This document shows positions 1-64,000 of a stretch of 64,000 nt of DNA, piece by piece. The notes beneath the pieces are model-generated. The model ran no database searches. It was not told the origin of the DNA and saw only the letters and a list, made by a program, of their open reading frames with translations. The position numbers and the translations under genes were made by a program. Every line of letters begins with the position of its first letter. Positions within the stretch are counted from its first letter, which is position 1. Source of the stretch: Chelatococcus reniformis (GTDB taxonomy: Bacteria; Pseudomonadota; Alphaproteobacteria; Rhizobiales; Beijerinckiaceae); assembly GCF_014640075.1 (NCBI RefSeq), contig NZ_BMGG01000001.1, positions 992,001 through 1,056,000 on the forward strand, in the 5' to 3' direction.

Positions 1-121
1 GCTCCTCGGTCTTGGTCGCCGTCACGCTGATGGTGTCGAGCACGACGTCCTCGGCTCGGGCGGCCGTGATGGCGAGGACGGAGACCGAAATAAAGAGTGC
101 GGCGCCTGACCAGATGCGCAT
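1..121 (-). CDS. TonB-dependent heme/siderophore receptor, N-terminus only
   Basis: The minus-strand frame starts at ATG 121 and runs off the left edge, giving the first 40 residues. It begins with a signal peptide (hydrophobic core about residues 8-20, ending in TAARA) followed by LDTISVTATKTEE, the usual opening of the mature N-terminus and TonB-box region of outer-membrane TonB-dependent receptors. It is divergent from hemP-hmuTUV, so a heme or hemoglobin receptor (HmuR/BhuR type) is the natural inference. The plug and barrel are outside the window, so the substrate cannot be read from sequence. Confidence 0.75.
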   Translation of the reverse strand, partial: MRIWSGAALFISVSVLAITAARAEDVVLDTISVTATKTEE

Positions 122-394
122 GACGAGTAAGCCCCCAGCGGGTTCGATTTTTTGGTGTTTTGGCTGGCTGGCTTGAGGGCCCTGGGGAGCCCGCGTGGCT
201 GGCTGGCTATATTGTTGTCGCGCCGGCGCTCTAGAGCGCGGCTGTTTGCGTTCCCTAGATACTTGTCCTACTCAAGTCAAATCATTGGGAGGCGTAGTTT
301 TTAGGTCTTCTAAAGTGACAAATACATGCGTTGGTCGCCGTTCTTTAGAGCGGATCCAAGTTGTACTTTAGATTGGCTACAAAGAGTGGAACCG
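122..394. promoter_or_regulatory. Divergent control region between TonB receptor and hemP
   Basis: This is an AT-richer stretch than its surroundings. It holds an inverted repeat at 261-277 (arms ACTTG and CAAGT, 7-base spacer) and a second at 300-314 (arms TTTAG and CTAAA, 5-base spacer). Further TTTAGA half-sites lie near 344 and 366. In rhizobia such intergenic regions bind Fur-family Irr (ICE box, TTTAGAA-like halves) or RirA. The halves resemble an ICE box but the spacing does not match its 17-bp consensus, so the identity of the regulator is inference. Confidence 0.45.
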
Positions 395-577
395 ATGGAG
401 CAGCGGCCACGACCCCCGGCGACGACGGCGGCGCCCGCCGGCAAGGAGCCGACAGAACCTCGAATTATCGAGGCGCGGGAATTATTTACCGATGGCCGCG
501 AGGTCATCATCGTGCACAATGATGAACGCTACCGGCTGCGCGTGACCTCCAAAGGCAAGCTCATACTCACCAAATGA
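395..577 (+). CDS. hemP: Hemin uptake protein HemP/HmuP
   Basis: A 60-residue protein. The C-terminal half carries the HemP signature: a REL-FTDGREV stretch, HNDERYRLRVTS and the terminal GKLILTK. Family members are small cytoplasmic proteins; HmuP of Bradyrhizobium is a co-activator that works with Irr to switch on heme-uptake genes. ATG 395 was chosen because it gives the normal family length and has a purine-rich GAGTGGA stretch upstream; an in-frame ATG at 326 would add 23 atypical residues. The TGA stop overlaps the ATG proposed for hmuT, so the two are probably translationally coupled. Confidence 0.88.
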   Translation: MEQRPRPPATTAAPAGKEPTEPRIIEARELFTDGREVIIVHNDERYRLRVTSKGKLILTK

Positions 578-1593
578 ACCCGCGGGGGCGCCCCATGCGG
601 CCGCGCCGCCCTGCTTCCGGCACAGAGCGATCGATGACGAACAGCACCTCCAACTCCCGCACCGCGCCCCGCCGCTCCCGTCCGTGGAGGCGCTCCGACG
701 TCCTGAATCTCGGCAATTGTGACATTTGGATCACGACGCTCCGTGTCCTCTGCGCAGTGGCCTGGCTGCTGCCCGCCGCCGCCGCGGCGGACGAGGCCAA
801 GCGAATCGTGGTCGCCGGCGGCGCGCTGACCGAGATCCTGTACGACCTGGGTCTGGCCGATCGCATCGTCGGCGTCGACACCACCAGCCTTTATCCGGCC
901 GAGGCGACGAAGAAGCCGAACGTCGGCTACGTCCGCCAGCTTTCGGCCGAGGGCGTGCTGTCGCTGCAGCCCGATCTGGTCATCGCGCAGGAGGGCGCCG
1001 GGCCGCCCGACGCGCTGAAGCTCATCGAGCAGGCGGGCGTCAGGGTGGAGCGGATCACCGACCAGCCGACGCCCGAGGGCGTCGTCGAGCGCATCATCCG
1101 CGTCGGCGCTCTGACCGGTGAGGCGACGAAGGCCGAAGCACTCGCCCGGTCGACCCGCGAGCGCTTCGCCAAACTGGCCGAGGACCGCGGCAGCGCCGGC
1201 AAGCCGGTGCGCGCCATGTTCGTCATGAGCCTTCAGAACGGCCGGCCGCTGGTCGCCGGCCGCGGCACCGGCGCCGACGGCATGATCAAGCTCGCCGGCG
1301 GCGAGAATGTCGCCGACGCCTTCGAGGGCTACAAGCCGATGACGGAGGAGGCGGTCGTGGCTGCTGCGCCCGACGTGATCGTCATGATGGAGCGCCAGGG
1401 CCAGCCGCTGGCGCCGGCCGACGTCTTCAAGCAGCCGGCGCTGGGGGCGACACCCGCCGGCGAGAGCAAGCGCCTCGTCACCATGGAGGGCCTCTACCTC
1501 CTCGGCTTCGGGCCGCGGGCGCCGGAGGCGGCGCACGACCTGATGGTCGCGTTCTATCCCAAGCTCGCCGCGCCGCCGTCCGGCGCGAAATAG
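574..1593 (+). CDS. hmuT: Periplasmic heme-binding protein HmuT
   Basis: Substrate-binding component of the heme ABC importer, a class III (BtuF/TroA-like) periplasmic protein. A hydrophobic signal segment spans about residues 51-71 and ends PAAAAA. It is followed by RIVVAGGALTEILYDLGL, the standard first strand-helix of the fold. A tyrosine near residue 107 (TTSLYPAE) sits where the heme-iron ligand lies in HmuT/ShuT. The C-terminal lobe contains APDVIVMM. The start at 574 overlaps the hemP stop (ATGA), but about 50 residues before the signal segment is unusual, and ATG 634 is an equally possible start. No hmuS heme-degradase lies between hemP and hmuT, unlike many rhizobial operons. Confidence 0.9.
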   Translation: MNPRGRPMRPRRPASGTERSMTNSTSNSRTAPRRSRPWRRSDVLNLGNCDIWITTLRVLCAVAWLLPAAAAADEAKRIVVAGGALTEILYDLGLADRIVGVDTTSLYPAEATKKPNVGYVRQLSAEGVLSLQPDLVIAQEGAGPPDALKLIEQAGVRVERITDQPTPEGVVERIIRVGALTGEATKAEALARSTRERFAKLAEDRGSAGKPVRAMFVMSLQNGRPLVAGRGTGADGMIKLAGGENVADAFEGYKPMTEEAVVAAAPDVIVMMERQGQPLAPADVFKQPALGATPAGESKRLVTMEGLYLLGFGPRAPEAAHDLMVAFYPKLAAPPSGAK

Positions 1594-1625
1594 GCGCGGG
1601 GGCAGACGATGACCGGGATTGTCCG

Positions 1626-2714
1626 TTGACTTCTGCCGATGCGCTTCGCGCCGGGCCCGACGCGGGCGTGCGCCGTCCGGGCGCCATCCCGCTCCTCGCC
1701 GCGTTGGTGATGCTCTGCGCCGCCATCGCCGTGGTGTCGATGGGCGCGGGCGCCGTCTCGATCCCGCCCGGTCGCGTGGTGTCCATCATCGCCGGTTGGC
1801 TTGGCCTCGCCGACGCGCCGGCCAGCGCACGCGAGGCCTTGATCCTCTACGACATCCGGCTGCCCCGCACGGTCCTGGGCCTGATGGTCGGCGCCACGCT
1901 CGCGGTCTCCGGCGCGCTGATGCAGGGCCTGTTTCGCAACCCCCTGGCCGATCCGAGCCTGGTCGGCGTGTCGGCGGGCGCGGCGCTGGCGGCGGCGACC
2001 ACCATCGTCGTCGGTGATCGGCTGCTCGCCGCACTCGGCACCGGCGTGCCCTTTGCCCTGCTGCCGCTGGCCGCCTTCGCCGGTGGGCTGGTGACGACGC
2101 TGGCGCTCTATGTGATCGCGACGCGTGAAGGCCGCACGTCGGTGACGACCATGCTGCTGGCCGGTGTCGCCCTGGCGGCCCTCGCCGGCGCGCTGACCGG
2201 CCTGCTGGTCTATATCAGCGACGACCGCCAGCTGCGCGACTTGACCTTCTGGTCCCTCGGCAGCCTGGGCGGCGCCACCTGGGCCAAGGTCGTGGCCGTC
2301 GCTCCGGCTGTGGCGGCGGTCCTCGTCCTCATGCCGTTTCTGGCGCGAGGCCTCAATGCGCTGCTGCTGGGTGAGGCGGAGGCCTTTCACATCGGCATCG
2401 CCGTCGAGCGCGTGAAGACGGCGGCCATCCTCCTGACCGCGCTCGGGGTCGGCGCCGCGGTGGCGAGCTGCGGCACCATCGGCTTCATCGGCATCGTCGT
2501 GCCGCACCTGGTGCGCCTGGTCGCCGGGCCCGATCACCGCCTGCTGCTGCCGGCCAGCGCCCTGCTCGGCGGCGCGTTGCTGCTCGGCGCCGACATCCTG
2601 GCCCGCCTGCTGGTGGCCCCATCCGAGCTGCCGATCGGCATCCTCACGGCGGCCGTCGGTGCGCCGTTCTTCCTGTGGCTGCTGCTGCGGCGTGGCTTCG
2701 GGGCGCTGTCGTGA
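1626..2714 (+). CDS. hmuU: Heme ABC transporter permease HmuU
   Basis: FecCD-family inner-membrane permease of 362 residues, with the family's normal length and about ten membrane segments. Family hallmarks are RLPRTVLGLMVGA, GALMQGLFRNPLADPSLVG and GTIGFIGIVVPHLVR, the last close to the cytoplasmic loop that contacts the ATPase. The start is TTG 1626; the ATG at 1609 is closed by a stop after six codons and is not usable. The stop codon overlaps the GTG of hmuV, so translation is coupled. It forms the channel of the HmuTUV heme importer. Confidence 0.93.
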   Translation: MTSADALRAGPDAGVRRPGAIPLLAALVMLCAAIAVVSMGAGAVSIPPGRVVSIIAGWLGLADAPASAREALILYDIRLPRTVLGLMVGATLAVSGALMQGLFRNPLADPSLVGVSAGAALAAATTIVVGDRLLAALGTGVPFALLPLAAFAGGLVTTLALYVIATREGRTSVTTMLLAGVALAALAGALTGLLVYISDDRQLRDLTFWSLGSLGGATWAKVVAVAPAVAAVLVLMPFLARGLNALLLGEAEAFHIGIAVERVKTAAILLTALGVGAAVASCGTIGFIGIVVPHLVRLVAGPDHRLLLPASALLGGALLLGADILARLLVAPSELPIGILTAAVGAPFFLWLLLRRGFGALS

Positions 2715-3562
2715 CCCTGCTCACCCTCGATGCCGCATCCTACGCCGTCCGCGGGCGCAAACTCGTCGACGCGGTGGAGCTCGCGCTCGATCCGGGCGAG
2801 CTGCTGGTGGTCGTCGGGCCCAACGGGGCGGGCAAGTCCACCCTGGTCAAACTTGCCTGCGGCGAGCTCGCGCCGACCACCGGGCGCGTCCTCTGGGAGG
2901 GGCAGGAGCTCGGCCGCTGGCCGGCCTGGAGCCTGGCCGCTGCCCGGGCCGTGCTGCCGCAGGCCTCCGGCCTCGCCTTCCCCTTCACCGTCGGCGAGGT
3001 CGTGCGCCTCGGCCTCGACGTGGTCGGGCGGGCCCTGCCGGCACGGCGGCGGGAGGAGATGGTGCGCGATGCGCTCGCCCGGGGTGATGTCAGCCACCTC
3101 ACCGGACGCAGCTACCAAACGCTATCGGGCGGCGAACGCCAGCGCGTGCATTTCGCCCGGGCCGTGGCGCAGCTCGCGGCCGGCCGCCTGGCTGCCGGCG
3201 CGCCGCGGCGGCAGGCATTGTTTCTGGACGAGCCGACCGCCAGCCTCGACATCCACCATCAACTGCTGCTGATGCACGAGGCCCGCCGGCTGGCGCGGGA
3301 GGGCGTCGCGGTGCTGGCGGTGCTGCACGACCTCAACCTGGCGGCGGCGGTGGCCGACCGTGTCGTGCTGTTGCGCGGCGGCCAGCTCATCGCCGCCGGC
3401 AGACCCGAGGAGGCGCTGAGCGCGGCACGCATCCGCGAGGTGTTCGCGGTGGAGGCGGAGATCCTGCGCGGCGCCGCGGGAGAGGCGATCTACGCCTTCT
3501 CAATGACGGATCCGTCCGGTGACGGGCGGCTCAAGCCCGGCCGCAAGGACCCCGTGGGGTAG
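2711..3562 (+). CDS. hmuV: Heme ABC transporter ATP-binding protein HmuV
   Basis: A 283-residue ATPase. It has Walker A GPNGAGKST, signature LSGGERQRV, Walker B LFLDEPTAS and an H-loop histidine in LAVLHDLNLA. An insertion between signature and Walker B (AAGRLAAGAPRRQ) is also seen in other proteobacterial HmuV/BhuV proteins. GTG 2711 overlaps the hmuU stop and was chosen over an upstream in-frame ATG at 2675, which would lie inside hmuU. It drives heme transport from HmuT through HmuU. The gene ends 39 bases before convergent coaA. Confidence 0.94.
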   Translation: MTLLTLDAASYAVRGRKLVDAVELALDPGELLVVVGPNGAGKSTLVKLACGELAPTTGRVLWEGQELGRWPAWSLAAARAVLPQASGLAFPFTVGEVVRLGLDVVGRALPARRREEMVRDALARGDVSHLTGRSYQTLSGGERQRVHFARAVAQLAAGRLAAGAPRRQALFLDEPTASLDIHHQLLLMHEARRLAREGVAVLAVLHDLNLAAAVADRVVLLRGGQLIAAGRPEEALSAARIREVFAVEAEILRGAAGEAIYAFSMTDPSGDGRLKPGRKDPVG

Positions 3563-3601
3563 CCGTCGCCGCAGCCCGACGGCCCCATCCTGCCGTAGCG
3601 G

Positions 3602-4588
3602 CTACAGCCGTCGCAACGCCACCTCTTCGATGCGGTGGCTCTCGCCCTTGTGCAGGATCAGGCTGGCGCGCCGGCGCGTCGGCAGCACGTTGTCGCGCAG
3701 ATTGACGAGGTTGATGCGGCTCCACAGCCGCTCGGCCATCTGTAACGCCTCGCCCTCGCTCACCGAGGCGTATTTGCGGAAGTAGGATTGCGGGTCGCGG
3801 AAGGCGGTGTCGCGCAGCCGCATGAAGCGGCTGACATACCATTCGTGCAGCACGTCCTCGGCAGCGTCCAGGTAGACCGAGAAGTCGAAAAAGTCCGAGA
3901 CGAACGGGATGTCGCTGCCGTCGCGCGGCAGCCGCGCCGGCTGGAGCACGTTGAGGCCCTCGACGATGAGGATGTCCGGCCGGTCGACGACGGTCGTCTC
4001 GCCCGGCACCACGTCGTACACCAGATGCGAATAGACCGGCGCCGAGACATTGCGCTTGCCCGCCTTGATGTCGCCGAGGAAGCGCAGCAGCGTCTGCGTG
4101 TCGTAGCTCTCGGGAAAGCCCTTGCGCTCCATCAGACCCTGGCGCTCGAGCTCGGCGTTGGGATAGAGGAAGCCGTCGGTGGTGACGAGGTCGACCTTCG
4201 GCGTGTTGGGCCAGCGCGCCAGGAGCGCCTTCAGGATGCGTGCCGTGGTCGACTTGCCGACCGCCACCGAGCCGGCGATGCCGATGATGTAAGGCACCTT
4301 GCTTTCCTGCTCGGCCAGCAGGAAGCGTTGCGTTGCCTTGAACAGCCCCTGCGTCGCCGCGACGTAGAGCGACAGCAGGCGCGACAGCGGCAGGTAGATC
4401 GCGACGACCTCCTCGAGCGAGATCGGGTCGTTCAGCGATTGCAGCCGCATCACCTCCTCGCCGGTCAGGGTGAGCGGCGTGTCGGCGCGCAGCTTCGCCC
4501 AGTCCTCGCGGCGGAAGACGCGGAAGGGCGACAGATGCGCTTCCAGCGTCGGCATGGGGTTCAGGGCGTCGGTGAGCATATGGTTCAT
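3602..4588 (-). CDS. coaA: Type I pantothenate kinase
   Basis: Phosphorylates pantothenate to 4'-phosphopantothenate, the first step of coenzyme A synthesis, in the cytoplasm. The 328 residues match bacterial type I (prokaryotic) PanK. The P-loop is [12 protein letters not shown] at about residues 101-112. DGFLYPN, the KGFPESYD motif and IVEGLNVLQ are family-specific. It is the last gene of the hisBHAFE-coaA transcription unit, 19 bases after hisE, an arrangement common in Hyphomicrobiales. Confidence 0.96.
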
Positions 4589-4607
4589 GGCAGATCTCTG
4601 CCTCCCA

Positions 4608-4928
4608 TCAGGAGCGGCGAGAAGCCTTTTCGTCCAGACCTGATTGTGCGGTGCGACGATTTAGTTCGTCCATGACGTCCCGCAAGGGAATGCCGGCGCC
4701 GTGCAGCACGACGAGCAGATGGTAGAGCACGTCGGCGGCTTCCGCGGTCAGGCCGACCCGGTCTCCGGTCGCCGCCGCCAGCGCCGCCTCCACGCCCTCC
4801 TCGCCGAGCTTCTTGGCCGCCTTGAGCGGGCCGCCGGCGAGCAGCTTCGCCGTGTAGGAGGTGTCCGGGCTGGCGTCCGCTCGCTGGGCCACGATGCGCG
4901 CCAGGTCGTCGAGGGAGAAGGTGCTCAT
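4608..4928 (-). CDS. hisE: Phosphoribosyl-ATP pyrophosphohydrolase HisE
   Basis: Hydrolyses phosphoribosyl-ATP to phosphoribosyl-AMP, the second step of histidine synthesis. At 106 residues it is a stand-alone HisE of the MazG-like fold; in enterobacteria this activity is fused to HisI. Conserved metal-binding acidic helices are visible in [14 protein letters not shown] and [12 protein letters not shown]. One base separates it from hisF upstream, so the two are co-transcribed. HisI, HisG and HisD are not in the window. Confidence 0.96.
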
Positions 4929-4929
4929 C

Positions 4930-5703
4930 TCATGCCATCCGCATGGGCAGGCCGGCGTCTGCCATATAGGCTTTGGCTTCGCCGATGGTGTGCTCGCCGA
5001 AATGGAAGATCGAGGCGGCGAGCACCGCGCTGGCGCGGCCGTCGCGCACGCCGTCGACCAGGTGCTGGAGTGACCCCACCCCGCCGGAGGCGATCACCGG
5101 CACCGGCACCGCTTCGGCGATGGCGCTCATCAGCGCCAGATCGTAGCCGGCCTTGGTGCCGTCCCGGTCCATCGAGGTGACCAGCAATTCGCCGGCGCCG
5201 AGCTCGACCACCTCGGTGGCGAAATCGATGGCGTCCAGCCCCGTCGCCTGGCGACCGCCGTGGGTGAAGATCTCCCAGCGCTCCGGCTCGTCGCCGATCG
5301 ACACCATCTTGGCGTCGATCGCGACGACGATGCACTGGTCGCCGAACTTCTCGGCCGCTTCCTTGACGAAGCGCCGGTTGGTCACCGCGGCGGTGTTGAT
5401 CGACACCTTGTCGGCCCCCGCCAGCAGCAGCCGGCGGATGTCCTCCACCGTGCGCACGCCGCCGCCCACTGTCAGCGGCATGAAGCAGGCCTCCGCCGTG
5501 CGCGTCACCACGTCGAGCAGCGTGGCGCGGGCCTCGTGGCTGGCGGTTATGTCGAGGAAGCAGAGCTCGTCCGCGCCGGCGGCATCGTAGGCCTTCGCCG
5601 CCTCCACCGGGTCGCCGGCATCGACGAGGTCGAGGAACTTGACGCCCTTGACGACGCGGCCGTCCTTGACGTCGAGGCAGGGAATGATGCGGACCTTCAA
5701 CAT
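4930..5703 (-). CDS. hisF: Imidazole glycerol phosphate synthase subunit HisF
   Basis: Cyclase subunit of IGP synthase. It uses ammonia delivered by HisH to convert PRFAR to IGP and AICAR. It is a TIM barrel of 257 residues with the catalytic aspartate near position 11 ([15 protein letters not shown]) and the second in VVAIDAK near 130. The phosphate-binding loops [10 protein letters not shown] and VIASGGVGS are intact. It is encoded 12 bases after hisA; the partner hisH lies two genes upstream in the same unit. Confidence 0.97.
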
Positions 5704-5715
5704 CGTGGACCTCGG

Positions 5716-6471
5716 TTAGGCAGGGCTCGCGGCCCGCGCGGCGATCAGCGCCAGCGCCTCGGCCGGGTCGAGCCGCCCGTCATAGAGGGCGCGGCCGGAG
5801 ATGGCTCCTTCCAGAATGGCGCAGTCGGGCTGCGTCAGCCGCCGCACGTCCTCGATCGAGGCCAGCCCGCCGGATGCGATCACCGGAATGCTGACCGTGT
5901 GGGCCAGCTTCAGGGTGGACTCGATGTTGAGCCCGCGCATGGCGCCGTCGCGGCTGATGTCGGTGAAGACGAGCGCGGCGACGCCGGCGTCCTCAAAGGC
6001 GAGGCCGAGGTCCTCGGCGTTCATCTCCGACAGCCGCGCCCAGCCCTCGACGGCGACGCGCCCGTCGCGCGCGTCGATGCCGACGGCGATCCGGCCCGGG
6101 TGCCGGCGGGCCGCTTCGCGCACGAAGGCGGGATCGCGCACCGCGGCGGTGCCGATGATGACGCGGTGGACGCCCTTGGCGAGCCAGGCGTCCACCGTGC
6201 GCATGTCGCGGATGCCGCCGCCGAGCTGCACGGACATGGTCGGCACGCGCGCGAGGATGGCGTCCACCGCCGCGGCGTTGACGGGACGGCCGGCGAAGGC
6301 GCCGTCGAGATCGACGATATGCAGCCAGGCGAAGCCCTGATCCCGGAACGCCTCCGACTGCCCGGCCGGGTCCTCGTTGAACACCGTCGCCTGGCTCATG
6401 TCGCCCTGCACGAGCCGCACGCAGCGGCCCTCCTTCAGGTCGATCGCGGGAAACAGGATCACGGTTGCCAC
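5716..6471 (-). CDS. hisA: ProFAR isomerase HisA
   Basis: Catalyses the Amadori rearrangement of ProFAR to PRFAR. It is a TIM barrel of 251 residues. The catalytic aspartate of the first half is in [14 protein letters not shown] near residue 10; the second-half aspartate is in VFTDISRDG. Phosphate loops QLGGGIRD and VIASGGLAS are present. The start overlaps the end of hisH by 13 bases, so translation is probably coupled. Confidence 0.97.
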
Positions 6472-7109
6472 CTGAGGAAGTTGGCGAGGAGAGCAAGACC
6501 CAGGGTCTGGCTCTTCTCGGGATGGAACTGGCTGCCGGCCATGTTGTCGCGGGCGACGAGCGCCGTGATCGGACCGCCGTAGTCGGTCACCGCCACCAGA
6601 TCGGCGGACGCCGCCGGCGTGAGCGCGTAAGAGTGCACGAAATAGGCGTTGAGGCCCCCACGGCCGAGCGCGATGCCAGCGAGCAACGGGTGCTCGCGCC
6701 GAGGCTCCAGATCGTTCCAGCCCATGTGCGGGATCTTCAGGTCGGGCTCGTCGGGCGCGATCGGCGCCACGTCGCCGGCGATCCAGTCAAGGCCGGCCGT
6801 CGTCTCGTATTCGAGGCCGCGGGTGGCCATCAACTGCATGCCGACGCAGATGCCGAAGAACGGCCGGCCGCGCCCGTGGACCGCATCGGTCATGGCCTCG
6901 ATCATGCCCGGCACCGCATCCAAGCCGCGCCGGCAGTCGGCGAAGGCGCCGACACCCGGCAGCACGATGCGCTCGGCCGCGCGAACCCGCTCGGGATCGG
7001 AGGTGACCTCGATGGTCGCGGTGAGATCAGCCTCGCGAGCGGCGCGCTCGAGCGCCTTGTGCGCGGAGTGCAGGTTGCCGGAACCGTAGTCGATGATCGC
7101 GACGGTCAT
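6459..7109 (-). CDS. hisH: Imidazole glycerol phosphate synthase glutaminase subunit HisH
   Basis: Class I glutamine amidotransferase that supplies ammonia to HisF. The nucleophile cysteine is about residue 88 in [11 protein letters not shown], and the His-Glu pair of the triad is in SQFHPEKSQ near the C-terminus. The oxyanion-strand region PGVGAF is present. The 216 residues match stand-alone HisH. It overlaps the preceding DUF2628 gene by four bases. Confidence 0.97.
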
Positions 7110-7594
7110 CGGCCGCCTCCCGGTTCGGGGAACAGGCCGACGACCGGCCCCGGCGCGGAGACGCGCGGCGTCGGGCTCGCGGACCGTGGTGCCGCTACGG
7201 CCTGGGCCTCGCCGGCAAGCCAGCGGGCGAACAGCTTGGTCTCCGCGCCCGCCCGGCTGCGGTCGAGCACCGCGTCGACCGCGGCGAAGCCGCGTCGTTG
7301 CAGCGTCCAGCCACGGATTTGGTTGGCCTCCAGCGCGAAGAAGACGACGAGGGCCAGATGCGCCAGGCTGGCGGCCGAGCGGTCGACGTCGAGCAGGTAG
7401 CAGGCGAGGCTAAGGGCGGCGCCGGCCGCGAGCACGGCCAGCGTGCCGAGCCAGAGCCGGTGCCAGATGAACCAGAGCAGGGGGAACAGCACCGCCCACC
7501 AGGCGATGCCGTCCTTCACCACCTCGGCCCGCTTGAGTGCCGCGGCATTGCCGGGCTGGGCATCCTCGGGCACGTAGAGCACATACGGAGTCAT
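7106..7594 (-). CDS. DUF2628 membrane protein of the his operon
   Basis: A 162-residue integral membrane protein of the DUF2628 family. The N-terminus contains the family's typical soluble start (YVLYVPED) and a membrane section of two to three helices (residues about 30-65 and 70-90). The C-terminal part is soluble and rich in Pro and Ala. Members are embedded in his operons of Hyphomicrobiales between hisB and hisH, but no function is established. The four-base overlap with hisH indicates coupled translation. I do not assign a role. Confidence 0.85.
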
Positions 7595-7615
7595 CGGCGC
7601 AGATCCCGGGGTGGC

Positions 7616-7721
7616 CTAGAGCGCGATGATTCGTCTGCGAGACATCATCCCACTCCAAGCTGTCGTCTTGAGCATCATAGTCTCCAAAAACCGGCGTCCA
7701 CTTCTTGGGATGATGCCCTAG
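7616..7721. repeat. CTAG-bounded palindromic element, copy 1
   Basis: A 106-bp element with CTAG at both edges (7616-7619 and 7718-7721). Its core is an inverted repeat with arms GCATCAT (7672-7678) and ATGATGC (7710-7716) around CCGGCGTCCACTT. The core motif recurs near 41910, 59008, 54826 and, inverted, 35150. The right-hand CTAG supplies the TAG stop codon of hisB. A repeat with this CCGG-TCCACTT core and CTAG edge is widespread in Hyphomicrobiales intergenic DNA, by my recollection. Confidence 0.7.
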
Positions 7722-8305
7722 AGCGAGCCCTTGGTGGACGGCACCCGACTGCCCTCGCGAGCGTCGATCGCAACGGCCTTGCGGAGCCCGCGCGCCAGCC
7801 CCTTGAAGCAGCTCTCCGCTATATGGTGATTGTTCTCGCCATACAGCGTCTCCACGTGCAGCGTGACGCCGGCGTTGATGGCGAAGGCCTGGAAGAACTC
7901 GCGCACCAGCTCGGTGTCGAAGTCGCCGATCTTGGCCGCGCTGAACGACGTGCGGAACACCAGGAAGGGCCGCCCCGAGATGTCGACGGCAATGCGACTC
8001 AGGGTTTCGTCCATGGGCAAGTGCACGTCCGCGTAGCGGGTGATGCCGCGCTTGTCGCCCAGCGCCTGGCGGAACGCCTGGCCCAGCGCGATGCCGCAGT
8101 CCTCCACCGTGTGGTGCTGGTCGATGTGCAGATCGCCCGTCGCCTTGAGCGTCAGGTCGAACAGGCCGTGGCGGGCGAACAGGTCGAGCATGTGGTCGAA
8201 GAAGCCCACGCCTGTTGCGATCTCGGCCGTGCCCGAGCCATCCAGATCGAGGCGCACCGCAATGTCGGTCTCTGATGTCCCGCGCGCTATCTCGCCCACA
8301 CGCAT
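7718..8305 (-). CDS. hisB: Imidazoleglycerol-phosphate dehydratase HisB
   Basis: Dehydrates IGP to imidazole-acetol phosphate. It is a 195-residue monofunctional enzyme without the phosphatase domain fused in enterobacteria. Manganese-binding histidine motifs are intact: [21 protein letters not shown] and [20 protein letters not shown] 8305 ([10 protein letters not shown]) was chosen because it gives the family length; the frame stays open upstream to 8425, but that part is repeat-derived. It heads the his unit. The TAG stop sits in the edge of a repeat element. Confidence 0.96.
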
Positions 8306-8803
8306 GTGCTCAACTCCCAGGAACACGCCTCGGCCATCGGATCTGGCCATCCCATTGCGGAGACACGCTCCAACTCCCTGGATCCGGAGCTTCGTAGCGA
8401 TCGGGTGATTCCACCCGATGGCCAAGCGCTCCGGCCGCCGGCCGCCGCGACGCCGACCGTCCCACGCCGTTCTTAGAGTGAATCCGCGCTGGATGGAATG
8501 TGGAGTTGGCGCAAAACCGCCCCCACTTCAACGGCTTGGGAACAGCCACCGCGCACCCCCGCTGCCGGCCTCTACCCTCGGCGATCCCTGAAGCGCCTCG
8601 CGATCCTGCCATGCCGGCCCATCCGCCCGGCCCACCGCGCCGCGTTCGTGCCGCTGCCCAAGCAAGCGCCGGCCGCCCGGCAGCGGTCGCATGAATGTGC
8701 GCTGGGGCCAGAGGATGATCCCAAGGGAGCCCCTCGGTGCGGGGTCGGATCATGCTCAGACAACGACCTTGCACGGCGTGCTTCGAAGAAGAATCACGCC
8801 GCT
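8306..8803. other. 498-bp intergenic region upstream of hisB
   Basis: No convincing gene is present. The part next to hisB must contain the his operon promoter, which I could not pin down. A nested palindrome lies at 8384-8434. The rest is ordinary GC-rich spacer with short frames lacking similarity or ribosome-binding sites. In many relatives hslV sits just here, divergent from hisB; in this genome it is about 22 kb away. Confidence 0.6.
8384..8434. repeat. Nested palindromic repeat (AAGCGCTCC family)
   Basis: Outer arms are CCGGAGC (8384-8390) and GCTCCGG (8428-8434). Inner arms are ATCGGGTG (8400-8407) and CACCCGAT (8412-8419) with a four-base loop. Similar structures ending in AAGCGCTC or AAGGCGCTCC lie at 25921-25955, 33685-33733, 41772-41805 and near 57665-57695 and 60632-60676. 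Confidence 0.7.
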
Positions 8804-9859
8804 CTAATGCGTCGCGAAAGTCAGCAGCACGCGCGTGCCCCGGTGGGCCGTGTCGTAGACGATGTCGGAGCGCAGGCTCTGCGCCATGGCCGCGATGACC
8901 TTGCGGCCCAGGCCGGTGCCGCGCACCGCCGCGTCGGCCGTGCTGCCGACACCGTCGTCGGCGACTGTCAGAACAAGGCGGCCGTCCGTGCCGCGCCTCA
9001 GCTCGACCCGCACGTCGCCCGCGACGCCGTCGGGGTAAGCATACTTGAAGGCGTTGGTCACCAGCTCGGTCACGATGATGCCGACCGACACGGCACGGTC
9101 GGTGGCGAGCTCGATGCGCTCCGCATCGATCAGGAGGCGGTGAGGGCGGTCCCTGGTCCTCAGGGTGCCAGCCAGCTCGTCGAGCAGTCCCTCCAGATAC
9201 TCCTCCATGCGCACGTAGCGGATGTCGTCGGAGGTGTAGAGGCGCTTGTGCACCTGGGCGACGGCGGCAATCCGGGCCTCGGTCTCCCACAGCACGTCGC
9301 GCGCCCCGGGATCGGCCGTGTGCGACGCCTGCAGGCGGACGAAGGAGGAGACGAGCTGGAGACTGTTGCCGACGCGGTGGTTGACCTCGCGCAGCAGCAT
9401 CTCGGCGCGGTCACGCGCCTCGCGCGTCTCGCGCTCGGCGAGTTCCTTGTCGCGGCGCATCCTGTCCTGGAGGAGCGCCTGCTCGATCGCGGCGCGGAGA
9501 AGCGTGAAGAACTCGCCGCTCACATCCTTGATTACATAGTCGGAGGCACCGGCCTTCAGGGCCGCGATGGCGACACGGCCCTCGTCCGTTCCGGCGACGT
9601 AGACCACCGGCACCGGATCGTCCCGGTCGCGCAGCAGCGGCATCAGGTCGATGCCGGTCGTGCCCGGCAGGTAGTGGTCGAGGGCGATGACGTCGAAGCG
9701 GCCGTGGCGGGCCTGCTCGAGCGCCCGAGGGCCATCGAGGGCGATGGTCACGTCGTAGCCGTGCCGGCGCAGATCCTTCTGGACGAGGCGGGCAAGGGCC
9801 GCGTCGTCGTCCACATACAACACGCGTCGAGCTGCCTCCGCCGCCCCGGCCTCGCTCAT
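8804..9859 (-). CDS. Response-regulator receiver / HisKA_2-type histidine kinase
   Basis: A 351-residue cytoplasmic signalling protein. The N-terminal receiver domain (about 10-125) has acidic pocket VDDD and phospho-acceptor Asp in IALDHYLPG. A helical linker leads to a HisKA_2/HWE-type dimerisation domain with phospho-acceptor motif EVNHRVGNSLQLV (about 180-192). The ATPase domain has N-box ELVTNAFKYA and G-motifs DDGVGS and GTGLG. This kinase class dominates alphaproteobacterial stress and light pathways. It overlaps the upstream receiver gene by four bases and is the last of a three-gene operon. It probably receives phosphate on its receiver and then signals through its kinase core; the target is not visible here. 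Confidence 0.9.
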   Translation of the reverse strand: MSEAGAAEAARRVLYVDDDAALARLVQKDLRRHGYDVTIALDGPRALEQARHGRFDVIALDHYLPGTTGIDLMPLLRDRDDPVPVVYVAGTDEGRVAIAALKAGASDYVIKDVSGEFFTLLRAAIEQALLQDRMRRDKELAERETREARDRAEMLLREVNHRVGNSLQLVSSFVRLQASHTADPGARDVLWETEARIAAVAQVHKRLYTSDDIRYVRMEEYLEGLLDELAGTLRTRDRPHRLLIDAERIELATDRAVSVGIIVTELVTNAFKYAYPDGVAGDVRVELRRGTDGRLVLTVADDGVGSTADAAVRGTGLGRKVIAAMAQSLRSDIVYDTAHRGTRVLLTFATH

Positions 9860-10284
9860 GCGGAGGGGACCTGCATGACGGTGAGGAACAGGCCCAGCTG
9901 CCGGATCGCCGTAGCGAAGGCGTCGTAGTCGACGGGCTTGGTAATGTAGACGTTGCAGCCCAGGTCGTAGCAGCGCTGGATCTCCACCTTGTCATCGGTG
10001 GTGGTCAGCACGATCACGGGCGCGCGTCGGGTGTGCTCGTCGGCCTTGAGCTGAGCCAGGATGTCGGTGCCGGTCATGTCCGGCAGGTTGAGGTCGAGCA
10101 GCACCAGGATCGGCATCCCGGCCCTGACCTGCGGCCCGAACAGAAAGGCGAGCGCCGACGTGCCGTCGGGGAAATGACGGATCTCGTTGTTGACGCCGGC
10201 GCGGCGGATATTCTTCTCGATCAGGCGGGCATGGCCGTCATCGTCCTCCACCATCACGATGAGGACCGGCTGCTGTGTCGTCAT
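9856..10284 (-). CDS. Single-domain response regulator (CheY/Rcp1-like)
   Basis: A 142-residue stand-alone receiver without an output domain. It has the acidic pocket VEDDDGH, phospho-acceptor Asp in LLDLNLPDMTG, the switch Thr in LTTTDD and Lys in ITKPVDYD. The extended loop with FPDGTSALAFLFG is typical of the Rcp1 class that pairs with phytochrome-like kinases. Four-base overlaps with kinase genes on both sides suggest it shuttles phosphate between the CHASE3 kinase upstream and the receiver-kinase downstream. Confidence 0.92.
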   Translation of the reverse strand: MTTQQPVLIVMVEDDDGHARLIEKNIRRAGVNNEIRHFPDGTSALAFLFGPQVRAGMPILVLLDLNLPDMTGTDILAQLKADEHTRRAPVIVLTTTDDKVEIQRCYDLGCNVYITKPVDYDAFATAIRQLGLFLTVMQVPSA

Positions 10285-11771
10285 GCGGCTAGGCTTTCGT
10301 TGCTGCGTTGCAGGACTCTGGGGAAGTCCAGGGTGAAGGTCGAACCGCGGCCGGGGGCCGATGCCACGGTGATGGTGCCCCCCAGGCGGCGCACGCTGTT
10401 GCGGACGAAGCTCAGGCCCAGGCCCTCGCCCGGGCGGTCCTGGGCGCCGGAGCGGCGGAACAGCTCGAAGATCCGCTCATGGTCCTTGGGATCGATGCCT
10501 CGCCCGTTGTCCGCGATCTCGTAGACGATGCGCGGTCCGGCGGCCCGGCCGCGCACCGCGATGCGCCCGGGGCGGGACGCATCGAGGTATTTGACGGCGT
10601 TCTCGATGAGATTCGAGAAGATCTGCTCAAGCGCCAGCCGGTCGGACACGAGGGCGGGCAGCGCGCCGATCTCGATCTCGGCCCCGGCAGCACTGGTCTG
10701 CTGCTGCAAGGTGGCGGCGATGGCCGCCACCATGTCGCCGACCGCGATGCGTTCGGGCGTCGGCGTGCGCCGGCCGTCCCGCGACAGCTTGAGGATGGCG
10801 TTGATCAGGCGGTCCATCTTGGTGGTCGAAGCCCGGATGAAGCCGATGGCCTCCGGCAGATCTTCCTCGACGGCGAGCTTCGCCTCCTCGCCGACGAGGC
10901 CGGGCGCCGTCTCGGCGAGACGCTCGAACTGCCGCGCGATGGCTTGCCGCGACGCGTCGAGCTCGCTGGTGAAGCCCATGATGTTGACCAGCGGCGACCT
11001 GAGGTCGTGGCTCACGATGTAGGCGAAGCGCTGCACCTCCTCGTTCGCCCGGACCAGCTCGGCGGTGCGCGCGGCCACGACCTCTTCCAGGCCGGTGTTG
11101 GCCTGCGCCAGTTCCGCCTGGGCCCGGTGCAGTTCGCTCGTATAGCGGCGAACCACCAACAACGAGCCGGCGGCGACCCCGGCGATCAGCAGGAGCGCCG
11201 CCAAGCTGACGCCGAGCAGCCAGCTGACCGTGGCAGCCGAATCCGCCGAGCGTCGCCCGAGCAATTCGCTCTCCGCCCGGCTCAACTCTCCGACGGCGGC
11301 GCGCACGCGCGCCATGGCCTCGCGCCCCTGCCCGCTCCGCACCGCGGCGAATGCCTCCGCCTGCCGCCCGCTCCTGTAGATCGAAATGGTCTGTCCCAGT
11401 TCGGCGAGCTTGTCCTGCACGGCGCTCGTCAGATCGCTGATGCGAGCCTGCTGGGCGGGGTTGTCGGCGGTCATCCGCTGGAGCGATTGCAGCGCTTCGG
11501 GCATGCCGGCGGTGGCGCGTTCGTAGGGTCCCAGATAAGCGGCGTCGCCGGTGAGAAGATAGCCGCGCTGGCCCGTTTCACCGTCCTGCGCCAAGCTGAA
11601 GATGCGCTGGATCAGGTTCTGCACGGTCTGCGAGTGCACGACGAGCTCGGTGTCGGCCGCGGTCTTGCGCACGAGCCAGATCGCCGTCGCGCCGGTGACC
11701 AGCAGCGCGGCGAAGCCGGCGATCATCAGCAGAAGGATATTCCGGCCGAACGATCCGGACGTCATGGACAT
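10281..11771 (-). CDS. CHASE3-domain sensor histidine kinase
   Basis: A 496-residue membrane kinase from ATG 11771. A longer frame begins at a TTG at 11846, but that extension is less plausible. TM1 lies at about residues 9-30, then a periplasmic CHASE3 domain with the hallmark DGETGQRGYLLTGD, TM2 at about 183-206, a coiled coil, a HisKA domain with SHDLRSPL and an HATPase domain (NLIENAVKYLD, DNGRGID, GEGLGLSF). The ligand is unknown; CHASE3 is an uncharacterised extracellular sensor. It is the first gene of an operon with two overlapping downstream regulators. Confidence 0.92.
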   Translation of the reverse strand: MSMTSGSFGRNILLLMIAGFAALLVTGATAIWLVRKTAADTELVVHSQTVQNLIQRIFSLAQDGETGQRGYLLTGDAAYLGPYERATAGMPEALQSLQRMTADNPAQQARISDLTSAVQDKLAELGQTISIYRSGRQAEAFAAVRSGQGREAMARVRAAVGELSRAESELLGRRSADSAATVSWLLGVSLAALLLIAGVAAGSLLVVRRYTSELHRAQAELAQANTGLEEVVAARTAELVRANEEVQRFAYIVSHDLRSPLVNIMGFTSELDASRQAIARQFERLAETAPGLVGEEAKLAVEEDLPEAIGFIRASTTKMDRLINAILKLSRDGRRTPTPERIAVGDMVAAIAATLQQQTSAAGAEIEIGALPALVSDRLALEQIFSNLIENAVKYLDASRPGRIAVRGRAAGPRIVYEIADNGRGIDPKDHERIFELFRRSGAQDRPGEGLGLSFVRNSVRRLGGTITVASAPGRGSTFTLDFPRVLQRSNESLAA

Positions 11772-12078
11772 GAATGCGGTTGCTTTCGACTTTGCCAGTC
11801 GCTCCTGCCGGAGCGGTAGCCAATAGGGGCCCGCCCGGATCGACAAACGCTTCGGGACAGCCTGCGGACTCGTCTAGGGCATTTATCGCAACACGCCGAG
11901 ATCTTTTTTGTTGCCTTTACTGTCGTTGCAGTAATGTCGGATAGCCGACAGAAGGAACGCTCTTACGGATGCCGCCACGCCACCGGTCGTCCGCAGTATT
12001 GCCGGAATTGGCGCCCCGCGCCGATCCATTGCAAGCGCCCCGGCCGGACCGTATGCAGACAGTGTCGAGGGGGTGACA
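11772..12078. other. Divergent intergenic region, CHASE3 kinase / MscS gene
   Basis: A 307-bp region holding the promoters of the signalling operon (leftward) and the channel gene (rightward). A T-rich tract at 11904-11909 and a small inverted repeat TTACTG/CAGTAA (11917-11934) are the only structures seen. No EcfG-type promoter (GGAAC-N16/17-CGTT) was found. There is no gene. Confidence 0.5.
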
Positions 12079-14271
12079 ATGATCCAGTGTGGCTTGCGCA
12101 TGCTTGCCAGGGCTTTCGCCCCTGCGCTGCTCGCGTTGTTGATGAGCGTCGGGACGGGCGCCGCGGCGGCCGAAGCGCCCGCGCCCGCCGCGCCCCCGGC
12201 CGACGTGCAGGAGCTCGTTCGCCTGCTGCAGAATCCGGCCGTCAGGACGTGGCTCGCCGCGCAGGACGGCAAGGGGGCCGAAGCGTCGTCCGCCACGGCG
12301 GAGGCGGCAGCGGCGCCCCAGGATATGTCGGCGGGCGCAGAGGCGACGCGGCGGATGGAGCAACTGCGCGCCCATTTCGCCCGGCTGGCGGCCGCCGTGC
12401 CGCTGCTCGGCCCCGAACTTGCGCACGCCGGCACGGTGCTCCGCTCGGAGATTCAGGATCGTCGGCCGATCGGCATCCTCATTCTGGTCGTCGGCTTCCT
12501 GGCGCTGGGATGGGGCGTCGAGCGGCTGGTCTGGCGCCTGTCGGCCAGCACGCGCCGCTTCATGGAGGCGTTGCCGACTGCCACGCCCTGGCAGCGGCTG
12601 CGGGCGATCGCCGTACGGCTCGGCTTCGACCTCGCGCTCGTGGCGGTGTTCGCGCTGGGCAGCGTCGCCGCCTTCCTGGCCTTCGCCTGGCCGCCGGTGT
12701 TCAAGCAGATCGTCCTGCAATACCTGATCGCCGCGGTGGTGTTCCGCCTGGTGCTGGCGATCAGCCGCTTCGTCCTGGTGCCCGCCCGCCTGGCCGCCTA
12801 CGAGGGTCACCGGCGCCTGGTACCGCTCGCCGATGGGGCTGCCACATTCTGGTACCGACGCATCGTGCTGTTCGTCGCCTGGTTCATGTTCGGCTGGGCG
12901 ACGGTGAACAACCTCGCCCCGCTCGGCTTCGGCCAGCCGTCGCGGGCGCTGATCGCCTACATGCTGGGCCTCGGCCTGCTCGCCATCGCCCTGGAGGTGG
13001 TGTGGCGGCGCCCCCGTCCGGGGATGGCCGATGCGGCCGGCCCGGCCCGGGCCACTGGCCACACCTTCGTCAACATCCTGCTGTCGCTCTATTGCATCGC
13101 ACTCTGGCTGCTGTGGGTCGGCGGCCTCATCGGCCTGTTCTGCCTCGGCGCTCTTGCCCTGCTGCTGCCCAAGGCCATCCAGCTTTCCGGACAGATCACC
13201 GACGCCATCGTCGCGGCGCCGCCGGCGGAGGGCGACGAGGAGCCGGCTGCCAAGCCGGTCGCGGCGATCTATGCCGAGCGCGGTGTGCGCGCCCTGCTGA
13301 TCGCCGGAGCCGCGGTGTTCATGGCCTATATCTGGAACATCGACCTCGTCGCCCTCACCAATCGCGACAACATGGTCACGCGGCTGATACGCGGGCTGCT
13401 CAGCGGCGTCGTCATCCTGCTCGTCGCCGATCTGCTCTGGCAGCTCGTCAAGTCGCTCATCGATCGCAAGCTAGCCGAGAGCCAGGCCGGTCCCGGCCAT
13501 GACGACGCCGAGCGAGCCCGGCGGGCCAAGCTGCGCACCCTGCTGCCGATCTTCCGCAACATCATCTTCGTCGTGCTGGCGGCGATGGCAGTGCTCACCG
13601 CCCTGGCGGCCCTCGGCGTGGAGATCGGCCCGCTGATTGCCGGTGCCGGCGTGGTCGGCGTCGCCGTCGGCTTCGGTGCCCAGTCCATCGTCAAGGACGT
13701 CATCAGCGGCATGTTCTATCTGTTCGACGATGCCTTCCGTGTCGGCGAATACATCGTCTGTGGCCGCTACAAGGGCACGGTGGAATCGTTCAGCCTGCGC
13801 TCGATCAAGCTGCGCCACCACCGCGGCCCGATCTATACGGTGCCGTTCGGCCAGCTGGGAGCGGTCGAGAATCTCAGCCGCGACTGGGTCATCGACAAGA
13901 TGAGCGTGCGCGTCACCTACGACAGCGATCTCGACAAGGTGAAAAAGCTCATCAAGGAGATCGGGCTGGAGCTCGCCAAGGATCCGGAGTTCGCCCCGCA
14001 TATCCTCCAGCCGCTCAAGCTGCAGGGCATCGATTCCTTCGGCGAGTTCGCCATCGAGATTCAGACGAAGATAATGACCAAGCCCGGCGAACAGTTCATG
14101 ATTCGCCGCCGTGCTTACGTCATGATCCGCGAGGCCTTCGAGAGGAACGGCATCAAGTTCGCCTTTCCCACGGTCCAGGTGGCCGGCGGCGGCGGAGACG
14201 CCGCCGCGGCTGCCGCCCAGAACATGCTGGCAGCGAACAAGGCCGCGGCCGATGCCTCGGCCGCGGGCTGA
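12079..14271 (+). CDS. Large MscS-family mechanosensitive channel
   Basis: A 730-residue inner-membrane protein. A signal peptide (about 1-30) precedes a periplasmic Ala-rich and helical segment, then about nine to ten membrane helices from residue 130. The C-terminal MscS core has the pore-lining helix (GPLIAGAGVVGVAVGFGAQS, about 520-540), then VKDVISGMFYLFDDAFRVGEYI, the beta-domain motif GTVESFSLRSIKLRH and the C-terminal alpha/beta domain. It resembles MscK/YbiO-type large channels that release solutes on hypo-osmotic shock. ATG 12079 has GAGGGG six bases upstream and is preferred to GTG 12073. Confidence 0.9.
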   Translation: MIQCGLRMLARAFAPALLALLMSVGTGAAAAEAPAPAAPPADVQELVRLLQNPAVRTWLAAQDGKGAEASSATAEAAAAPQDMSAGAEATRRMEQLRAHFARLAAAVPLLGPELAHAGTVLRSEIQDRRPIGILILVVGFLALGWGVERLVWRLSASTRRFMEALPTATPWQRLRAIAVRLGFDLALVAVFALGSVAAFLAFAWPPVFKQIVLQYLIAAVVFRLVLAISRFVLVPARLAAYEGHRRLVPLADGAATFWYRRIVLFVAWFMFGWATVNNLAPLGFGQPSRALIAYMLGLGLLAIALEVVWRRPRPGMADAAGPARATGHTFVNILLSLYCIALWLLWVGGLIGLFCLGALALLLPKAIQLSGQITDAIVAAPPAEGDEEPAAKPVAAIYAERGVRALLIAGAAVFMAYIWNIDLVALTNRDNMVTRLIRGLLSGVVILLVADLLWQLVKSLIDRKLAESQAGPGHDDAERARRAKLRTLLPIFRNIIFVVLAAMAVLTALAALGVEIGPLIAGAGVVGVAVGFGAQSIVKDVISGMFYLFDDAFRVGEYIVCGRYKGTVESFSLRSIKLRHHRGPIYTVPFGQLGAVENLSRDWVIDKMSVRVTYDSDLDKVKKLIKEIGLELAKDPEFAPHILQPLKLQGIDSFGEFAIEIQTKIMTKPGEQFMIRRRAYVMIREAFERNGIKFAFPTVQVAGGGGDAAAAAAQNMLAANKAAADASAAG

Positions 14272-14284
14272 GACGTCGGGCGCT

Positions 14285-14662
14285 CTATTGCGCGGGGTAT
14301 TTCTTGGCGTCGCGGGCGAGCCGCAGGCACTCGAGCATCTCCACGTAGCTCGGCGTGCCGTTCAAGTTCGTCTCGTCCTCGCACTCCCGGCGCGACGACG
14401 CCGAGAACGTCGACCATTCCTTTTCGGTCTGCTGACGCGCGGTGGCTTCGTCGTCGAGGCACGCCTGCAACTGCTTCTTGTCGAGCGATTCCAGCTGGGC
14501 GGCCGCCTCGCAGCTCGGCCTCACGTTGAGGCTCGGCACGCCTTCCGCGGCGGCCGGCGCAATGAGGCCGCCGGCCAGCAGCAGGCCGCCGAACAGCGCC
14601 GGGGCCGGGGCGAAGCGGAGCCCTGCCGACAGGAAGGGCATCACGAACAGAAGGCTGCGCAT
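14285..14662 (-). CDS. Small secreted protein of unknown function
   Basis: A 125-residue protein with an N-terminal signal sequence (cleavage likely after IAPAAAEG) and a compact mature domain with four cysteines (in RPSCEAA, QACLDDE, RRECEDE, LECLRLA). The spacing suggests two disulfides. WSTFSASSRRECEDE and PSYVEMLECLRLA recall a periplasmic family seen in Bradyrhizobium relatives, but I cannot name a function. ATG 14662 is chosen because GGAG lies about six bases upstream; a TTG at 14680 is the alternative. Confidence 0.7.
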   Translation of the reverse strand: MRSLLFVMPFLSAGLRFAPAPALFGGLLLAGGLIAPAAAEGVPSLNVRPSCEAAAQLESLDKKQLQACLDDEATARQQTEKEWSTFSASSRRECEDETNLNGTPSYVEMLECLRLARDAKKYPAQ

Positions 14663-14822
14663 CGTCGTCTCCACGGGCAAGCGGCCAAGCTAGGGCATCG
14701 GGTCCGCGCTATCCTATTTCTGCATCGTGGCTGCGCCGCAAGCCGTCCCATGCAAGCGGTCTGTCGGATGTGGCCGTTTTGCCGCGGTTGTGGGCGTGGA
14801 CAGCGCGCCTGCGATCAGAGGG

Positions 14823-16151
14823 TCAGATCGGAGCGGGACCGGTTCTGACCGCCGCGACCGGCCGCGGCGGCTGCGCGGCCGCCAGCTCGGCCCGGGTGCG
14901 CAGCACGTCGATCCGCGTCTGGGCGTGGCTGAGCGCCAGGGAGAAGGCAGCGATGTCATCGGCCGACAGGTTGCATTCCGCCGCCTGCTGCATGGCAAGG
15001 CGGTAGACGTCGGCGATGTGCAGGTCCGCCTCGTCGAGTTGGGCGAGCGAGGGTGTTCGCGGCAGCTTGTCGAGCGTCAGCATCACCTCCTCCAGGACCC
15101 GCATCACAGTCTGCCGCTGCCGGCGCTGGAATCGGCCGGTGACGGCGGTGACCATCGAGCCCAGCCCGCCGACGAGGAACAGGCTGAGGTAGAGATAGTC
15201 GCTGTAGCGGTCGAGGAAGGTCTGCTCGTCGCCGTCGCGGAAGGCGCGGGCGCCGGCTTGCACCAGCATCTGCGAGGTGTCCGGGTCCGGCGTCTCGAGC
15301 GATTCGGCCCCCGGCGCGACCCGCCGCAGCACCGAGCGCATGGCGATGAGCTGCCGGGCCAGCTCGCTGATCGGCTGGTCATCGAGATCGGGCCGTGCCA
15401 CCAGCCGGACGGGCGCCGCGAGCGTCAGCAGCTCCTTGCGCGGCAGCGGCGGCCGGCCGCCGAAAGTGCCCTCCGGGATGCGGAGCGCCTCCGCGTCCGG
15501 GCCACGCCGCGAGATGGCTTCCGCCTCGTCGATGTTGATGAACACGATCTTGCCGTCGGAGGCGTTGGCGATGCGCCGCACGCTGGCCGACAGGGGCCCG
15601 GAGGTCGGGCTGCCGACCAGCGCGTAGGCATCGAAGCGCTTGGCGGCCAGCGCCTCCTCGAGCTCCTCGAAGGAGATGACGGCATCGTGTGCCCGGGCCG
15701 CCGCCAAGCCATAGTAGTCGCGCAGGATGTTGATGTTGTGGCCCGCCGGGCCGCCGTGACGCACGATGGCGACGCGCTTGTCGGCGAGATCGGTGAAGCT
15801 GCCGACCTCGGCCCATTCGGGCGCCACGAGCACGACGGCTTCGCGCCGCAGGATGAGCACCGCCTCGACGCCGGTCGGGGTCGTCGCGTCCGAGCGCAGG
15901 ACGCCCAGGTCGGCGGTGCCGGCACCGAGCGCGACCGCCACATCCTCGTTGGTCGGCTTGAGCTTGATGGCGAGCCGCACCTGGCGGCGCTTGTCCTTCA
16001 GGGCCGTCGCCGCCGCCTCGAAGATGGCGCGGTCGACCTTGTCCTCCGCCGCGATGGCGAGCTTCAGCGTCGTCGGCTGCAGGCCGAGGTAGATGATGCC
16101 GCTGCCGATCGCGACCCCGAGCATGATGCTGGCAATGATGCCGCGGACCAC
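14823..16151 (-). CDS. TAXI-family binding protein with C-terminal membrane anchor
   Basis: A 442-residue protein. An N-terminal hydrophobic helix (about 3-22) is followed by a TRAP-associated TAXI-type periplasmic domain (about 28-300; LKLAIAAEDKVDRAIFEA, GTADLGVLRSDA and DKRVAIVRHGGPAGHN fit that fold). A second membrane helix lies near 322-342 (YLYLSLFLVGGLGSM), followed by a cytoplasmic helical tail of about 95 residues. No TRAP permease genes (dctQ/dctM-like) are nearby. The architecture suggests a sensor or tethered binding protein rather than a free transport receptor; that is inference. The start is GTG. Confidence 0.75.
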   Translation of the reverse strand: MVRGIIASIMLGVAIGSGIIYLGLQPTTLKLAIAAEDKVDRAIFEAAATALKDKRRQVRLAIKLKPTNEDVAVALGAGTADLGVLRSDATTPTGVEAVLILRREAVVLVAPEWAEVGSFTDLADKRVAIVRHGGPAGHNINILRDYYGLAAARAHDAVISFEELEEALAAKRFDAYALVGSPTSGPLSASVRRIANASDGKIVFINIDEAEAISRRGPDAEALRIPEGTFGGRPPLPRKELLTLAAPVRLVARPDLDDQPISELARQLIAMRSVLRRVAPGAESLETPDPDTSQMLVQAGARAFRDGDEQTFLDRYSDYLYLSLFLVGGLGSMVTAVTGRFQRRQRQTVMRVLEEVMLTLDKLPRTPSLAQLDEADLHIADVYRLAMQQAAECNLSADDIAAFSLALSHAQTRIDVLRTRAELAAAQPPRPVAAVRTGPAPI

Positions 16152-16398
16152 GCGAGCTTCTCCTCATGACGGCCGAACCGGGCCTGCCTGCCGCCAGCCG
16201 CCGGACGAGCAGGATCCGTGCCGCCTGCCGTCCATAGCTTCCGCCGGCAAACGAGCCGCGGCAATGGCAACCGGCACGCGGAACGATTGTTGCCGCCCGC
16301 TGAATTCCGTGCCAGCGGAAAGTGCCCGGAGCGCGGGGCGCGCTGGTGAGGCCGGTGCCGGCGGGCCGGCGACATGGACGGCGATGGAGGAGCGAAGC

Positions 16399-17082
16399 AT
16401 GGCGGCGACGAGCAATCGAGCGACGACGCGCTGGTGGTGGGTGCGGCACGCGCCCGTGGACGACGGTGGCTACATCTACGGACAGCGCGACCTGCCGTGC
16501 GACTGCACCGACGAGATCGTCTTCCAGGCGCTGGCGCGCGATCTGCCGCGCGACGCCGTCTGGCTGACCAGCAACCTCCAGCGTACCCGCCTGACCGCCG
16601 AGGCGATCGCGCACGCGGCCGAGGACTACGGCGCCCACTGGCAGCCGGTGGCGGTACCGGCGCTGGCGGAACAGCACCTGGGCGACTGGCAGGGCCGCAA
16701 CCGCGCGGAGTTCATGGCGAGTCCCGAGCGCACCCACGCCTTCTGGTTCTCGCCGCCGAGCGTGCGGGCGCCGAACGGCGAGAGCTTCGAGGATCTGGCC
16801 AACCGCGTGCGCGGCGCGGTGGAGCAACTGTCGGTGGAACATGCCGGGCGCGACATCGTCGCCGTGGCCCACGGCGGCACCATCAAGGCGGCGATCGCCG
16901 CCGCGCTCCGGCTCGACCTGGAGGCGGCGCTCACCTTCACCATCGACAATTGCTCGATCACCCGCCTGGACCATCTCGGCGGGGCGCCCGAGGCCTACCA
17001 CTGGCGCGTGCTCAGCGTGAACCACCGCCCCTGGGCCGCCGGCAGCGCCCCGGCGGCGGCGATCAAGCTGATGGGGGCGTAA
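16399..17082 (+). CDS. Histidine phosphatase family protein (CobC/GpmB-like)
   Basis: A 227-residue cytoplasmic enzyme of the histidine phosphatase superfamily. It has the phospho-histidine motif VRHAP near residue 15, an arginine pair in SNLQRTRLTAEAI, and the second catalytic histidine in VAHGGTIKAAI. EQHLGDWQGRNRAEF is the usual core helix with the proton-donor Glu. The substrate is not identifiable; cobalamin-pathway phosphatases and phosphoglycerate mutase-like enzymes share this pattern. ATG 16399 has GGAGG eight bases upstream. The gene stands alone. Confidence 0.85.
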   Translation: MAATSNRATTRWWWVRHAPVDDGGYIYGQRDLPCDCTDEIVFQALARDLPRDAVWLTSNLQRTRLTAEAIAHAAEDYGAHWQPVAVPALAEQHLGDWQGRNRAEFMASPERTHAFWFSPPSVRAPNGESFEDLANRVRGAVEQLSVEHAGRDIVAVAHGGTIKAAIAAALRLDLEAALTFTIDNCSITRLDHLGGAPEAYHWRVLSVNHRPWAAGSAPAAAIKLMGA

Positions 17083-17101
17083 GGCGCATTTCCTCGTATG
17101 A

Positions 17102-17128
17102 TGGATGGCCGAGCTTGACCCGGCCACC
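17102..17128. terminator. Hairpin repeat between convergent genes
   Basis: An imperfect palindrome of the ATGGCCGGG...CCCGGCCAT family, with TGG-TGGCCG and CGGCCACCCA arms around AGCTTGAC. It lies in the 65-bp gap between the histidine phosphatase and the convergent acyl-CoA dehydrogenase. It may act as a bidirectional terminator. No T-run is present. Confidence 0.4.
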
Positions 17129-17147
17129 CAACCAAGCGACTGCGGCG

Positions 17148-18308
17148 CTACGCCGCCTTCTCGGTGGCGATGAGGCCGCCGAGCTGGGCGAGGATCGCCA
17201 GGTGGTGGTCGGCGTCGCCGAACATGAGGTCGATGATCGTCAGCCGCTTGAAGTAGTGGCCGACCTTGTACTCCTGGGTCATGCCGACGCCGCCGTGCAG
17301 CTGGATGGCCTTCTGGCCGGCGAGCCTGCCGGACCGGCCGATCTGTACCTTGGCCGCCGCAACGGCGCGGGCGCGCTCGGCCGCATCGTCGCTCCGGGCC
17401 ATCATGGTGGCGTACATGGTCATGCTGCGGGCCTGCTCGAGGGCGACGAATATGTCGACCGACTGGTGCTGCAGCGTCTGGAAGTTGCCGATCGGGCGGC
17501 CGAACTGGGTGCGCGTCTTGAGGTAGTCGACGGTGAGATGGAGCGTCGCTTCCATCGCCCCGACCGCCTCGGCGCAGAGCGCGGCGATGGTTTCGTCGAC
17601 GACCCGGCGCACCACCTCGATGCCCTGGCCCGGCGCGCCGATCACGGCGTCGGCGCCGACGCGCACGTTAGCAAGGGTGATGTCGGCGGCGCGCTGAGCG
17701 TCCTGGGTCGGGTAGCCGCGCCGGCTGAGCCCGGCGGCGTCGGCTGGCACGAGGAACAGCGTGACGCCGTCCGCGTCCTGCTGGCCGCCGGAGACGCGGG
17801 CGCTGACGATCAGGGTGTCAGCGGCGTCGCCGTGCAGGACGGTGCTCTTGGTACCGTGCAGCACCCAGCCGTCGCCGTCCTTCTGCGCCGTCGTCGCCAC
17901 GTCGGCCAGGTTGTAGCGGGCCTGGCGCTCGCCGTGGGCGAGGGCGAGCAGCCGCTCGCCGCCGGCGATCTGCGGCACCAGCTCCTGCCGCTGCGCGGCC
18001 GAACCCGCCCGGCGTAGCACGCCGCCGGCCAGGATCACGGTGGCGACATAGGGCTCCAGCGCCAGCGCCCGGCCGAGGGCCTCCATGACGATCATCGTTT
18101 CGACGGCGCCGCCGCCGAAGCCGCCGTCTTCCTCGGCGAAGGGCAGCCCGAGGATGCCGAGCTCGGCATACTGGGCCCACAGCTCGCGGCTGAAGCCCTC
18201 CGGCTGCTTGCGGATGGCGTTGCGGGCCTCGAAGTCGTAGCGGTCGGCGACGAGCCGATCGACGCTGTCCTTGAGCAGCCGCTGTTCGTCGGTAAGGTCG
18301 AAGTCCAT
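17148..18308 (-). CDS. Acyl-CoA dehydrogenase, small (PimD-like) subunit
   Basis: A 386-residue flavoprotein of the acyl-CoA dehydrogenase superfamily, closest by eye to pimeloyl-CoA dehydrogenase small subunits. The N-terminal helical domain starts MDFDLTDEQRLLKDSV; the C-terminal domain has RTQFGRPIGNFQTLQHQSVD and QLHGGVGMTQEYKVGHYFKR. At the position of the usual YEG catalytic glutamate it reads LMFGDADHH, so that base is absent. The gene follows its larger partner and probably forms a heteromer with it. The FAD site and substrate pocket may be shared between subunits. Confidence 0.88.
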   Translation of the reverse strand: MDFDLTDEQRLLKDSVDRLVADRYDFEARNAIRKQPEGFSRELWAQYAELGILGLPFAEEDGGFGGGAVETMIVMEALGRALALEPYVATVILAGGVLRRAGSAAQRQELVPQIAGGERLLALAHGERQARYNLADVATTAQKDGDGWVLHGTKSTVLHGDAADTLIVSARVSGGQQDADGVTLFLVPADAAGLSRRGYPTQDAQRAADITLANVRVGADAVIGAPGQGIEVVRRVVDETIAALCAEAVGAMEATLHLTVDYLKTRTQFGRPIGNFQTLQHQSVDIFVALEQARSMTMYATMMARSDDAAERARAVAAAKVQIGRSGRLAGQKAIQLHGGVGMTQEYKVGHYFKRLTIIDLMFGDADHHLAILAQLGGLIATEKAA

Positions 18309-18477
18309 GGCGAAAACCTTGGTGCTGGAAGGGCGGGGCCGCGGGCCCGTCCGGGCCCGCCTGGAGCATGCCGCCGGCGGATGAGCTCATCCGATCGCAC
18401 CGACATGCCCCGACACGTCTTGTTGGAACGCTTCTCCCGGAGCGGGCGAACCGCCCGGCCGCGACGCGCTCCGGCGG

Positions 18478-19680
<1,203 letters not shown>

Positions 19681-19829
19681 GGTCGTGTCCTGCCGCAGCT
19701 GTCGAATGGTCTATGTGTGAACTATGTCTAGGCTCGGCTGCGCGCCCTGCCAAGCCCCGCGCACGGCGGCCTGCCTCGGGCCCGTTCGGCTCCCGCGTCT
19801 TTGAGCTATCGAAACAAAGCCTTACGATA

Positions 19830-20546
19830 TCACACTTCGAGCCAGTCGCGGCGCACCTGAGCGTTGGCCGCCAGGTCGTCGGGCGTGCCCTCGAAGACGA
19901 TCTGGCCATGGCCCATGACGTAGAGCCGGTGGCTGATGCGCAGGGCGATGGCGAGCTTCTGCTCCACCAGCAGGATCGAGACGCCGCGCTGGGCGATCTC
20001 GGTCAGCAGGTTGCCGACCAGCTCGACCACCATGGGCGCCAGGCCCTCGGTCGGCTCGTCGATCATGACGAGGTCGGGGTCGCCCATCAGGGTCCGGCAC
20101 ATGGTCAGCATCTGCTGCTCGCCGCCGGAGAGCACGCCGGCCGGCGTGGTCGCCCGCTCCCTGAGGCGGGGGAAGATGCGGTAGACGTCCTCGTAGGACC
20201 AGCGGCCCGTGGGCTTCGATGACTTGCAGCCGAGCAGCAGGTTCTGCTCCACCGTCAGCGAGGGAAACACGTCGCGGTTCTCGGGCACGTAGCCGAGGCC
20301 GAGGCGCGCCACCTGGTGCGGCCTGAGGCCGGCGATCTCGTGCCCCTTGAAGCGGATGGAGCCGTGCGGCGGCACGTCGCCCATGATCGCCTTGATGGTG
20401 GTGGAGCGGCCGACGCCGTTGCGGCCGAGCAGGCTGACGATCTCGCTGCGGCCGACGGTGAAGCTCACCCCGTGCAGGATGTGGCTCTTGCCGTAGAAGG
20501 CGTGCAGGTCGTCCACCTGCAGCATGGGCTCGGCCGGGTTGCGCAT
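19830..20546 (-). CDS. livF: Branched-chain-type ABC transporter ATPase LivF
   Basis: A 238-residue ATPase. The Walker A reads GRNGVGRST: arginine replaces the usual lysine, a variant I recall in some alphaproteobacterial LivF proteins. Signature LSGGEQQML, Walker B LVMIDEPTEG and an H-loop region in LLVEQKLAIA (Gln/Lys rather than His) are present. ATG 20546 overlaps the livG stop (ATGA). It is the second ATPase of the importer and is paired with LivG, whose Walker A is normal. Confidence 0.94.
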   Translation of the reverse strand: MRNPAEPMLQVDDLHAFYGKSHILHGVSFTVGRSEIVSLLGRNGVGRSTTIKAIMGDVPPHGSIRFKGHEIAGLRPHQVARLGLGYVPENRDVFPSLTVEQNLLLGCKSSKPTGRWSYEDVYRIFPRLRERATTPAGVLSGGEQQMLTMCRTLMGDPDLVMIDEPTEGLAPMVVELVGNLLTEIAQRGVSILLVEQKLAIALRISHRLYVMGHGQIVFEGTPDDLAANAQVRRDWLEV

Positions 20547-21295
20547 CAGTGCACCGCCTGGCCGAGGTAGGCCTCGCGCACCGCCGCATTCTCGCGGATG
20601 GCCCGCGGCGTGTCGCTGGCGATGATCTGGCCGTAGACCAGCACCGAGATGCGGTCGGCAAGGCCGAAGACGACGCTCATGTCGTGCTCCACCATGATCA
20701 GGGTCTTGCCCTGCGTCACCGTGCGGATCAGCTGCACCGCCTGCTCGCTCTCGCCCCGGCTCATGCCGGCGGTGGGTTCGTCGAGCAGGATCACGTCGGC
20801 CCCGCCGGCGATGGCCAGCCCGATCTCCAGTGCCCGCTGCTCGGCGTAGGTCAGCACCCCGGCCTGCACGTCCCGGCGCCGCGTCAGCCCGATCGAGGTC
20901 ATCACCGCCTCGGCGCGCTCGCGCACGCTGCGCAGGGCGTCGACGCCCAGCCAGAAGGCGTATTTGTAGCCGAGAGCCCACAAGACGGCACAGCGGATGT
21001 TCTCGTAGACCGACAGGCGCGGGAAGATGTTGGTGACCTGGAAGCTGCGCGACAGACCGCGGCGGTAGATCTCGTACGGCTTCAGGCCGGTGATGGGCCG
21101 GCCGTGCAGCGACACGGTGCCGGACGACACCGGGAAGCGGCCGCTGATCAGGTGGAACAGCGTCGACTTGCCGGCTCCGTTAGGCCCGATGATGGCGTGG
21201 CGCTCGCCCGTCGGTACGTTGAGCGTCACCCCGCGGATGATGGCCGTGGGGCCGAAGCTCTTATGCACGTCGGCGAGGGACAGGACGGCGCTCAT
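20546..21295 (-). CDS. livG: Branched-chain-type ABC transporter ATPase LivG
   Basis: A 249-residue ATPase. It has Walker A GPNGAGKST, Walker B VILLDEPTAGM and a switch histidine in IMVEHDMSVV. The typical LSGG signature is replaced by LTYAEQRALEIG, as is common in LivG (aqueous YAEQ/SYGEQ variants). ATG 21295 overlaps the livM stop by four bases, and the TGA overlaps the livF start, so livM-livG-livF form a tightly coupled run. Confidence 0.95.
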   Translation of the reverse strand: MSAVLSLADVHKSFGPTAIIRGVTLNVPTGERHAIIGPNGAGKSTLFHLISGRFPVSSGTVSLHGRPITGLKPYEIYRRGLSRSFQVTNIFPRLSVYENIRCAVLWALGYKYAFWLGVDALRSVRERAEAVMTSIGLTRRRDVQAGVLTYAEQRALEIGLAIAGGADVILLDEPTAGMSRGESEQAVQLIRTVTQGKTLIMVEHDMSVVFGLADRISVLVYGQIIASDTPRAIRENAAVREAYLGQAVH

Positions 21296-22611
21296 GTGGG
21301 CAGCACTCCCTGCGCCGCCGGCGGGACGACGGCCGCCTCTGCCGGCCCGTCGACCGGGGCGCTGGCGGCATGGACAGCGGCCCAGGCGCTGCGCACCGGA
21401 CCCCAGGCCAGCCGCGTCAGCGCCGCGCCGACGCCGAGCAGCGCCAGGGCCGCCAGCCACGGCCAGGGCGACGCCCCGTCGAGGGTGGTGAAGAAGACGT
21501 GGACGAGGCTGCCGTCGCTGCTCGCCTTGACCAGCATGTGATGCGCCAGCTCGACGATGAGGATGGCGCCGGCTGCCGCCATGGCCAGCGGCACGGCGGC
21601 GAGCGCGTAGGCGGGCAGCAGCCTGCCGAGCCGACCGCTGCGCAGCGCTGGCCCGTGCAGCGCCAGCCAGCCGGCGATGCCGCCGGGCGCGAACATCACC
21701 ACCAGGATGAACAGCAGGCCGAAGTAGAGCATCCAGGCACCGGTGAGATCCGACAGCGTCACCTGTAGAAAGGTGACCAGGATGGCGCCGAGGATCGGTC
21801 CCCAGAACAGGCCGATGCCGCCGATGAAGGCCATCAGCAGCACGGTGCCCGACTGGGCGGCACCGAGCGACAGCGCGTTCATGATCTCGAAATTGATGGC
21901 GGCGAGCGCCCCGGCGATGCCGGCGAAGAACCCGGCCAGGCAAAAGGCGATGAAGCGCACCGTCTGGGTCGAATAGCCGATGAACTCGGCGCGCTCGGGA
22001 TTCTCGCGCACCGCGTTGCACATGCGGCCGAAGGGCGTGCGGGTGATGGCGTACATGGCCAGGATGGCGATGAAGGCCCAACCCGCGATGAGATAGTAGA
22101 TCTCGATCTGCGGGCCGAACTTGTAGCCGAACAGGGGCATGAGCTTGGTGCGGTTCGCCGTGATGCCGGACTCGCCGCCAAAGAAGCTGCGCAGGATGAG
22201 TGAGCTGGAGGCGACAAGCTCGCCGACGCCGAGCGTGATCATGGCGAACACGGTGCCGCCGCGCCGGGTCGACACCGAGCCGAACAGGATGCCGAAGGCG
22301 AGCCCGGCGAGGCCGCCGATCAGTGGGATCACCGGCAACGGGATCGCCCATTTGTTCTGGGCGATCGCGTTCATGGCGTGAATGGCGACGAAGCCGGCGA
22401 GCCCGTAGTAGACGGCATGGCCGAAGGACAGCATCCCCGTCTGGCCGAGCAGCATGTTGTAGCTCAGCGCGAAGATGATCATGATGCCCATGAGGCTCAT
22501 CATGGTGAGCGAGCTGCCCGAGCTCAGCAGCCGCGGCAGCAGCACCAGGGCGAGCGCCAGCGCGACCCACGGGGCCCAGCTGCGCCAGGACAGGATTGCG
22601 CCCTCGCTCAT
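21292..22611 (-). CDS. livM: Branched-chain-type ABC permease LivM with C-terminal extension
   Basis: Inner-membrane permease. The LivM domain spans about residues 15-320 with core motif LLGQTGMLSFGHAVYYGLAGFVA and the EAA-like NPERAEFIGYS loop. The 439 residues exceed typical LivM (about 320-360): after the usual end there is extra sequence with two or three further hydrophobic stretches (LLPAYALAAVPLAMAAAGAI, WPWLAALALLGVGAAL). The extension is of unknown function. The start overlaps the end of livH by four bases. Confidence 0.93.
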   Translation of the reverse strand: MSEGAILSWRSWAPWVALALALVLLPRLLSSGSSLTMMSLMGIMIIFALSYNMLLGQTGMLSFGHAVYYGLAGFVAIHAMNAIAQNKWAIPLPVIPLIGGLAGLAFGILFGSVSTRRGGTVFAMITLGVGELVASSSLILRSFFGGESGITANRTKLMPLFGYKFGPQIEIYYLIAGWAFIAILAMYAITRTPFGRMCNAVRENPERAEFIGYSTQTVRFIAFCLAGFFAGIAGALAAINFEIMNALSLGAAQSGTVLLMAFIGGIGLFWGPILGAILVTFLQVTLSDLTGAWMLYFGLLFILVVMFAPGGIAGWLALHGPALRSGRLGRLLPAYALAAVPLAMAAAGAILIVELAHHMLVKASSDGSLVHVFFTTLDGASPWPWLAALALLGVGAALTRLAWGPVRSAWAAVHAASAPVDGPAEAAVVPPAAQGVLPT

Positions 22612-23543
22612 GTCTCGCGTGTCCCCATCAGGCCCTTGGGCCGGAAGATCAGCACCAGCACCAGCAGCAGGTAGGGGATCACCGGTGCGATCTGGGCCAC
22701 GGTGACGGTGCCGAGGTCGCCCAGGCGCGCCGCCGCCTCGGCCCCCACCACGTCGGCCAGCGACACGTTGATGGCCACGGCGAAGGTCTGCACCAGGCCG
22801 ATCAGCAGCGAGGCGACGAAGGCGCCGGCCAGCGAGCCCAGCCCGCCCACGACGATGACGACGAACAGGATGGGCCCGAGCAGCGCCGCCATGGACGGCT
22901 GGGTGACCAGCGCCGGGCCGGCGATGACGCCGGCGAGCCCGGCCAGGGCCGCCCCCACGCCGAACACCAGCATGAAGATGCGCGGCACGTTGTGGCCGAG
23001 CATGGCGACCATGTCCGGATGGGTCAGCGCCGCCTGGATGATCAGGCCGACGCGGCTGCGCGTCAGCACGGCGATCAGGAAGGCGAACATGGCGACGGCC
23101 ACCAGCAGCATGAACATGCGGTAGGCCGGGTAGGTGGTGTCGAAGAGGCGGAAGGCGACGAAGTCGAGCGAGGGCGGCACGCGGTAGTCGACCGGCAGCT
23201 TGCCCCAGAACATGTTGACCAGCTCCTCGAGCACGAAGGCGAGACCGAAGGTGAACAGCAGTTCGGCGACGTGGCCGTAGCGGTGCACGCGGCGCAGGCC
23301 GTAGCGTTCGACCAGCGCGCCGACGGCGCCGACGAGCAGCGGCGCCACCACGAAGCCGGGCCAGAAGCCGATGCGCCGGCTGATCTCGAAGCCGAAGTAG
23401 GCGCCGAGCATGTAGAAGCTGGCATGGGCGAAGTTCAGCACCCCCATCATCGAGAAGATGAGGGTGAGCCCGCTCGCCATCATGAACAGCAGCATGCCGT
23501 AGAGCAGGCCGTTGAGCGTCGAGAAGGTGATCAGCTCGAGCAT
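22608..23543 (-). CDS. livH: Branched-chain-type ABC permease LivH
   Basis: A 311-residue permease, the normal LivH length, with about eight membrane helices. Hallmarks are NGLLYGMLLFMMASGLTLIF, MGVLNFAHASFYMLGAY and VVGGLGSLAGAFVASLLIG. It forms the translocation pore with LivM. An 83-base gap containing a strong hairpin separates it from the binding-protein gene upstream. Confidence 0.95.
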   Translation of the reverse strand: MLELITFSTLNGLLYGMLLFMMASGLTLIFSMMGVLNFAHASFYMLGAYFGFEISRRIGFWPGFVVAPLLVGAVGALVERYGLRRVHRYGHVAELLFTFGLAFVLEELVNMFWGKLPVDYRVPPSLDFVAFRLFDTTYPAYRMFMLLVAVAMFAFLIAVLTRSRVGLIIQAALTHPDMVAMLGHNVPRIFMLVFGVGAALAGLAGVIAGPALVTQPSMAALLGPILFVVIVVGGLGSLAGAFVASLLIGLVQTFAVAINVSLADVVGAEAAARLGDLGTVTVAQIAPVIPYLLLVLVLIFRPKGLMGTRET

Positions 23544-23575
23544 GCGGCAGAGCCCCGCGGGTCAGAACCGGGTAG

Positions 23576-23606
23576 ATGGACGGCCGGGCTCGACCCGGCC
23601 ATCCAT
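23576..23606. repeat. Hairpin between binding-protein gene and livH
   Basis: The arms are at 23576-23588 and 23594-23606 (13 bp, one mismatch) around CTCGA. This is the ATGGCCGGG/CCCGGCCAT repeat family also seen at 55377-55407 and 57951-57974. It lies just after the stop of the first gene of the liv operon, where a stem-loop would shield the binding-protein mRNA and lower expression of the permease genes. Confidence 0.75.
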
Positions 23607-23626
23607 CGGCGTCGGAAAGCCCTGGA

Positions 23627-24868
23627 TCAGGGCCGCTCCATCTTGCAGGTGGTGGGCAGGAGGGTGTCCTTCCCGGCCACGCGGCCCTGCGTGGTCCAGC
23701 CCCAGCCGGTCTTCTCCTCGTCGAACTTCTGGCCGGGCTTCAGCGGGCCGAAGCTGCGCACGAACATGTCCTGGAACAGCTGGTGGTCGTCCTTGCGCAT
23801 CACGATCTCGCCGCCGTCGAAGCCCTCGACCTTCATGTCCTCCAGCTTGGCGGCCACGGCCTTGGGATCGTTGCTCTTGGCTTCGTTCGCGGCCTTGGCG
23901 AACATGCGCATCTCGTTGACGGCGCGCGGATACCAGAGCGTGACGCCGTACTTGTCGCGGAACTCCTGCTCGGTCTTCTGCGCCGACGCCGGGGCGTCGT
24001 TGGCGTTGCCTTCCACGATGTCGAAGACGCGGTCGGAAAGCCCGGTCTGCTTGATCGCCGTCGGTCCGCCGGCGCCGCCGGCATAGTAGGTGTAGAAGTC
24101 GGTCTGCAGGCCGGCATCCGCCGCGGCCTTGAGCAGCAGCGCGATGTCCTGGCCCCAGTTGCCGGTGATGACCGTGTCGGCGCCGGACGCCTTGATCTTG
24201 GCGATGTAGGGGCTGAAGTCGGTGATCTTGAGCAGCGGATGCAGCTCATCGCCGACGATCTCGATGTCCGGGCGCTTCTCCTTCAGCATGGCGCGCGCCT
24301 GGGTGCGCACCGATTGGCCGAAGGAATAGTCCTGATTGATCAGGTAGATCTTCTTCACCGCCGGCCGCTGCTTCAGGAAGTTGGTCAGCGCCGCCATCTT
24401 GATGTCGGAGTTCGCGTCCCAGCGGAAGTGCCAGAAGCTGCACTTGTCGTTGGTGAGCACGGGATCGACCGCGGCGTAGTTGAAGTAGAGGACCTCCTTG
24501 CCCGGGTTGCGGTCATTGTACTTGGCGACGAAATCGAGCAGCGCACCGGCGACCGAGGAGCCGTTGCCCTGGGTGATGAAGCGGATGCCCTGGTCGATGG
24601 CCTTCTGCGCCTGGATCAGGCTCTCTTGCGGATTGGTCTTTCCGTCGAACGGCACGATCTCGATCTGCTGGCCGTTGACGCCGCCCTTGGCGTTGATCTC
24701 GTCGGCGAGGAACTGGAAGTGCTTGAGGCCGACCTCGCCCACCGAAGCGCCGCCGCCGGATAGCGGATCGATGTAGCCGATCTTGAGGTTGTCGGCCTGG
24801 GCGAGTGAGGCCCCAAAGGCGGCCGCGGCCCCAAGCGCGAGCGACGCGGCAATGACGAGGGATCGCAT
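23627..24868 (-). CDS. Branched-chain-type ABC substrate-binding protein
   Basis: A 413-residue periplasmic protein with a signal peptide (about 1-25, ending SLAQADN) and the type I fold of the LivK/Peripla_BP_6 group (IGYIDPLSGGGASVGEVG, DEINAKGGVNGQQIEIVPFD, LINQDYSFGQSVRTQA). Proteins of this family bind amino acids, aromatic acids, amides or dicarboxylates. The downstream acyl-CoA dehydrogenases favour an organic acid, but the ligand cannot be read from sequence. It is the first gene of the operon, divergent from the GntR regulator. Confidence 0.93.
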   Translation of the reverse strand: MRSLVIAASLALGAAAAFGASLAQADNLKIGYIDPLSGGGASVGEVGLKHFQFLADEINAKGGVNGQQIEIVPFDGKTNPQESLIQAQKAIDQGIRFITQGNGSSVAGALLDFVAKYNDRNPGKEVLYFNYAAVDPVLTNDKCSFWHFRWDANSDIKMAALTNFLKQRPAVKKIYLINQDYSFGQSVRTQARAMLKEKRPDIEIVGDELHPLLKITDFSPYIAKIKASGADTVITGNWGQDIALLLKAAADAGLQTDFYTYYAGGAGGPTAIKQTGLSDRVFDIVEGNANDAPASAQKTEQEFRDKYGVTLWYPRAVNEMRMFAKAANEAKSNDPKAVAAKLEDMKVEGFDGGEIVMRKDDHQLFQDMFVRSFGPLKPGQKFDEEKTGWGWTTQGRVAGKDTLLPTTCKMERP

Positions 24869-25089
24869 GGCATTCTCCTCCGCGTGATTGGTACGGCGTG
24901 CGCTGGTGGCCGCCTTGTCTTTCTGGACTTGTCTGCCGGGTCACCGTCCGCGATCGCGGCGGGGGCGCTCGGGCCAAGCCGTCGTGAGTGGGATCTTTTG
25001 CAGCACAAACGCCCGCCGACCGCAATAAGCGCATCACATATACGAAATCACAGTTCGACAGGAGCTGGCCCGCGGGTTAGATTGACTCC
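24869..25089. promoter_or_regulatory. Divergent control region, liv operon / GntR regulator
   Basis: A 221-bp spacer between two divergent starts. An AT-rich patch at 25022-25060 contains two ATCAC direct repeats (25033-25037 and 25047-25051) around ATATACGA. This would be a reasonable binding site for the adjacent GntR protein, but no clear palindrome is present. Confidence 0.35.
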
Positions 25090-25842
25090 GTGTCTCTGCT
25101 ATCCGACCGCCCCGCCGACGCCCCCCTCGCTCGCGAGAGCCTGAGCTATCAGGCTTATCACAGGTTGCGCCGCGACCTGATGGGCGGCCGCTACAATCCC
25201 GGCGAAAAGCTGAAGCTGCGCGATATCGCCGAGGAGCTGGGCGTCAGCCCGACGCCGGTGCGCGAGGCCCTGGCCCGGCTCGTTTCGGACATGGCCGTGG
25301 TGCAGCTCGACCATCGCTCGGTGCGGGTGCCGCACATCGACGTGGAGCGCTTCAACGAGATCTGCCTGCTGCGCGCCGAGATGGAGGGCCGTGCCGCCGA
25401 GCGGGCCGCCGAACGGGCGACACCCGCCGCGGTGGACGAGCTGGAGGCCATCCATGCGCGCCTGACCGCGCTCAAGAACGGGCGCGAGATCAAGGCGTCG
25501 CTGGTCGAGAACCAGCGCTTCCATTCGGCCCTGTGCGCGCTCGCCGACCTGCCGCTGCACTACCGCTTCGCCGAGACGCTGTGGCTGCAGATCGGGCCGC
25601 TGATGAACGCGCTGCTCGTCTGCCGGCCGACCAACCTGCCGCGGCGCCACCCGCACCGGACCATCCTCGACGGTCTGCGCGCCGGCGACGGCGCCACCGC
25701 CCGTCGCGGCGTCGAGGAGGATGTGCGCATCAACGCCGAGCCGTTGCTCGCCTATCTCAGGGACCCCGGCGCCTTCGACCTGGGCGCGGCGCCGGATGGC
25801 GAGCAGGCCCGCCCCGCCGCGCCCCACGAGTTGGTGAGCTAG
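25090..25842 (+). CDS. GntR-family (FadR/FCD subgroup) transcriptional regulator
   Basis: A 250-residue regulator. The N-terminal winged helix-turn-helix includes LRDIAEELGVSPTPVREALARL (about residues 40-62). The C-terminal FCD domain (about 90-225) has helices with the usual metal-site Asp/His pattern (residues in LLRAEMEG, NQRFHSAL, HRTILDGLRAGD). FCD regulators bind small organic acids. Divergence from the liv operon makes that the likely target. The start is GTG. The TAG stop falls in a CTAG tetranucleotide (25839-25842) at the head of a repeat cluster. Confidence 0.9.
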   Translation: MSLLSDRPADAPLARESLSYQAYHRLRRDLMGGRYNPGEKLKLRDIAEELGVSPTPVREALARLVSDMAVVQLDHRSVRVPHIDVERFNEICLLRAEMEGRAAERAAERATPAAVDELEAIHARLTALKNGREIKASLVENQRFHSALCALADLPLHYRFAETLWLQIGPLMNALLVCRPTNLPRRHPHRTILDGLRAGDGATARRGVEEDVRINAEPLLAYLRDPGAFDLGAAPDGEQARPAAPHELVS

Positions 25843-25975
25843 ACCATATTCTAGAGCCTATCCCGACCAGATGCATCTGATCGGTTGGAAATGCCTCAAG
25901 TGTTTCAAGCTGGAGCGCTTGCCTTGCGATCGGGTCGTTCACCCCATCGCAAGGCGCTCCAGCTGCCAGGCTCGC
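25839..25975. repeat. CTAG-edged and AAGGCGCTCC palindromic repeats
   Basis: Two CTAG tetranucleotides (25839-25842, 25851-25854) are followed by GATGCATC-type sequence and a strong hairpin at 25921-25955 (arms GCCTTGCGAT and ATCGCAAGGC plus GGGT/ACCC inside). The hairpin ends in AAGGCGCTCC, the tail shared with other copies in the window. The cluster separates the GntR gene from the convergent cyclase gene and may terminate both. Confidence 0.6.
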
Positions 25976-26010
25976 GCTTGGTCGGGGCCGGGAGGGGCTG
26001 GCGTCATCCC

Positions 26011-27066
26011 CTACACCGTCGCGATCGGCGTTGCCGGCGAGCCGACGGCGCCGGTCAGGCGCAGGGGCGGGGCGGTCAGCAGGAAGCGGTTGCGGCCGTG
26101 CGCCCTGAGCCAGGTGGCAAGCTCCGTCAGATACCAGAGCTCGCCCAGATGCACGCCGAGCTTGAACAGGCAATGCTCGTGCAGGGGCAGGATGGCGCAG
26201 ACGTCGCCGCCGGGGCGCGACGGCGTGGCCTCGACGGCGTAGTTGTCGGCCATCAGGGCCACCAGTCCGCTGTCGGTGATCCATTGCAGCAGGCGCTGGT
26301 CGCGGCCATCGAGCACGGCGCAGGTGTTCTCGACCCCGAAATGGGTCGGCTTGCCGCCTTGTTCGAGCAGGAACTCGCCGAAGCCGGTGTGCAGCAGGAC
26401 CATGTCGCCGGTCTCCACCTCGACCCGGTCCGCCGCCATGATGCGCATCAGCTCATCGTAGCCGATGTAGTCTCGGGCGCGGCCGACGTGGGCGGCGAGG
26501 TCGATGAGCACGCCGCGTCCCTGCATGCCCTTCACGGCCATGTTCTCGACGCCGAGGCGCTTGGCCTGGGAGGTCGAGGCGCCGCCCGGTCCCATGGGCA
26601 CGCCGGCATCCGCCGCGCTCTCCGGCCCGACCACGTCCTCGCCAGCGCGAAAGCCGTTGTAGTAGACCGCCTCCGGCACCCCATCGCCGTCGACGTCGAA
26701 CAATGAGCCGACGTGGGCGAAGCTGTCCCACTGGGTGGAATATTGCAGGTGTAGCACCACGAGATCGTCGCTGACGATGTCGGTCGCGCCCTTGATGTCC
26801 TTGCCGAGCCGCACGTTCATGTTGGGATGGTCGCCGCGCAGGGTGGGGCGCACCACGGGCGGAAAGCGGCGCGGGCTGAGCACGTTGCCACCGGGATATT
26901 CGAGCGGCAGGCTCAGGCAAAAGGCAAGGCCCTCCGTCACTTCTGCCGCGCCTTGGCGCACCTTCTCGGGAGTCAGCAGGTTGAGGCGCCCGAGTTGATC
27001 GTCGGGTCCGAAATCGCCCCAGGTCGATCCTTCGGGACGGCGCGTCCAGCGCGTCGATGTCGGCAT
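26011..27066 (-). CDS. Cyclase-family metal-dependent hydrolase
   Basis: A 351-residue protein of the cyclase/kynurenine-formamidase superfamily (long-type, about 340 residues). The metal-site region reads TQWDSFAHVGSLFD, corresponding to the HxGTHxDxxxH motif of the family with Ser-Thr-Gln at the first positions. DTG-type LHTGFGEF and NYAVEATPS complete the pocket. Members hydrolyse N-formyl or lactam/cyclic amides. ATG 27066 has a GGGGGG stretch five bases upstream; an upstream extension to 27240 is not supported. The substrate is unknown; the neighbours suggest a role in the same catabolic route. Confidence 0.82.
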   Translation of the reverse strand: MPTSTRWTRRPEGSTWGDFGPDDQLGRLNLLTPEKVRQGAAEVTEGLAFCLSLPLEYPGGNVLSPRRFPPVVRPTLRGDHPNMNVRLGKDIKGATDIVSDDLVVLHLQYSTQWDSFAHVGSLFDVDGDGVPEAVYYNGFRAGEDVVGPESAADAGVPMGPGGASTSQAKRLGVENMAVKGMQGRGVLIDLAAHVGRARDYIGYDELMRIMAADRVEVETGDMVLLHTGFGEFLLEQGGKPTHFGVENTCAVLDGRDQRLLQWITDSGLVALMADNYAVEATPSRPGGDVCAILPLHEHCLFKLGVHLGELWYLTELATWLRAHGRNRFLLTAPPLRLTGAVGSPATPIATV

Positions 27067-27367
27067 CTTCCCCCCTTGTGTCTCGTTGCGGGCCAGCGTC
27101 GCAGATGCGCACGGGCCCGCCGACTGTCGCGGCTTTCGACGCCGCCGGCAACGCGGCAGGGCGAGGGGTGGGGGTGCCGCCGGAGCATGTCCCGAGCGGC
27201 CGGGCGCGCGCCGACCAGCGGGCCGCCGCCGCGGCGGCATGCGGCCACGATCGGCTTGTCAGGTCGCCGATCGTGCATCTACACTTGCGTTGATACCGGC
27301 GGGTGAAGGTAATCGCGCATCGACAGCGCCGGCCACGCCCGGCCGCACCCCCAAGGAGTTTGACTGC

Positions 27368-28366
27368 ATGAGCCTCCCGCCGATCCTGAGCGAGCGTCTT
27401 TCGCTGCCGGCCATCGCCTCGCCCCTGTTCATCCTATCGAACCCGGACCTGGTCATTGCCCAGTGCAAGGCGGGCATCGTCGGCAGCTTTCCGGCCCTCA
27501 ACGCGCGGCCCAAGGAGCTCCTGGACGAGTGGCTGCACCGCATCCGCGAAGAGCTCGCCGCCCATGACGCGGCGCATCCGGACCGGCCATCGGCACCCTT
27601 CGCGGTGAACCAGATCGTGCACCGCTCCAACGAGCGGCTCGACTACGACGTCGAGCTTTGCGTCAAGCACAAGGTGCCGATCATCATCACCTCGCTCGGC
27701 GCGCGCGAGGACCTGAACCAGGCGATCCATTCCTACGGTGGCATCACCCTGCACGACATCATCAACAACCGCTTCGCCCGCAAGGCGATCGAGAAAGGCG
27801 CCGACGGGCTGATCGCGGTGGCGGCCGGCGCCGGCGGCCATGCCGGCACCATCTCGCCGCTGGCGCTGATCCAGGACATCCGCGAGTGGTTCGACGGGCC
27901 GCTGGCGCTTTCGGGCGCCATCGCCTCCGGGCGCGCCATCCTCGCCGCCCAGGCCATGGGAGCCGATCTCGCTTACATCGGCTCCGCCTTCATCGCCACC
28001 AGCGAGGCGAACGCCACGGCCGAGTACAAGCAGGGCATCGTCGAGGCCGACAGCGAGGAGATCGTCTACTCCAACCTGTTCACCGGCGTGCACGGCAACT
28101 ACCTGCGCGCCTCCATCATTCGCTCCGGGCTCGACCCGGACAACCTGCCCACCTCCGACCCCTCGAAGATGAACTTCGGCGACGACGGCAAGAAGGTGAA
28201 GGCCTGGCGCGACATCTGGGGCTCGGGCCAGGGCATCGGTGCGGTCAAGGAGATCGTCGGCGCCGGTGAATTGGTGGCGCGGCTGAAGCGCGAGTATCTG
28301 GAGGCCCTCGACGAGGTCAGCCGGCTCGGCGCGCCCTACCGGTCGTCCACCACGGCAGCAGCGTAA
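27368..28366 (+). CDS. Nitronate monooxygenase-like flavoprotein
   Basis: A 332-residue FMN TIM-barrel protein of the nitronate monooxygenase / 2-nitropropane dioxygenase family. FMN-site sequences are visible: SPLFILSNPDL at the N-terminus, AAGAGGHAG, LSGAIASGRAILAAQAMGADLAYIGSAF. The HAG tripeptide includes the family's catalytic histidine. Enoyl-ACP reductase II shares the fold. ATG 27368 is preceded by AAGGAG. It is followed after ten bases by an enoyl-CoA hydratase gene, so the two form an operon. Confidence 0.88.
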   Translation: MSLPPILSERLSLPAIASPLFILSNPDLVIAQCKAGIVGSFPALNARPKELLDEWLHRIREELAAHDAAHPDRPSAPFAVNQIVHRSNERLDYDVELCVKHKVPIIITSLGAREDLNQAIHSYGGITLHDIINNRFARKAIEKGADGLIAVAAGAGGHAGTISPLALIQDIREWFDGPLALSGAIASGRAILAAQAMGADLAYIGSAFIATSEANATAEYKQGIVEADSEEIVYSNLFTGVHGNYLRASIIRSGLDPDNLPTSDPSKMNFGDDGKKVKAWRDIWGSGQGIGAVKEIVGAGELVARLKREYLEALDEVSRLGAPYRSSTTAAA

Positions 28367-28376
28367 GGAGGCCGGC

Positions 28377-29159
28377 GTGAGCACGGATCTCGTGAACGAG
28401 CCGGTCGTCCTGAGCCGCGACGGCGCCGTCGTGACCGTCCGGCTCAACCGGCCCGACAAGAAAAATGCGCTGACCCAGGCGATGTACGAGGCCATGACGG
28501 AGGCGCTGGCGCAGGCCGACCGCTCGCCCGACGTCCGCGTCCTGGTCATCACCGGCACCGCCGACAGCTTCACCGCCGGCAACGACCTCAAGGACTTCCT
28601 CGCCGCCAAGCCCGGCGAGGAGAGCGCCGCCTTTCGCTTCGTCCGGGCCCTGCCGGCGTTCTCCAAGCCGCTCGTCGCGGCGGTCAACGGGCTGGCAGTC
28701 GGCGTCGGCACGACGATGCTGCTGCATTGCGACTTCGTCTACGCCGCCGATACGGCCAGGTTCCAGCTGCCCTTCGTCAGTCTCGGGATCGTGCCGGAGG
28801 CGGCGTCCAGCCTGCTGTTGCCTCGCCTCGCCGGCCATCAGGCCGCCGCCGAGCTGCTGCTGCTGGGCGACTTCTTCGATGCCGAGAAGGCGCGCGGGCT
28901 CGGCATCGTCAATGCCGTCGTGCCCGCGACCGCGCTCGAAGAGACGGTGCGCGCGGTGGCCGGCCGCCTCGCGGCCAAGCCACCGGGCGCGGTGCGGGCG
29001 ACCAAGGCGCTGATGAAGAGCACCGCGTCGGTGACGACGCTCGAGCGCATGGGCGAGGAGGGCAAGGTGTTCGAGGAGCGCTTGCACACCCCCGAGGCCC
29101 GCGAGGCGATGGCCGCCGTGCTGGAGCGCCGCCCGCCGGACTTCTCGAAGTTCGGCTGA
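28377..29159 (+). CDS. Enoyl-CoA hydratase/isomerase
   Basis: A 260-residue crotonase-superfamily enzyme. It has the CoA-binding oxyanion region GTADSFTAGNDLKDF and the second oxyanion strand KPLVAAVNGLAVGVGTTMLLHCDFVYA. At the site of the two canonical hydratase glutamates it reads LPFVSLGIVPEAASS, so one Glu is kept. It probably acts in beta-oxidation. GTG start with AAGGAGG upstream; co-transcribed with the preceding flavoprotein gene. Confidence 0.88.
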   Translation: MSTDLVNEPVVLSRDGAVVTVRLNRPDKKNALTQAMYEAMTEALAQADRSPDVRVLVITGTADSFTAGNDLKDFLAAKPGEESAAFRFVRALPAFSKPLVAAVNGLAVGVGTTMLLHCDFVYAADTARFQLPFVSLGIVPEAASSLLLPRLAGHQAAAELLLLGDFFDAEKARGLGIVNAVVPATALEETVRAVAGRLAAKPPGAVRATKALMKSTASVTTLERMGEEGKVFEERLHTPEAREAMAAVLERRPPDFSKFG

Positions 29160-29319
29160 ATCGCTGGCGGCGCGGAACACCCATCATGGCCGGGCCTGAG
29201 CCCCATTCGCTATGAACGGCCCCGCATGCGCGGCCCCACCGGGCTGGCATGGTCCTGTCGATGGATGGCCGGATCAAGTCCTGCGATGACGCGCGGCTGT
29301 GACGCAGCGAGCGCCGCCA

Positions 29320-29841
29320 TCAGGTCGTGATGGGTTCCTCCGAGGCCATCGGGCAGCGCACGGGCTTGATGTCGAGGAGCGGGGTGCCGTCGACGCAGTC
29401 GAGCCCGCGCACCGTGAGCACGTAGCCGTCGACGTCGACAAGCGCCACGGTCGAGCTGGCGATCGGGTTGGGCCGCAGCGGTGCCCGCAGCGCCAGGGCG
29501 CCGCTCGGCGCGGCCGCGCCGCGTGGGCTGAGCAGCACGGCGTCGCGCCGGGCCTGGTCCATCCAGTACAGCACCTGGAGGTGGGAATGCCGGCCGATGC
29601 CGGTCAGGGCGCGGGCCCAGCGCCCGTCGACCGCGATGCGGCAAAGCGGCCCGTGCGCGATGTCGCCCTGGCGCGGGCAGGCGCTCCGTGCGGGCCAGGG
29701 CGTGCGGATGCGGCCGATGAAATAGAGGCCGGCATCGTGATGAGCCGGCAAATCAACGATCTCCTCCCCAGGCCGCAGGTCGCCGGGGTCCTGCACAGGG
29801 CCGTTGGCCGCAGCCACGGCTGACGAATCCGAGCCACTCAT
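29320..29841 (-). CDS. TsaA/TrmO-like domain protein
   Basis: A 173-residue protein of the TsaA-like (UPF0066) family. [28 protein letters not shown] and LDIKPVR are the family's conserved SAM-binding beta-barrel motifs. E. coli TrmO methylates N6 of t6A37 in tRNA; this shorter alphaproteobacterial form lacks the C-terminal domain of the E. coli enzyme, so its exact substrate is unproven. ATG 29841 was chosen by family length. Confidence 0.85.
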
Positions 29842-30105
29842 CGTGCCGCTCCCACACTTATCCACGTAATCCACAGGACTGCACGAGCCGGTCCGACGCC
29901 GGGCCCGCCCAGGTCGGTCGGACCGCGGCTGCGCCCCGGTCATCCGATCCACCAGGAAACGAGGCATACTCGCAGCCTCGCCGGGCCGCTGTCGATGCCG
30001 CGATCGGCGGCGACGCGAGCTCGGCCGGGGGCGTGGGCGGGGTCGAGCGCCGCCGGCGTCTGGCACAGCGGCGCGAAGCCACCTACATCTGGGGCTTCGC
30101 ACGCG

Positions 30106-30678
30106 ATGGAGCCCATGCAGTCAAACGATCCGGCGACCTTTCACGCCACCACGATCCTGATGGTCCGTAAGAGCGGCCGCGTCGTCATGGGCGGCGACGG
30201 CCAGGTCAGCCTCGGCCAGACGGTGATCAAGGCCAACGCCCGCAAGGTGCGCCGGCTCGCCGGCGGCAGCGTGCTCGGCGGCTTCGCCGGCGCCACCGCC
30301 GATGCCTTCACCCTGTTCGAACGGCTCGAGGCCAAGCTCGAGCAGTACCCGGCGCAGCTCACGCGCGCCTGCGTCGAGCTCGCCAAAGACTGGCGCACCG
30401 ATCGCTACCTCAGGCGCCTGGAGGCGATGATGCTGGTCGCCGACAAGGACGTGAGCCTGCTGCTCTCCGGCACCGGCGATGTGGTCGAGCCCGAGGTGCG
30501 GGGCGGCCACAGCGTCATGGCCATCGGCTCCGGCGGCAACTATGCGCTGGCCGCGGCGCTGGCGCTGCTCGACGGCGAGGGCGATGCGGACGCAATCGTC
30601 CGCAAGTCGATGGCGATCGCCGCCGAGATCTGCGTCTATACCAACGGCAATCTGGTGATCGAGAGCATCGGCGCATGA
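30106..30678 (+). CDS. hslV: ATP-dependent protease peptidase subunit HslV
   Basis: Proteasome-like peptidase of the HslUV (ClpYQ) complex. The mature N-terminus aligns at [10 protein letters not shown], so the catalytic threonine is about residue 15 after a short propeptide of the kind usual in alphaproteobacteria. [15 protein letters not shown] and [11 protein letters not shown] are conserved. ATG 30106 gives 190 residues. It precedes hslU by 106 bases. In relatives hslV is often divergent from hisB; here a block of about 22 kb intervenes. Confidence 0.96.
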
Positions 30679-30784
30679 CCACCTTCGGCGACGCGGCTCG
30701 CAGCCGCGCCGGCGTGCGCGTTTGCGCCGCGTGGGCGTCTCCGATCATGCCTGGCACCGGATCTGAAGGACGAGAACTGCCGCG

Positions 30785-32092
30785 ATGACCACGTTTTCCC
30801 CCCGCGAGATCGTCTCCGAGCTCGACCGCTTCATCGTCGGCCAGCGCGACGCCAAGCGTGCCGTCGCCATCGCGCTGCGTAACCGCTGGCGCCGGCAGCA
30901 GCTCACCGGGCCGCTGCGCGAGGAGGTGCTGCCCAAGAACATCCTGATGATCGGCCCGACCGGCTGCGGCAAGACCGAGATCTCCCGCCGCCTGGCCAAG
31001 CTCGCCGGCGCCCCCTTCCTCAAGGTGGAGGCGACCAAGTTCACCGAGGTCGGCTACGTCGGCCGTGACGTGGAGCAGATCGTGCGCGACCTGCTCGAGG
31101 TCGCCATCGGCCTCGTCAAGGAGGCCAAGCGCAAGGACGTGCAGGCCCGCGCGCACCTCGCCGCGGAGGAGCGGGTGCTCGACGCCCTGGTCGGCCAGCA
31201 GGCCAGCAGCACCACGCGGGAATCGTTCCGCAAGAAGCTGCGCGCCGGCGAACTCGACGACAAGGAGATCGAGATCGAGGTGCAGGCGGGCGGCGGCGGC
31301 CTGCCCATGTTCGAGCTGCCCGGCATGCCCGGCGCCTCGGTCGGTGCCATCTCGCTGGGCGACATCTTCGGCAAGGCGCTGGGCGGTGCCCGCAAATCCC
31401 GCCGCACGCAGGTGCGCGACGCCTACGAGCCGCTGGTCGCCGAGGAGAGCGACAAGCTGCTCGACCAGGACCAGGTGGTGCAGGAGGCGATCCGCCAGAC
31501 CGAGGAGGAAGGCATCGTCTTCCTCGACGAGATCGATAAGATCTGCGCGCGCGAGCAGCGCGGCGGCGCCGACGTGTCGCGCGAGGGCGTGCAGCGCGAT
31601 CTCCTGCCGCTCATCGAGGGCACCACCGTGTCGACCAAGCACGGTGCGGTGAAGACCGACCACATCCTGTTCATCGCCTCCGGCGCCTTCCACGTCGCCA
31701 AGCCCTCGGACCTGCTGCCGGAGCTGCAAGGCCGCCTGCCGATCCGCGTCGAGCTCACCTCCCTGGACGAGGCCGATTTCCGGCGCATCCTGACCGAAAC
31801 CGAGGCCAATCTGATCCGCCAATCGGTGGCCATGATGGCGACCGAAGGGGTGACGCTCGCCTTCACCGACGATGCCGTCGATGCCCTGGCGCGGGTGGCG
31901 GTGGAGGTGAACACGTCGGTCGAGAACATCGGCGCGCGCCGTCTTCAGACGGTGGTCGAGCGCGTGCTCGACGACATTTCGTTCACCGCCGCCGACCGCT
32001 CCGGCGAGACCGTCACCATCGACGGCGACTACGTGCGCACCCATGTGGGCGAACTCGCCAAGAACGCCGACCTGAGCCGGTTCATTCTTTGA
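30785..32092 (+). CDS. hslU: HslUV protease ATPase subunit HslU
   Basis: A 435-residue AAA+ unfoldase that feeds HslV. It has Walker [12 protein letters not shown], the pore-loop region VGYVGRDVE, Walker [12 protein letters not shown], the I-domain (about 110-240) and a C-terminal tail ending DLSRFIL, which inserts into HslV to activate it. The start is the ATG at 30785. A hairpin follows the stop directly. Confidence 0.97.
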
Positions 32093-32096
32093 GTTT

Positions 32097-32131
32097 CGAC
32101 GACTGGTCGGGCATCGACCGACCAGTCGTCG
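32097..32131. terminator. Bidirectional hairpin between hslU and mgtE
   Basis: A perfect 14-bp stem (32097-32110 and 32118-32131) with a seven-base loop lies between convergent hslU and mgtE. The length and position point to transcription termination for both genes, though there is no T-run. Confidence 0.75.
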
Positions 32132-32141
32132 CCGACCTGGA

Positions 32142-33515
32142 CTAAAGGATCGTCCCGTGCAGCATCACCCAGGCGATGCTGAAGTAGATGACGATGCCGG
32201 TCACGTCGACCAGGGTCGCGACGAACGGTGCCGAGGCGCTGGCCGGGTCGAAGCCGACGCGCTTCAGGATGAACGGCAGCATCGAGCCGGCGAACGAGCC
32301 GAAGGTGACGATGCCGATCAGCGCCAGCGCGATGGTGATCGCCAGGAGCCTCCAGTGCTCGCCGTAGTCGAAGAGGCCGATCTGCTGCCAGATGGTGATG
32401 CGCAGGATGCCGATGACGCCCAGAATGGCGCCCAGCGCGATGCCGGTCGGCAGTTCGCGCAGCGCGATCCGGTACCAATCCCTCAGCCTCACCTCCTGCA
32501 GCGCCAGCGCCCGGATGATCAGCGAGGTGGCCTGCGAGCCCGAATTGCCCCCCGAGCTCATGACCAGCGGGACGAACAGGGCGAGCACGATGGCCTTCTC
32601 CAGCTCGTCCGCATAGTATTGCATGGCGCTGGCCGTCAGCATTTCGCTCAGGAACAGCACGCACAGCCAGCCGGCGCGCTTCTTCAGCATGCTGAAGAAG
32701 CCGATCTGCAGATAGGGCTCGTCGATCGCCTCCATGCCGCCGAGCTTCTGAAGGTCCTCGCTGGTCTCGGCGAGCAGGGCATCGATGGCGTCGTCGACGG
32801 TGACGATGCCGATGATGTGCCCGGTCGTATCCACCACGGGTATGGCGAGGAGGTCGTATTTGGAGATCTGACGGGCGACGGCCTCCCGGTCGGCCAGCGG
32901 CCCGGTGGTGATGGGCGGGTGCTCGGGTGCGACGGAGAGGATCGGGGCGTCGGAATCGCCGGAGATCAGCCGGCGCAGGGACACCGACTGCACCAGCTTC
33001 CTGGTGGCGGGATCGAGCACGTAGATCGAATAGACGGTCTCCCGGCTGCGCTCGACGCTGCGGATATGGTCGAGCGTGCGCCCGATCGTCCAGGTGGCGG
33101 GGACGCTGACGAACTCGGTCGTCATGAGGCTGCCGGCGCTGTCCTTGGGATAGGCCAGCAGCTGCTCGAGCGACGAGCGCGTCTCCGGGCTGAGGCGGCT
33201 CTCCAGGCGTGCCTTGGCCTCCGGATCGACCCAGCGCAGCACGTCGGCGGCGCGGTCGGCCGACATGGCTTCGAGCAGGCTCGCCGCCTTCTCGTCCGGC
33301 AGCGCTTCGACCACCTCCGAGGCAGCTTCGAAATCCGGCTGGTCGAGCACCTCCACCGCCCAGGCGTCGGGCATGTGGGAGATGATCTCCGCGGCCTCAT
33401 CGGGCGTCCGCTGGTTCAGGTATTCGACGATGTCGCCGACGTGCTCTTTGCCCAAGCGCGCCGACATGGCGATCGCTTCCGGCGAACCCTGTCCGCCACC
33501 AGTCCGAATGTTCAT
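32142..33515 (-). CDS. mgtE: Magnesium transporter MgtE
   Basis: A 457-residue inner-membrane Mg2+ channel. The N-terminal helical superfamily domain (about 25-130; EVVEALPDEKAASLLEAMSADRAAD region) and two CBS domains (about 135-260) form the cytoplasmic magnesium sensor. Five membrane helices follow from about 285, with the signature GGNSGSQATSLIIRALAL region lining the pore. The gene is monocistronic and convergent with hslU. An internal ATG (MSARLGK, residue 18) is an alternative start. Confidence 0.95.
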   Translation of the reverse strand: MNIRTGGGQGSPEAIAMSARLGKEHVGDIVEYLNQRTPDEAAEIISHMPDAWAVEVLDQPDFEAASEVVEALPDEKAASLLEAMSADRAADVLRWVDPEAKARLESRLSPETRSSLEQLLAYPKDSAGSLMTTEFVSVPATWTIGRTLDHIRSVERSRETVYSIYVLDPATRKLVQSVSLRRLISGDSDAPILSVAPEHPPITTGPLADREAVARQISKYDLLAIPVVDTTGHIIGIVTVDDAIDALLAETSEDLQKLGGMEAIDEPYLQIGFFSMLKKRAGWLCVLFLSEMLTASAMQYYADELEKAIVLALFVPLVMSSGGNSGSQATSLIIRALALQEVRLRDWYRIALRELPTGIALGAILGVIGILRITIWQQIGLFDYGEHWRLLAITIALALIGIVTFGSFAGSMLPFILKRVGFDPASASAPFVATLVDVTGIVIYFSIAWVMLHGTIL

Positions 33516-33834
33516 GGCACGCCCCTTCCGTGCGGAGTTTCGTGTGGTGGATGCGAAGCTCGTTGGTCCAACGAATCGTCCGCTCCGCGGGCCGCGTCGC
33601 GAGCACGACGTGGTCCACGGCGAGGCATTTTCCGATCAGATGGAGTCATCTGATTGGGTAGGAATGCTCCAAGTCTTTGAATCTGGAGCACTTCACCTGC
33701 GATTTGGTGGTTCCACCCAATCGTGAAGCGCTCTCGGCCGCGATCGCTGTCCGCTCCGCCGCGTGGCGGCGGCGGTGCGGCTCACCTTGTCCTGCAAATC
33801 ACGACACGCCCATAACGCGGACGGGCCGCCACGG
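33516..33834. other. 319-bp spacer containing a palindromic repeat
   Basis: No gene is present. A nested hairpin lies at 33685-33733: arms CTTCAC/GTGAAG outside and GGTGG/CACC inside, ending in AAGCGCTCT. It matches the AAGCGCTCC family. Upstream of it, ATTTTCCGATC and TTGAATCTGGAGCA recur in other repeat-bearing spacers. Confidence 0.6.
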
Positions 33835-35064
33835 CTACAACGGTCTGCGTTTAAGGCGCGCGGCGAACCACAGGCCGAGCAACGGTATCATGATCGCTGC
33901 GACGATCAGCGGCGGCACGCCGCCGTGACGGTCGAAGAAGGGGCCGATCACGGCGACCCCGGCGGTCTGGCCGAGAAAGAAGGCGGCGGCGAACAGCGAC
34001 ACGGCCGAGCCGCGTGCCTCCGGCGCCATCTGCGTGGCGTTGGTCTGCAAGGTGTTATGGAACATGTAGAAGGACAGCCCGCAGAGGACCGTTGCGAGCG
34101 GCGCCAGCCACAGGGCCGGCGCCAAGGCGATGGCGAGGAGCGCAACGCCGAGGCCGGCCGTGCCGAGCCGGGCGAGCCCGCCTTCGCCGAGCCGCGCCAC
34201 CAGCCGCCTGGCGCTGAAGGCGTAGGCGAGGCCGCCGATGCCGAAGGCGGCGAGGATGATGCCGGCGGCACCCGGCCCGACCCCGAACCGGTGCTGCAGC
34301 TCGGCGCCCACATAGGCATAGGCGCCGAACACGACGGCACCCTCCAGAAACACGGTTGCGACCACCGTGGCGGGCCAGGGGCGGCGGAGCAGGCCGAACA
34401 TCTGCCGCATGCCGGCCAGCGCGCCGCCGGTGCCGGGAACGCTGCGGCGGTGCCCCGGCCGCAGCAGCTCGAGCCCGAGACCGACGGCCGCCACCAGGTA
34501 GAGCAGCGCGAGCACGACGAAGACCTGGCGCCAGCCCATGATCTCGCTCAGCACGCCGCCGCCCGCCTGGCCCAGCACCACCCCCAGGATCTGTCCGGAC
34601 AGGAACCTGGCCAGCACCGGCTGGCGCTGCTGGTAGGGCACCACGTCGCCGATCCAGGCCATGCTGAGCGGGATGATGGCCGCCGCCGTCGCGCCCGAGA
34701 GCAGGCGCGCCGCGGCGAGGGCCTCGAGCGAGTCGGCGAGCGCACAGGCGCCGACGCCCACGGACGACAGCAAGGCGGTCAGCGCCACCATGCGGTATTT
34801 GCCCAGGCTGTCGCCGATCGGCCCGTAGAACGCCTGCAGCAACCCATAGGCGATGGAGAATGCCGCCATGACCGCGGCAGCCTCCCCGGTGGTCACCGAG
34901 AACGCGTGACCGATGCTCGGCAGCAGCGGATCGCCGACGCGCGCCGTGCCCGCCGACACGAAGGCGGCAAAGCCGAGCAGGAGGATGGAGCGCCGCGGCA
35001 CCACGGGCGCTGCGGCGAGCTCGCGATCGGGCGGCGGCTCGATCGGGCTGACGGTGAGGTTCAT
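33835..35064 (-). CDS. MFS transporter (drug/metabolite efflux type)
   Basis: A 409-residue major facilitator with twelve predicted helices. A motif-A-like loop GPIGDSLGKYRMVAL lies between helices 2 and 3, and LSGATAAAIIPLSMAWIGD fits helix 4-5 of the DHA1 group. ATG 35064 was chosen; an in-frame ATG at 35136 lies in a repeat element and its 24-residue leader is Pro-rich, so it is less likely. The substrate is unknown. It is divergent from murJ. Confidence 0.85.
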   Translation of the reverse strand: MNLTVSPIEPPPDRELAAAPVVPRRSILLLGFAAFVSAGTARVGDPLLPSIGHAFSVTTGEAAAVMAAFSIAYGLLQAFYGPIGDSLGKYRMVALTALLSSVGVGACALADSLEALAAARLLSGATAAAIIPLSMAWIGDVVPYQQRQPVLARFLSGQILGVVLGQAGGGVLSEIMGWRQVFVVLALLYLVAAVGLGLELLRPGHRRSVPGTGGALAGMRQMFGLLRRPWPATVVATVFLEGAVVFGAYAYVGAELQHRFGVGPGAAGIILAAFGIGGLAYAFSARRLVARLGEGGLARLGTAGLGVALLAIALAPALWLAPLATVLCGLSFYMFHNTLQTNATQMAPEARGSAVSLFAAAFFLGQTAGVAVIGPFFDRHGGVPPLIVAAIMIPLLGLWFAARLKRRPL

Positions 35065-35127
35065 CGGCGGCTTCGGCTGAAGGCCCGGCAGGATGGTGGG
35101 CGGCGCGCACCGGGCGTCGAGGCCACC

Positions 35128-35172
35128 ATAGAGCATGACGCCGAAAAGTGGACGACCGCTTTTCGTGACGGT
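35128..35172. repeat. CTAG-type palindromic element, inverted copy
   Basis: Arms CGAAAAG (35142-35148) and CTTTTCG (35159-35165) flank TGGACGACCG, the reverse of the TCCACTT core seen in other copies. The edge reads CATAGAGC rather than CTAGAGC. The copy lies between the divergent MFS and murJ genes and probably donated the spurious upstream ATG of the MFS frame. Confidence 0.6.
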
Positions 35173-35354
35173 TATGCCCCCGTGCCCGGCGGCGCGGCGC
35201 GACCGACGGAGCCGCCTTCCCCCTTGTGGGAACGCGGGCGCGCGCGTAGCGGAAGGGCTGACGGGGTCGCCTCCAGCTGCCGCGACGGCCGCTGGTGCGC
35301 CGGGCGCAGGCAGGTGGCCCGATCTCCCGCCTCCCGTTCGAGCCGCCGCCCCGC

Positions 35355-36911
35355 ATGTCCCTGCTTCGTCCCGCCCTCATCGTCGGCCTCGCCACCGCGG
35401 CCTCGCGGCTGCTGGGCTTCGCCCGCGATGTCGCGGTTGCTGGCCTGCTCGGCGCCGGGCCGGTGGCCGACGCCTTCCTGGCGGCGGTCCGGCTGCCCAA
35501 TGCGCTGCGGCGGTCGCTCGGCGAAGGCGCCCTGAACGCCGGCTTCGTGCCGATCTACGCGCGGCTGCGACGCCAGCACGGCTCCGCCCAGGCGGCCAGC
35601 TTCGCCGGCCACGCGATCGTCGCGGCCGGGCTCGGGCTGACGGTGCTCACCGCGCTCGCCATGCTCGCCGCCTCCGCGCTGATGCTGGCGCTGGCGCCGG
35701 GCTTCGCCGGCGATCCCGCGCGGCTCGCGCCGGCGCGCACCTACCTGATGCTGATGCTGCCGTTCGTCGGTCTGGCGTCCCTCGCCTCCCTCGTCGGCGC
35801 CTGGCTCAACGCCGAACAGCGGTTCCTCGCCGCAGCCGCGGCGCCGGCGACGGTCAATGCGCTGCTGCTCGCCGCCTACACCGCGATTCCCCGATGGGTG
35901 ACCGGCGATGCGGCCGTCGCCGGTGCCATGGCGGCGGCGCTGGCGCTGGCCGGCGCACTCCAGCTCGGCGTGGTGCTCGCCGCCGCCCGGCGCCTGCCCC
36001 ATGCCTTCCGGCTGCTGCGACCGCCGCCCTGGCGCGGGCTCGCCCGCCTCCTGGTCCTCGGCGCCCCGGGGCTCGTCGCCAGCGCCAGTGCCCAGATGCT
36101 CGTCCTGGTGGCGGCCGGGGTCGCTTCCGCCGAGGCCGGCGCCGTGTCCTGGCTCTACTATGCCGACCGCCTGTTCCAGCTGCCGCTGTCGTTCGCCGGG
36201 GTCGCCGCCGGCACCGTGCTGCTCGCCGACATGGCGGGCGCGGCCGGTCCGGCCGTGCGCCGCGGCGGCGATGGCCGCGACCCGCTCAATGCCCCGCTTG
36301 AGGCGGCATTGGCTCTCGCCCTGCCGGCAGCGGTGGCCCTGGCGGTGCTGGCCGAGCCCATCGTGCGCATCCTGTTCCAGCGCGGCGCCTTCGCGGCCGG
36401 CGATACGGCGGGCACAGCGGCGGCGCTCGCCGGCCTGGCTGCCGGGCTGCCCTGCGGCGTCGTGACCAAGGTGCTGCTGCAGCCGTTCTTCGCCCGCGAG
36501 CTCGCCGTCCTTCCCCTCGTGACCGGTCTCGCTGCGCTCGCCGTCACCTGGTTGGCGGCCCTGTTTCTGGCCGGGCCGCTCGGCGTTGCCGGCCTCGCCG
36601 CCGCGGTGACGGCCGGGCTTGCCGTCCAGGCCGTTCTGCTCGGCGGCATCCTCGCCGCCCGCCACTGGTGGCGCCCGGATGGGGTGCTGGCGGGCCGGTT
36701 CGCCGGGCTGCTCGCCGCCAGCGCCGTCATGGGCCTCGTCGTGGCCGCGCTGGCGCGATGGGGGGCGCCGGCGCTCGCCGCCGAAAGCCTCCTGCTCCGC
36801 GCCGCCGCGCTCGCCGGCCTGTGCCTGACGGGTCTCGCCGTCTACGCCGTCGCCGCCCTGGCGTTCGGCGGCATCGATCGTCGCGTGCTGGCCCGCCGGC
36901 GGGCCGCCTGA
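35355..36911 (+). CDS. murJ: Lipid II flippase MurJ
   Basis: A 518-residue inner-membrane MVF/MOP-family protein with about 14 helices. The conserved start (ATAASRLLGFARDVAVA) and the ADAFLAAVRLPNALRRSLGEGALNAGFVP block with its essential arginines are intact. It flips lipid II across the membrane for peptidoglycan synthesis. ATG 35355 was chosen by family alignment. trpS follows on the same strand after about 180 bases, a common alphaproteobacterial arrangement. Confidence 0.96.
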   Translation: MSLLRPALIVGLATAASRLLGFARDVAVAGLLGAGPVADAFLAAVRLPNALRRSLGEGALNAGFVPIYARLRRQHGSAQAASFAGHAIVAAGLGLTVLTALAMLAASALMLALAPGFAGDPARLAPARTYLMLMLPFVGLASLASLVGAWLNAEQRFLAAAAAPATVNALLLAAYTAIPRWVTGDAAVAGAMAAALALAGALQLGVVLAAARRLPHAFRLLRPPPWRGLARLLVLGAPGLVASASAQMLVLVAAGVASAEAGAVSWLYYADRLFQLPLSFAGVAAGTVLLADMAGAAGPAVRRGGDGRDPLNAPLEAALALALPAAVALAVLAEPIVRILFQRGAFAAGDTAGTAAALAGLAAGLPCGVVTKVLLQPFFARELAVLPLVTGLAALAVTWLAALFLAGPLGVAGLAAAVTAGLAVQAVLLGGILAARHWWRPDGVLAGRFAGLLAASAVMGLVVAALARWGAPALAAESLLLRAAALAGLCLTGLAVYAVAALAFGGIDRRVLARRRAA

Positions 36912-37094
36912 CGGGGTGAGGATCGCTCCGACGCGTATCGTGCAACAGGCGTCTTGCGCGCGCGGCGGCGGGCCGCCATAACCCCCGCTTTCCGGCAGGG
37001 CGCCCCGCCAGCGGGCGGTTTCGCCTTTGACGGCAGAAGCGATCGTAATTCAAAGACTTGGAGCATGTCTGCGGAATGCTCTAGGGGAGTGACC

Positions 37095-38135
37095 ATGGCG
37101 ATGTTCAGCCAGCGCGTCTTTTCCGGCGTTCAGCCCACCGGCAACCTGCACCTGGGCAACTACCTCGGCGCCATCACGCGGTTCGTGTCGCTCCAGGACC
37201 AGTTCGACTGCATCTATTGCGTGGTCGACATGCACGCGATCACGGTGGCGCAGGATCCAGCCGAGCTGACGCGGCACATCCGCGAGGTAACGGCGGCGTT
37301 CCTCGCCTGCGGCATCGACCCCAAGCGGCACATCGTCTTCAACCAGAGCCAGGTCAGCGAGCACGCCGAGCTCGCCTGGGTGTTCAACTGCGTGGCCCGC
37401 ATCGGCTGGCTCAACCGCATGACCCAGTTCAAGGAGAAGGCCGGCAAGGACCGCGAGAACGCCTCGCTCGGTCTTTACGCCTATCCGAGCCTGATGGCGG
37501 CCGACATCCTGGTCTACAGGGCGACGCACGTGCCGGTCGGCGAGGACCAGAAGCAGCACCTCGAGCTGACGCGCGACGTCGCCCAGAAGTTCAACAACGA
37601 CTTCGCCACCAGCATCGCCGCGCACGGCTTCGGCGAGGCCTTCTTCCCGCTGACCGAGCCGCTGATCCAGGGCCCGGCGACGCGCGTCATGAGCCTGCGC
37701 GACGGCTCCAAGAAGATGTCGAAGTCCGATCCCTCGGATTACTCGCGCATCAACCTGACCGACGGGCCGGACGCCATCGCCCAGAAGATTCGCCGCGCCA
37801 AGACCGATGCGGAGCCGCTGCCGGGCGAGGAGGCGGGGCTGGCGGCTCGGCCGGAGGCGGACAACCTGCTCGGCATCTATGCGGCGCTCGCCGGCACCAC
37901 CAAGGGCGCGGTGCTGGAGGACTTCGCCGGCGCCCAGTTCTCGGCCTTCAAGTCCGCGCTGGTCGACCTCGCGGTCGCCAAGCTCGGGCCGATCGGCTCG
38001 GAGATGCAGCGCCTGGTCGGCGATCCCGCCTACATCGACCAGGTCCTGGCCGACGGCGCCGACCGCGCGCGTCTCATCGCGCGCAGCACCATGGACGACG
38101 TGAAGGACATCGTCGGCTTCATCCGCAAGCGCTGA
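37095..38135 (+). CDS. trpS: Tryptophanyl-tRNA synthetase
   Basis: A 346-residue class Ic aminoacyl-tRNA synthetase. The HIGH-type motif is in [14 protein letters not shown] near residue 18 and the KMSKS loop in [11 protein letters not shown] near residue 210. [16 protein letters not shown] and [12 protein letters not shown] are conserved. ATG 37095 sits nine bases after GGGGAG. It is preceded by a spacer holding a short repeat with a CTAG at its end (37080-37083). Confidence 0.97.
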
Positions 38136-38202
38136 CATCGGTGGCGGGGCTTGACCCGCCGCTCGCGCGCCTCAAGAATCCGGCGACGACGTTGGAGAGG
38201 CG

Positions 38203-38703
38203 ATGAGCAGCAGCCGACGGCGCACCGCCTACGAGCCGGGGCATCGGGCCAAGTTTCTCGTCGTCGTGGACGAGACGGCCGAATGCGACCGGGCCGTCTA
38301 TTTTGCGGCTCGCCGGGCACTTCGCACCGGCGTCGGCGTCACCCTCCTGTGCGTCATCTCGTCGGCGGAGTTCCAGACCTGGCTCGGCGTCGGTGAGGCG
38401 CTCAAGGCCGAGGCGGAGGACGACGCCAATAGCCTGCTCGACGAGGCGGAGGTCTGCGTGCGGTCCGTCACGGGCGCCGCGCCCGAGCGCATCATCCGCG
38501 CCGGCCTCGCGTCCGAAGAGGTTCTCAGGCTGATCGAGGAGGACACCGACATCGCGCTGCTGGTGCTCGCCGCAGGCACCGACAGCAGCGGCCCGGGGCC
38601 GCTCGTGTCGCTGCTGGCGAGCTCGTCCGGTCCGGTCTTTCCGATCCCCGTCGCCATCGTGCCCGGGGGCCTGAGCGACGGCGAGATCGACGCGGTGGCT
38701 TGA
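38203..38703 (+). CDS. Universal stress protein (UspA family)
   Basis: A 166-residue cytoplasmic protein. It has KFLVVVDETAECDRAVYFAARRA (the first strand-helix) and a C-terminal VAIVPGGLS. The nucleotide loop G2xG9xS/T is only partly kept (AGTDSSGPGPLVSLLAS), so ATP binding is uncertain. It lies in the conserved trpS-usp-nfu run. Its role is inferred only from family membership. Confidence 0.88.
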   Translation: MSSSRRRTAYEPGHRAKFLVVVDETAECDRAVYFAARRALRTGVGVTLLCVISSAEFQTWLGVGEALKAEAEDDANSLLDEAEVCVRSVTGAAPERIIRAGLASEEVLRLIEEDTDIALLVLAAGTDSSGPGPLVSLLASSSGPVFPIPVAIVPGGLSDGEIDAVA

Positions 38704-38819
38704 CCGCCGCCAGGCCCGCCCGCAACGTCGCGCTGCGTTGATCTGCGGCCGCTGCTCATCCATATGCACGGTGACACGACCGAACGGCCGGCCTTGAACC
38801 GGCACGCGAGGAGGACGAG

Positions 38820-39383
38820 ATGTTCATTCAGACCGAAGCCACGCCCAACCCCGCCACCTTGAAGTTCCTGCCCGGCCGGGTGGTCATGGCGCAGGGCACC
38901 CTGGACCTGCGCGACGGCGAGCAGGCCCAGAAGTCGCCGCTGGCCGAGCGGCTGTTCGCCGTCGACGGCGTCGCCGCGGTGTTCTTCGGGCACGATTTCG
39001 TCACCGTGACCAAGTCGGGGGGCGAGTGGCAGCACCTGAAGCCGGCCATCCTCGGTGCGATCATGGAGCACTACCAGTCAGGCGCGCCGATCGTGGTGGA
39101 TGAGCACCGGGACGCTGCCGGCGAGGACGGCGACGAGTTCTTCGACGAGAAGGACGCCGGCTTGGTGGAGACGATCAAGGACCTGCTGGAGACGCGGGTG
39201 CGGCCGGCGGTGGCCGGCGACGGCGGCGACATCACCTTTGCGGGCTACCGGGACGGGGTCGTCTACCTGTCGATGAAGGGCTCGTGCGCCGGCTGCCCGT
39301 CGTCCACGGCGACCCTCAAGCACGGTATCGAGAACCTGTTCCGCCACTTCCTGCCGGACGTCCGGGAAGTCGAAGCCGTCTAA
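38820..39383 (+). CDS. NifU-like iron-sulfur scaffold/carrier (Nfu)
   Basis: A 187-residue protein with an N-terminal Nfu_N domain (MFIQTEATPNPATLKFLPGR, about 1-85) and a C-terminal NifU domain with the cluster-binding CAGC near residue 160 in GSCAGCPSSTATLKHGIE. It resembles mitochondrial NFU1 and alphaproteobacterial homologues that deliver [4Fe-4S] clusters to apo-proteins. GAGGAGGACGAG precedes ATG 38820. Confidence 0.95.
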   Translation: MFIQTEATPNPATLKFLPGRVVMAQGTLDLRDGEQAQKSPLAERLFAVDGVAAVFFGHDFVTVTKSGGEWQHLKPAILGAIMEHYQSGAPIVVDEHRDAAGEDGDEFFDEKDAGLVETIKDLLETRVRPAVAGDGGDITFAGYRDGVVYLSMKGSCAGCPSSTATLKHGIENLFRHFLPDVREVEAV

Positions 39384-39551
39384 GCCAACTAAGCCATTTG
39401 ACGCGCGCGCGGAGCGCGCCCGCTCGGCTGGTCTCGGCGCGCACCAGGCCATTGGGCATGGCGGAATCAGAGGGGCTGGAGCGGCGAGCCGATCACGCTT
39501 AAACAGGCGTTGCGAATCTCTTCGCTTCACCCGGGAGCATGATCGAGCCGC

Positions 39552-40235
39552 GTGCGTATTCTGGCGATTGATACGGCGCTTGGCGCCTGTTCCGCGTGCG
39601 TTGCCGACAGCGGCGGCGGCGAGGCGCTGGCGCGCGAGACGATCACCATGGAGCGGGGCCACGCCGAGGCGCTGCTGCCGCTGATCGAGCGCGTCATCGC
39701 CCACACCCCCGGCGGCTTTCCGTCGCTGAACCGGGTCGCGGTGGTGGTCGGGCCGGGCAGCTTCACCGGCCTGCGCATCGGCATCGCGGCGGCGCGCGCC
39801 ATCGGCCTCGCTCTCGAGGTCCCCGTGGTCGGAGTGACCACCCTGTCGGCGCTGCTCGGCCCACTGGTCGCCGGCAACGTGGACCGGGTCGCGGTGGCCG
39901 CTGTCGATGCCCGCAACGGCCACGTCTACCTCCAGGCCTTGGCGCCGGGCGGCCGCGTCATCGTGGCGCCGCGGTTGCTGGCGGCCCGCGAGGCGGTGCG
40001 CCTGCTCGGCACGAGCCCGGTCATGATCGCCGGGTCCGGCGCCGGCCTGCTGGCGGCGGAGGCGAGCGCCCTGGGCGTCAGCGCTACCATTGCGCCGGAG
40101 GCACTCTATGCCGATCCCCAGTGGGTGGCGCGGCTCGGCGCCCTCGCCGATCCGGCCCAGGCGCCACCCAAGCCTTTCTACCTGCGCGCGCCCGACGCCA
40201 AGCCGCAGGACCACGGCGCCTTGCCGCGGCAGTGA
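39552..40235 (+). CDS. tsaB: tRNA threonylcarbamoyladenosine protein TsaB
   Basis: A 227-residue ASKHA-fold protein that partners TsaD in t6A37 synthesis. MRILAIDTALGACSACV, VVVGPGSFTGLRIGIAAARAI and VDARNGHVYLQ are the conserved TsaB motifs. The start is GTG 39552. rimI follows eight bases after the stop; the pair is conserved in many proteobacteria. Confidence 0.94.
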   Translation: MRILAIDTALGACSACVADSGGGEALARETITMERGHAEALLPLIERVIAHTPGGFPSLNRVAVVVGPGSFTGLRIGIAAARAIGLALEVPVVGVTTLSALLGPLVAGNVDRVAVAAVDARNGHVYLQALAPGGRVIVAPRLLAAREAVRLLGTSPVMIAGSGAGLLAAEASALGVSATIAPEALYADPQWVARLGALADPAQAPPKPFYLRAPDAKPQDHGALPRQ

Positions 40236-40243
40236 GGCCGGCG

Positions 40244-40726
40244 ATGAAGTGGCCGTGGCACCGGGATCTGACCGGACGCGTCGGGCGCCTCGCACCGGTC
40301 GATGCGGCGGCCCTCGCGTCGATCCACGCCGAGGGGTTCGCCCGGCCCTGGGGGGCGGCAGATTTCGAGCAGATGCTGACCGATCCGGCGGTGGTCGCCG
40401 ACGGCGTCCGGGCGCCCGGCCGCGTCCCGCCCGCGGGCTTCGTACTGTCGCGGCGCGTGCTGGACGAAGCCGAGATCCTCACCATCGCCGTCGCCCGCCG
40501 CTGCCGCGGCCGCGGCTACGGGCGCGCCCTGCTCGTCTCCCACATGCCGCGGCTGGCGGCGCTGGGCGTGCGGACGCTGCATCTGGAGGTCGAGGACGGC
40601 AATGAGCCGGCGCTGGCGCTCTACCGCTCGCTGGGTTTCGGCCAGGTGGGCCAGCGCGGCGGCTATTATGCCCGGCCGGACGGGACGACGGCCGGCGCCC
40701 TGCTGATGGCGCGCGCGCTCGGGTGA
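40244..40726 (+). CDS. rimI: Ribosomal-protein-alanine N-acetyltransferase RimI
   Basis: A 160-residue GNAT-fold acetyltransferase. The acetyl-CoA pyrophosphate loop is RRCRGRGYGRALL; LEVEDGNEPALALYRSLGF is the signature of RimI. It acetylates the N-terminal Ala of S18 in E. coli. ATG 40244 lies just after tsaB. In many Hyphomicrobiales fur and miaB follow rimI; here the synteny breaks and an opposite-strand LysR gene follows. Confidence 0.92.
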   Translation: MKWPWHRDLTGRVGRLAPVDAAALASIHAEGFARPWGAADFEQMLTDPAVVADGVRAPGRVPPAGFVLSRRVLDEAEILTIAVARRCRGRGYGRALLVSHMPRLAALGVRTLHLEVEDGNEPALALYRSLGFGQVGQRGGYYARPDGTTAGALLMARALG

Positions 40727-40758
40727 CCGCAGCGCCAGCTGCGGCGCGGCCGGCCTCG

Positions 40759-41694
40759 TCACGCCCCGCGCAGCAGCGCGCCGTCGGCGGCGATGCGCCG
40801 CTCGAAGAAGCGCAGGACGGCGCGGACGCGGGAGATGTGCAGCAGATCCTCGTGCACCGATATCCAGATGTCGCGGACCGTGAAGATCTCCGGCAGCACC
40901 GGGATCAGGGCCTTATCGTGCGCCGCGACGAAGGAGGGCAGCATGACGATTCCCTGCCCCGCCATGGCGCTCATGTACTGGGCCAGCAGGCTGGTGGAGC
41001 GGAAGACGACGCTGGTTGGCCGCAGGATATCGGAGAGCCAGAGATTCTCCTTGATGTGGACATGCTCGTCGATGAAGTCGATGAAATCGTGCTTGTCGAG
41101 GTCGGCGAGACTGCGCGGCGGCCCCCTGGTCTGCAGGTAGGCGGGGGATGCGAACAGCGAGACCTTGAATTCTCCAACCTTGCTGGTGCTGAGGCGGCGG
41201 CCGCGTGGGTTGAAGAAGCTGACGAAGATGTCGGCTTCCCGCCGGCTCAGGTCGAGGATGCGGCTATCGGTGATCAGCTCGATCTGGATTGCCGGCTGCA
41301 GGCGGTTGAAGTCGGCGATGCAGCGGGTGAGATAGAAGCTGCCGATGCCCTCCAGGCTCGCGACCCGCACGGCTCCGCCGGCCTCCGCGCCGAGCCCGAT
41401 GGCCTCCGCGATCAGGTTGGCCTGGTTCTCCATGCCCTCGGCATACTGGAGCAGGCGGTGCCCCTCCTCGGTGAGCGTGAAGCCATGCTTGCTGCGGTTG
41501 AACAACGTGCAGCCCAGGTTCCGCTCGAGCTCCCGGATCCGCCGGCCGACGGTCGTATGGTCCACCTTGAGCGCGGTGGCGGCGCGGACGAGATTTCGCT
41601 GCCGCGCCAGCTCCAGGAAATAGACGATGTCGTTCCAGTCGTATCTTGGCTTCGATGACGGGCTCACGGAGGTCTCGGGCGGCGCAATTGACAT
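40759..41694 (-). CDS. LysR-family transcriptional regulator
   Basis: A 311-residue regulator. The winged HTH (about 18-75) includes NLVRAATALKVDHTTVGRRIRELE; the effector domain follows from about 95. It resembles regulators of the ArgP/NocR-like subgroup only generally. It lies downstream of the nitrilase-transporter operon on the same strand and probably controls it, though LysR genes are more often divergent. ATG 41694 is preferred over a GTG at 41727. The inducer is unknown. Confidence 0.88.
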   Translation of the reverse strand: MSIAPPETSVSPSSKPRYDWNDIVYFLELARQRNLVRAATALKVDHTTVGRRIRELERNLGCTLFNRSKHGFTLTEEGHRLLQYAEGMENQANLIAEAIGLGAEAGGAVRVASLEGIGSFYLTRCIADFNRLQPAIQIELITDSRILDLSRREADIFVSFFNPRGRRLSTSKVGEFKVSLFASPAYLQTRGPPRSLADLDKHDFIDFIDEHVHIKENLWLSDILRPTSVVFRSTSLLAQYMSAMAGQGIVMLPSFVAAHDKALIPVLPEIFTVRDIWISVHEDLLHISRVRAVLRFFERRIAADGALLRGA

Positions 41695-41771
41695 GACCAA
41701 TCTACCCGTTCCGGTGGGGGCAGCCACCCGCCGTCGCGGCGGCAGGTGGCTGTGCGCGCCCAGAGCGCTGC

Positions 41772-41805
41772 GCGATCGGGTGAATCATCCGATCGCTAAG
41801 AAGCG
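41772..41805. repeat. Palindromic repeat (AAGCGCTCC family)
   Basis: Arms GCGATCGG (41772-41779) and CCGATCGC (41789-41796) have a nine-base loop and are followed by the AAGCGCTCC tail and TTTCAAAAG. It lies in the spacer between the nitrilase stop and the LysR start, next to a CTAG element. Confidence 0.65.
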
Positions 41806-41835
41806 CTCCAGTTTCAAAAGATTATGTGCTCCAGA

Positions 41836-41941
41836 CTAGACCATTTCCGCGTTTCTGCGAATCGCCGAAGTGCTCTATCTGTTTGATTTAGTGCGTTTTC
41901 TTCACGCGAACCGGCGTCCACTTCGCTCGAAAACGCGCTAG
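41836..41941. repeat. CTAG-bounded palindromic element, copy 2
   Basis: CTAG tetranucleotides lie at 41836-41839 and 41938-41941. The inner stem has arms GCGTTTTC (41893-41900) and GAAAACGC (41929-41936) around CCGGCGTCCACTT. It is nearly identical in its right half to the copy at 58968-59035. The right CTAG provides the TAG stop codon of the nitrilase gene. Confidence 0.75.
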
Positions 41942-43611
41942 GCCGCCACGAGCGGCGCGTAGGTCTGTGTGAGGCGGTTGGCGAACATGTCCACCTTCGG
42001 GATCATCAGCTTCTGCCGGCACAGCGCCAGGTCGATGTGCTTGGGCATGACAGCGCCCATCTTCAGGCTGCGCGGCGCCACGACGTTGATGTCCCAGTGC
42101 GGGAAGCCGTTCGGCGGAATGACCACGCTGCCGCCGGGGTAGGCGCAGTCGACCCGGTTGGAGAGCACGATGGCGACCCGGTTGTCCTCCGCCCGGGGCA
42201 CGGCCAGCAACTCGCGCTCGAACGGCTCGCGCAAGGCCGCGGGCCACAGAATGATGTCGGCCGCCGCCACGCCCAGGCAGCGCGAGGTCTCGGGGAAGAC
42301 GGCGTCGTAGCCGGACATGACGCCGATGCGGCCGAACGGCGTCTCGAACACCGGATAGGTGTCGCCCGCGGTGGCCCAGGGGCGCTCCTCGGCCGTCAGG
42401 TGAGTCTTGCGGTAGCGGCCGATCTCGCCCCCGTCCGGCCCGATGAGCAGGGTCGTGACATACAGCCGGCCATCGGCCGCCTCGACGCCCGGCAGGGCGA
42501 TCAGGCTGCCATAGCGCCGCGCGATGGCGGCGGCGCGCAGCGCGTGCGCCGGCGTCTGCGCCGCGAGCGCCCGCGCCACCGCCGCGTTCGGCAGCCAGGA
42601 GGTGCAGAAGGCGTATTCCGGTAGCGTGATGACCTTCACGCCGAGCTTGGCGGTGTGGTCCATCATGTCGAACACGTCGTCGGCGGACGTATCGGCCGCC
42701 ACATGCATCTGGACGGCCGCCACCTTCGCCGTAGACTGCGACGGGATCAGCGGTTTGTCGGCGATGCGGTAGACCGGCGTCGCCTCATAGGGGGCGGCGA
42801 GAATGCCGTAGGTATCGGGGCGACGGTCGGCGATCTTGTCGTTCGCGGCGTAAATCGACTTGTCGCCGGCCAGCGCCGGATCGACGTCCGCGATCGCCAG
42901 GCCGTGCGTGTCGTAGGGAACCTTCGACAAGACGCGGCCGCGCGGGTCCACGATCATGCTGCCGCCGGGATAGTAGATGGAGCGCTCGTAGCCGGATTTG
43001 GTCGCCGCGACGAGCCAGACACCGTTCTCGTAGGCGCGGGCGGGGCCCCACATGTCCGCCTGGTCCATGGCGAAGAAGTTCGCCATGTCGACGATCACCT
43101 CGGCACCCTGCATGGCCATCGAGCGGAAGATCTCGGGGATGCGGCCGTCGAAGCAGATGAGCAGGCCGATGCGCCCGAGGTCGGTGTCGACCACCGGGCA
43201 GCCGCGCTCGCCGAATTCGAACCAGTTCTGATCGTGCGTGGCCAGGAACTGCTTGTGGTAGTGGCACGCGACTTCGCCGTTGCGTCCGAACATGACGCCG
43301 CTGTTGAAGATCTTCGATTTGGCGGCATCCCATTCGGTGATGCCGCTGGCGATGTAGACGCCGTGCTCGCGGGCCATCTGCGCCAGGGCGCTCACGAAGC
43401 GGCCGTCGGGGACGGTCTCGGCCAGGTCCCGGCAGTGCGCCGGCGAGTCGAACAGATAGCCGGTGTCCATGCACTCGGGGAACACGATGAGTTCCGCCTG
43501 CTGCCGCACGGCGTCCTCGACGTAGGCGCGGGCAATGGCGATGTTGTGGTCGAGGTCGCCGAGGCGCGCGAGTGTCTGCACGGCCGCGGCGCGGAAGCGT
43601 CGCTTCGTCAT
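41938..43611 (-). CDS. Tandem-domain carbon-nitrogen hydrolase (nitrilase superfamily)
   Basis: A 557-residue protein with two nitrilase-fold domains in one chain. Domain 1 (about 5-270) keeps the catalytic triad: Glu46 (VFPECMDTG), Lys120 (HYHKQFLA) and Cys153 (LLICFDGRIPE). Domain 2 (about 292-545) keeps Glu332 (TLPEYAF) and Lys402 (YRKTHLT), but the cysteine position is Gly434 (VMSGYDAVFPE), so it should not be catalytic. The genes upstream encode an ABC importer. It probably hydrolyses an imported nitrile, amide or carbamoyl compound; the substrate is unknown. The TAG stop is inside a repeat. Confidence 0.88.
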   Translation of the reverse strand: MTKRRFRAAAVQTLARLGDLDHNIAIARAYVEDAVRQQAELIVFPECMDTGYLFDSPAHCRDLAETVPDGRFVSALAQMAREHGVYIASGITEWDAAKSKIFNSGVMFGRNGEVACHYHKQFLATHDQNWFEFGERGCPVVDTDLGRIGLLICFDGRIPEIFRSMAMQGAEVIVDMANFFAMDQADMWGPARAYENGVWLVAATKSGYERSIYYPGGSMIVDPRGRVLSKVPYDTHGLAIADVDPALAGDKSIYAANDKIADRRPDTYGILAAPYEATPVYRIADKPLIPSQSTAKVAAVQMHVAADTSADDVFDMMDHTAKLGVKVITLPEYAFCTSWLPNAAVARALAAQTPAHALRAAAIARRYGSLIALPGVEAADGRLYVTTLLIGPDGGEIGRYRKTHLTAEERPWATAGDTYPVFETPFGRIGVMSGYDAVFPETSRCLGVAAADIILWPAALREPFERELLAVPRAEDNRVAIVLSNRVDCAYPGGSVVIPPNGFPHWDINVVAPRSLKMGAVMPKHIDLALCRQKLMIPKVDMFANRLTQTYAPLVAA

Positions 43612-43651
43612 GATTGTCTCCAGTATAAGTCAGTCTCGTCGTGTAAAGGGA

Positions 43652-44470
43652 CTATTCGCCTTTGACCTGGCGCCAGAACACATCCAGGCAATGGCGCTTC
43701 AGGCCGGTGAAGCGTTCGCTCGTCGTAACCGCGGCGGTACGGGGCCACGCCAGGTCCACGTCGACGATCTCCGCCACCCGTGTCGGCCGCCGCGTCAGCA
43801 GCAATACCTTGTCGGCGAGCTGGATCGCCTCCTCCAGATCGTGCGAGACGAGCAGCATGGTCGTGCGCGTCTTCATGAAGATCTTCTGCAGCTGTTCGCG
43901 CATGAACAGCGTCATCTCGTAGTCGAGGGCCGAAAACGGCTCGTCCAGAAACAGCACTTCCGGCGAGGTGACCAGGGCCCGCAGGATCGAAACCGTCTGC
44001 TGCTGCCCGCCCGAGAGCGTATAGGGATAGGCGTTGAGGTCGATCTTGACCTCGAACTCCGCCAGCAGGTTGTCCACGCGGGCCCTTCGTTCGGCGGCAG
44101 GCACGCCCATGACCTTGAGCGGGTAGTGGATGTTGTCGATGGCCCGCAGCCATGGAAACAGCGCTTCGCGGTAGTTCTGGAAGACGTAGGAGATGCGGGT
44201 CTCCTGAATGGTCTGGCCATCGTAGAGCACCTCGCCGGCATCCATCGGGGCAAGGCCGGAGATCATATTGATCAGGGTGCTCTTGCCGCAGCCGTTCGGA
44301 CCGAAGATCGAGATGAACCGGCCCTGCGGCAGGTCGAGCGAGAAGTCCTTGTAGATCGTCGATCCGCCGAACGTCTTGTCGAGTCCCCGGATGGTGATCA
44401 GGCGCGTGCGCCCCGAGCTGCGCGGGCTGACGACGTCGGCCCCGGCCACCCCTTGTCGAGGCGCATGCAT
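43652..44470 (-). CDS. NitT/TauT-type ABC transporter ATPase
   Basis: A 272-residue ATPase of the nitrate/sulfonate/bicarbonate (NrtD/SsuB/TauB) group. It has Walker A GPNGCGKST, signature LSGGQQQTV, Walker B VLFLDEPFSALD and H-loop LVSHDLEEAI. The gene is 13 bases after the binding-protein gene and 40 bases before the nitrilase gene, so the four form one operon. It energises uptake by the adjacent permease. Confidence 0.94.
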   Translation of the reverse strand: MHAPRQGVAGADVVSPRSSGRTRLITIRGLDKTFGGSTIYKDFSLDLPQGRFISIFGPNGCGKSTLINMISGLAPMDAGEVLYDGQTIQETRISYVFQNYREALFPWLRAIDNIHYPLKVMGVPAAERRARVDNLLAEFEVKIDLNAYPYTLSGGQQQTVSILRALVTSPEVLFLDEPFSALDYEMTLFMREQLQKIFMKTRTTMLLVSHDLEEAIQLADKVLLLTRRPTRVAEIVDVDLAWPRTAAVTTSERFTGLKRHCLDVFWRQVKGE

Positions 44471-44483
44471 GGCGATGGTCCCT

Positions 44484-45473
44484 CTACTGCCCGACGTCGG
44501 CGGGCTTGAGCATCTTCGAGCGCACGTCGATCGGGCCCTTGAGCACGCCTTCGGCGACGAAGACGTCGACGAGCGCCTGGTAGGACTTCAGATCGGTCTC
44601 ATCGAGATCCTTGAAGCCGCGCAGGTAAGGTTGCGCCAGCAACGCGAGCTGATCGTCCTTGACCGGTGTGTATTTGGGGATGACGGACTTGTACTTGTCG
44701 AAGTCGGCGTTGGCGAGATCGGTCGCCTGATCGATGACGTCGACCACGCGGCGGGCCACGTCAGGGCGCTCGGTCAGGAACTTCGTGGTCATGACCGAGG
44801 CGCCCGAGTAGAAGGGGTCGGCGATGGTCATTGCCACGGGGTTGGTGATGGCCCGCTTGGCTTTGCCGGTCGCTACGGCGACCGAACCGACGGGCTCGAG
44901 CGCCAGCACGGCATCGGCGGTGCCGCCGAGCACGGCCGGCACCTGCATGGCGACGGCAAGGTCGACCAGCTTGACGTCCTTGTCGGGATCGAGGCCGGCC
45001 GAGCGCACCATATGCCGGGCGATCGTCCGCCATTGGATGCCGGGCACGTGCCCCAGCGTCTTGCCCTTCAGGTCGGCGAAGCCGGCGATCGGGCTGTCGG
45101 CCTTGACGATCAGGCCGTCGTTGATGCGACCCGCCCGGATGCCCCCGCCTTGAAGGCCGAAGACCTTGAATTTACCTGGGAATTTGCTTTCGGCCAGCAT
45201 CGCGATCCCGGCTGCTGCACCGGGCGGTCCAAAATCCGCACGTCCGCCCACGAGCGCGTCGATGATGTGGTTGGGCGACTCCATCTTCTGGGAGTCGATT
45301 TCGATGCACGCCTTCTCGAACAGCTTCTCCTCGAGCGCGACGTAATAGGCCGTGGTCTGCATGATCGGCAGCCAGGCGGCTACGACCTTGTCCGTCTTCT
45401 CGCAGGCCGCCTGGGCATGGACGGTGGAGGCGGCGAGGGCGGCCGCCGTCAGCAGAGGAGCAAGCTTGAGCAT
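44484..45473 (-). CDS. NitT/TauT-type ABC substrate-binding protein
   Basis: A 329-residue periplasmic protein with a signal peptide (1-23, ending VHAQA) and the SsuA/NMT1-type fold (KVVAAWLPIMQTTAYYVALEEKLFEKA; DALVGGRADFGPPGAAAGIAM). A cysteine follows the signal cleavage closely (AACEK), but the full lipobox is not convincing. Related proteins bind sulfonates, nitrate, pyrimidine precursors or aliphatic amides. The nitrilase partner suggests an organic nitrogen compound, by inference. ATG 45473 follows the permease stop by about 26 bases. Confidence 0.92.
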   Translation of the reverse strand: MLKLAPLLTAAALAASTVHAQAACEKTDKVVAAWLPIMQTTAYYVALEEKLFEKACIEIDSQKMESPNHIIDALVGGRADFGPPGAAAGIAMLAESKFPGKFKVFGLQGGGIRAGRINDGLIVKADSPIAGFADLKGKTLGHVPGIQWRTIARHMVRSAGLDPDKDVKLVDLAVAMQVPAVLGGTADAVLALEPVGSVAVATGKAKRAITNPVAMTIADPFYSGASVMTTKFLTERPDVARRVVDVIDQATDLANADFDKYKSVIPKYTPVKDDQLALLAQPYLRGFKDLDETDLKSYQALVDVFVAEGVLKGPIDVRSKMLKPADVGQ

Positions 45474-45499
45474 GATTCGGACCTCGGCGTTCGGGCCGG

Positions 45500-46279
45500 T
45501 CAGCGACCGGACCAGTGGATGACGGATTTCTCGACGAGCAGGAGAAGCAGGTTCAGCCCGTAGCCCATGACCCCGGTGGCGACGATCGAGCCGTACATGT
45601 CCGTGAGGTTGTAGGAGATCTGCGCGTCGATGATGCGATGGCCGAGCCCGTCGGAGGCGCCGATGAACATCTCGGCGACGATGATCACCACCAGCGCAAT
45701 CGACACGGCGGTTCGCAGGCCGACGAAGGTTTGCGGCAGCGTCTCGAAGAAGGTGACGTCGCGGAACACACGCAGCGACGATGCGCCCATGGAGCGCGCC
45801 GCGAGGATGCGTGTCTGGCGCGCATTCAACACGCCGTAGGCCACGTTGAAGACGAGGACGAGCCAGGCGGCAAACGCCGCGACGGCAATCTTGGCCGGAT
45901 CGCCCAGCCCGAACAGCAGGAGGAAGAGCGGAAAGAGCGCCGTCGCCGGGGTGGAGCGGAAGAAGTCGATTAAGAACTCGACCGACCGGTAGACGGAGGC
46001 GTTGGCGCCGAGCGCGATGCCGGCCGGGACGCCCGCCGCGACGGCGATAAGGATCGAGTAGCCGACCCGCATCAAGGTCGCGCCAAAGTCCACGCCGAGG
46101 CGTCCGGACTGAATATTTTTGACGGTATCGGCGATCGTAAGAAAAGGCGACGGCAGCAGGTCGCTGTTTACAGCGCCGGTCGCGTAGGCGACCCACCATG
46201 CCGCCACGAGCAACACGGGACCGGCTGCATATTGCAGCGTTCGCGCTGCGGTATCCCTGCTCAAGCTTTGCGACATCAT
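45500..46279 (-). CDS. NitT/TauT-type ABC permease
   Basis: A 259-residue inner-membrane permease with about six helices and the EAA loop in SMGASSLRVFRDVTFFETLPQTFVGLR. The VVIIVAEMFIGASDGLGHRI segment is typical of SsuC/TauC. It is the first gene of the operon, followed by binding protein, ATPase and nitrilase. Two methionines begin the frame (MM), and either may be used. Confidence 0.93.
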   Translation of the reverse strand: MMSQSLSRDTAARTLQYAAGPVLLVAAWWVAYATGAVNSDLLPSPFLTIADTVKNIQSGRLGVDFGATLMRVGYSILIAVAAGVPAGIALGANASVYRSVEFLIDFFRSTPATALFPLFLLLFGLGDPAKIAVAAFAAWLVLVFNVAYGVLNARQTRILAARSMGASSLRVFRDVTFFETLPQTFVGLRTAVSIALVVIIVAEMFIGASDGLGHRIIDAQISYNLTDMYGSIVATGVMGYGLNLLLLLVEKSVIHWSGR

Positions 46280-47008
46280 GAACGTGCTCAGTGCCCCCTG
46301 AGGTCAAGTCTTAGCGAGCAGGGCCGGTGGCCGATACGCCCAGATGTGCATGGCATCGGGCAGATTTGCATTTTGAAAGTGCAGTTTTTATGCGCAATCG
46401 TGCAATAAAGTTGATCGAACTTTAGGCGGGATCGCATATGCGCGGTCACCGGCCGGCCCTTTTCGGAGGCCTGCCTCGCGATTCAGCGCCACGTCGCTGT
46501 GATTAATTCTTATGCAGCGGTCGGACGCGTCAGCGACGGCGCGCGGCGCGTTCGCCGGCGGCGGGATGTCACAGGCCGTCGAGCGGCACGTCAGAGCCGC
46601 CCGCGACGGCGCACCGCCCGTGATCCCGTGAGCGGCCTCGCAGCCGGCGGACCAATATGTGGACAGATCTTTTTCGAGGCGCCGGGGGCCATGGGCCGGC
46701 GGGAGCGGCCTGCGCACGCGCCCCGGCACGATGTCCGGTGTGGGGCTGGGCGTTGGTCGATCGGAAGGGTGGATCCGGCCGGGGCGCGTGCACCACTCAG
46801 CCCGGCGCTCGGCGTGTTCGCCGCGGAGGTCGGGCTGGCACGTACGCTCGCGGCCAGTCCGGCGAGCGTGGAGGGAGGCGGCAAGCCCTCTTAAAACGCG
46901 TCTCCCCGGCTCGGGTGTCCACCCGGGCCGGGGAGCATTCTGCTTGGCGATGCACGATGCGGCGGATAGGCCCGTGCGGAACGGGCCGCGCCGCCGGGAT
47001 CTGCCGCG
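46280..47008. other. 729-bp gene-free region
   Basis: No frame here has convincing coding features. The part next to the permease (46345-46430) is AT-rich and has four TGCA tetranucleotides (46347, 46367, 46380, 46401), the last within GCGCAATCGTGCA, which could be a LysR or general nitrogen-control binding area. The other end holds the pckA terminator hairpin. Overlapping frames on both strands near 46500-46880 look like GC-rich noise. Confidence 0.5.
46902..46935 (-). terminator. Terminator of pckA
   Basis: A long GC-rich hairpin (arms about 14-16 bp, one G-T mismatch) lies 74 bases after the pckA stop. On the minus strand it is followed by GACGCGTTTTAAG, a short T-run. This fits a rho-independent terminator. 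Confidence 0.75.
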
Positions 47009-48622
47009 CTACTCGGCTGCGAGCTGCGCTTCGGGCGCGGCGGCGCGGATGTCGGCGTCCACGTGGTCCTCGTACTTCGTGAAATTCTCGTGGAACATCT
47101 CGACCAGCCGGGTCGCGGTCTTCGCAAAGTCGGCCTTATCCGCCCAGGTCTTGACCGGATAGAGGATATGCGGCTCGACGCCCGGCACGGAGGTCGGCAC
47201 GGAGAAGCCGAAGTAGGGGTCGGTGCGGAAGTCGGCACGGTTGAGCGAACCGTCCAGGGCCGCCGTCAGCAGGCGGCGCGTGGCACGGATCGGCATGCGC
47301 CGGCCGACGCCGTGCTTGCCGCCGGTCCAACCGGTGTTGACCAGCCAGCAGTCGACATCGTGCTTGGCGATGAGCTCGCGCAGCAGGTTGCCGTAGACGG
47401 ACGGATGGCGCGGCATGAACGGCGCCCCGAAGCAGGTCGAGAAGGTCGCCTGCGGCTCCGTCACGCCCTTCTCGGTGCCCGCGACCTTAGCCGTGTAGCC
47501 CGACAGGAAGTGATACATCGCCTGCGCCGCCGTCAGCTTGGCAATCGGCGGCATGACGCCGAACGCGTCGGCCGTCAGCATGATGATGTTCTTGGGGACG
47601 CCGGCGCGGCCCGTCTTGGACGCGTTGGGGATGAAGTCCAGCGGGTAGGCGCAGCGCGTGTTCTCGGTCTTCGAGATGTCGTCGAAATCCGGCTCGCGGG
47701 TGAGCGGATCGACGATCACGTTCTCCAGCACCGTGCCGAAGCGCTCGGTCGTCGCGTAGATCTCGGGCTCGGCCTCCCGCGACAGACGCACCGTCTTGGC
47801 GTAACAGCCGCCCTCGAAGTTGAAGACGCCGGTCGGCGCCCAGCCGTGCTCGTCGTCGCCGATCAGAGTCCGCTGCGGGTCGGCCGAGAGCGTCGTCTTG
47901 CCGGTGCCGGACAGGCCGAAGAAGATGGCGACGTCCCCATCGCCGCCGCTGTTGGCCGAGCAGTGCATGGGCATGACGCCGGCGGCGGGCAGCACGTAGT
48001 TCAGATAGGTGAACACCGACTTCTTCATCTCGCCGGCATAGCTCGTGCCGCCGATCAGCACGATCTTGCGCGAGAAGTCGATGGCGATCACCGTTTCGGA
48101 GCGGACGCCGTGACGGGCGGGATCTGCCTTGAACGACGGCAGGTCGATGATCGTCAGCTCGGGCGCGAAGCCCGGGACTTCGGCGCGCTCGGGGCGGATC
48201 AGCAGGTTGCGGATGAACAGCGAATGCCAGGCGTACTCGGTGAACACCCGCGCCTTGACCCGATGCGCCGGATCGGCGCCGCCGTAGAGGTCCTGGGCGA
48301 ACAGCTCCTTGCCCTGGGCATGGGCGAGAAAATCGTCGAGCAGCGTCTTGAACTGGTCCGGCGAGATGGCGCCGTTGTTGTCCCACCACACCTCGTTTTC
48401 GGTCGAGGCATCGCGGACGACGAACTTATCCTTCGGCGACCGGCCGGTGTGGACGCCCGTCTCCGCGAGCAGAGCGCCGCCACGGACCAGCTGCGCTTCG
48501 TTGCGCCTCAGCGCTTCCTCGTAGAGACGCGGCGTCTCGAAGTTCCAGTAGACCCGCTTCAGCCCGCGGAACCCGGAGGCCTCCGCACCGACTGCCCCGT
48601 TGAATACGCCTACGTTCTCCAC
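47009..48622 (-). CDS. pckA: ATP-dependent phosphoenolpyruvate carboxykinase
   Basis: Converts oxaloacetate and ATP to phosphoenolpyruvate, the entry step of gluconeogenesis. It is a 537-residue enzyme. It has [11 protein letters not shown], the PCK kinase loop [13 protein letters not shown] with the following metal site DDEHGW, and [14 protein letters not shown] 48622 is chosen because GAGGGAGG precedes it and the length fits rhizobial PckA; the frame continues upstream to 48694 without family similarity. In Agrobacterium and Sinorhizobium pckA neighbours chvI-chvG, which influence its expression; here two genes intervene. Confidence 0.95.
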
Positions 48623-49024
48623 GAAACGTCCTCCCTCGGCCGCCACCGCGCCACGCGAAACGTCCTCACCGGCGGCGTCCTGTCGATCCCACAAAAGTCC
48701 TATGACAGAAAAATAGCAAACATGCTACGTGCGCGCGGCTGGGGTTGGCTGGCCGCCGCGAGCGTCCAACGGTCGCGGTTCCGGCGCGCTCTCCGCGACC
48801 GCCTGCCGCCGCCCGTCGGAACGCCCACTCGCTAGGAATCTACCCCTTCCGATGACGCTCCTCCAGATTCAAAATGGGCGGAGGGCGGCCATCCGATCGG
48901 GTGATCCCGCAGGACGGGGCTGCCGCTCACCCGCTGCGTGGCAGCGAGCCCAGAAGTACCGGCCACGGTCGTAGCCCGCAAGCTTTCCCGAGCTCGCGCA
49001 GCCATCCAAGCGGCCGCTGCCGCT
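48623..49024. other. 402-bp region upstream of pckA
   Basis: There is no gene. An 11-bp direct repeat GAAACGTCCTC occurs at 48623-48633 and 48657-48667; on the minus strand this duplicates the ribosome-binding segment of pckA. AT-rich AAAAATAGCAAACATGCTA near 48709-48726 could be part of the promoter. The rest, toward 49024, is GC-rich spacer with an ATCGGGTGATCC fragment of a repeat. Confidence 0.5.
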
Positions 49025-49948
49025 CTACAGGATCGGCCACGTCAAGCGCCAGCTCCGTCCGCCGTCATCGGCCGCCTCCTCGCTCAGGCGACCGGACAGG
49101 CCGCGCACCAGCGCGCGGGTGAGCGTGCCGCCGAGCCGTCTTTCGGCGCCGGCGTCGTCGTGCCGATCCGGCAGTCCGGCGCGGACGACGAGCTCGGCAT
49201 CGCCGCCATGGGCGCGCAGGGTCATGCCGATGGGACCGGCGCGGCGCTCGCCGCAGATGACGATCATGAGCTCCGCCAGCAGCTGGCCGACGACGGCCGC
49301 CGTACGCCGTGCGGTCAGGACGGCGTCGGCGGTGAGCTTGATCGGCCGGTGGTGGCCCGGATCACAGACGGCCGCGACGCGATCGGCCAGCCCGTGCAGG
49401 AAGTCACCGAGATCGATCAACTCGCCCGGGGCGGAGTCCGCCGGCCCGTAGAGCCCCGCGAGCGCCTCGCAGCGGGCAGCGAGGTCGCGCATGGCGGCCG
49501 CGGTCGCTGGCTCCGGGGCGTGCCGGGCGTGCAGGCTCACCAGGCTCGTCATGGTCTGCATGATGTTCTGATAGCCGTGTCGGAGCTGCGCCACGGCCGG
49601 CGCCTCGGACCGCTCGGCGGGGACCAGGATGCCGAGCCAGCGGGGCTCGCCCCGATCGCCCGTGACCGGCGTCATCTGCATGGCGGCGCGCCAGATGGCG
49701 CCGTCCGGCCGCGCACCGCTGACCGTCATGGCGAACGCTTCGCCGGCCGCGACGAGAGCTTCCAGCCGGGCCCGGTCGCGGGCGTTGGCGTGGGGGCCGA
49801 GCACTGCGGCGAGCGGCCGCCCCGCAGCCAGACCGGTGAAGCGGGCGAACGCATCGTTGATATGGGCAATGGGCCGTCCGGGCGCCTGGACGTCCACCAG
49901 GAACCCGGCGGCGGCGAGACGCGCGACGAGGGCAGCTGCCGCGTCCAT
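49025..49948 (-). CDS. PAS protein with degenerate HisKA_2/HATPase core
   Basis: A 307-residue cytoplasmic protein. The PAS domain spans about 10-115 (HINDAFARFTGLAAGRPLAAVLG; WLGILVPAERSE). A HisKA_2-like helix pair follows with LRHGYQNIMQTMTSLVSLHARHA, in which the phospho-acceptor His is kept. The C-terminal region has the outline of an ATPase domain, but the N-box Asn (LLAELMIVICGERR) and the glycine-rich motifs are missing. This looks like a pseudo-kinase or ChpT-like histidine phosphotransferase with a PAS sensor. It lies between pckA and hugZ-chvI, six bases after the HugZ gene. Confidence 0.72.
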   Translation of the reverse strand: MDAAAALVARLAAAGFLVDVQAPGRPIAHINDAFARFTGLAAGRPLAAVLGPHANARDRARLEALVAAGEAFAMTVSGARPDGAIWRAAMQMTPVTGDRGEPRWLGILVPAERSEAPAVAQLRHGYQNIMQTMTSLVSLHARHAPEPATAAAMRDLAARCEALAGLYGPADSAPGELIDLGDFLHGLADRVAAVCDPGHHRPIKLTADAVLTARRTAAVVGQLLAELMIVICGERRAGPIGMTLRAHGGDAELVVRAGLPDRHDDAGAERRLGGTLTRALVRGLSGRLSEEAADDGGRSWRLTWPIL

Positions 49949-49954
49949 GGGAGC

Positions 49955-50683
49955 CTAGGGCGCCGCGGCGGCGGGGACGGCCCTGGCCGCGTCGGCGAGT
50001 TCCTTCAAAATACCGCGCAGCGCGCCGGGGGAGGTGACGCGGCGGGGGAACGGCAGCCGGGCGGTGCGGTCGCCGCAGGCGAGATCGAGGCCCTCCGGGT
50101 CGAGCCCCGACACCGTCCAGTCCCCGCGGCCCTCGCCGAGCAGCCGGGTCGCGTAGAGGAGGAGGGCATCCGCGTGGTCCTCGTTCATATGCGCCACTGC
50201 GCCGGCCTCGGCCGCGACGAGCTCGTCGGCGTCGCCGAGTTCGGTCAGCAGGTCGGCGGCGCACAGGTCGACGATGCGGCCGAAGCCGGCGACCAGATGG
50301 GCGCCCGTCGGCACCAGGCGGCGGAACGAGAAATCGGGGAAGTCGGCGTAGCCCGCCGCGCCCGGGTGGCGGGCGAGGAAGCGATGGCGCGGCCGCTCAC
50401 CGGCGCTGCGCTCGGCCACGACGGCGACGCTCAGCCGCGGATGGGCCAGCGGATCGCCCGCGCCGATGGTGGCGACGAGCAGCGAGGCGCGCGCGTCACG
50501 CGCCAGGTTGCCGGTGTGCAGCGCGAGGTCCGAGATCAGCGTCACCGGCACGCCGTCCAGATCGGTCGCGATACTGACCAGCGAGGCGTAGGGAGCGCCG
50601 TCCGGTCCCAGGGTGGCCAGGGTTCCGATCCGCGCCCGGCGGAGCAGGGCCTTGGCGACGAGCTTGGGGTCGAACTCACTCAC
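49955..50683 (-). CDS. HugZ-family heme-utilisation/FMN-binding split-barrel protein
   Basis: A 242-residue protein. The N-terminal pyridoxamine-phosphate-oxidase-like split barrel (about 10-150; [19 protein letters not shown]) is followed by the DUF2470 domain ([16 protein letters not shown]). HugZ/HutZ proteins bind or degrade heme and this is the only candidate heme-processing enzyme in the window; other members bind flavin. It is divergent from chvI and upstream of the PAS gene in a likely two-gene unit. Confidence 0.85.
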
Positions 50684-50999
50684 GGCCTATCCTTCCAAAC
50701 GATGTCGAGCCGGCGAACGGCGGTGGTCTTCCGCCCGGTGTGGGGTTAAAATACGACCCTGCGCGCCGGCCGAACGTCATGATTCGGCCGCACTGAACCC
50801 TAACAGCGTGCGGTGCTGTCAAGCCATCCGCGCCGGCGCGGATGGCACCGACCTCCGCGCTCGGGTCTTTGAGCCCCGAGCTCCAACTGGATTCTATGAT
50901 CTTTTAGCGTGGCGAATCCGACATTCACCCATTGCGCTGCTCCAAGGTCATGCGAATCTCGGGTTCGCCCCGGGAGCGCCAGGAACATCGAAGAAGCCC
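50684..50999. promoter_or_regulatory. Divergent control region of hugZ-like gene and chvI
   Basis: A 316-bp region without a gene. It contains a perfect 24-bp palindrome at 50823-50846, and the rest is spacer that must hold the promoters of the leftward hugZ-PAS unit and of chvI. TTAAAATACGACC near 50748-50759 is the most AT-rich part near the leftward gene. Confidence 0.55.
50823..50846. repeat. Perfect 24-bp palindrome upstream of chvI
   Basis: Two exact 12-bp arms (GCCATCCGCGCC and its complement) with no loop bases, centred 165 bases before the chvI start. In DNA it could bind a dimeric regulator, and in RNA it would form a tight hairpin. No homologous copy was noticed elsewhere in the window. 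Confidence 0.7.
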
Positions 51000-51698
51000 A
51001 TGCCGACTATCGCCCTCGTTGACGACGACCGCAACATCCTGACCTCCGTTTCGATTGCCCTCGAGTCGGAAGGCTACCGGATCCTCACCTATACGGACGG
51101 CGCCTCGGCGCTCGACGGTCTCAAGACGAACGTGCCGGATCTGGCCATCCTCGACATCAAGATGCCGCGCATGGACGGCATGGAGCTGCTGCGCCGTCTG
51201 CGGCAGAAGAGCGACCTGCCGGTCATCTTCCTCACCTCCAAGGACGAGGAGATCGACGAATTGTTCGGCCTGAAGATGGGCGCCGACGACTTCATCCGGA
51301 AGCCGTTCTCCCAGCGCCTGCTGGTGGAGCGGGTCAAGGCCGTGCTGCGCCGCGCCAGCCCGCGCGACCAGGCGGCGGTCAAGGAGGCCGACGCCAAGGC
51401 GCTGGAGCGCGGCGCGCTCAAGATGGATCCGGAGCGGCACACCTGCACCTGGCGCAACGAGCCGGTGACGCTGACCGTGACCGAATTCCTGATCCTGCAG
51501 GCGCTGGCTCAGCGGCCCGGGGTGGTCAAGAGCCGCAACGCGCTGATGGACGCCGCTTACGACGACCAGGTCTACGTCGACGACCGCACCATCGACAGCC
51601 ACATCAAGCGGCTGCGCAAGAAGTTCAAGGTGGTCGACAACGCCTTCGACATGATCGAGACCCTGTACGGTGTCGGCTATCGCTTCAAGGAGGCCTAA
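51000..51698 (+). CDS. chvI: Two-component response regulator ChvI
   Basis: A 232-residue OmpR/PhoB-type regulator. The receiver domain has VDDD near residue 7-10, phospho-acceptor Asp52 ([12 protein letters not shown]), the Thr in LTSKDEE and Lys in IRKPFSQR. The C-terminal winged helix (about 135-230) has [17 protein letters not shown] and YGVGYRF. ChvI with ChvG responds to acid or envelope stress and regulates exopolysaccharide, motility and central carbon genes in rhizobia. ATG 51000 has no strong ribosome-binding site but fits family length. Confidence 0.95.
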
Positions 51699-51705
51699 GC
51701 CGCAG

Positions 51706-53613
51706 GTGCCTGCCGCGGCGCTTGTGGCGGATGGGCCGGCAGCCGGCGCCGACGGGCGCGCCGACGCGGTGGCGCGCCTGGCGCCGCGCCGCGATGACGG
51801 CGTGCCGGCGCAAGCCGCCGAGCCGGCCATCGGTCCCGCGGAGGAGGATGGCGCGGCCTGCCCACCGCATCCGGCGGTGGCGCGTGGGATTGGCCGCAAA
51901 TTGGCGCGGCGGCTGCGCCGCCTCGGCCGGGCCATCCTGGCCCGCGGATCATCGAGCCTCACGCGGCGCATCGTCATCCTCAACCTGGTGGGCCTGGTCG
52001 CCCTGCTCGTCGGCTTCGGCTATCTCAACCAGTTTCGCGAGGGCCTGATCGACGCCCGGGTGCAGAGCCTGCTCACCCAGGGCGAGATCATCGCCGGCGC
52101 CATCGCCTCCTCGGCCACGGTCGAGACCGACACCATCACCATCGATCCGGACAAGCTGCTCCAGCTGCAGGCGGGTGAAAGCTCGGGCCTGAACGACGAC
52201 ACGCTGTCGCCTCTGGAGTTCTCCATCAATCCGGAGCGGGTGGCGCCGCTGTTGCGCCGCCTGGTGACGCCGACGCGCACGCGCGCGCGCGTTTTCGACC
52301 GCGACGGGCTGCTGCTGCTGGATTCGCGCTCGCTCTACAGCCGCGGCGATGTGCTGCGGCTCGATCTGCCGCCCATCCCGCGCGAGCCGCCGACGATGCT
52401 GCAGCGGCTGTGGGCCGATGCCAAGGGCTTGTTCAAGCGCAAGGGCCTGACGCCAGAGGAGCTCAGCAGCATCAGCGGCCGCTCGTTGCCCGAGGTGGCG
52501 CGCGCCCTCACCGGCACGCCCGGCACGGTGGTGCGCGTCAACGCCGCCGGCGAGACGATCGTCTCGGTTGCCGTGCCCATCCAGCGGCTGCGGACGGTGC
52601 GCGGTGCCCTGCTGCTGTCGACGCAGGGCGGCGATATCGATCAGATCCTCACCAAGGAGCGCATGAGCCTCTTGCAGGTCTTCAGCGTCGCCGCGCTGGT
52701 CATGGTCGTGCTGTCGTTCCTCCTGGCCGGCACCATCGCCGGGCCGATGCGGCGTCTGGCCGAGGCCGCCGAGCGGGTCCGCCGCGGCACGCGCTCGCGC
52801 CCGCAGATTCCCGATTTCACCGGCCGCTCGGACGAGATCGGGCACCTGTCGGGCGCCCTGCGCGACATGACGCGCGCGCTCTACAACCGGATCGACGCGA
52901 TCGAGAGCTTCGCCGCCGATGTCGCGCACGAGCTGAAAAACCCCCTGACCTCGCTCAGGTCTGCCGTCGAAACGCTGCCGCTCGCCCGAACCGAGGAGTC
53001 GCGAGGGCGCCTGCTCGCGGTCATTCAGCACGACGTGCGCCGCCTCGACCGGCTGATCAGCGATATCTCGGATGCCTCGCGCCTCGATGCCGAGCTGTCG
53101 CGTGAGGACGCCGAGCCCGTCGACCTGGCCCGCCTGGCGGAGGCGGTGGCCGCCATCTCCAACGAGGTCCGCCGCGACGGCCAGGCCCCGATCGGGGTGA
53201 CCGTCGAGCCCAATGCCCAGGGCCGCGACGCCTACTTCACGGTCGGCCACGACGGCCGTCTCGGCCAGGTGGTGAATAATCTGCTCGACAACGCCCGCTC
53301 GTTCTCGCCCCCGGGGGCCAGCGTCCGTCTCAACCTGCGCCGCGTGCGCAACGAGATCGAGATCCGTGTCGACGACGATGGCCCGGGCATCCCCGAGCAT
53401 GCGCTGGAGCGCATCTTCGAGCGCTTCTACACCGACCGGCCCGAGGGCTTCGGCCAGAACTCCGGCCTCGGCCTCTCCATCTCGCGGCAGATCGTCCAGG
53501 CCCACCAGGGCTCCATCCGCGCCGAGAATCGGCTGGCCACGCGCGATGCGGACGGCCACCAGCGGTGTTTGGGCGCGCGCTTCGTCGTCCGCCTGCCGGC
53601 GGCGGCTCCATGA
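51706..53613 (+). CDS. chvG: Sensor histidine kinase ChvG
   Basis: A 635-residue membrane kinase. A variable Pro/Ala-rich leader (about 1-80) is followed by TM1 (about 89-107), a periplasmic sensor domain, TM2 (VFSVAALVMVVLSFLLAGTI), HAMP, HisKA with FAADVAHELKNPLTSL, and HATPase (NNLLDNARSFS, DDDGPGIP, NSGLGLSIS). In relatives the periplasmic repressor ExoR inhibits it. GTG 51706 follows AAGGAGG; an earlier in-frame start lies inside chvI. Its TGA overlaps the ATG of hprK. Confidence 0.94.
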   Translation: MPAAALVADGPAAGADGRADAVARLAPRRDDGVPAQAAEPAIGPAEEDGAACPPHPAVARGIGRKLARRLRRLGRAILARGSSSLTRRIVILNLVGLVALLVGFGYLNQFREGLIDARVQSLLTQGEIIAGAIASSATVETDTITIDPDKLLQLQAGESSGLNDDTLSPLEFSINPERVAPLLRRLVTPTRTRARVFDRDGLLLLDSRSLYSRGDVLRLDLPPIPREPPTMLQRLWADAKGLFKRKGLTPEELSSISGRSLPEVARALTGTPGTVVRVNAAGETIVSVAVPIQRLRTVRGALLLSTQGGDIDQILTKERMSLLQVFSVAALVMVVLSFLLAGTIAGPMRRLAEAAERVRRGTRSRPQIPDFTGRSDEIGHLSGALRDMTRALYNRIDAIESFAADVAHELKNPLTSLRSAVETLPLARTEESRGRLLAVIQHDVRRLDRLISDISDASRLDAELSREDAEPVDLARLAEAVAAISNEVRRDGQAPIGVTVEPNAQGRDAYFTVGHDGRLGQVVNNLLDNARSFSPPGASVRLNLRRVRNEIEIRVDDDGPGIPEHALERIFERFYTDRPEGFGQNSGLGLSISRQIVQAHQGSIRAENRLATRDADGHQRCLGARFVVRLPAAAP

Positions 53614-54053
53614 ACGGGACGACCGTCCATGCCGGCTGCGTGCTCGTCGGCGAGGCCGGCGTCCTGATCCGCGGCGACAGCGGCACCGGCAAGTCGCAGC
53701 TGGGGCTCCGGCTCATGGCCGCCGCCCGTGGCCGTGGACTGTTCGCCAGTCTCGTCGCCGACGATCGCACGCGCCTCGCCGTCAACGGCGGCCGCCTCAT
53801 CGCCCGGCCCGTGCCGGCGATCGCCGGCCGATGCGAGATTCGCGGGGTAGGCATCGTGGGGCTCGTCAATGAGGGCGCGGCCGTCGTGCGGCTGGTCGTC
53901 GACTGCAGCCACGAGCAGCCGGAGCGGCTGCCGGCCGCAGCGTCCCGGTCCGCCGCCATCGAGGGCATCGTGATCGACCGGCTCCAGGTGCGGGTCGACG
54001 ACGGCGTCGAGGCTGTCGTTTGGGCCGTGCTCGAGCAGGTTCTGGACCGGTGA
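53610..54053 (+). CDS. hprK: HPr kinase/phosphorylase, short alphaproteobacterial form
   Basis: A 147-residue HprK that consists of the catalytic C-terminal domain only, as usual in alphaproteobacteria. The P-loop is RGDSGTGKSQLGLRL near residue 23-35, and ADDRTRLAV and EIRGVGIV are conserved. It phosphorylates the regulatory serine of HPr and can reverse the reaction. ATGA overlap with chvG indicates translational coupling, tying the ChvGI system to the PTS relay. Confidence 0.95.
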   Translation: MNGTTVHAGCVLVGEAGVLIRGDSGTGKSQLGLRLMAAARGRGLFASLVADDRTRLAVNGGRLIARPVPAIAGRCEIRGVGIVGLVNEGAAVVRLVVDCSHEQPERLPAAASRSAAIEGIVIDRLQVRVDDGVEAVVWAVLEQVLDR

Positions 54054-54227
54054 GCGGACCAATGCGGGGTATGTCCGGTTCATCCTCCCTACGCCCTTTT
54101 GGGCAATGTGCGGCAAGCGTGACATGGTCGTGACTAAATGGTCGCATCCGGCTTGCGCTTCGCGCCGCAATGCACAAAATGAGCCCTCTTCGGCGACGCT
54201 CCTGAAGCGTCCCGCTCGGACACCCAT

Positions 54228-54629
54228 ATGATCGGTCTTGTGCTCGTGACGCACGGCTGTCTGGCGACGGAATTCCGCTCCGCGCTCGAGCACGTCGTCG
54301 GCCCCCAGAAACAGGTGGAGACCGTCACCATCGGTCCCGATGACGACATGGATGGCCGCCGGCGCGACATTCTCGACGCGGTCAAGCGCGTCGACACCGG
54401 CGAGGGCGTCGTCGTCCTTACCGACATGTTCGGGGGCACGCCGTCGAACCTGGCCATCTCCTGCATGAACGGCCTCAAGGTCGAGGTGATCGCCGGCATC
54501 AACCTCCCCATGCTGATCAAACTGGCGAGCGTGCGCGAAGATATGCCCCTCGCCGATGCGGTGTTGCAGGCGCAGGAGGCCGGCCGCAAGTACATCAACG
54601 TGGCGAGCCGGGTGCTCGCCGGTAAGTAG
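54228..54629 (+). CDS. PTS EIIA component, mannose/sorbose type (regulatory)
   Basis: A 133-residue single-domain EIIA-Man protein. The phosphorylated histidine is His9 in LVLVTHGCLATEF; VVVLTDMFGGTPSNLA is the conserved loop. No sugar permease genes (IIB, IIC, IID) accompany it. As in other alphaproteobacteria, it is likely a signalling end-point of an incomplete PTS rather than a transport component. It is 174 bases after hprK. Confidence 0.95.
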   Translation: MIGLVLVTHGCLATEFRSALEHVVGPQKQVETVTIGPDDDMDGRRRDILDAVKRVDTGEGVVVLTDMFGGTPSNLAISCMNGLKVEVIAGINLPMLIKLASVREDMPLADAVLQAQEAGRKYINVASRVLAGK

Positions 54630-54802
54630 GCGCGCGGGCCACTCGCGACGGGTGGCCTCACCCGACCGCTGAACGAGCCGCTCCGGATTCACAGATTTGC
54701 TGCATGTTGGTGCAATTGGATGATTTGATCCGATTGCGAGATGCTATCGCGCCGATCGGGACGATTTTTCCTTGAATCATCATCCCGCTCTAAGGCTTTT
54801 TA

Positions 54803-54853
54803 AGCATGATCTTGTCCCAAAACCGGTGTCCACCTTTTGGGATCGTACGCTAG
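54803..54853. repeat. CTAG-type palindromic element, copy 4
   Basis: Arms CCCAAAA (54816-54822) and TTTTGGG (54835-54841) flank CCGGTGTCCACC, with a terminal CTAG at 54850-54853. It lies immediately before the ribosome-binding site of the HPr gene, so the element forms the 5' leader edge of that mRNA. Confidence 0.7.
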
Positions 54854-54870
54854 GGGGAGGGGAGACGTTC

Positions 54871-55188
54871 GTGCAGGAGCTGGAGGAGGATTGCCCGCCC
54901 GCGCCGGTGCCCGAGGGGGCGCTGGTGCGTGTGCTGCCCATCGTCAACCGCAAAGGCCTGCATGCGCGCGCCTCGGCCAAGTTCGTCCAGACCGTCGACC
55001 GCTTCGAGTCCGACGTCACCGTCACGCGCTGCGGCGAGACGGTCGGCGGGACCTCGATCATGGGTCTGCTGACGCTGGCGGCGGCGCAGGGCACCAGCAT
55101 CACCGTGACGGCGAAGGGCAGCGACGCAGAGCCTTGCCTGGCGGCGATCGAACGGCTGCTGGCCGAGCGCTTCGGCGAGGACGAGTAA
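54871..55188 (+). CDS. ptsH: Phosphocarrier protein HPr
   Basis: A 105-residue HPr. The EI-phosphorylated histidine is His31 (NRKGLHARASAKF) and the HprK-target serine is Ser62 (GGTSIMGLLTLAA), exactly 31 residues apart as in the classical His15/Ser46 pair. GTG 54871 is chosen because GGGGAG lies six bases upstream; the frame is open further upstream only through a repeat element. With HprK and EIIA next door it forms the regulatory PTS of alphaproteobacteria. Enzyme I is not in the window. Confidence 0.95.
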   Translation: MQELEEDCPPAPVPEGALVRVLPIVNRKGLHARASAKFVQTVDRFESDVTVTRCGETVGGTSIMGLLTLAAAQGTSITVTAKGSDAEPCLAAIERLLAERFGEDE

Positions 55189-55335
55189 TCCATAGTCCAC
55201 CGAGGGCCTGGAGCGTTCCGCGCCATCGGATGTGACATCCAACGGCGCGATGCTCACAGCTCTTGAATAGGGGGCGCAGCGCGCCCCTGTCCGCCCGTCG
55301 TGGGCGGACCATCCAACCCCTCGGGGCGGGCGGCA

Positions 55336-55364
55336 CAAAAAAGGCCAGCCTCACGGGCTGGCCT
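55336..55364 (-). terminator. Rho-independent terminator of pnp
   Basis: A 9-bp stem (55342-55350 with 55356-55364, AGGCCAGCC/GGCTGGCCT), five-base loop and six A on the plus strand at 55337-55342, which read as a T-run on the minus strand. This is the clearest intrinsic terminator in the window, 66 bases after the pnp stop. Confidence 0.9.
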
Positions 55365-55376
55365 CTTGGTCGTTGC

Positions 55377-55407
55377 CGGGATGGCCGGACCAAGTCCGGC
55401 CATCCCG
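55377..55407. repeat. Perfect hairpin between pnp stop and its terminator
   Basis: Arms 55377-55390 and 55394-55407 are perfectly complementary (14 bp) with a three-base loop CAA. It belongs to the GGATGGCCGGAC-type repeat family also seen at 23576 and 57951. It may protect the pnp mRNA 3' end. Confidence 0.8.
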
Positions 55408-55429
55408 AAACGGACGCTCGGGGCGCGGA

Positions 55430-57583
55430 TTACTCCGCCGCCTGGCCGCCCTCGTCGGTGTCGGCCTTCGGCTTGGCCTCCAGGTCCTCGCCGGTGGTCT
55501 GGTCGACCGAGCGCATGGACAGGCGCACCTTGCCGCGCTCGTCGAAGCCGAGCAGCTTGACCTTGACCTTCTGGCCTTCCTTGACGACGTCGGTCACCTT
55601 CTGCACGCGCTGCGGCGCGAGCTGGGAGATGTGAACGAGGCCGTCCTTGGCGCCGAAGAAGTTCACGAAGGCGCCGAAGTCGGTGGTCTTCACCACGGTG
55701 CCGTCATAGACCATGCCGACCTCGGGCTCCGAGGCGATCGACTTGATCCAGTTCTGCGCCGCCTGGATGGACTTCAGATCCGCCGAGGCGATCTTGATCG
55801 TGCCGTCGTCGCCGATGTCGATCTTGGCGCCGGTCTTCTCCACGATCTCGCGGATGACCTTGCCGCCCGAGCCGATGACCTCGCGGATCTTGTCCTGCGG
55901 GATCTTCATGGTCTCGATGCGCGGCGCATACTGGCCGAGCTCGGCACGCGCCGAGGTCAGCGCCTTGGCCATCTCGCCGAGGATGTGCTCGCGGCCGCCC
56001 TTGGCCTGGTCGAGGGCGACGCGCATGATCTCCTCGGTGATGCCGGCGATCTTGATGTCCATCTGCAGCGAGGTGATGCCGGCTTCCGAGCCCGCCACCT
56101 TGAAGTCCATGTCGCCCAGGTGATCCTCGTCGCCCAGGATGTCGGACAGCACGGCGAAGCGCTCGCCCTCCAGGATCAGGCCCATGGCGATGCCGGCCAC
56201 CGGACGGCGCAGGGGGACACCCGCGTCCATCAGCGCCAGCGAGGTGCCGCACACCGTCGCCATCGACGAGGAGCCGTTCGACTCTGTGATCTCCGACACG
56301 ACGCGCAGCGTGTAGGGGAATTCGTGGTGCGCCGGCAGCAGCGGCCGGACGGCGCGCCAGGCCAGCTTGCCATGGCCGATCTCGCGGCGGCCGGGCGAGC
56401 CCATGCGGCCCGTCTCACCCACCGAATAGGGCGGGAAGTTGTAGTGCAGCAGGAAGGTCTCCTTGTAGGTGCCTTCCAGCGCATCGATGAACTGCTCGTC
56501 GTCGCCGGTGCCGAGGGTGGCGACCACGAGGGCCTGCGTCTCGCCGCGGGTGAACAGGGCGGAGCCGTGCGTGCGCGGCAGGAAGCCGGTCTCGGCCACG
56601 ATCGGACGCACGGTCTTGACGTCGCGGCCGTCGATGCGGGCGCCCGTATCGAGGATGTTCCAGCGGACGATCTTGGCCTGGACGTCCTTGAACACGGCCT
56701 TGATGGTCTCGGCCGGGAAGCGCGGCTCCGCGCCGGCCGGCAGCAGGGCGGCGACGACCTTGTGCTTGGCCGCGTCGACCGCGGCGTAGCGCTGCTGCTT
56801 GTCGGTGATGGCGTAGGCCTGGCGCAGATCCGCCTCGGCGATCTCCAGCACCACCTTCTCGACTTCGGAATTGTCCGGCGCCGCGATGTCGCGCGGCTCC
56901 TTGGCGGCGCGCTCGGCCAGGCGGATGATGGCCTCGATCACCGGCTGGAAGTGCTTGTGGCCGAACATGACGGCGGCCAGCATGACATCTTCGCCGAGCT
57001 CCTTGGCCTCCGACTCGACCATCAGCACGGCATCCTGGGTGCCGGCGACGATCAGGTCGAGCTCCGAGGTCTCCTGCTCGGCGAGGGTCGGGTTGAGCTT
57101 GAACTCACCCTTGCTGTAGGCGACGCGCGCGCCGCCGATGGGGCCCATGAAGGGCACGCCCGACAGCGTCAGCGCCGCCGAGGCGGCCACCATCGCCACG
57201 ATGTCGGGATCGTTCTCCAGGTCGTGCGACAGCACCGTCACGATCACCTGGGTGTCGCAGCGCCAGCCGTCGATGAACAGGGGACGGATCGGGCGGTCGA
57301 TGAGGCGGGAGACCAGCGTCTCGTTCTCGGAGGGGCGCCCCTCGCGCTTGAAGAAGCCACCGGGAATGCGGCCGGCGGCGAACGCCTTCTCCTGGTAGTT
57401 GACCGTCAGCGGCATGAAGTCGATGCCGGGCTTGGGCTCCTTGGCGGCGACGACGGTCGCCAGCACGGTCGTTTCACCGTAGGTGGCGAGCACCGCGCCG
57501 TCCGCCTGGCGCGCGATGCGGCCGGTCTCGAGGGTGAGCTTGGTGCCCGCCCAGATCAGTTCTTCGCGTTGGATATCGAACAT
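55430..57583 (-). CDS. pnp: Polyribonucleotide nucleotidyltransferase
   Basis: A 717-residue 3'-5' exoribonuclease (PNPase). Two RNase PH domains (about 10-220 and 310-540) surround an alpha-helical linker. KH domain motif [16 protein letters not shown] lies near 565 and the S1 domain near 622-690 ([19 protein letters not shown]). An acidic Glu-Gly-Gly tail ends the protein. It acts in RNA decay, usually within the degradosome. It lies downstream of rpsO, the widely conserved order. Confidence 0.97.
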
Positions 57584-57995
57584 TGCTCTACTTTCTCATG
57601 CATCGCACCCGTGCGCGCCATGAGCAAGACGGCGGGATGCTGGTGGCCGGAGCACCCTCCCGATCGATGGTTCATCGGATCGCGAAGCGCTCGAGCCGCG
57701 AGCATCCGGCTATCCTGCCCTGGTCGGCCCGGGCGCCGGACCGGACACCCGACCATCGGGCATCCGAGGCGGCGACTGGTTCGCCGCCGGGTCGGGGAGG
57801 GCGCCTTGTCCTCCCCACGTCAGTCATGGCCGGGCGCGGCCCCGCCATCCCCATGATCTCCGCCGGCCTCGCCGGCGGCCGGCCCATTCCGCGTGGCAGG
57901 CCGCATCGCCGCCCCCGCGACGTGATCCGGATGGCGGCCCGGATGAACGAATGGCCGGGTTCGAGCCCGGCCATGCCATGACGCGGCCGAAGCCG
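57584..57995. other. 412-bp rpsO-pnp spacer with repeats
   Basis: No gene was found. Palindromic repeats include GATCGATGGTTCATCGGATCGC ending AAGCGCTC near 57668-57694, a degenerate ATGGCCGGG copy near 57828-57850, and the hairpin at 57951-57974. In E. coli an RNase III-cut stem-loop lies in this spacer and autoregulates pnp; a comparable role here is inference. Confidence 0.5.
57951..57974. repeat. Hairpin just downstream of rpsO
   Basis: Arms ATGGCCGGG (57951-57959) and CCCGGCCAT (57966-57974) are perfectly complementary, 22 bases after the rpsO stop on the minus strand. It could be an rpsO terminator or processing site. It belongs to the same family as 23576-23606 and 55377-55407. Confidence 0.75.
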
Positions 57996-58265
57996 CTAGC
58001 GACGAATGCCCAGGCGCTCGATCAGCGAGCGGTACCGGGCCTCTTCCTTCCGCTTGACGTAGTCGAGCAGCGAGCGGCGCTGCGAGACGAGCTTCAGCAG
58101 GCCGCGCCGGGAGTGATTGTCCTTCGCGTGGGTCTTGAAGTGCTCGGTCAGGTTGACGATGCGTTCCGTCAGGATCGCCACCTGCACCTCGGGTGAGCCG
58201 GTATCGCCGGCCTTCAGCCCATACTCGGACAGGAGCGCCTGCTTGCGCTCGGCAGTGATCGACAT
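57996..58265 (-). CDS. rpsO: 30S ribosomal protein S15
   Basis: An 89-residue S15 with the conserved [23 protein letters not shown] helix that contacts 16S r[29 protein letters not shown] is the usual N-terminal part. ATG 58265 is preceded by AAAGGAC. It follows a small SH3-like gene that interrupts the usual truB-rpsO adjacency. Confidence 0.97.
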
Positions 58266-58502
58266 CGATAGTCCTTTCGTCGAGAGAATTGGCCCTGCCG
58301 GGATGTCGTCCAGCAAGGTCTGGGGCAACGTCGACAAACGCCGAGTCGCCAGGCGGTGTGCCCGGCGGCGAGGGACGCGGTCGTGCGCTGTGGATCCGTC
58401 TGAAGCCATCAGCTCCATGCGGAGCGGACCCTTATGCACGAAACCGGGTGCCTTGGCTACCGCCTTGCGTTTCCGGGCCTCGCCGTGCGCCGCGCAGCCT
58501 GC

Positions 58503-58790
58503 TCAATAGCAGCTGACGAACTCGCGGTAGACATAGCCGCGCACGCCGGTGCCGCCGCCACCCGCCATCCGCACCAGCGCCCAGGGCCGGCCGCGGTCGT
58601 CGTAGACCTGGTCGAGGAACTGCACGGTCTGGCGGTTGCTGAGCGTGGCGAGGATGCGCCCGTTCGGCGCGGCGCGCAGGTTGAGCGGCGTGCCTGTGGG
58701 ATCGGTCACCGCACAGCGGCCTGCCGCCTGGGCCTGCGCAGCGGCCAGGGCGACGATGAATGCACTCGCAACCGCGATCCGAAGACGCAT
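58503..58790 (-). CDS. Small secreted SH3-like (SH3b) protein
   Basis: A 95-residue protein with a signal peptide (1-22, ending AQAAG) and one bacterial SH3-like domain (PLNLRAAPNGRILATLSNRQTV, WALVRM, GYVYREFVSC). Two cysteines near the ends of the mature domain may pair. Such domains bind peptidoglycan or proteins in the periplasm. ATG 58790 has GGAGG about six bases upstream. It lies between truB and rpsO, a rare site. Confidence 0.82.
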   Translation of the reverse strand: MRLRIAVASAFIVALAAAQAQAAGRCAVTDPTGTPLNLRAAPNGRILATLSNRQTVQFLDQVYDDRGRPWALVRMAGGGGTGVRGYVYREFVSCY

Positions 58791-58967
58791 GGGTTCCTCC
58801 AGCCGAAACGACGGGCGCTCGCTGGGGAGGCCCCGGCGTGCCGGTCCATCATGTGATACCGCTGCCCGACGCAGCCGTCCCACGATGGCTCGGGCTGCGG
58901 CCCGGCGACGGGCGGCAGCGCACATGGCGGAGGAATTGGTCGCTCGTCCGGGTCAGATCATCCCGCG

Positions 58968-59035
58968 CTAGATCATTTGTTTGGTCGCGTTTTCTTCACG
59001 CGAACCGGCGTCCACTTCGCTCGAAGACGCGCTAG
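58968..59035. repeat. CTAG-bounded palindromic element, copy 3
   Basis: A 68-bp element with CTAG at 58968-58971 and 59032-59035. The stem arms are GCGTTTTC (58987-58994) and GAAGACGC (59023-59030) around CCGGCGTCCACTT. It shares about 36 nearly identical bases with the element at 41836-41941. Its right CTAG supplies the TAG stop codon of truB. Confidence 0.78.
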
Positions 59036-60030
59036 CTGCGCGGCTGGAGATTGAAGATGCGGCGCGGATGCAACTCGCCGTTTTCCAGCTCGCCCAGCGC
59101 CACGAGATGGCCGAGTGCGGTAACCGCCACGGTGCCGGCGTGGATCGGCGCATCGCGGCCACGGATGAGGATGGCCTGGCCGCGGGCGAGCTTCGCGGCG
59201 TCGCCACGGCTCACGTCGATGTGGGTCAATTCGCCGAGCGCCGCCGCCACCGGCAGGAGCACATCGTTCAAGGCACCGCTATTGGCCGCGGCCTCGCCGA
59301 TGGCGTTCAGCGTGACCGCGTGGGCAAGGCCGAACGGGCCCACCCGCGTGCGCCGCAGAGCGGAGACGTGGCCGTAGCAGCCGAGCCCGCGGCCGAGGTC
59401 CCGCGCGATGGCCCGGACATAGGTACCCTTGCCGCATTCGGCTTCGAACAGCGAGCGGTCGTCGATGTGCGACACCAGCGTCAGCCGGTCGATGGTGACG
59501 GCGCGGGGCTTCAGCTCCACCTCCTCGCCGTCGCGGGCGCGGTCGTAGGCCCGCTCGCCGTCGATCTTGATGGCCGAGAAGCGCGGCGGCACCTGCAGGA
59601 TCGTGCCGGTGAAGCGCGGCAGCAGTTCGGTGATCATCTCCGGCTGCGGCCGCTCGTCGGAGCGGGCAATGACCTTGCCTTCCGCGTCGTCGGTGTCGGT
59701 CTCCTCGCCCCAGGCCACGGTGAAGGCATAGGCCTTGCGGCCGTCCATGACGAAGGGCACGGTCTTGGTCGCCTCGCCCAGCGCCACCGGCAGCAGGCCC
59801 GACGCCAGCGGATCGAGGGTGCCGGCGTGGCCGGCCTTCTTGGCATGGAACAGCCGCTTCACGGCGGCGACCGCGTGCGTCGAGGTCATGCCGACCGGCT
59901 TGTCGAGTACGATCCAGCCGCTGATGTCGCGCTTCTTGGGGCGTGGCGGGCGTGGCGGAGGGCTATCGGCCTCGGGCGGGGCGGGGCGCTGGGCGGCCGG
60001 ATCCGGCACCGGCGGAAGGTCGCGGGTCAT
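59032..60030 (-). CDS. truB: tRNA pseudouridine(55) synthase TruB
   Basis: Converts U55 of tRNA to pseudouridine. The 332-residue enzyme has an N-terminal Pro-rich leader (about 1-35), [17 protein letters not shown], the catalytic aspartate in [24 protein letters not shown], and a C-terminal PUA-like region. Its ATG overlaps the rbfA stop (ATGA). The stop codon lies in a repeat element edge. Confidence 0.96.
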
Positions 60031-60515
60031 GGCTTGTCGTGGGACTCGTCGTCTTGGGGCTTGGCGTCTTGGAGCTTTGCCTCTTGGGGCTCGGCCTCTT
60101 GGGCCTCGTCGTCGGCCTCGGCCTGCGGCCGGTCGAGGTCGAGCCGCACCCTGTCCGAGTGCAGCAGGCGATCGATGCGGTTCGCCTCGTCGAAAGTCTC
60201 GTCACGCCGGAAGCGCAGCTCGGGCGCATAGCGCAGGTTCACCCGGTGGGCGACCTCGGTGCGCAGGGCCTTCTTGTTGCGTTCGAGCGCGGCGACCACC
60301 GCCGTCTCGTCCTTGCCGCCGAGGGGCATGACGTAGCAGGTGGCGAGCCTCAGGTCCGGCGACATGCGGACCTCGGGCACGGTGATGACGTGCCGTGCCA
60401 GGACGTCGTCGGCGATATGGCCGCGCGCCAGCACGTCGGCGAGGGCGTGGCGGACCAGTTCGCCCACGCGCAGCTGGCGCTGGGATGGACCGGCGGTGGG
60501 GGTTGTTTTCTTCAT
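60027..60515 (-). CDS. rbfA: 30S ribosome-binding factor RbfA
   Basis: Assists 16S rRNA 5'-end maturation and cold adaptation. The KH-like core (about 12-125) includes [33 protein letters not shown] and [22 protein letters not shown]. The C-terminal 37 residues are acidic and built from a short repeat, (E/D)A(E/K)(P/L)Q. ATG 60515 gives 162 residues, and it is followed by truB with four-base overlap. Confidence 0.94.
60054..60107. repeat. 15-bp tandem repeat in the rbfA tail
   Basis: Three units of 15 bp at 60054-60068, 60069-60083 and 60084-60098 (TTGGGGCTTGGCGTC type) and a partial fourth of 9 bp. They encode DAKPQ, EAKLQ and EAEPQ on the minus strand. Units differ by three to four bases. 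The tail is likely variable between strains. Confidence 0.8.
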
Positions 60516-60856
60516 TGGGTTCTCCCGGGCTCGGACCGGGCTGTGGCCGCGCAGCCGTGCTGTCGCGACCGTCTTGCGAAAGGATCGGCGGCCGGCCGGC
60601 AAGGCCCGTCCGGCTGCGATGGTCAGGGCGCTCCGCGACGGGGCGGGTCACCCGGTCGCGAAGCGATACGCTCCAGTTTCAAAAGTCATGAGCATTTCCG
60701 TGCCATGGGATGACCTCATCCAGTGGCGAAATGCTCTGGCGCTGGACAGGTGTGTCCGGGAGCGATCCCGCTTGCGGTCGGCGGGATCGCGCAGGCGCAT
60801 GTCCGCGCGCCGGTCCGCCCTCTGTCCGGCGGACAGTGGCGTGATCCGTGCCGCCC
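60516..60856. other. 341-bp spacer between rbfA and infB
   Basis: No gene was found. Repeat material fills the middle: CGCGACGGGGCGGGTCACCCGGTCGCG (about 60634-60660) followed by AAGCGATACGCTCCAG, and a second palindromic motif around 60690-60738 (GAGCATTTCC ... GAAATGCTC). In many relatives infB and rbfA are nearly adjacent, so this gap is partly repeat insertion. Confidence 0.55.
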
Positions 60857-63580
60857 TTACAGGCTGCGCCGGATCTCCTCCACGCGGTAGCACTCGATGA
60901 CGTCGCCCTTGCGCATGTCCTGGTAGCTCTCGAAGGACATGCCGCACTCCTGGCCGGCACCGACCTCCTTGGCGTCGTCCTTGTAGCGCTTGAGCTGGGA
61001 GAGCTTGCCCTCGTGGATCACCACGCTGTCGCGGATCAGGCGAACGAAGGCGCCGCGCTCGACGACGCCGTCGACGACCCGGCAGCCCGCCACCTTGCCG
61101 ACCTTCGACACGTCGAAGATCTCCAGGATCTGGGCTTCGCCCAGGCGATGCTCGCGCAGCGTCGGCGCCAGGAGACCGGACATGGCCTGCTTCACGTCGT
61201 CGACGAGGTCGTAGATCACGCTGTAGTAGCGGATCTCGACGCTGGCCCGGTCGGCCGCCTCGCGGGCTTCCTTGTTGGCGCGCACGTTGAAGCCGACCAC
61301 GACGGCCTTGGAGGCCTCCGCCAGGGTGATGTCGGACTCGGTGATGCCGCCGACCGCCGCATGCAGGATACGGGCGGTGACCTCGTCGTTGCCGAGCTTC
61401 TCCAGCGCGCCGCGGATGGCCTCGACGGAGCCCTGCACGTCGCCCTTGACGACGAGATTGAACTCCTTCTTGCCGGCACCTTCCTTGAGGTCGCGCATCA
61501 TGTCGGCGAGCGAACGGCCGCTCGCGGCGCCGCGCGCGGCCGCCAGGTCGCGCCGCTGACGGGCGCGGAACTCGGTGATTTCGCGAGCCCGCGCCTCGTT
61601 CTCCACCACCGCCACGCGGTCGCCGGCCTCCGGCGTGCCGTTGAAGCCCAGCACCTCGGCCGGCATCGACGGGCCCGCCTCCTTGATGTGCTCGCCTGTG
61701 TCGGCGATGAGCGCGCGCACCCGGCCCCATTCGCTGCCGGCCACGACGATGTCGCCCACGTGCAGCGTGCCGCGATCGACGAGCACGGTCGCCACCGGGC
61801 CGCGGCCGCGATCGAGCTTGGCCTCGATGACGTTGCCCTCGGCCGAGCGATCGGGATTGGCCCGGAGGTCGAGGATCTCAGACTGCAGCTGCAGGCCCTC
61901 GAGCAGCTTGTCGAGGTTGGTGCCGACCTTGGCCGAGACCTCGAACTCCAGCGTGTCGCCGCCCATCGACTCCACCACGACCTCGTGCTGGAGCAGCTCG
62001 GTGCGCACCCGCTGCGGGTTGGCGTCCGGCTTGTCGACCTTGTTGATCGCCACGATGATCGGCACCCGGGCCGCCTTGGCGTGGTTGATCGCCTCGATGG
62101 TCTGCGGCTTCACGCCGTCGTCGGCGGCGACCACCAGCACGACGATGTCGGTCACCTTGGCACCGCGGGCGCGCATGGAGGTGAACGCCGCGTGGCCGGG
62201 GGTGTCGATGAAGGTGATCTTGCCGCCGAGCGGCGAGGTCACCTGATAGGCGCCGATATGCTGGGTGATCCCGCCGGCCTCGCCGGAGACCACGTTGGTC
62301 TTGCGGACGGCGTCGAGCAGCGACGTCTTGCCGTGGTCGACGTGGCCCATGATGGTCACGACCGGCGGCCGCGGCACCAGCGTGTCGTCGGGATCGTCGG
62401 AGCTGAACAGGCCTTCCTCGACGTCCGACTCGGCCACGCGCCGCACGGTGTGGCCGAGCTCCTCGGCGATCAGCTGGGCCGTGTCCGCATCGATCACGTC
62501 CGTGATCTTATGCATCTGGCCCTGCTTCATGAGCATGCGGATCACGTCCACCGCCCGCTCCGACATGCGGTTGGCGAGCTCCTGGATGGTGATCGTCTCC
62601 GGCACCACGACCTCACGCGAGAGGCGCTCACGCGGCTCGTTGGCGTTCCCGCGGTTCATGCGCTGCACGCGCCGACGGAAGGCGGCGACCGAGTGGGTGC
62701 GCTCGTCGCCGGCCGTCAGCGCCGTCGACACCGTCAGGCGGCCGCGCTGGCGGGCGTCGCCGGCGGTCTTGGTGGGCTTGGGAGCGAGTGCGGGCCGGGC
62801 CGGCGCACCGGCGCCGAGCGGCCGGCGGGGACGCGGCGTCTCGTCCTCGGACGTCTGGGCAGGCCGCGCGGCGGCGGGCGTCGACGGCTGTGCGGTCGTT
62901 GTCGGCTTCGGGGTGGCGGATGCCGGCGGGGTCGGCGACAGCAGCACCGGCGGCCGCGAGCCGGACGGGCGCGGCCGCGCCACGATGGCGGTCGGCGTCC
63001 CGGGCCCCGCTTCGCCGCGGGGCAGCGGCGGCGTGGGCTCGCGCCCTGCCACTGCGGGGCGGGTGTCACCCAGCCGGCGGCTGGCTTCGTCTTCCGCCCG
63101 CCGCTTGCCCTCGTCCTCGCGCCGGCGGCGATCCTCTTCCTCGCGCTTGCGCGCTTCGGCGGCCTCGCGCTCGGCCTGCTCGATGGCTTCCCGCTCGGCG
63201 CGGCGACGCGCCTCCTCGAGCGCGGCGCGGCGATCCTCTTCCTCGCGGCCCTTGGCCTGAGTCAGGGCGCGGATGCGCGCCTCGCGCTCGTCCTCGGTCA
63301 GCGTGCGCAGCACCACCCCGGTGGGGCGCTGCGGCGGCGGCGGCGGACGGCTGGGCACGGTCTGCGGCGGCGGCTGGCGCACGATGGGGGCCGGCGGCGC
63401 CTCTTTCAGCTCGCCGGGGCCCAGGGCACGACGCTTCACCTTCTCGACCACGACCGATTTGCTCCGGCCGTGCGAGAAGCTCTGGCGTACCGTGCCGTGC
63501 TCGACCGGACGCTTGAGCGTCAACGTCTTGGATTGTCCGACGCTGATCGTCTTGTCGCCCGGGTTCTTGCTTTCACTCAT
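60857..63580 (-). CDS. infB: Translation initiation factor IF-2
   Basis: A 907-residue GTPase that places initiator tRNA on the 30S subunit. The N-terminal region (1-320) holds a low-complexity charged stretch (EAEEARRR-type, about 115-185) and Pro-rich segments. The GTP-binding motifs are [13 protein letters not shown] (G1), DTPGHAAF (G3) and NKVDKP (G4). The C-terminal domains end with [11 protein letters not shown]. It precedes rbfA and truB and follows the partial ylxR gene. Confidence 0.97.
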
Positions 63581-63781
63581 TCCGTTCCTGCCGCTCGCCC
63601 TTCAGCGCCTCGTCGATCGGGTGGTCCCTCCCGTCCGACGCGTGCTCATGACTCAAAAGTGGGAGCATTTCCACCGGTCGGAAACATCCGATCAAGACAT
63701 GCTCCGGCGGGTCACCCGACCCTTGATGTTCCGTTGCGGCCGTATTCGGCCCCACGCGCAGCCCCAGAACGTGCCGGAGCG

Positions 63782-64000
63782 TTAGCCGTCGTGCCCGGAG
63801 GCACTGCGTTGCGACGGGTGTAATTCATCCGCTTCCGGGGCGCTGGGCCTAACGGCCCCGCCGGCCGACTCGGCCGGCCGCGGACCCCGAAAACAAGATA
63901 GCCGTCGCCAGCGAGCCAGAAAGCCTGTGCTCGCCGGGCCAGCAATAAGGGCCGCATGTATCACATGTGGGGCCCCTAATGCCAAACCCAAATCGTCGCC
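63782..64000 (-). CDS. YlxR/DUF448 RNA-binding protein, C-terminal part
   Basis: The frame enters from the right edge and ends with TAA at 63784-63782, giving 73 residues. LGLALGAPHVIHAALIAGPASTGFLARWRRL resembles the C-terminal part of the alphaproteobacterial YlxR (DUF448) plus L7Ae-like fusion protein that lies between nusA and infB. The position directly upstream of infB supports this. The N-terminal DUF448 domain is outside the window. A 201-bp spacer with a repeat (GAGCATTTCC near 63662) separates it from infB. Confidence 0.75.
   Translation of the reverse strand, partial: GDDLGLALGAPHVIHAALIAGPASTGFLARWRRLSCFRGPRPAESAGGAVRPSAPEADELHPSQRSASGHDG

Follow-up and report, generated by a model that had tools for sequence, protein, structure and literature searches.

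A tandem nitrilase-fold protein of Chelatococcus reniformis and its relatives that may join an active half to a cysteine-less partner half

Enzymes of the nitrilase superfamily are thought to need a dimer for activity. Among the systems closest to the protein described here are the Pyrococcus amidase/nitrilase PH0642 (1j31, 6ypa) and other amidases with a single PF00795 domain, which we take to be homodimers carrying the full Cys-Glu-Glu-Lys set. That tetrad is given as the catalytic set of the superfamily in the accessible part of PMC6637149, and members of the superfamily pair across the A-surface, with one crystal-structure exception, according to the accessible part of PMC4700190 (dimers also in PMC6637149). 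AguB and N-carbamoyl-D-amino-acid hydrolase belong to the same superfamily. In receptor tyrosine phosphatases, an active domain (D1) is fused to an inactive copy (D2), as the available text of PMC7320164 describes. Their fold and chemistry are unrelated to those of the protein studied here, and the likeness is one of analogy only.

The cyanuric acid pathway has been described as AtzD-AtzG-AtzE-AtzH-AtzF (PMC6219798, available portion). The portions of the papers on this pathway and on the biuret pathway that were available (PMC6219798; BiuH, PMC5806882) describe no nitrilase-fold step, and a role in either for the present protein, which we call NIT, would be putative. The word "nitrilase" is absent from the main text of a paper on triuret (PMC7948467), and the accessible part of PMC12625717 names nitrilases separately from the biuret route. 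We found nothing in the open PubMed Central literature that describes a tandem nitrilase protein in which one half is Cys-less; the sole match for "tandem nitrilase" was a plant auxin paper. The literature on guanylurea and on Rhodopseudomonas nitrogen regulation gave no direct lead to NIT.

NIT is encoded within the window, the whole stretch of 64,000 nucleotides of C. reniformis contig NZ_BMGG01000001.1 that was analyzed (Table 1). Its 557-residue reading frame has no internal stop. Pfam model PF00795 (CN_hydrolase) matched two stretches of the protein, with a total of 272.9 bits, and when the halves were scored apart, both domain 1 (187.4 bits) and domain 2 (89.9 bits) passed the cut-off of 23.2 bits. 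Together with the translation (E at 46, K at 120 and C at 153; E at 332, K at 402 and G at 434), these matches confirmed the tandem nitrilase-fold protein, and all six of the residues, named in a first-pass annotation of this DNA. The best NCBIfam match of NIT, the archaeal nitrilase equivalog NF040852, did not reach its cut-off (252.3 bits, cut-off 500), and the match to TIGR03381 (AguB, N-carbamoylputrescine amidase) was also weak (166.2 bits, below the cut-off of 410.25).

Table 1. NIT, its domains and tetrad codons, and the adjoining genes (coordinates within the window).
Feature	Coordinates	Strand	Basis or remark
ABC transporter permease (BPD_transp_1)	45500-46279	(-)	profile and synteny
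Periplasmic substrate-binding protein, NMT1/THI5-like, 329 aa	44484-45473	(-)	ATG of MLKLAPLL, start by eye
ABC transporter ATPase (ABC_tran)	43652-44470	(-)	partial nitrate/taurine-type model matches, none over cut-off
NIT, tandem nitrilase-fold protein	41938-43611	(-)	ORF, Pfam and alignment
Domain 1, residues 1-280, presumed catalytic	42772-43611	(-)	nearest solved structures: PH0642/6ypa amidase, nitrilase 3ivz
Glu46 codon, domain 1	43474-43476	(-)	
Lys120 codon, domain 1	43252-43254	(-)	
Asp127 codon, fourth (Glu) tetrad place, domain 1	43231-43233	(-)	
Cys153 codon, nucleophile, domain 1	43153-43155	(-)	
Domain 2, residues 281-557, nucleophile-less	41941-42771	(-)	modelled alone: nitrilase fold
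Glu332 codon, domain 2	42616-42618	(-)	
Lys402 codon, domain 2	42406-42408	(-)	
Gly434 codon GGC, nucleophile position of domain 2	42312-42310	(-)	
LysR-family regulator, downstream of NIT	40759-41727	(-)	

The structure models agreed with the profile matches as to fold. The model of full-length NIT (pLDDT 73, pTM 0.52) was too weak for its interface to be read; it aligned to amidase 6ypa with a TM score of 0.86-0.88, normalised by target, over ~265 columns. Domain 2 modelled alone, from an alignment that also contained domain-1 rows, adopted a nitrilase fold (pTM 0.82) whose target-normalised TM score to 6ypa_D was 0.81. Against PH0642-type structures, TM scores on this scale thus reached 0.88 with domain 1 and 0.81 with domain 2, and domain 1 shares with these amidases both the fold and the Glu, Lys and Cys. 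The amidases are single-domain proteins, whereas NIT has two domains per chain, one of them Cys-less, and an Asp at the fourth tetrad place of domain 1. AguB and N-carbamoyl-D-amino-acid hydrolase were likewise structural matches and, unlike NIT, their solved chains are single-domain.

The first-pass annotation had presented Glu46, Lys120 and Cys153 as the catalytic set of domain 1. These residues stand, but the triad does not amount to a full set given the four-residue tetrad of the superfamily. Asp127 of NIT aligns with Glu120 of PH0642, the fourth tetrad residue, so domain 1 has the Cys, Glu and Lys with an Asp in the remaining place and is not quite canonical. The Asp was found in 40/40 rows of the branch of close relatives (the window branch), compared to Glu in all 13 rows of more distant tandem relatives. 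At the same place domain 2 has Glu409, so that in the window protein the Cys is the only tetrad residue missing from this half. A change from Glu to Asp at the fourth place is said to harm related amidases. As far as its sequence tells, domain 1 behaves like a nitrilase-superfamily member with an altered tetrad, and Asp127 could mean that it is not a standard amidase. Asp127 is new beyond the first-pass annotation, as are the ABC-transporter genes, the ureide-catabolism neighbors in relatives and the second branch described below.

A scan of GTDB genomes identified 41 loci homologous to NIT that belong to the window branch (L010-L050), with identities of 53-82%. They lie in Bradyrhizobium, Rhodopseudomonas, Methylopila, Hansschlegelia, Rhodoplanes, Rhodobium, Pelagibius, Azospirillum and Nitrosomonas, and in MAGs labelled Alcanivorax, Chromatiales, Burkholderiales and others. 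None of 59 other genomes drawn from the same genus, family or order had a NIT match at 1e-60, which indicated a patchy distribution. A search of plasmids yielded a relative of 55% identity on an IncR plasmid of Klebsiella pneumoniae (L052). A second branch, about 27-35% identical, was found in Agrobacterium, Rhizobium, other Klebsiella plasmids and Thermomicrobium, and a lone tandem protein of Novosphingobium (L054) is a further distant relative. A first sample of the phylum, 398 genomes with the window's own included, held four window-branch and seven second-branch tandem proteins. No NIT relative was present in 58 pattern stretches of viral contigs.

Two of the genes are irregular. In one MAG (L021) the NIT frame ends after residue 411 while the match continues to query residue 553, so this copy is either broken or misassembled. 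On a Klebsiella quasipneumoniae plasmid (L073, 7986-10551), the second-branch tandem gene (531 aa) ends 1 base before an IS5-family transposase gene, and its domain 2 may have been shortened there.

The division into one active-looking and one nucleophile-less half, also proposed in the first-pass annotation, was borne out and is kept across orthologues. The domain-1 Cys was present in all 54 rows reaching the site (41/41 in the window branch, 13/13 distant, the latter being 12 second-branch rows, one of them from Thermomicrobium, and the Novosphingobium protein). At the nucleophile position of domain 2, Gly occupied 40/41 window-branch rows, the window included, and 13/13 distant rows, and the sole other residue was an Asp in the K. 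pneumoniae plasmid protein L052. For these counts, the second copies L056, L057 and L058 (of L014, L010 and L019) were removed, the cut or broken L021, L043, L044, L049 and L050 were counted only where their sequence covers the site (L021 and L050 do not extend to the domain-2 position), and L051, a partly masked sequence matching at 32% along just a portion of the query, was excluded throughout. Cys was thus found in 0/54 rows, and the comparison that could have exposed Gly434 as a sporadic mutation or sequencing error instead ruled this out (Gly 53/54, Asp 1/54). That domain 2 might be a decaying half would be in keeping with its changing faster than domain 1. Such an account, with error or sporadic mutation, has a negligible probability in our estimate, given a Gly held through Pseudomonadota and Thermomicrobiota and the tree and substitution rates presented next.

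A tree was built from 19 domain-1, 19 domain-2 and 11 single-domain rows, and all of its domain-2 rows fell into one clade (support 98/95; 98% of 200 bootstrap trees). The tree omitted 7/26 tandem proteins, as near-copies or for speed, and its single-domain rows exclude L003 and L007 (no tblastn match) and L067 (a near-copy). Long branches (L054, L074 and some single-domain rows) could have pulled the domain-2 rows together. The loss of the Cys from domain 2 was likely a single, ancient event. The domain-1 rows of the two branches were split in the free tree, but placing them in one clade was not rejected (p-AU 0.42), nor was a single clade of all tandem domains (p-AU 0.157). The topology tests are compatible both with a tandem that arose once and with an exchange of domain 1.

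Domain 2 evolves faster than domain 1, as seen both in a comparison whose counts still contained the second copies L056, L057 and L058 and in substitution rates. The median dN/dS was 0.084 for domain 1 and 0.170 for domain 2 (148/253 pairs with dS of 0.1-1, from 23 closer loci that do not include the window). Both values are well under 1, and the medians indicated that domain 2 is under purifying selection, though less constrained than domain 1.

We then considered which parts of domain 2 are conserved. In the 42 window-branch rows, Glu332 was E in 39 (with D, Q and A once each), Lys402 was K in 40 and Q in two, and Glu409 was E in 39. This retention would be expected if domain 2 were a ligand-sensing pseudoenzyme that binds the substrate or product amide without turnover and modulates domain 1 by allostery. 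Crystal structures with bound amides exist for Cys-to-Ala mutants of related amidases (6ypa, 5ny7, 4izs), and human beta-ureidopropionase, a member of this superfamily, is activated by oligomerisation that orders its fourth-Glu loop (PMC10741476, accessible part). However, the conservation of the three residues was about the median among domain-2 columns, and all three were lost in L045 (Q/Q/V) and L052 (A/Q/T). In the distant rows Gln replaced the Lys in 3/13, and the fourth place held D, E or S. We consider ligand sensing rather unlikely. The average conservation of these leftover pocket residues and their loss in L045 and L052 leave regulation or substrate channelling, as raised in the first-pass annotation, without direct support.

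The best-conserved stretch of domain 2 lies elsewhere. Segment 440-480 ranked 16th of 237 stretches of equal length in conservation, and segment 462-480 ranked 8th of 259, while segment 440-452 by itself was unexceptional (98/265 stretches as high). The domain-1 counterpart, 159-199, was not exceptional (86 of 240). These ranks come from 22 window-branch rows that are less than 90% alike, drawn from 41 full-length ones that still included the three second copies. By general nitrilase anatomy, segment 440-480 presumably holds the A-surface helices that build the dimer; it is also near the active site. As the best-conserved stretch falls in the presumed dimer helices rather than in the pocket, a role for domain 2 as a structural partner is favored over one as a ligand pocket, a preference that we hold moderately. 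A covalent pseudo-dimer, the arrangement named in the first-pass annotation, is plausible and is the reading that we prefer.

NIT follows the genes of an ABC transporter. The order on the minus strand is permease, binding protein, ATPase, NIT and then the LysR gene, and the ABC genes and NIT are presumed to form an operon. Homologues of the three ABC genes adjoin NIT in 38/39 loci with upstream sequence (L043 and L044 begin inside NIT and are outside the 39); the exception, with no ABC genes beside NIT, is Nitrosomonas nitrosa (L047). In L045 the order differs, being ATPase-permease-binding protein. A LysR homologue of at least 60% identity was near NIT in 34/41 loci, and some of the others are cut short. 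Scans near the genes for promoters, for a sigma-54 consensus pattern and with Rfam gave nothing above chance. A dispersed intergenic repeat of ~101 bp begins directly after the NIT stop (41837-41937, minus strand), with a core copy at 58991-59020 (minus strand); in the window's genome it occurs in at least 40 places at 92-100% identity (40 scored of 280 candidates).

Ureide-catabolism genes were found close to NIT in some relatives. Allophanate hydrolase lies directly downstream of NIT in Pelagibius (L020), a Chromatiales MAG (L032) and Rhodobium (L041), at 740-800 bits (cut-off 511). L045 carries cyanuric acid amidohydrolase (AtzD; 536 bits, cut-off 360), AtzE in two ORFs and HpxZ/AtzH, and the stretch L093 of the same contig carries allophanate hydrolase and a second binding protein. 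A tblastn of these genes against the 41 loci (E 1e-15, at least 30% of the query) found them in no other locus, several loci being short, so that NIT was beside allophanate hydrolase or on an Atz contig in just 4/41 window-branch loci. In the second branch, acetamidase/formamidase adjoins NIT in 5/12 loci (L059-L063; PF03069 confirmed in 4/4 tested), and an Agrobacterium locus has urea-type ABC importer genes and an AmiR/ANTAR regulator. The tandem relative of Novosphingobium (L054, 2692-6685) lies beside two ORFs resembling hydantoinase A/B by eye, a hint of cyclic ureides.

Neighboring genes of another kind raise the question of whether domain 1, rather than being an amidase, is a nitrilase with a cyano compound as its substrate, which would be compatible with any reading of domain 2. 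On the Klebsiella IncR plasmid (L052), nitrile hydratase genes lie near NIT, as does a gene for a BiuH-like hydrolase (275 bits, below the cut-off of 370), and in Hansschlegelia beijingensis (L028, 11788-12303) a homologue of the nitrile hydratase alpha subunit (55% over 174 aa) is ~4 kb from NIT. The archaeal nitrilase model is also the best NCBIfam match, though under its cut-off. However, nitrile hydratase was near NIT at these two loci only, a glutaramide-bound amidase is among the nearest solved structures, and the allophanate hydrolase and AtzD/E/H neighbors suggest amides or ureides. We give a nitrilase function low credence. The conserved ABC row and the allophanate hydrolase and cyanuric acid gene neighbors point to a substrate that is probably a ureide or small amide.

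The neighboring genes differ between the two branches and the tandem layout is constant, which bears on a further possibility: that two copies of domain 1 form an ordinary dimer and domain 2 is an added module that serves to build higher oligomers or to dock onto a partner, for example the ABC transporter or allophanate hydrolase. The low pTM of the full-length model and the near-constant company of the ABC genes would accord with an appended module. A layout that persists while its neighbors change does not, and neither does the place of segment 462-480 among the most conserved parts of domain 2, as expected if it packs on a nitrilase partner. An appended module is in our view improbable, and we continue to prefer domain 2 as the dimer partner of domain 1.

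Genome-wide profiles gave a broader association. Allophanate hydrolase was identified in 38/39 genomes with NIT (the miss being MAG G475) compared to 54/299 genomes in another sample of the phylum. This is a strong contrast, with figures that are not corrected for kinship and a background that itself contains NIT genomes (the window's own and G150). Eight f26 genomes in the background have allophanate hydrolase, and none was among the no-match genomes listed. AtzD was found in 11 of the 39 NIT genomes, BiuH over cut-off in seven and a BiuH-like match at 1e-40 in 22. An obligatory role for NIT in the breakdown of cyanuric acid was rejected, AtzD being in just 11/39 and absent from the window's own genome. 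NIT as a simple replacement for BiuH was not generally supported either, since 7/39 genomes, again including the window's own, carry BiuH over cut-off as well. No BiuH-like match at 1e-40 was found in G458, G470, G479 or G481, the four genomes in which NIT adjoins allophanate hydrolase or shares a contig with Atz genes; this absence carries little weight because 13 other NIT genomes share it.

Elsewhere in the window's genome, allophanate hydrolase forms a row with AtzE, a BiuH-like gene and AtzH on a second contig, and a third contig has BiuH over cut-off (C3:52653-53312, L096). With these genes present, biuret need not be the substrate of NIT. An ORF near the BiuH of L096 resembles a nucleoside-transporter-type binding protein by eye, and L096 is possibly a separate locus for biuret uptake and use. 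A MAG labelled Alcanivorax (G478; L095, 1-19001) has a dense group of ureide genes: allophanate hydrolase, AtzD, BiuH and BiuH-like matches were found by profile on one contig, with urea carboxylase-like, AtzE-like and AtzH-like ORFs and a single-domain nitrilase-family ORF recognized by eye.

On balance we lean, if not strongly, to the view that NIT is a fused enzyme/pseudoenzyme pair for scavenging ureide or amide nitrogen, in which the dead half is chiefly a dimer partner; that domain 1 catalyses, that the halves pair in cis and that the substrate is of this class are all inferred. Domain 1 would be a cysteine amidase/carbamoylase. Domain 2 would be a nitrilase fold whose nucleophile was lost, most simply once and long ago, and which is kept mainly as a permanently attached partner providing the A-surface in cis, so that each chain would have one active and one silent site. 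The ABC importer would bring a small ureide or amide into the cell, domain 1 would free ammonia from it, and allophanate hydrolase would take up the product; the second-branch product would enter amide catabolism with acetamidase/formamidase. Biuret as the substrate fits the chemistry; hydrolysis of its amide gives allophanate and ammonia.

A bolder reading, and to us quite an unlikely one, is that NIT represents an undescribed, widespread fusion family in which the Cys-less half binds an amide and gates the Asp-variant active half, forming a nitrilase-fold entry to allophanate/ureide catabolism. If true, the gated fusion would be an analogue of BiuH or AtzE with a different ancestry.

In the homodimers of this superfamily, the role of the partner is inseparable from catalysis. 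The halves of NIT are unequal, with one silent site per chain, and because they are already unequal, what the partner contributes (structure, loop ordering or allostery) becomes testable by single mutations. The natural Glu-to-Asp change in the tetrad likewise offers an assayable effect on substrate choice. For the bacteria concerned, the NIT family may fill a gap in the account of how soil and wastewater bacteria use ureide and amide nitrogen.
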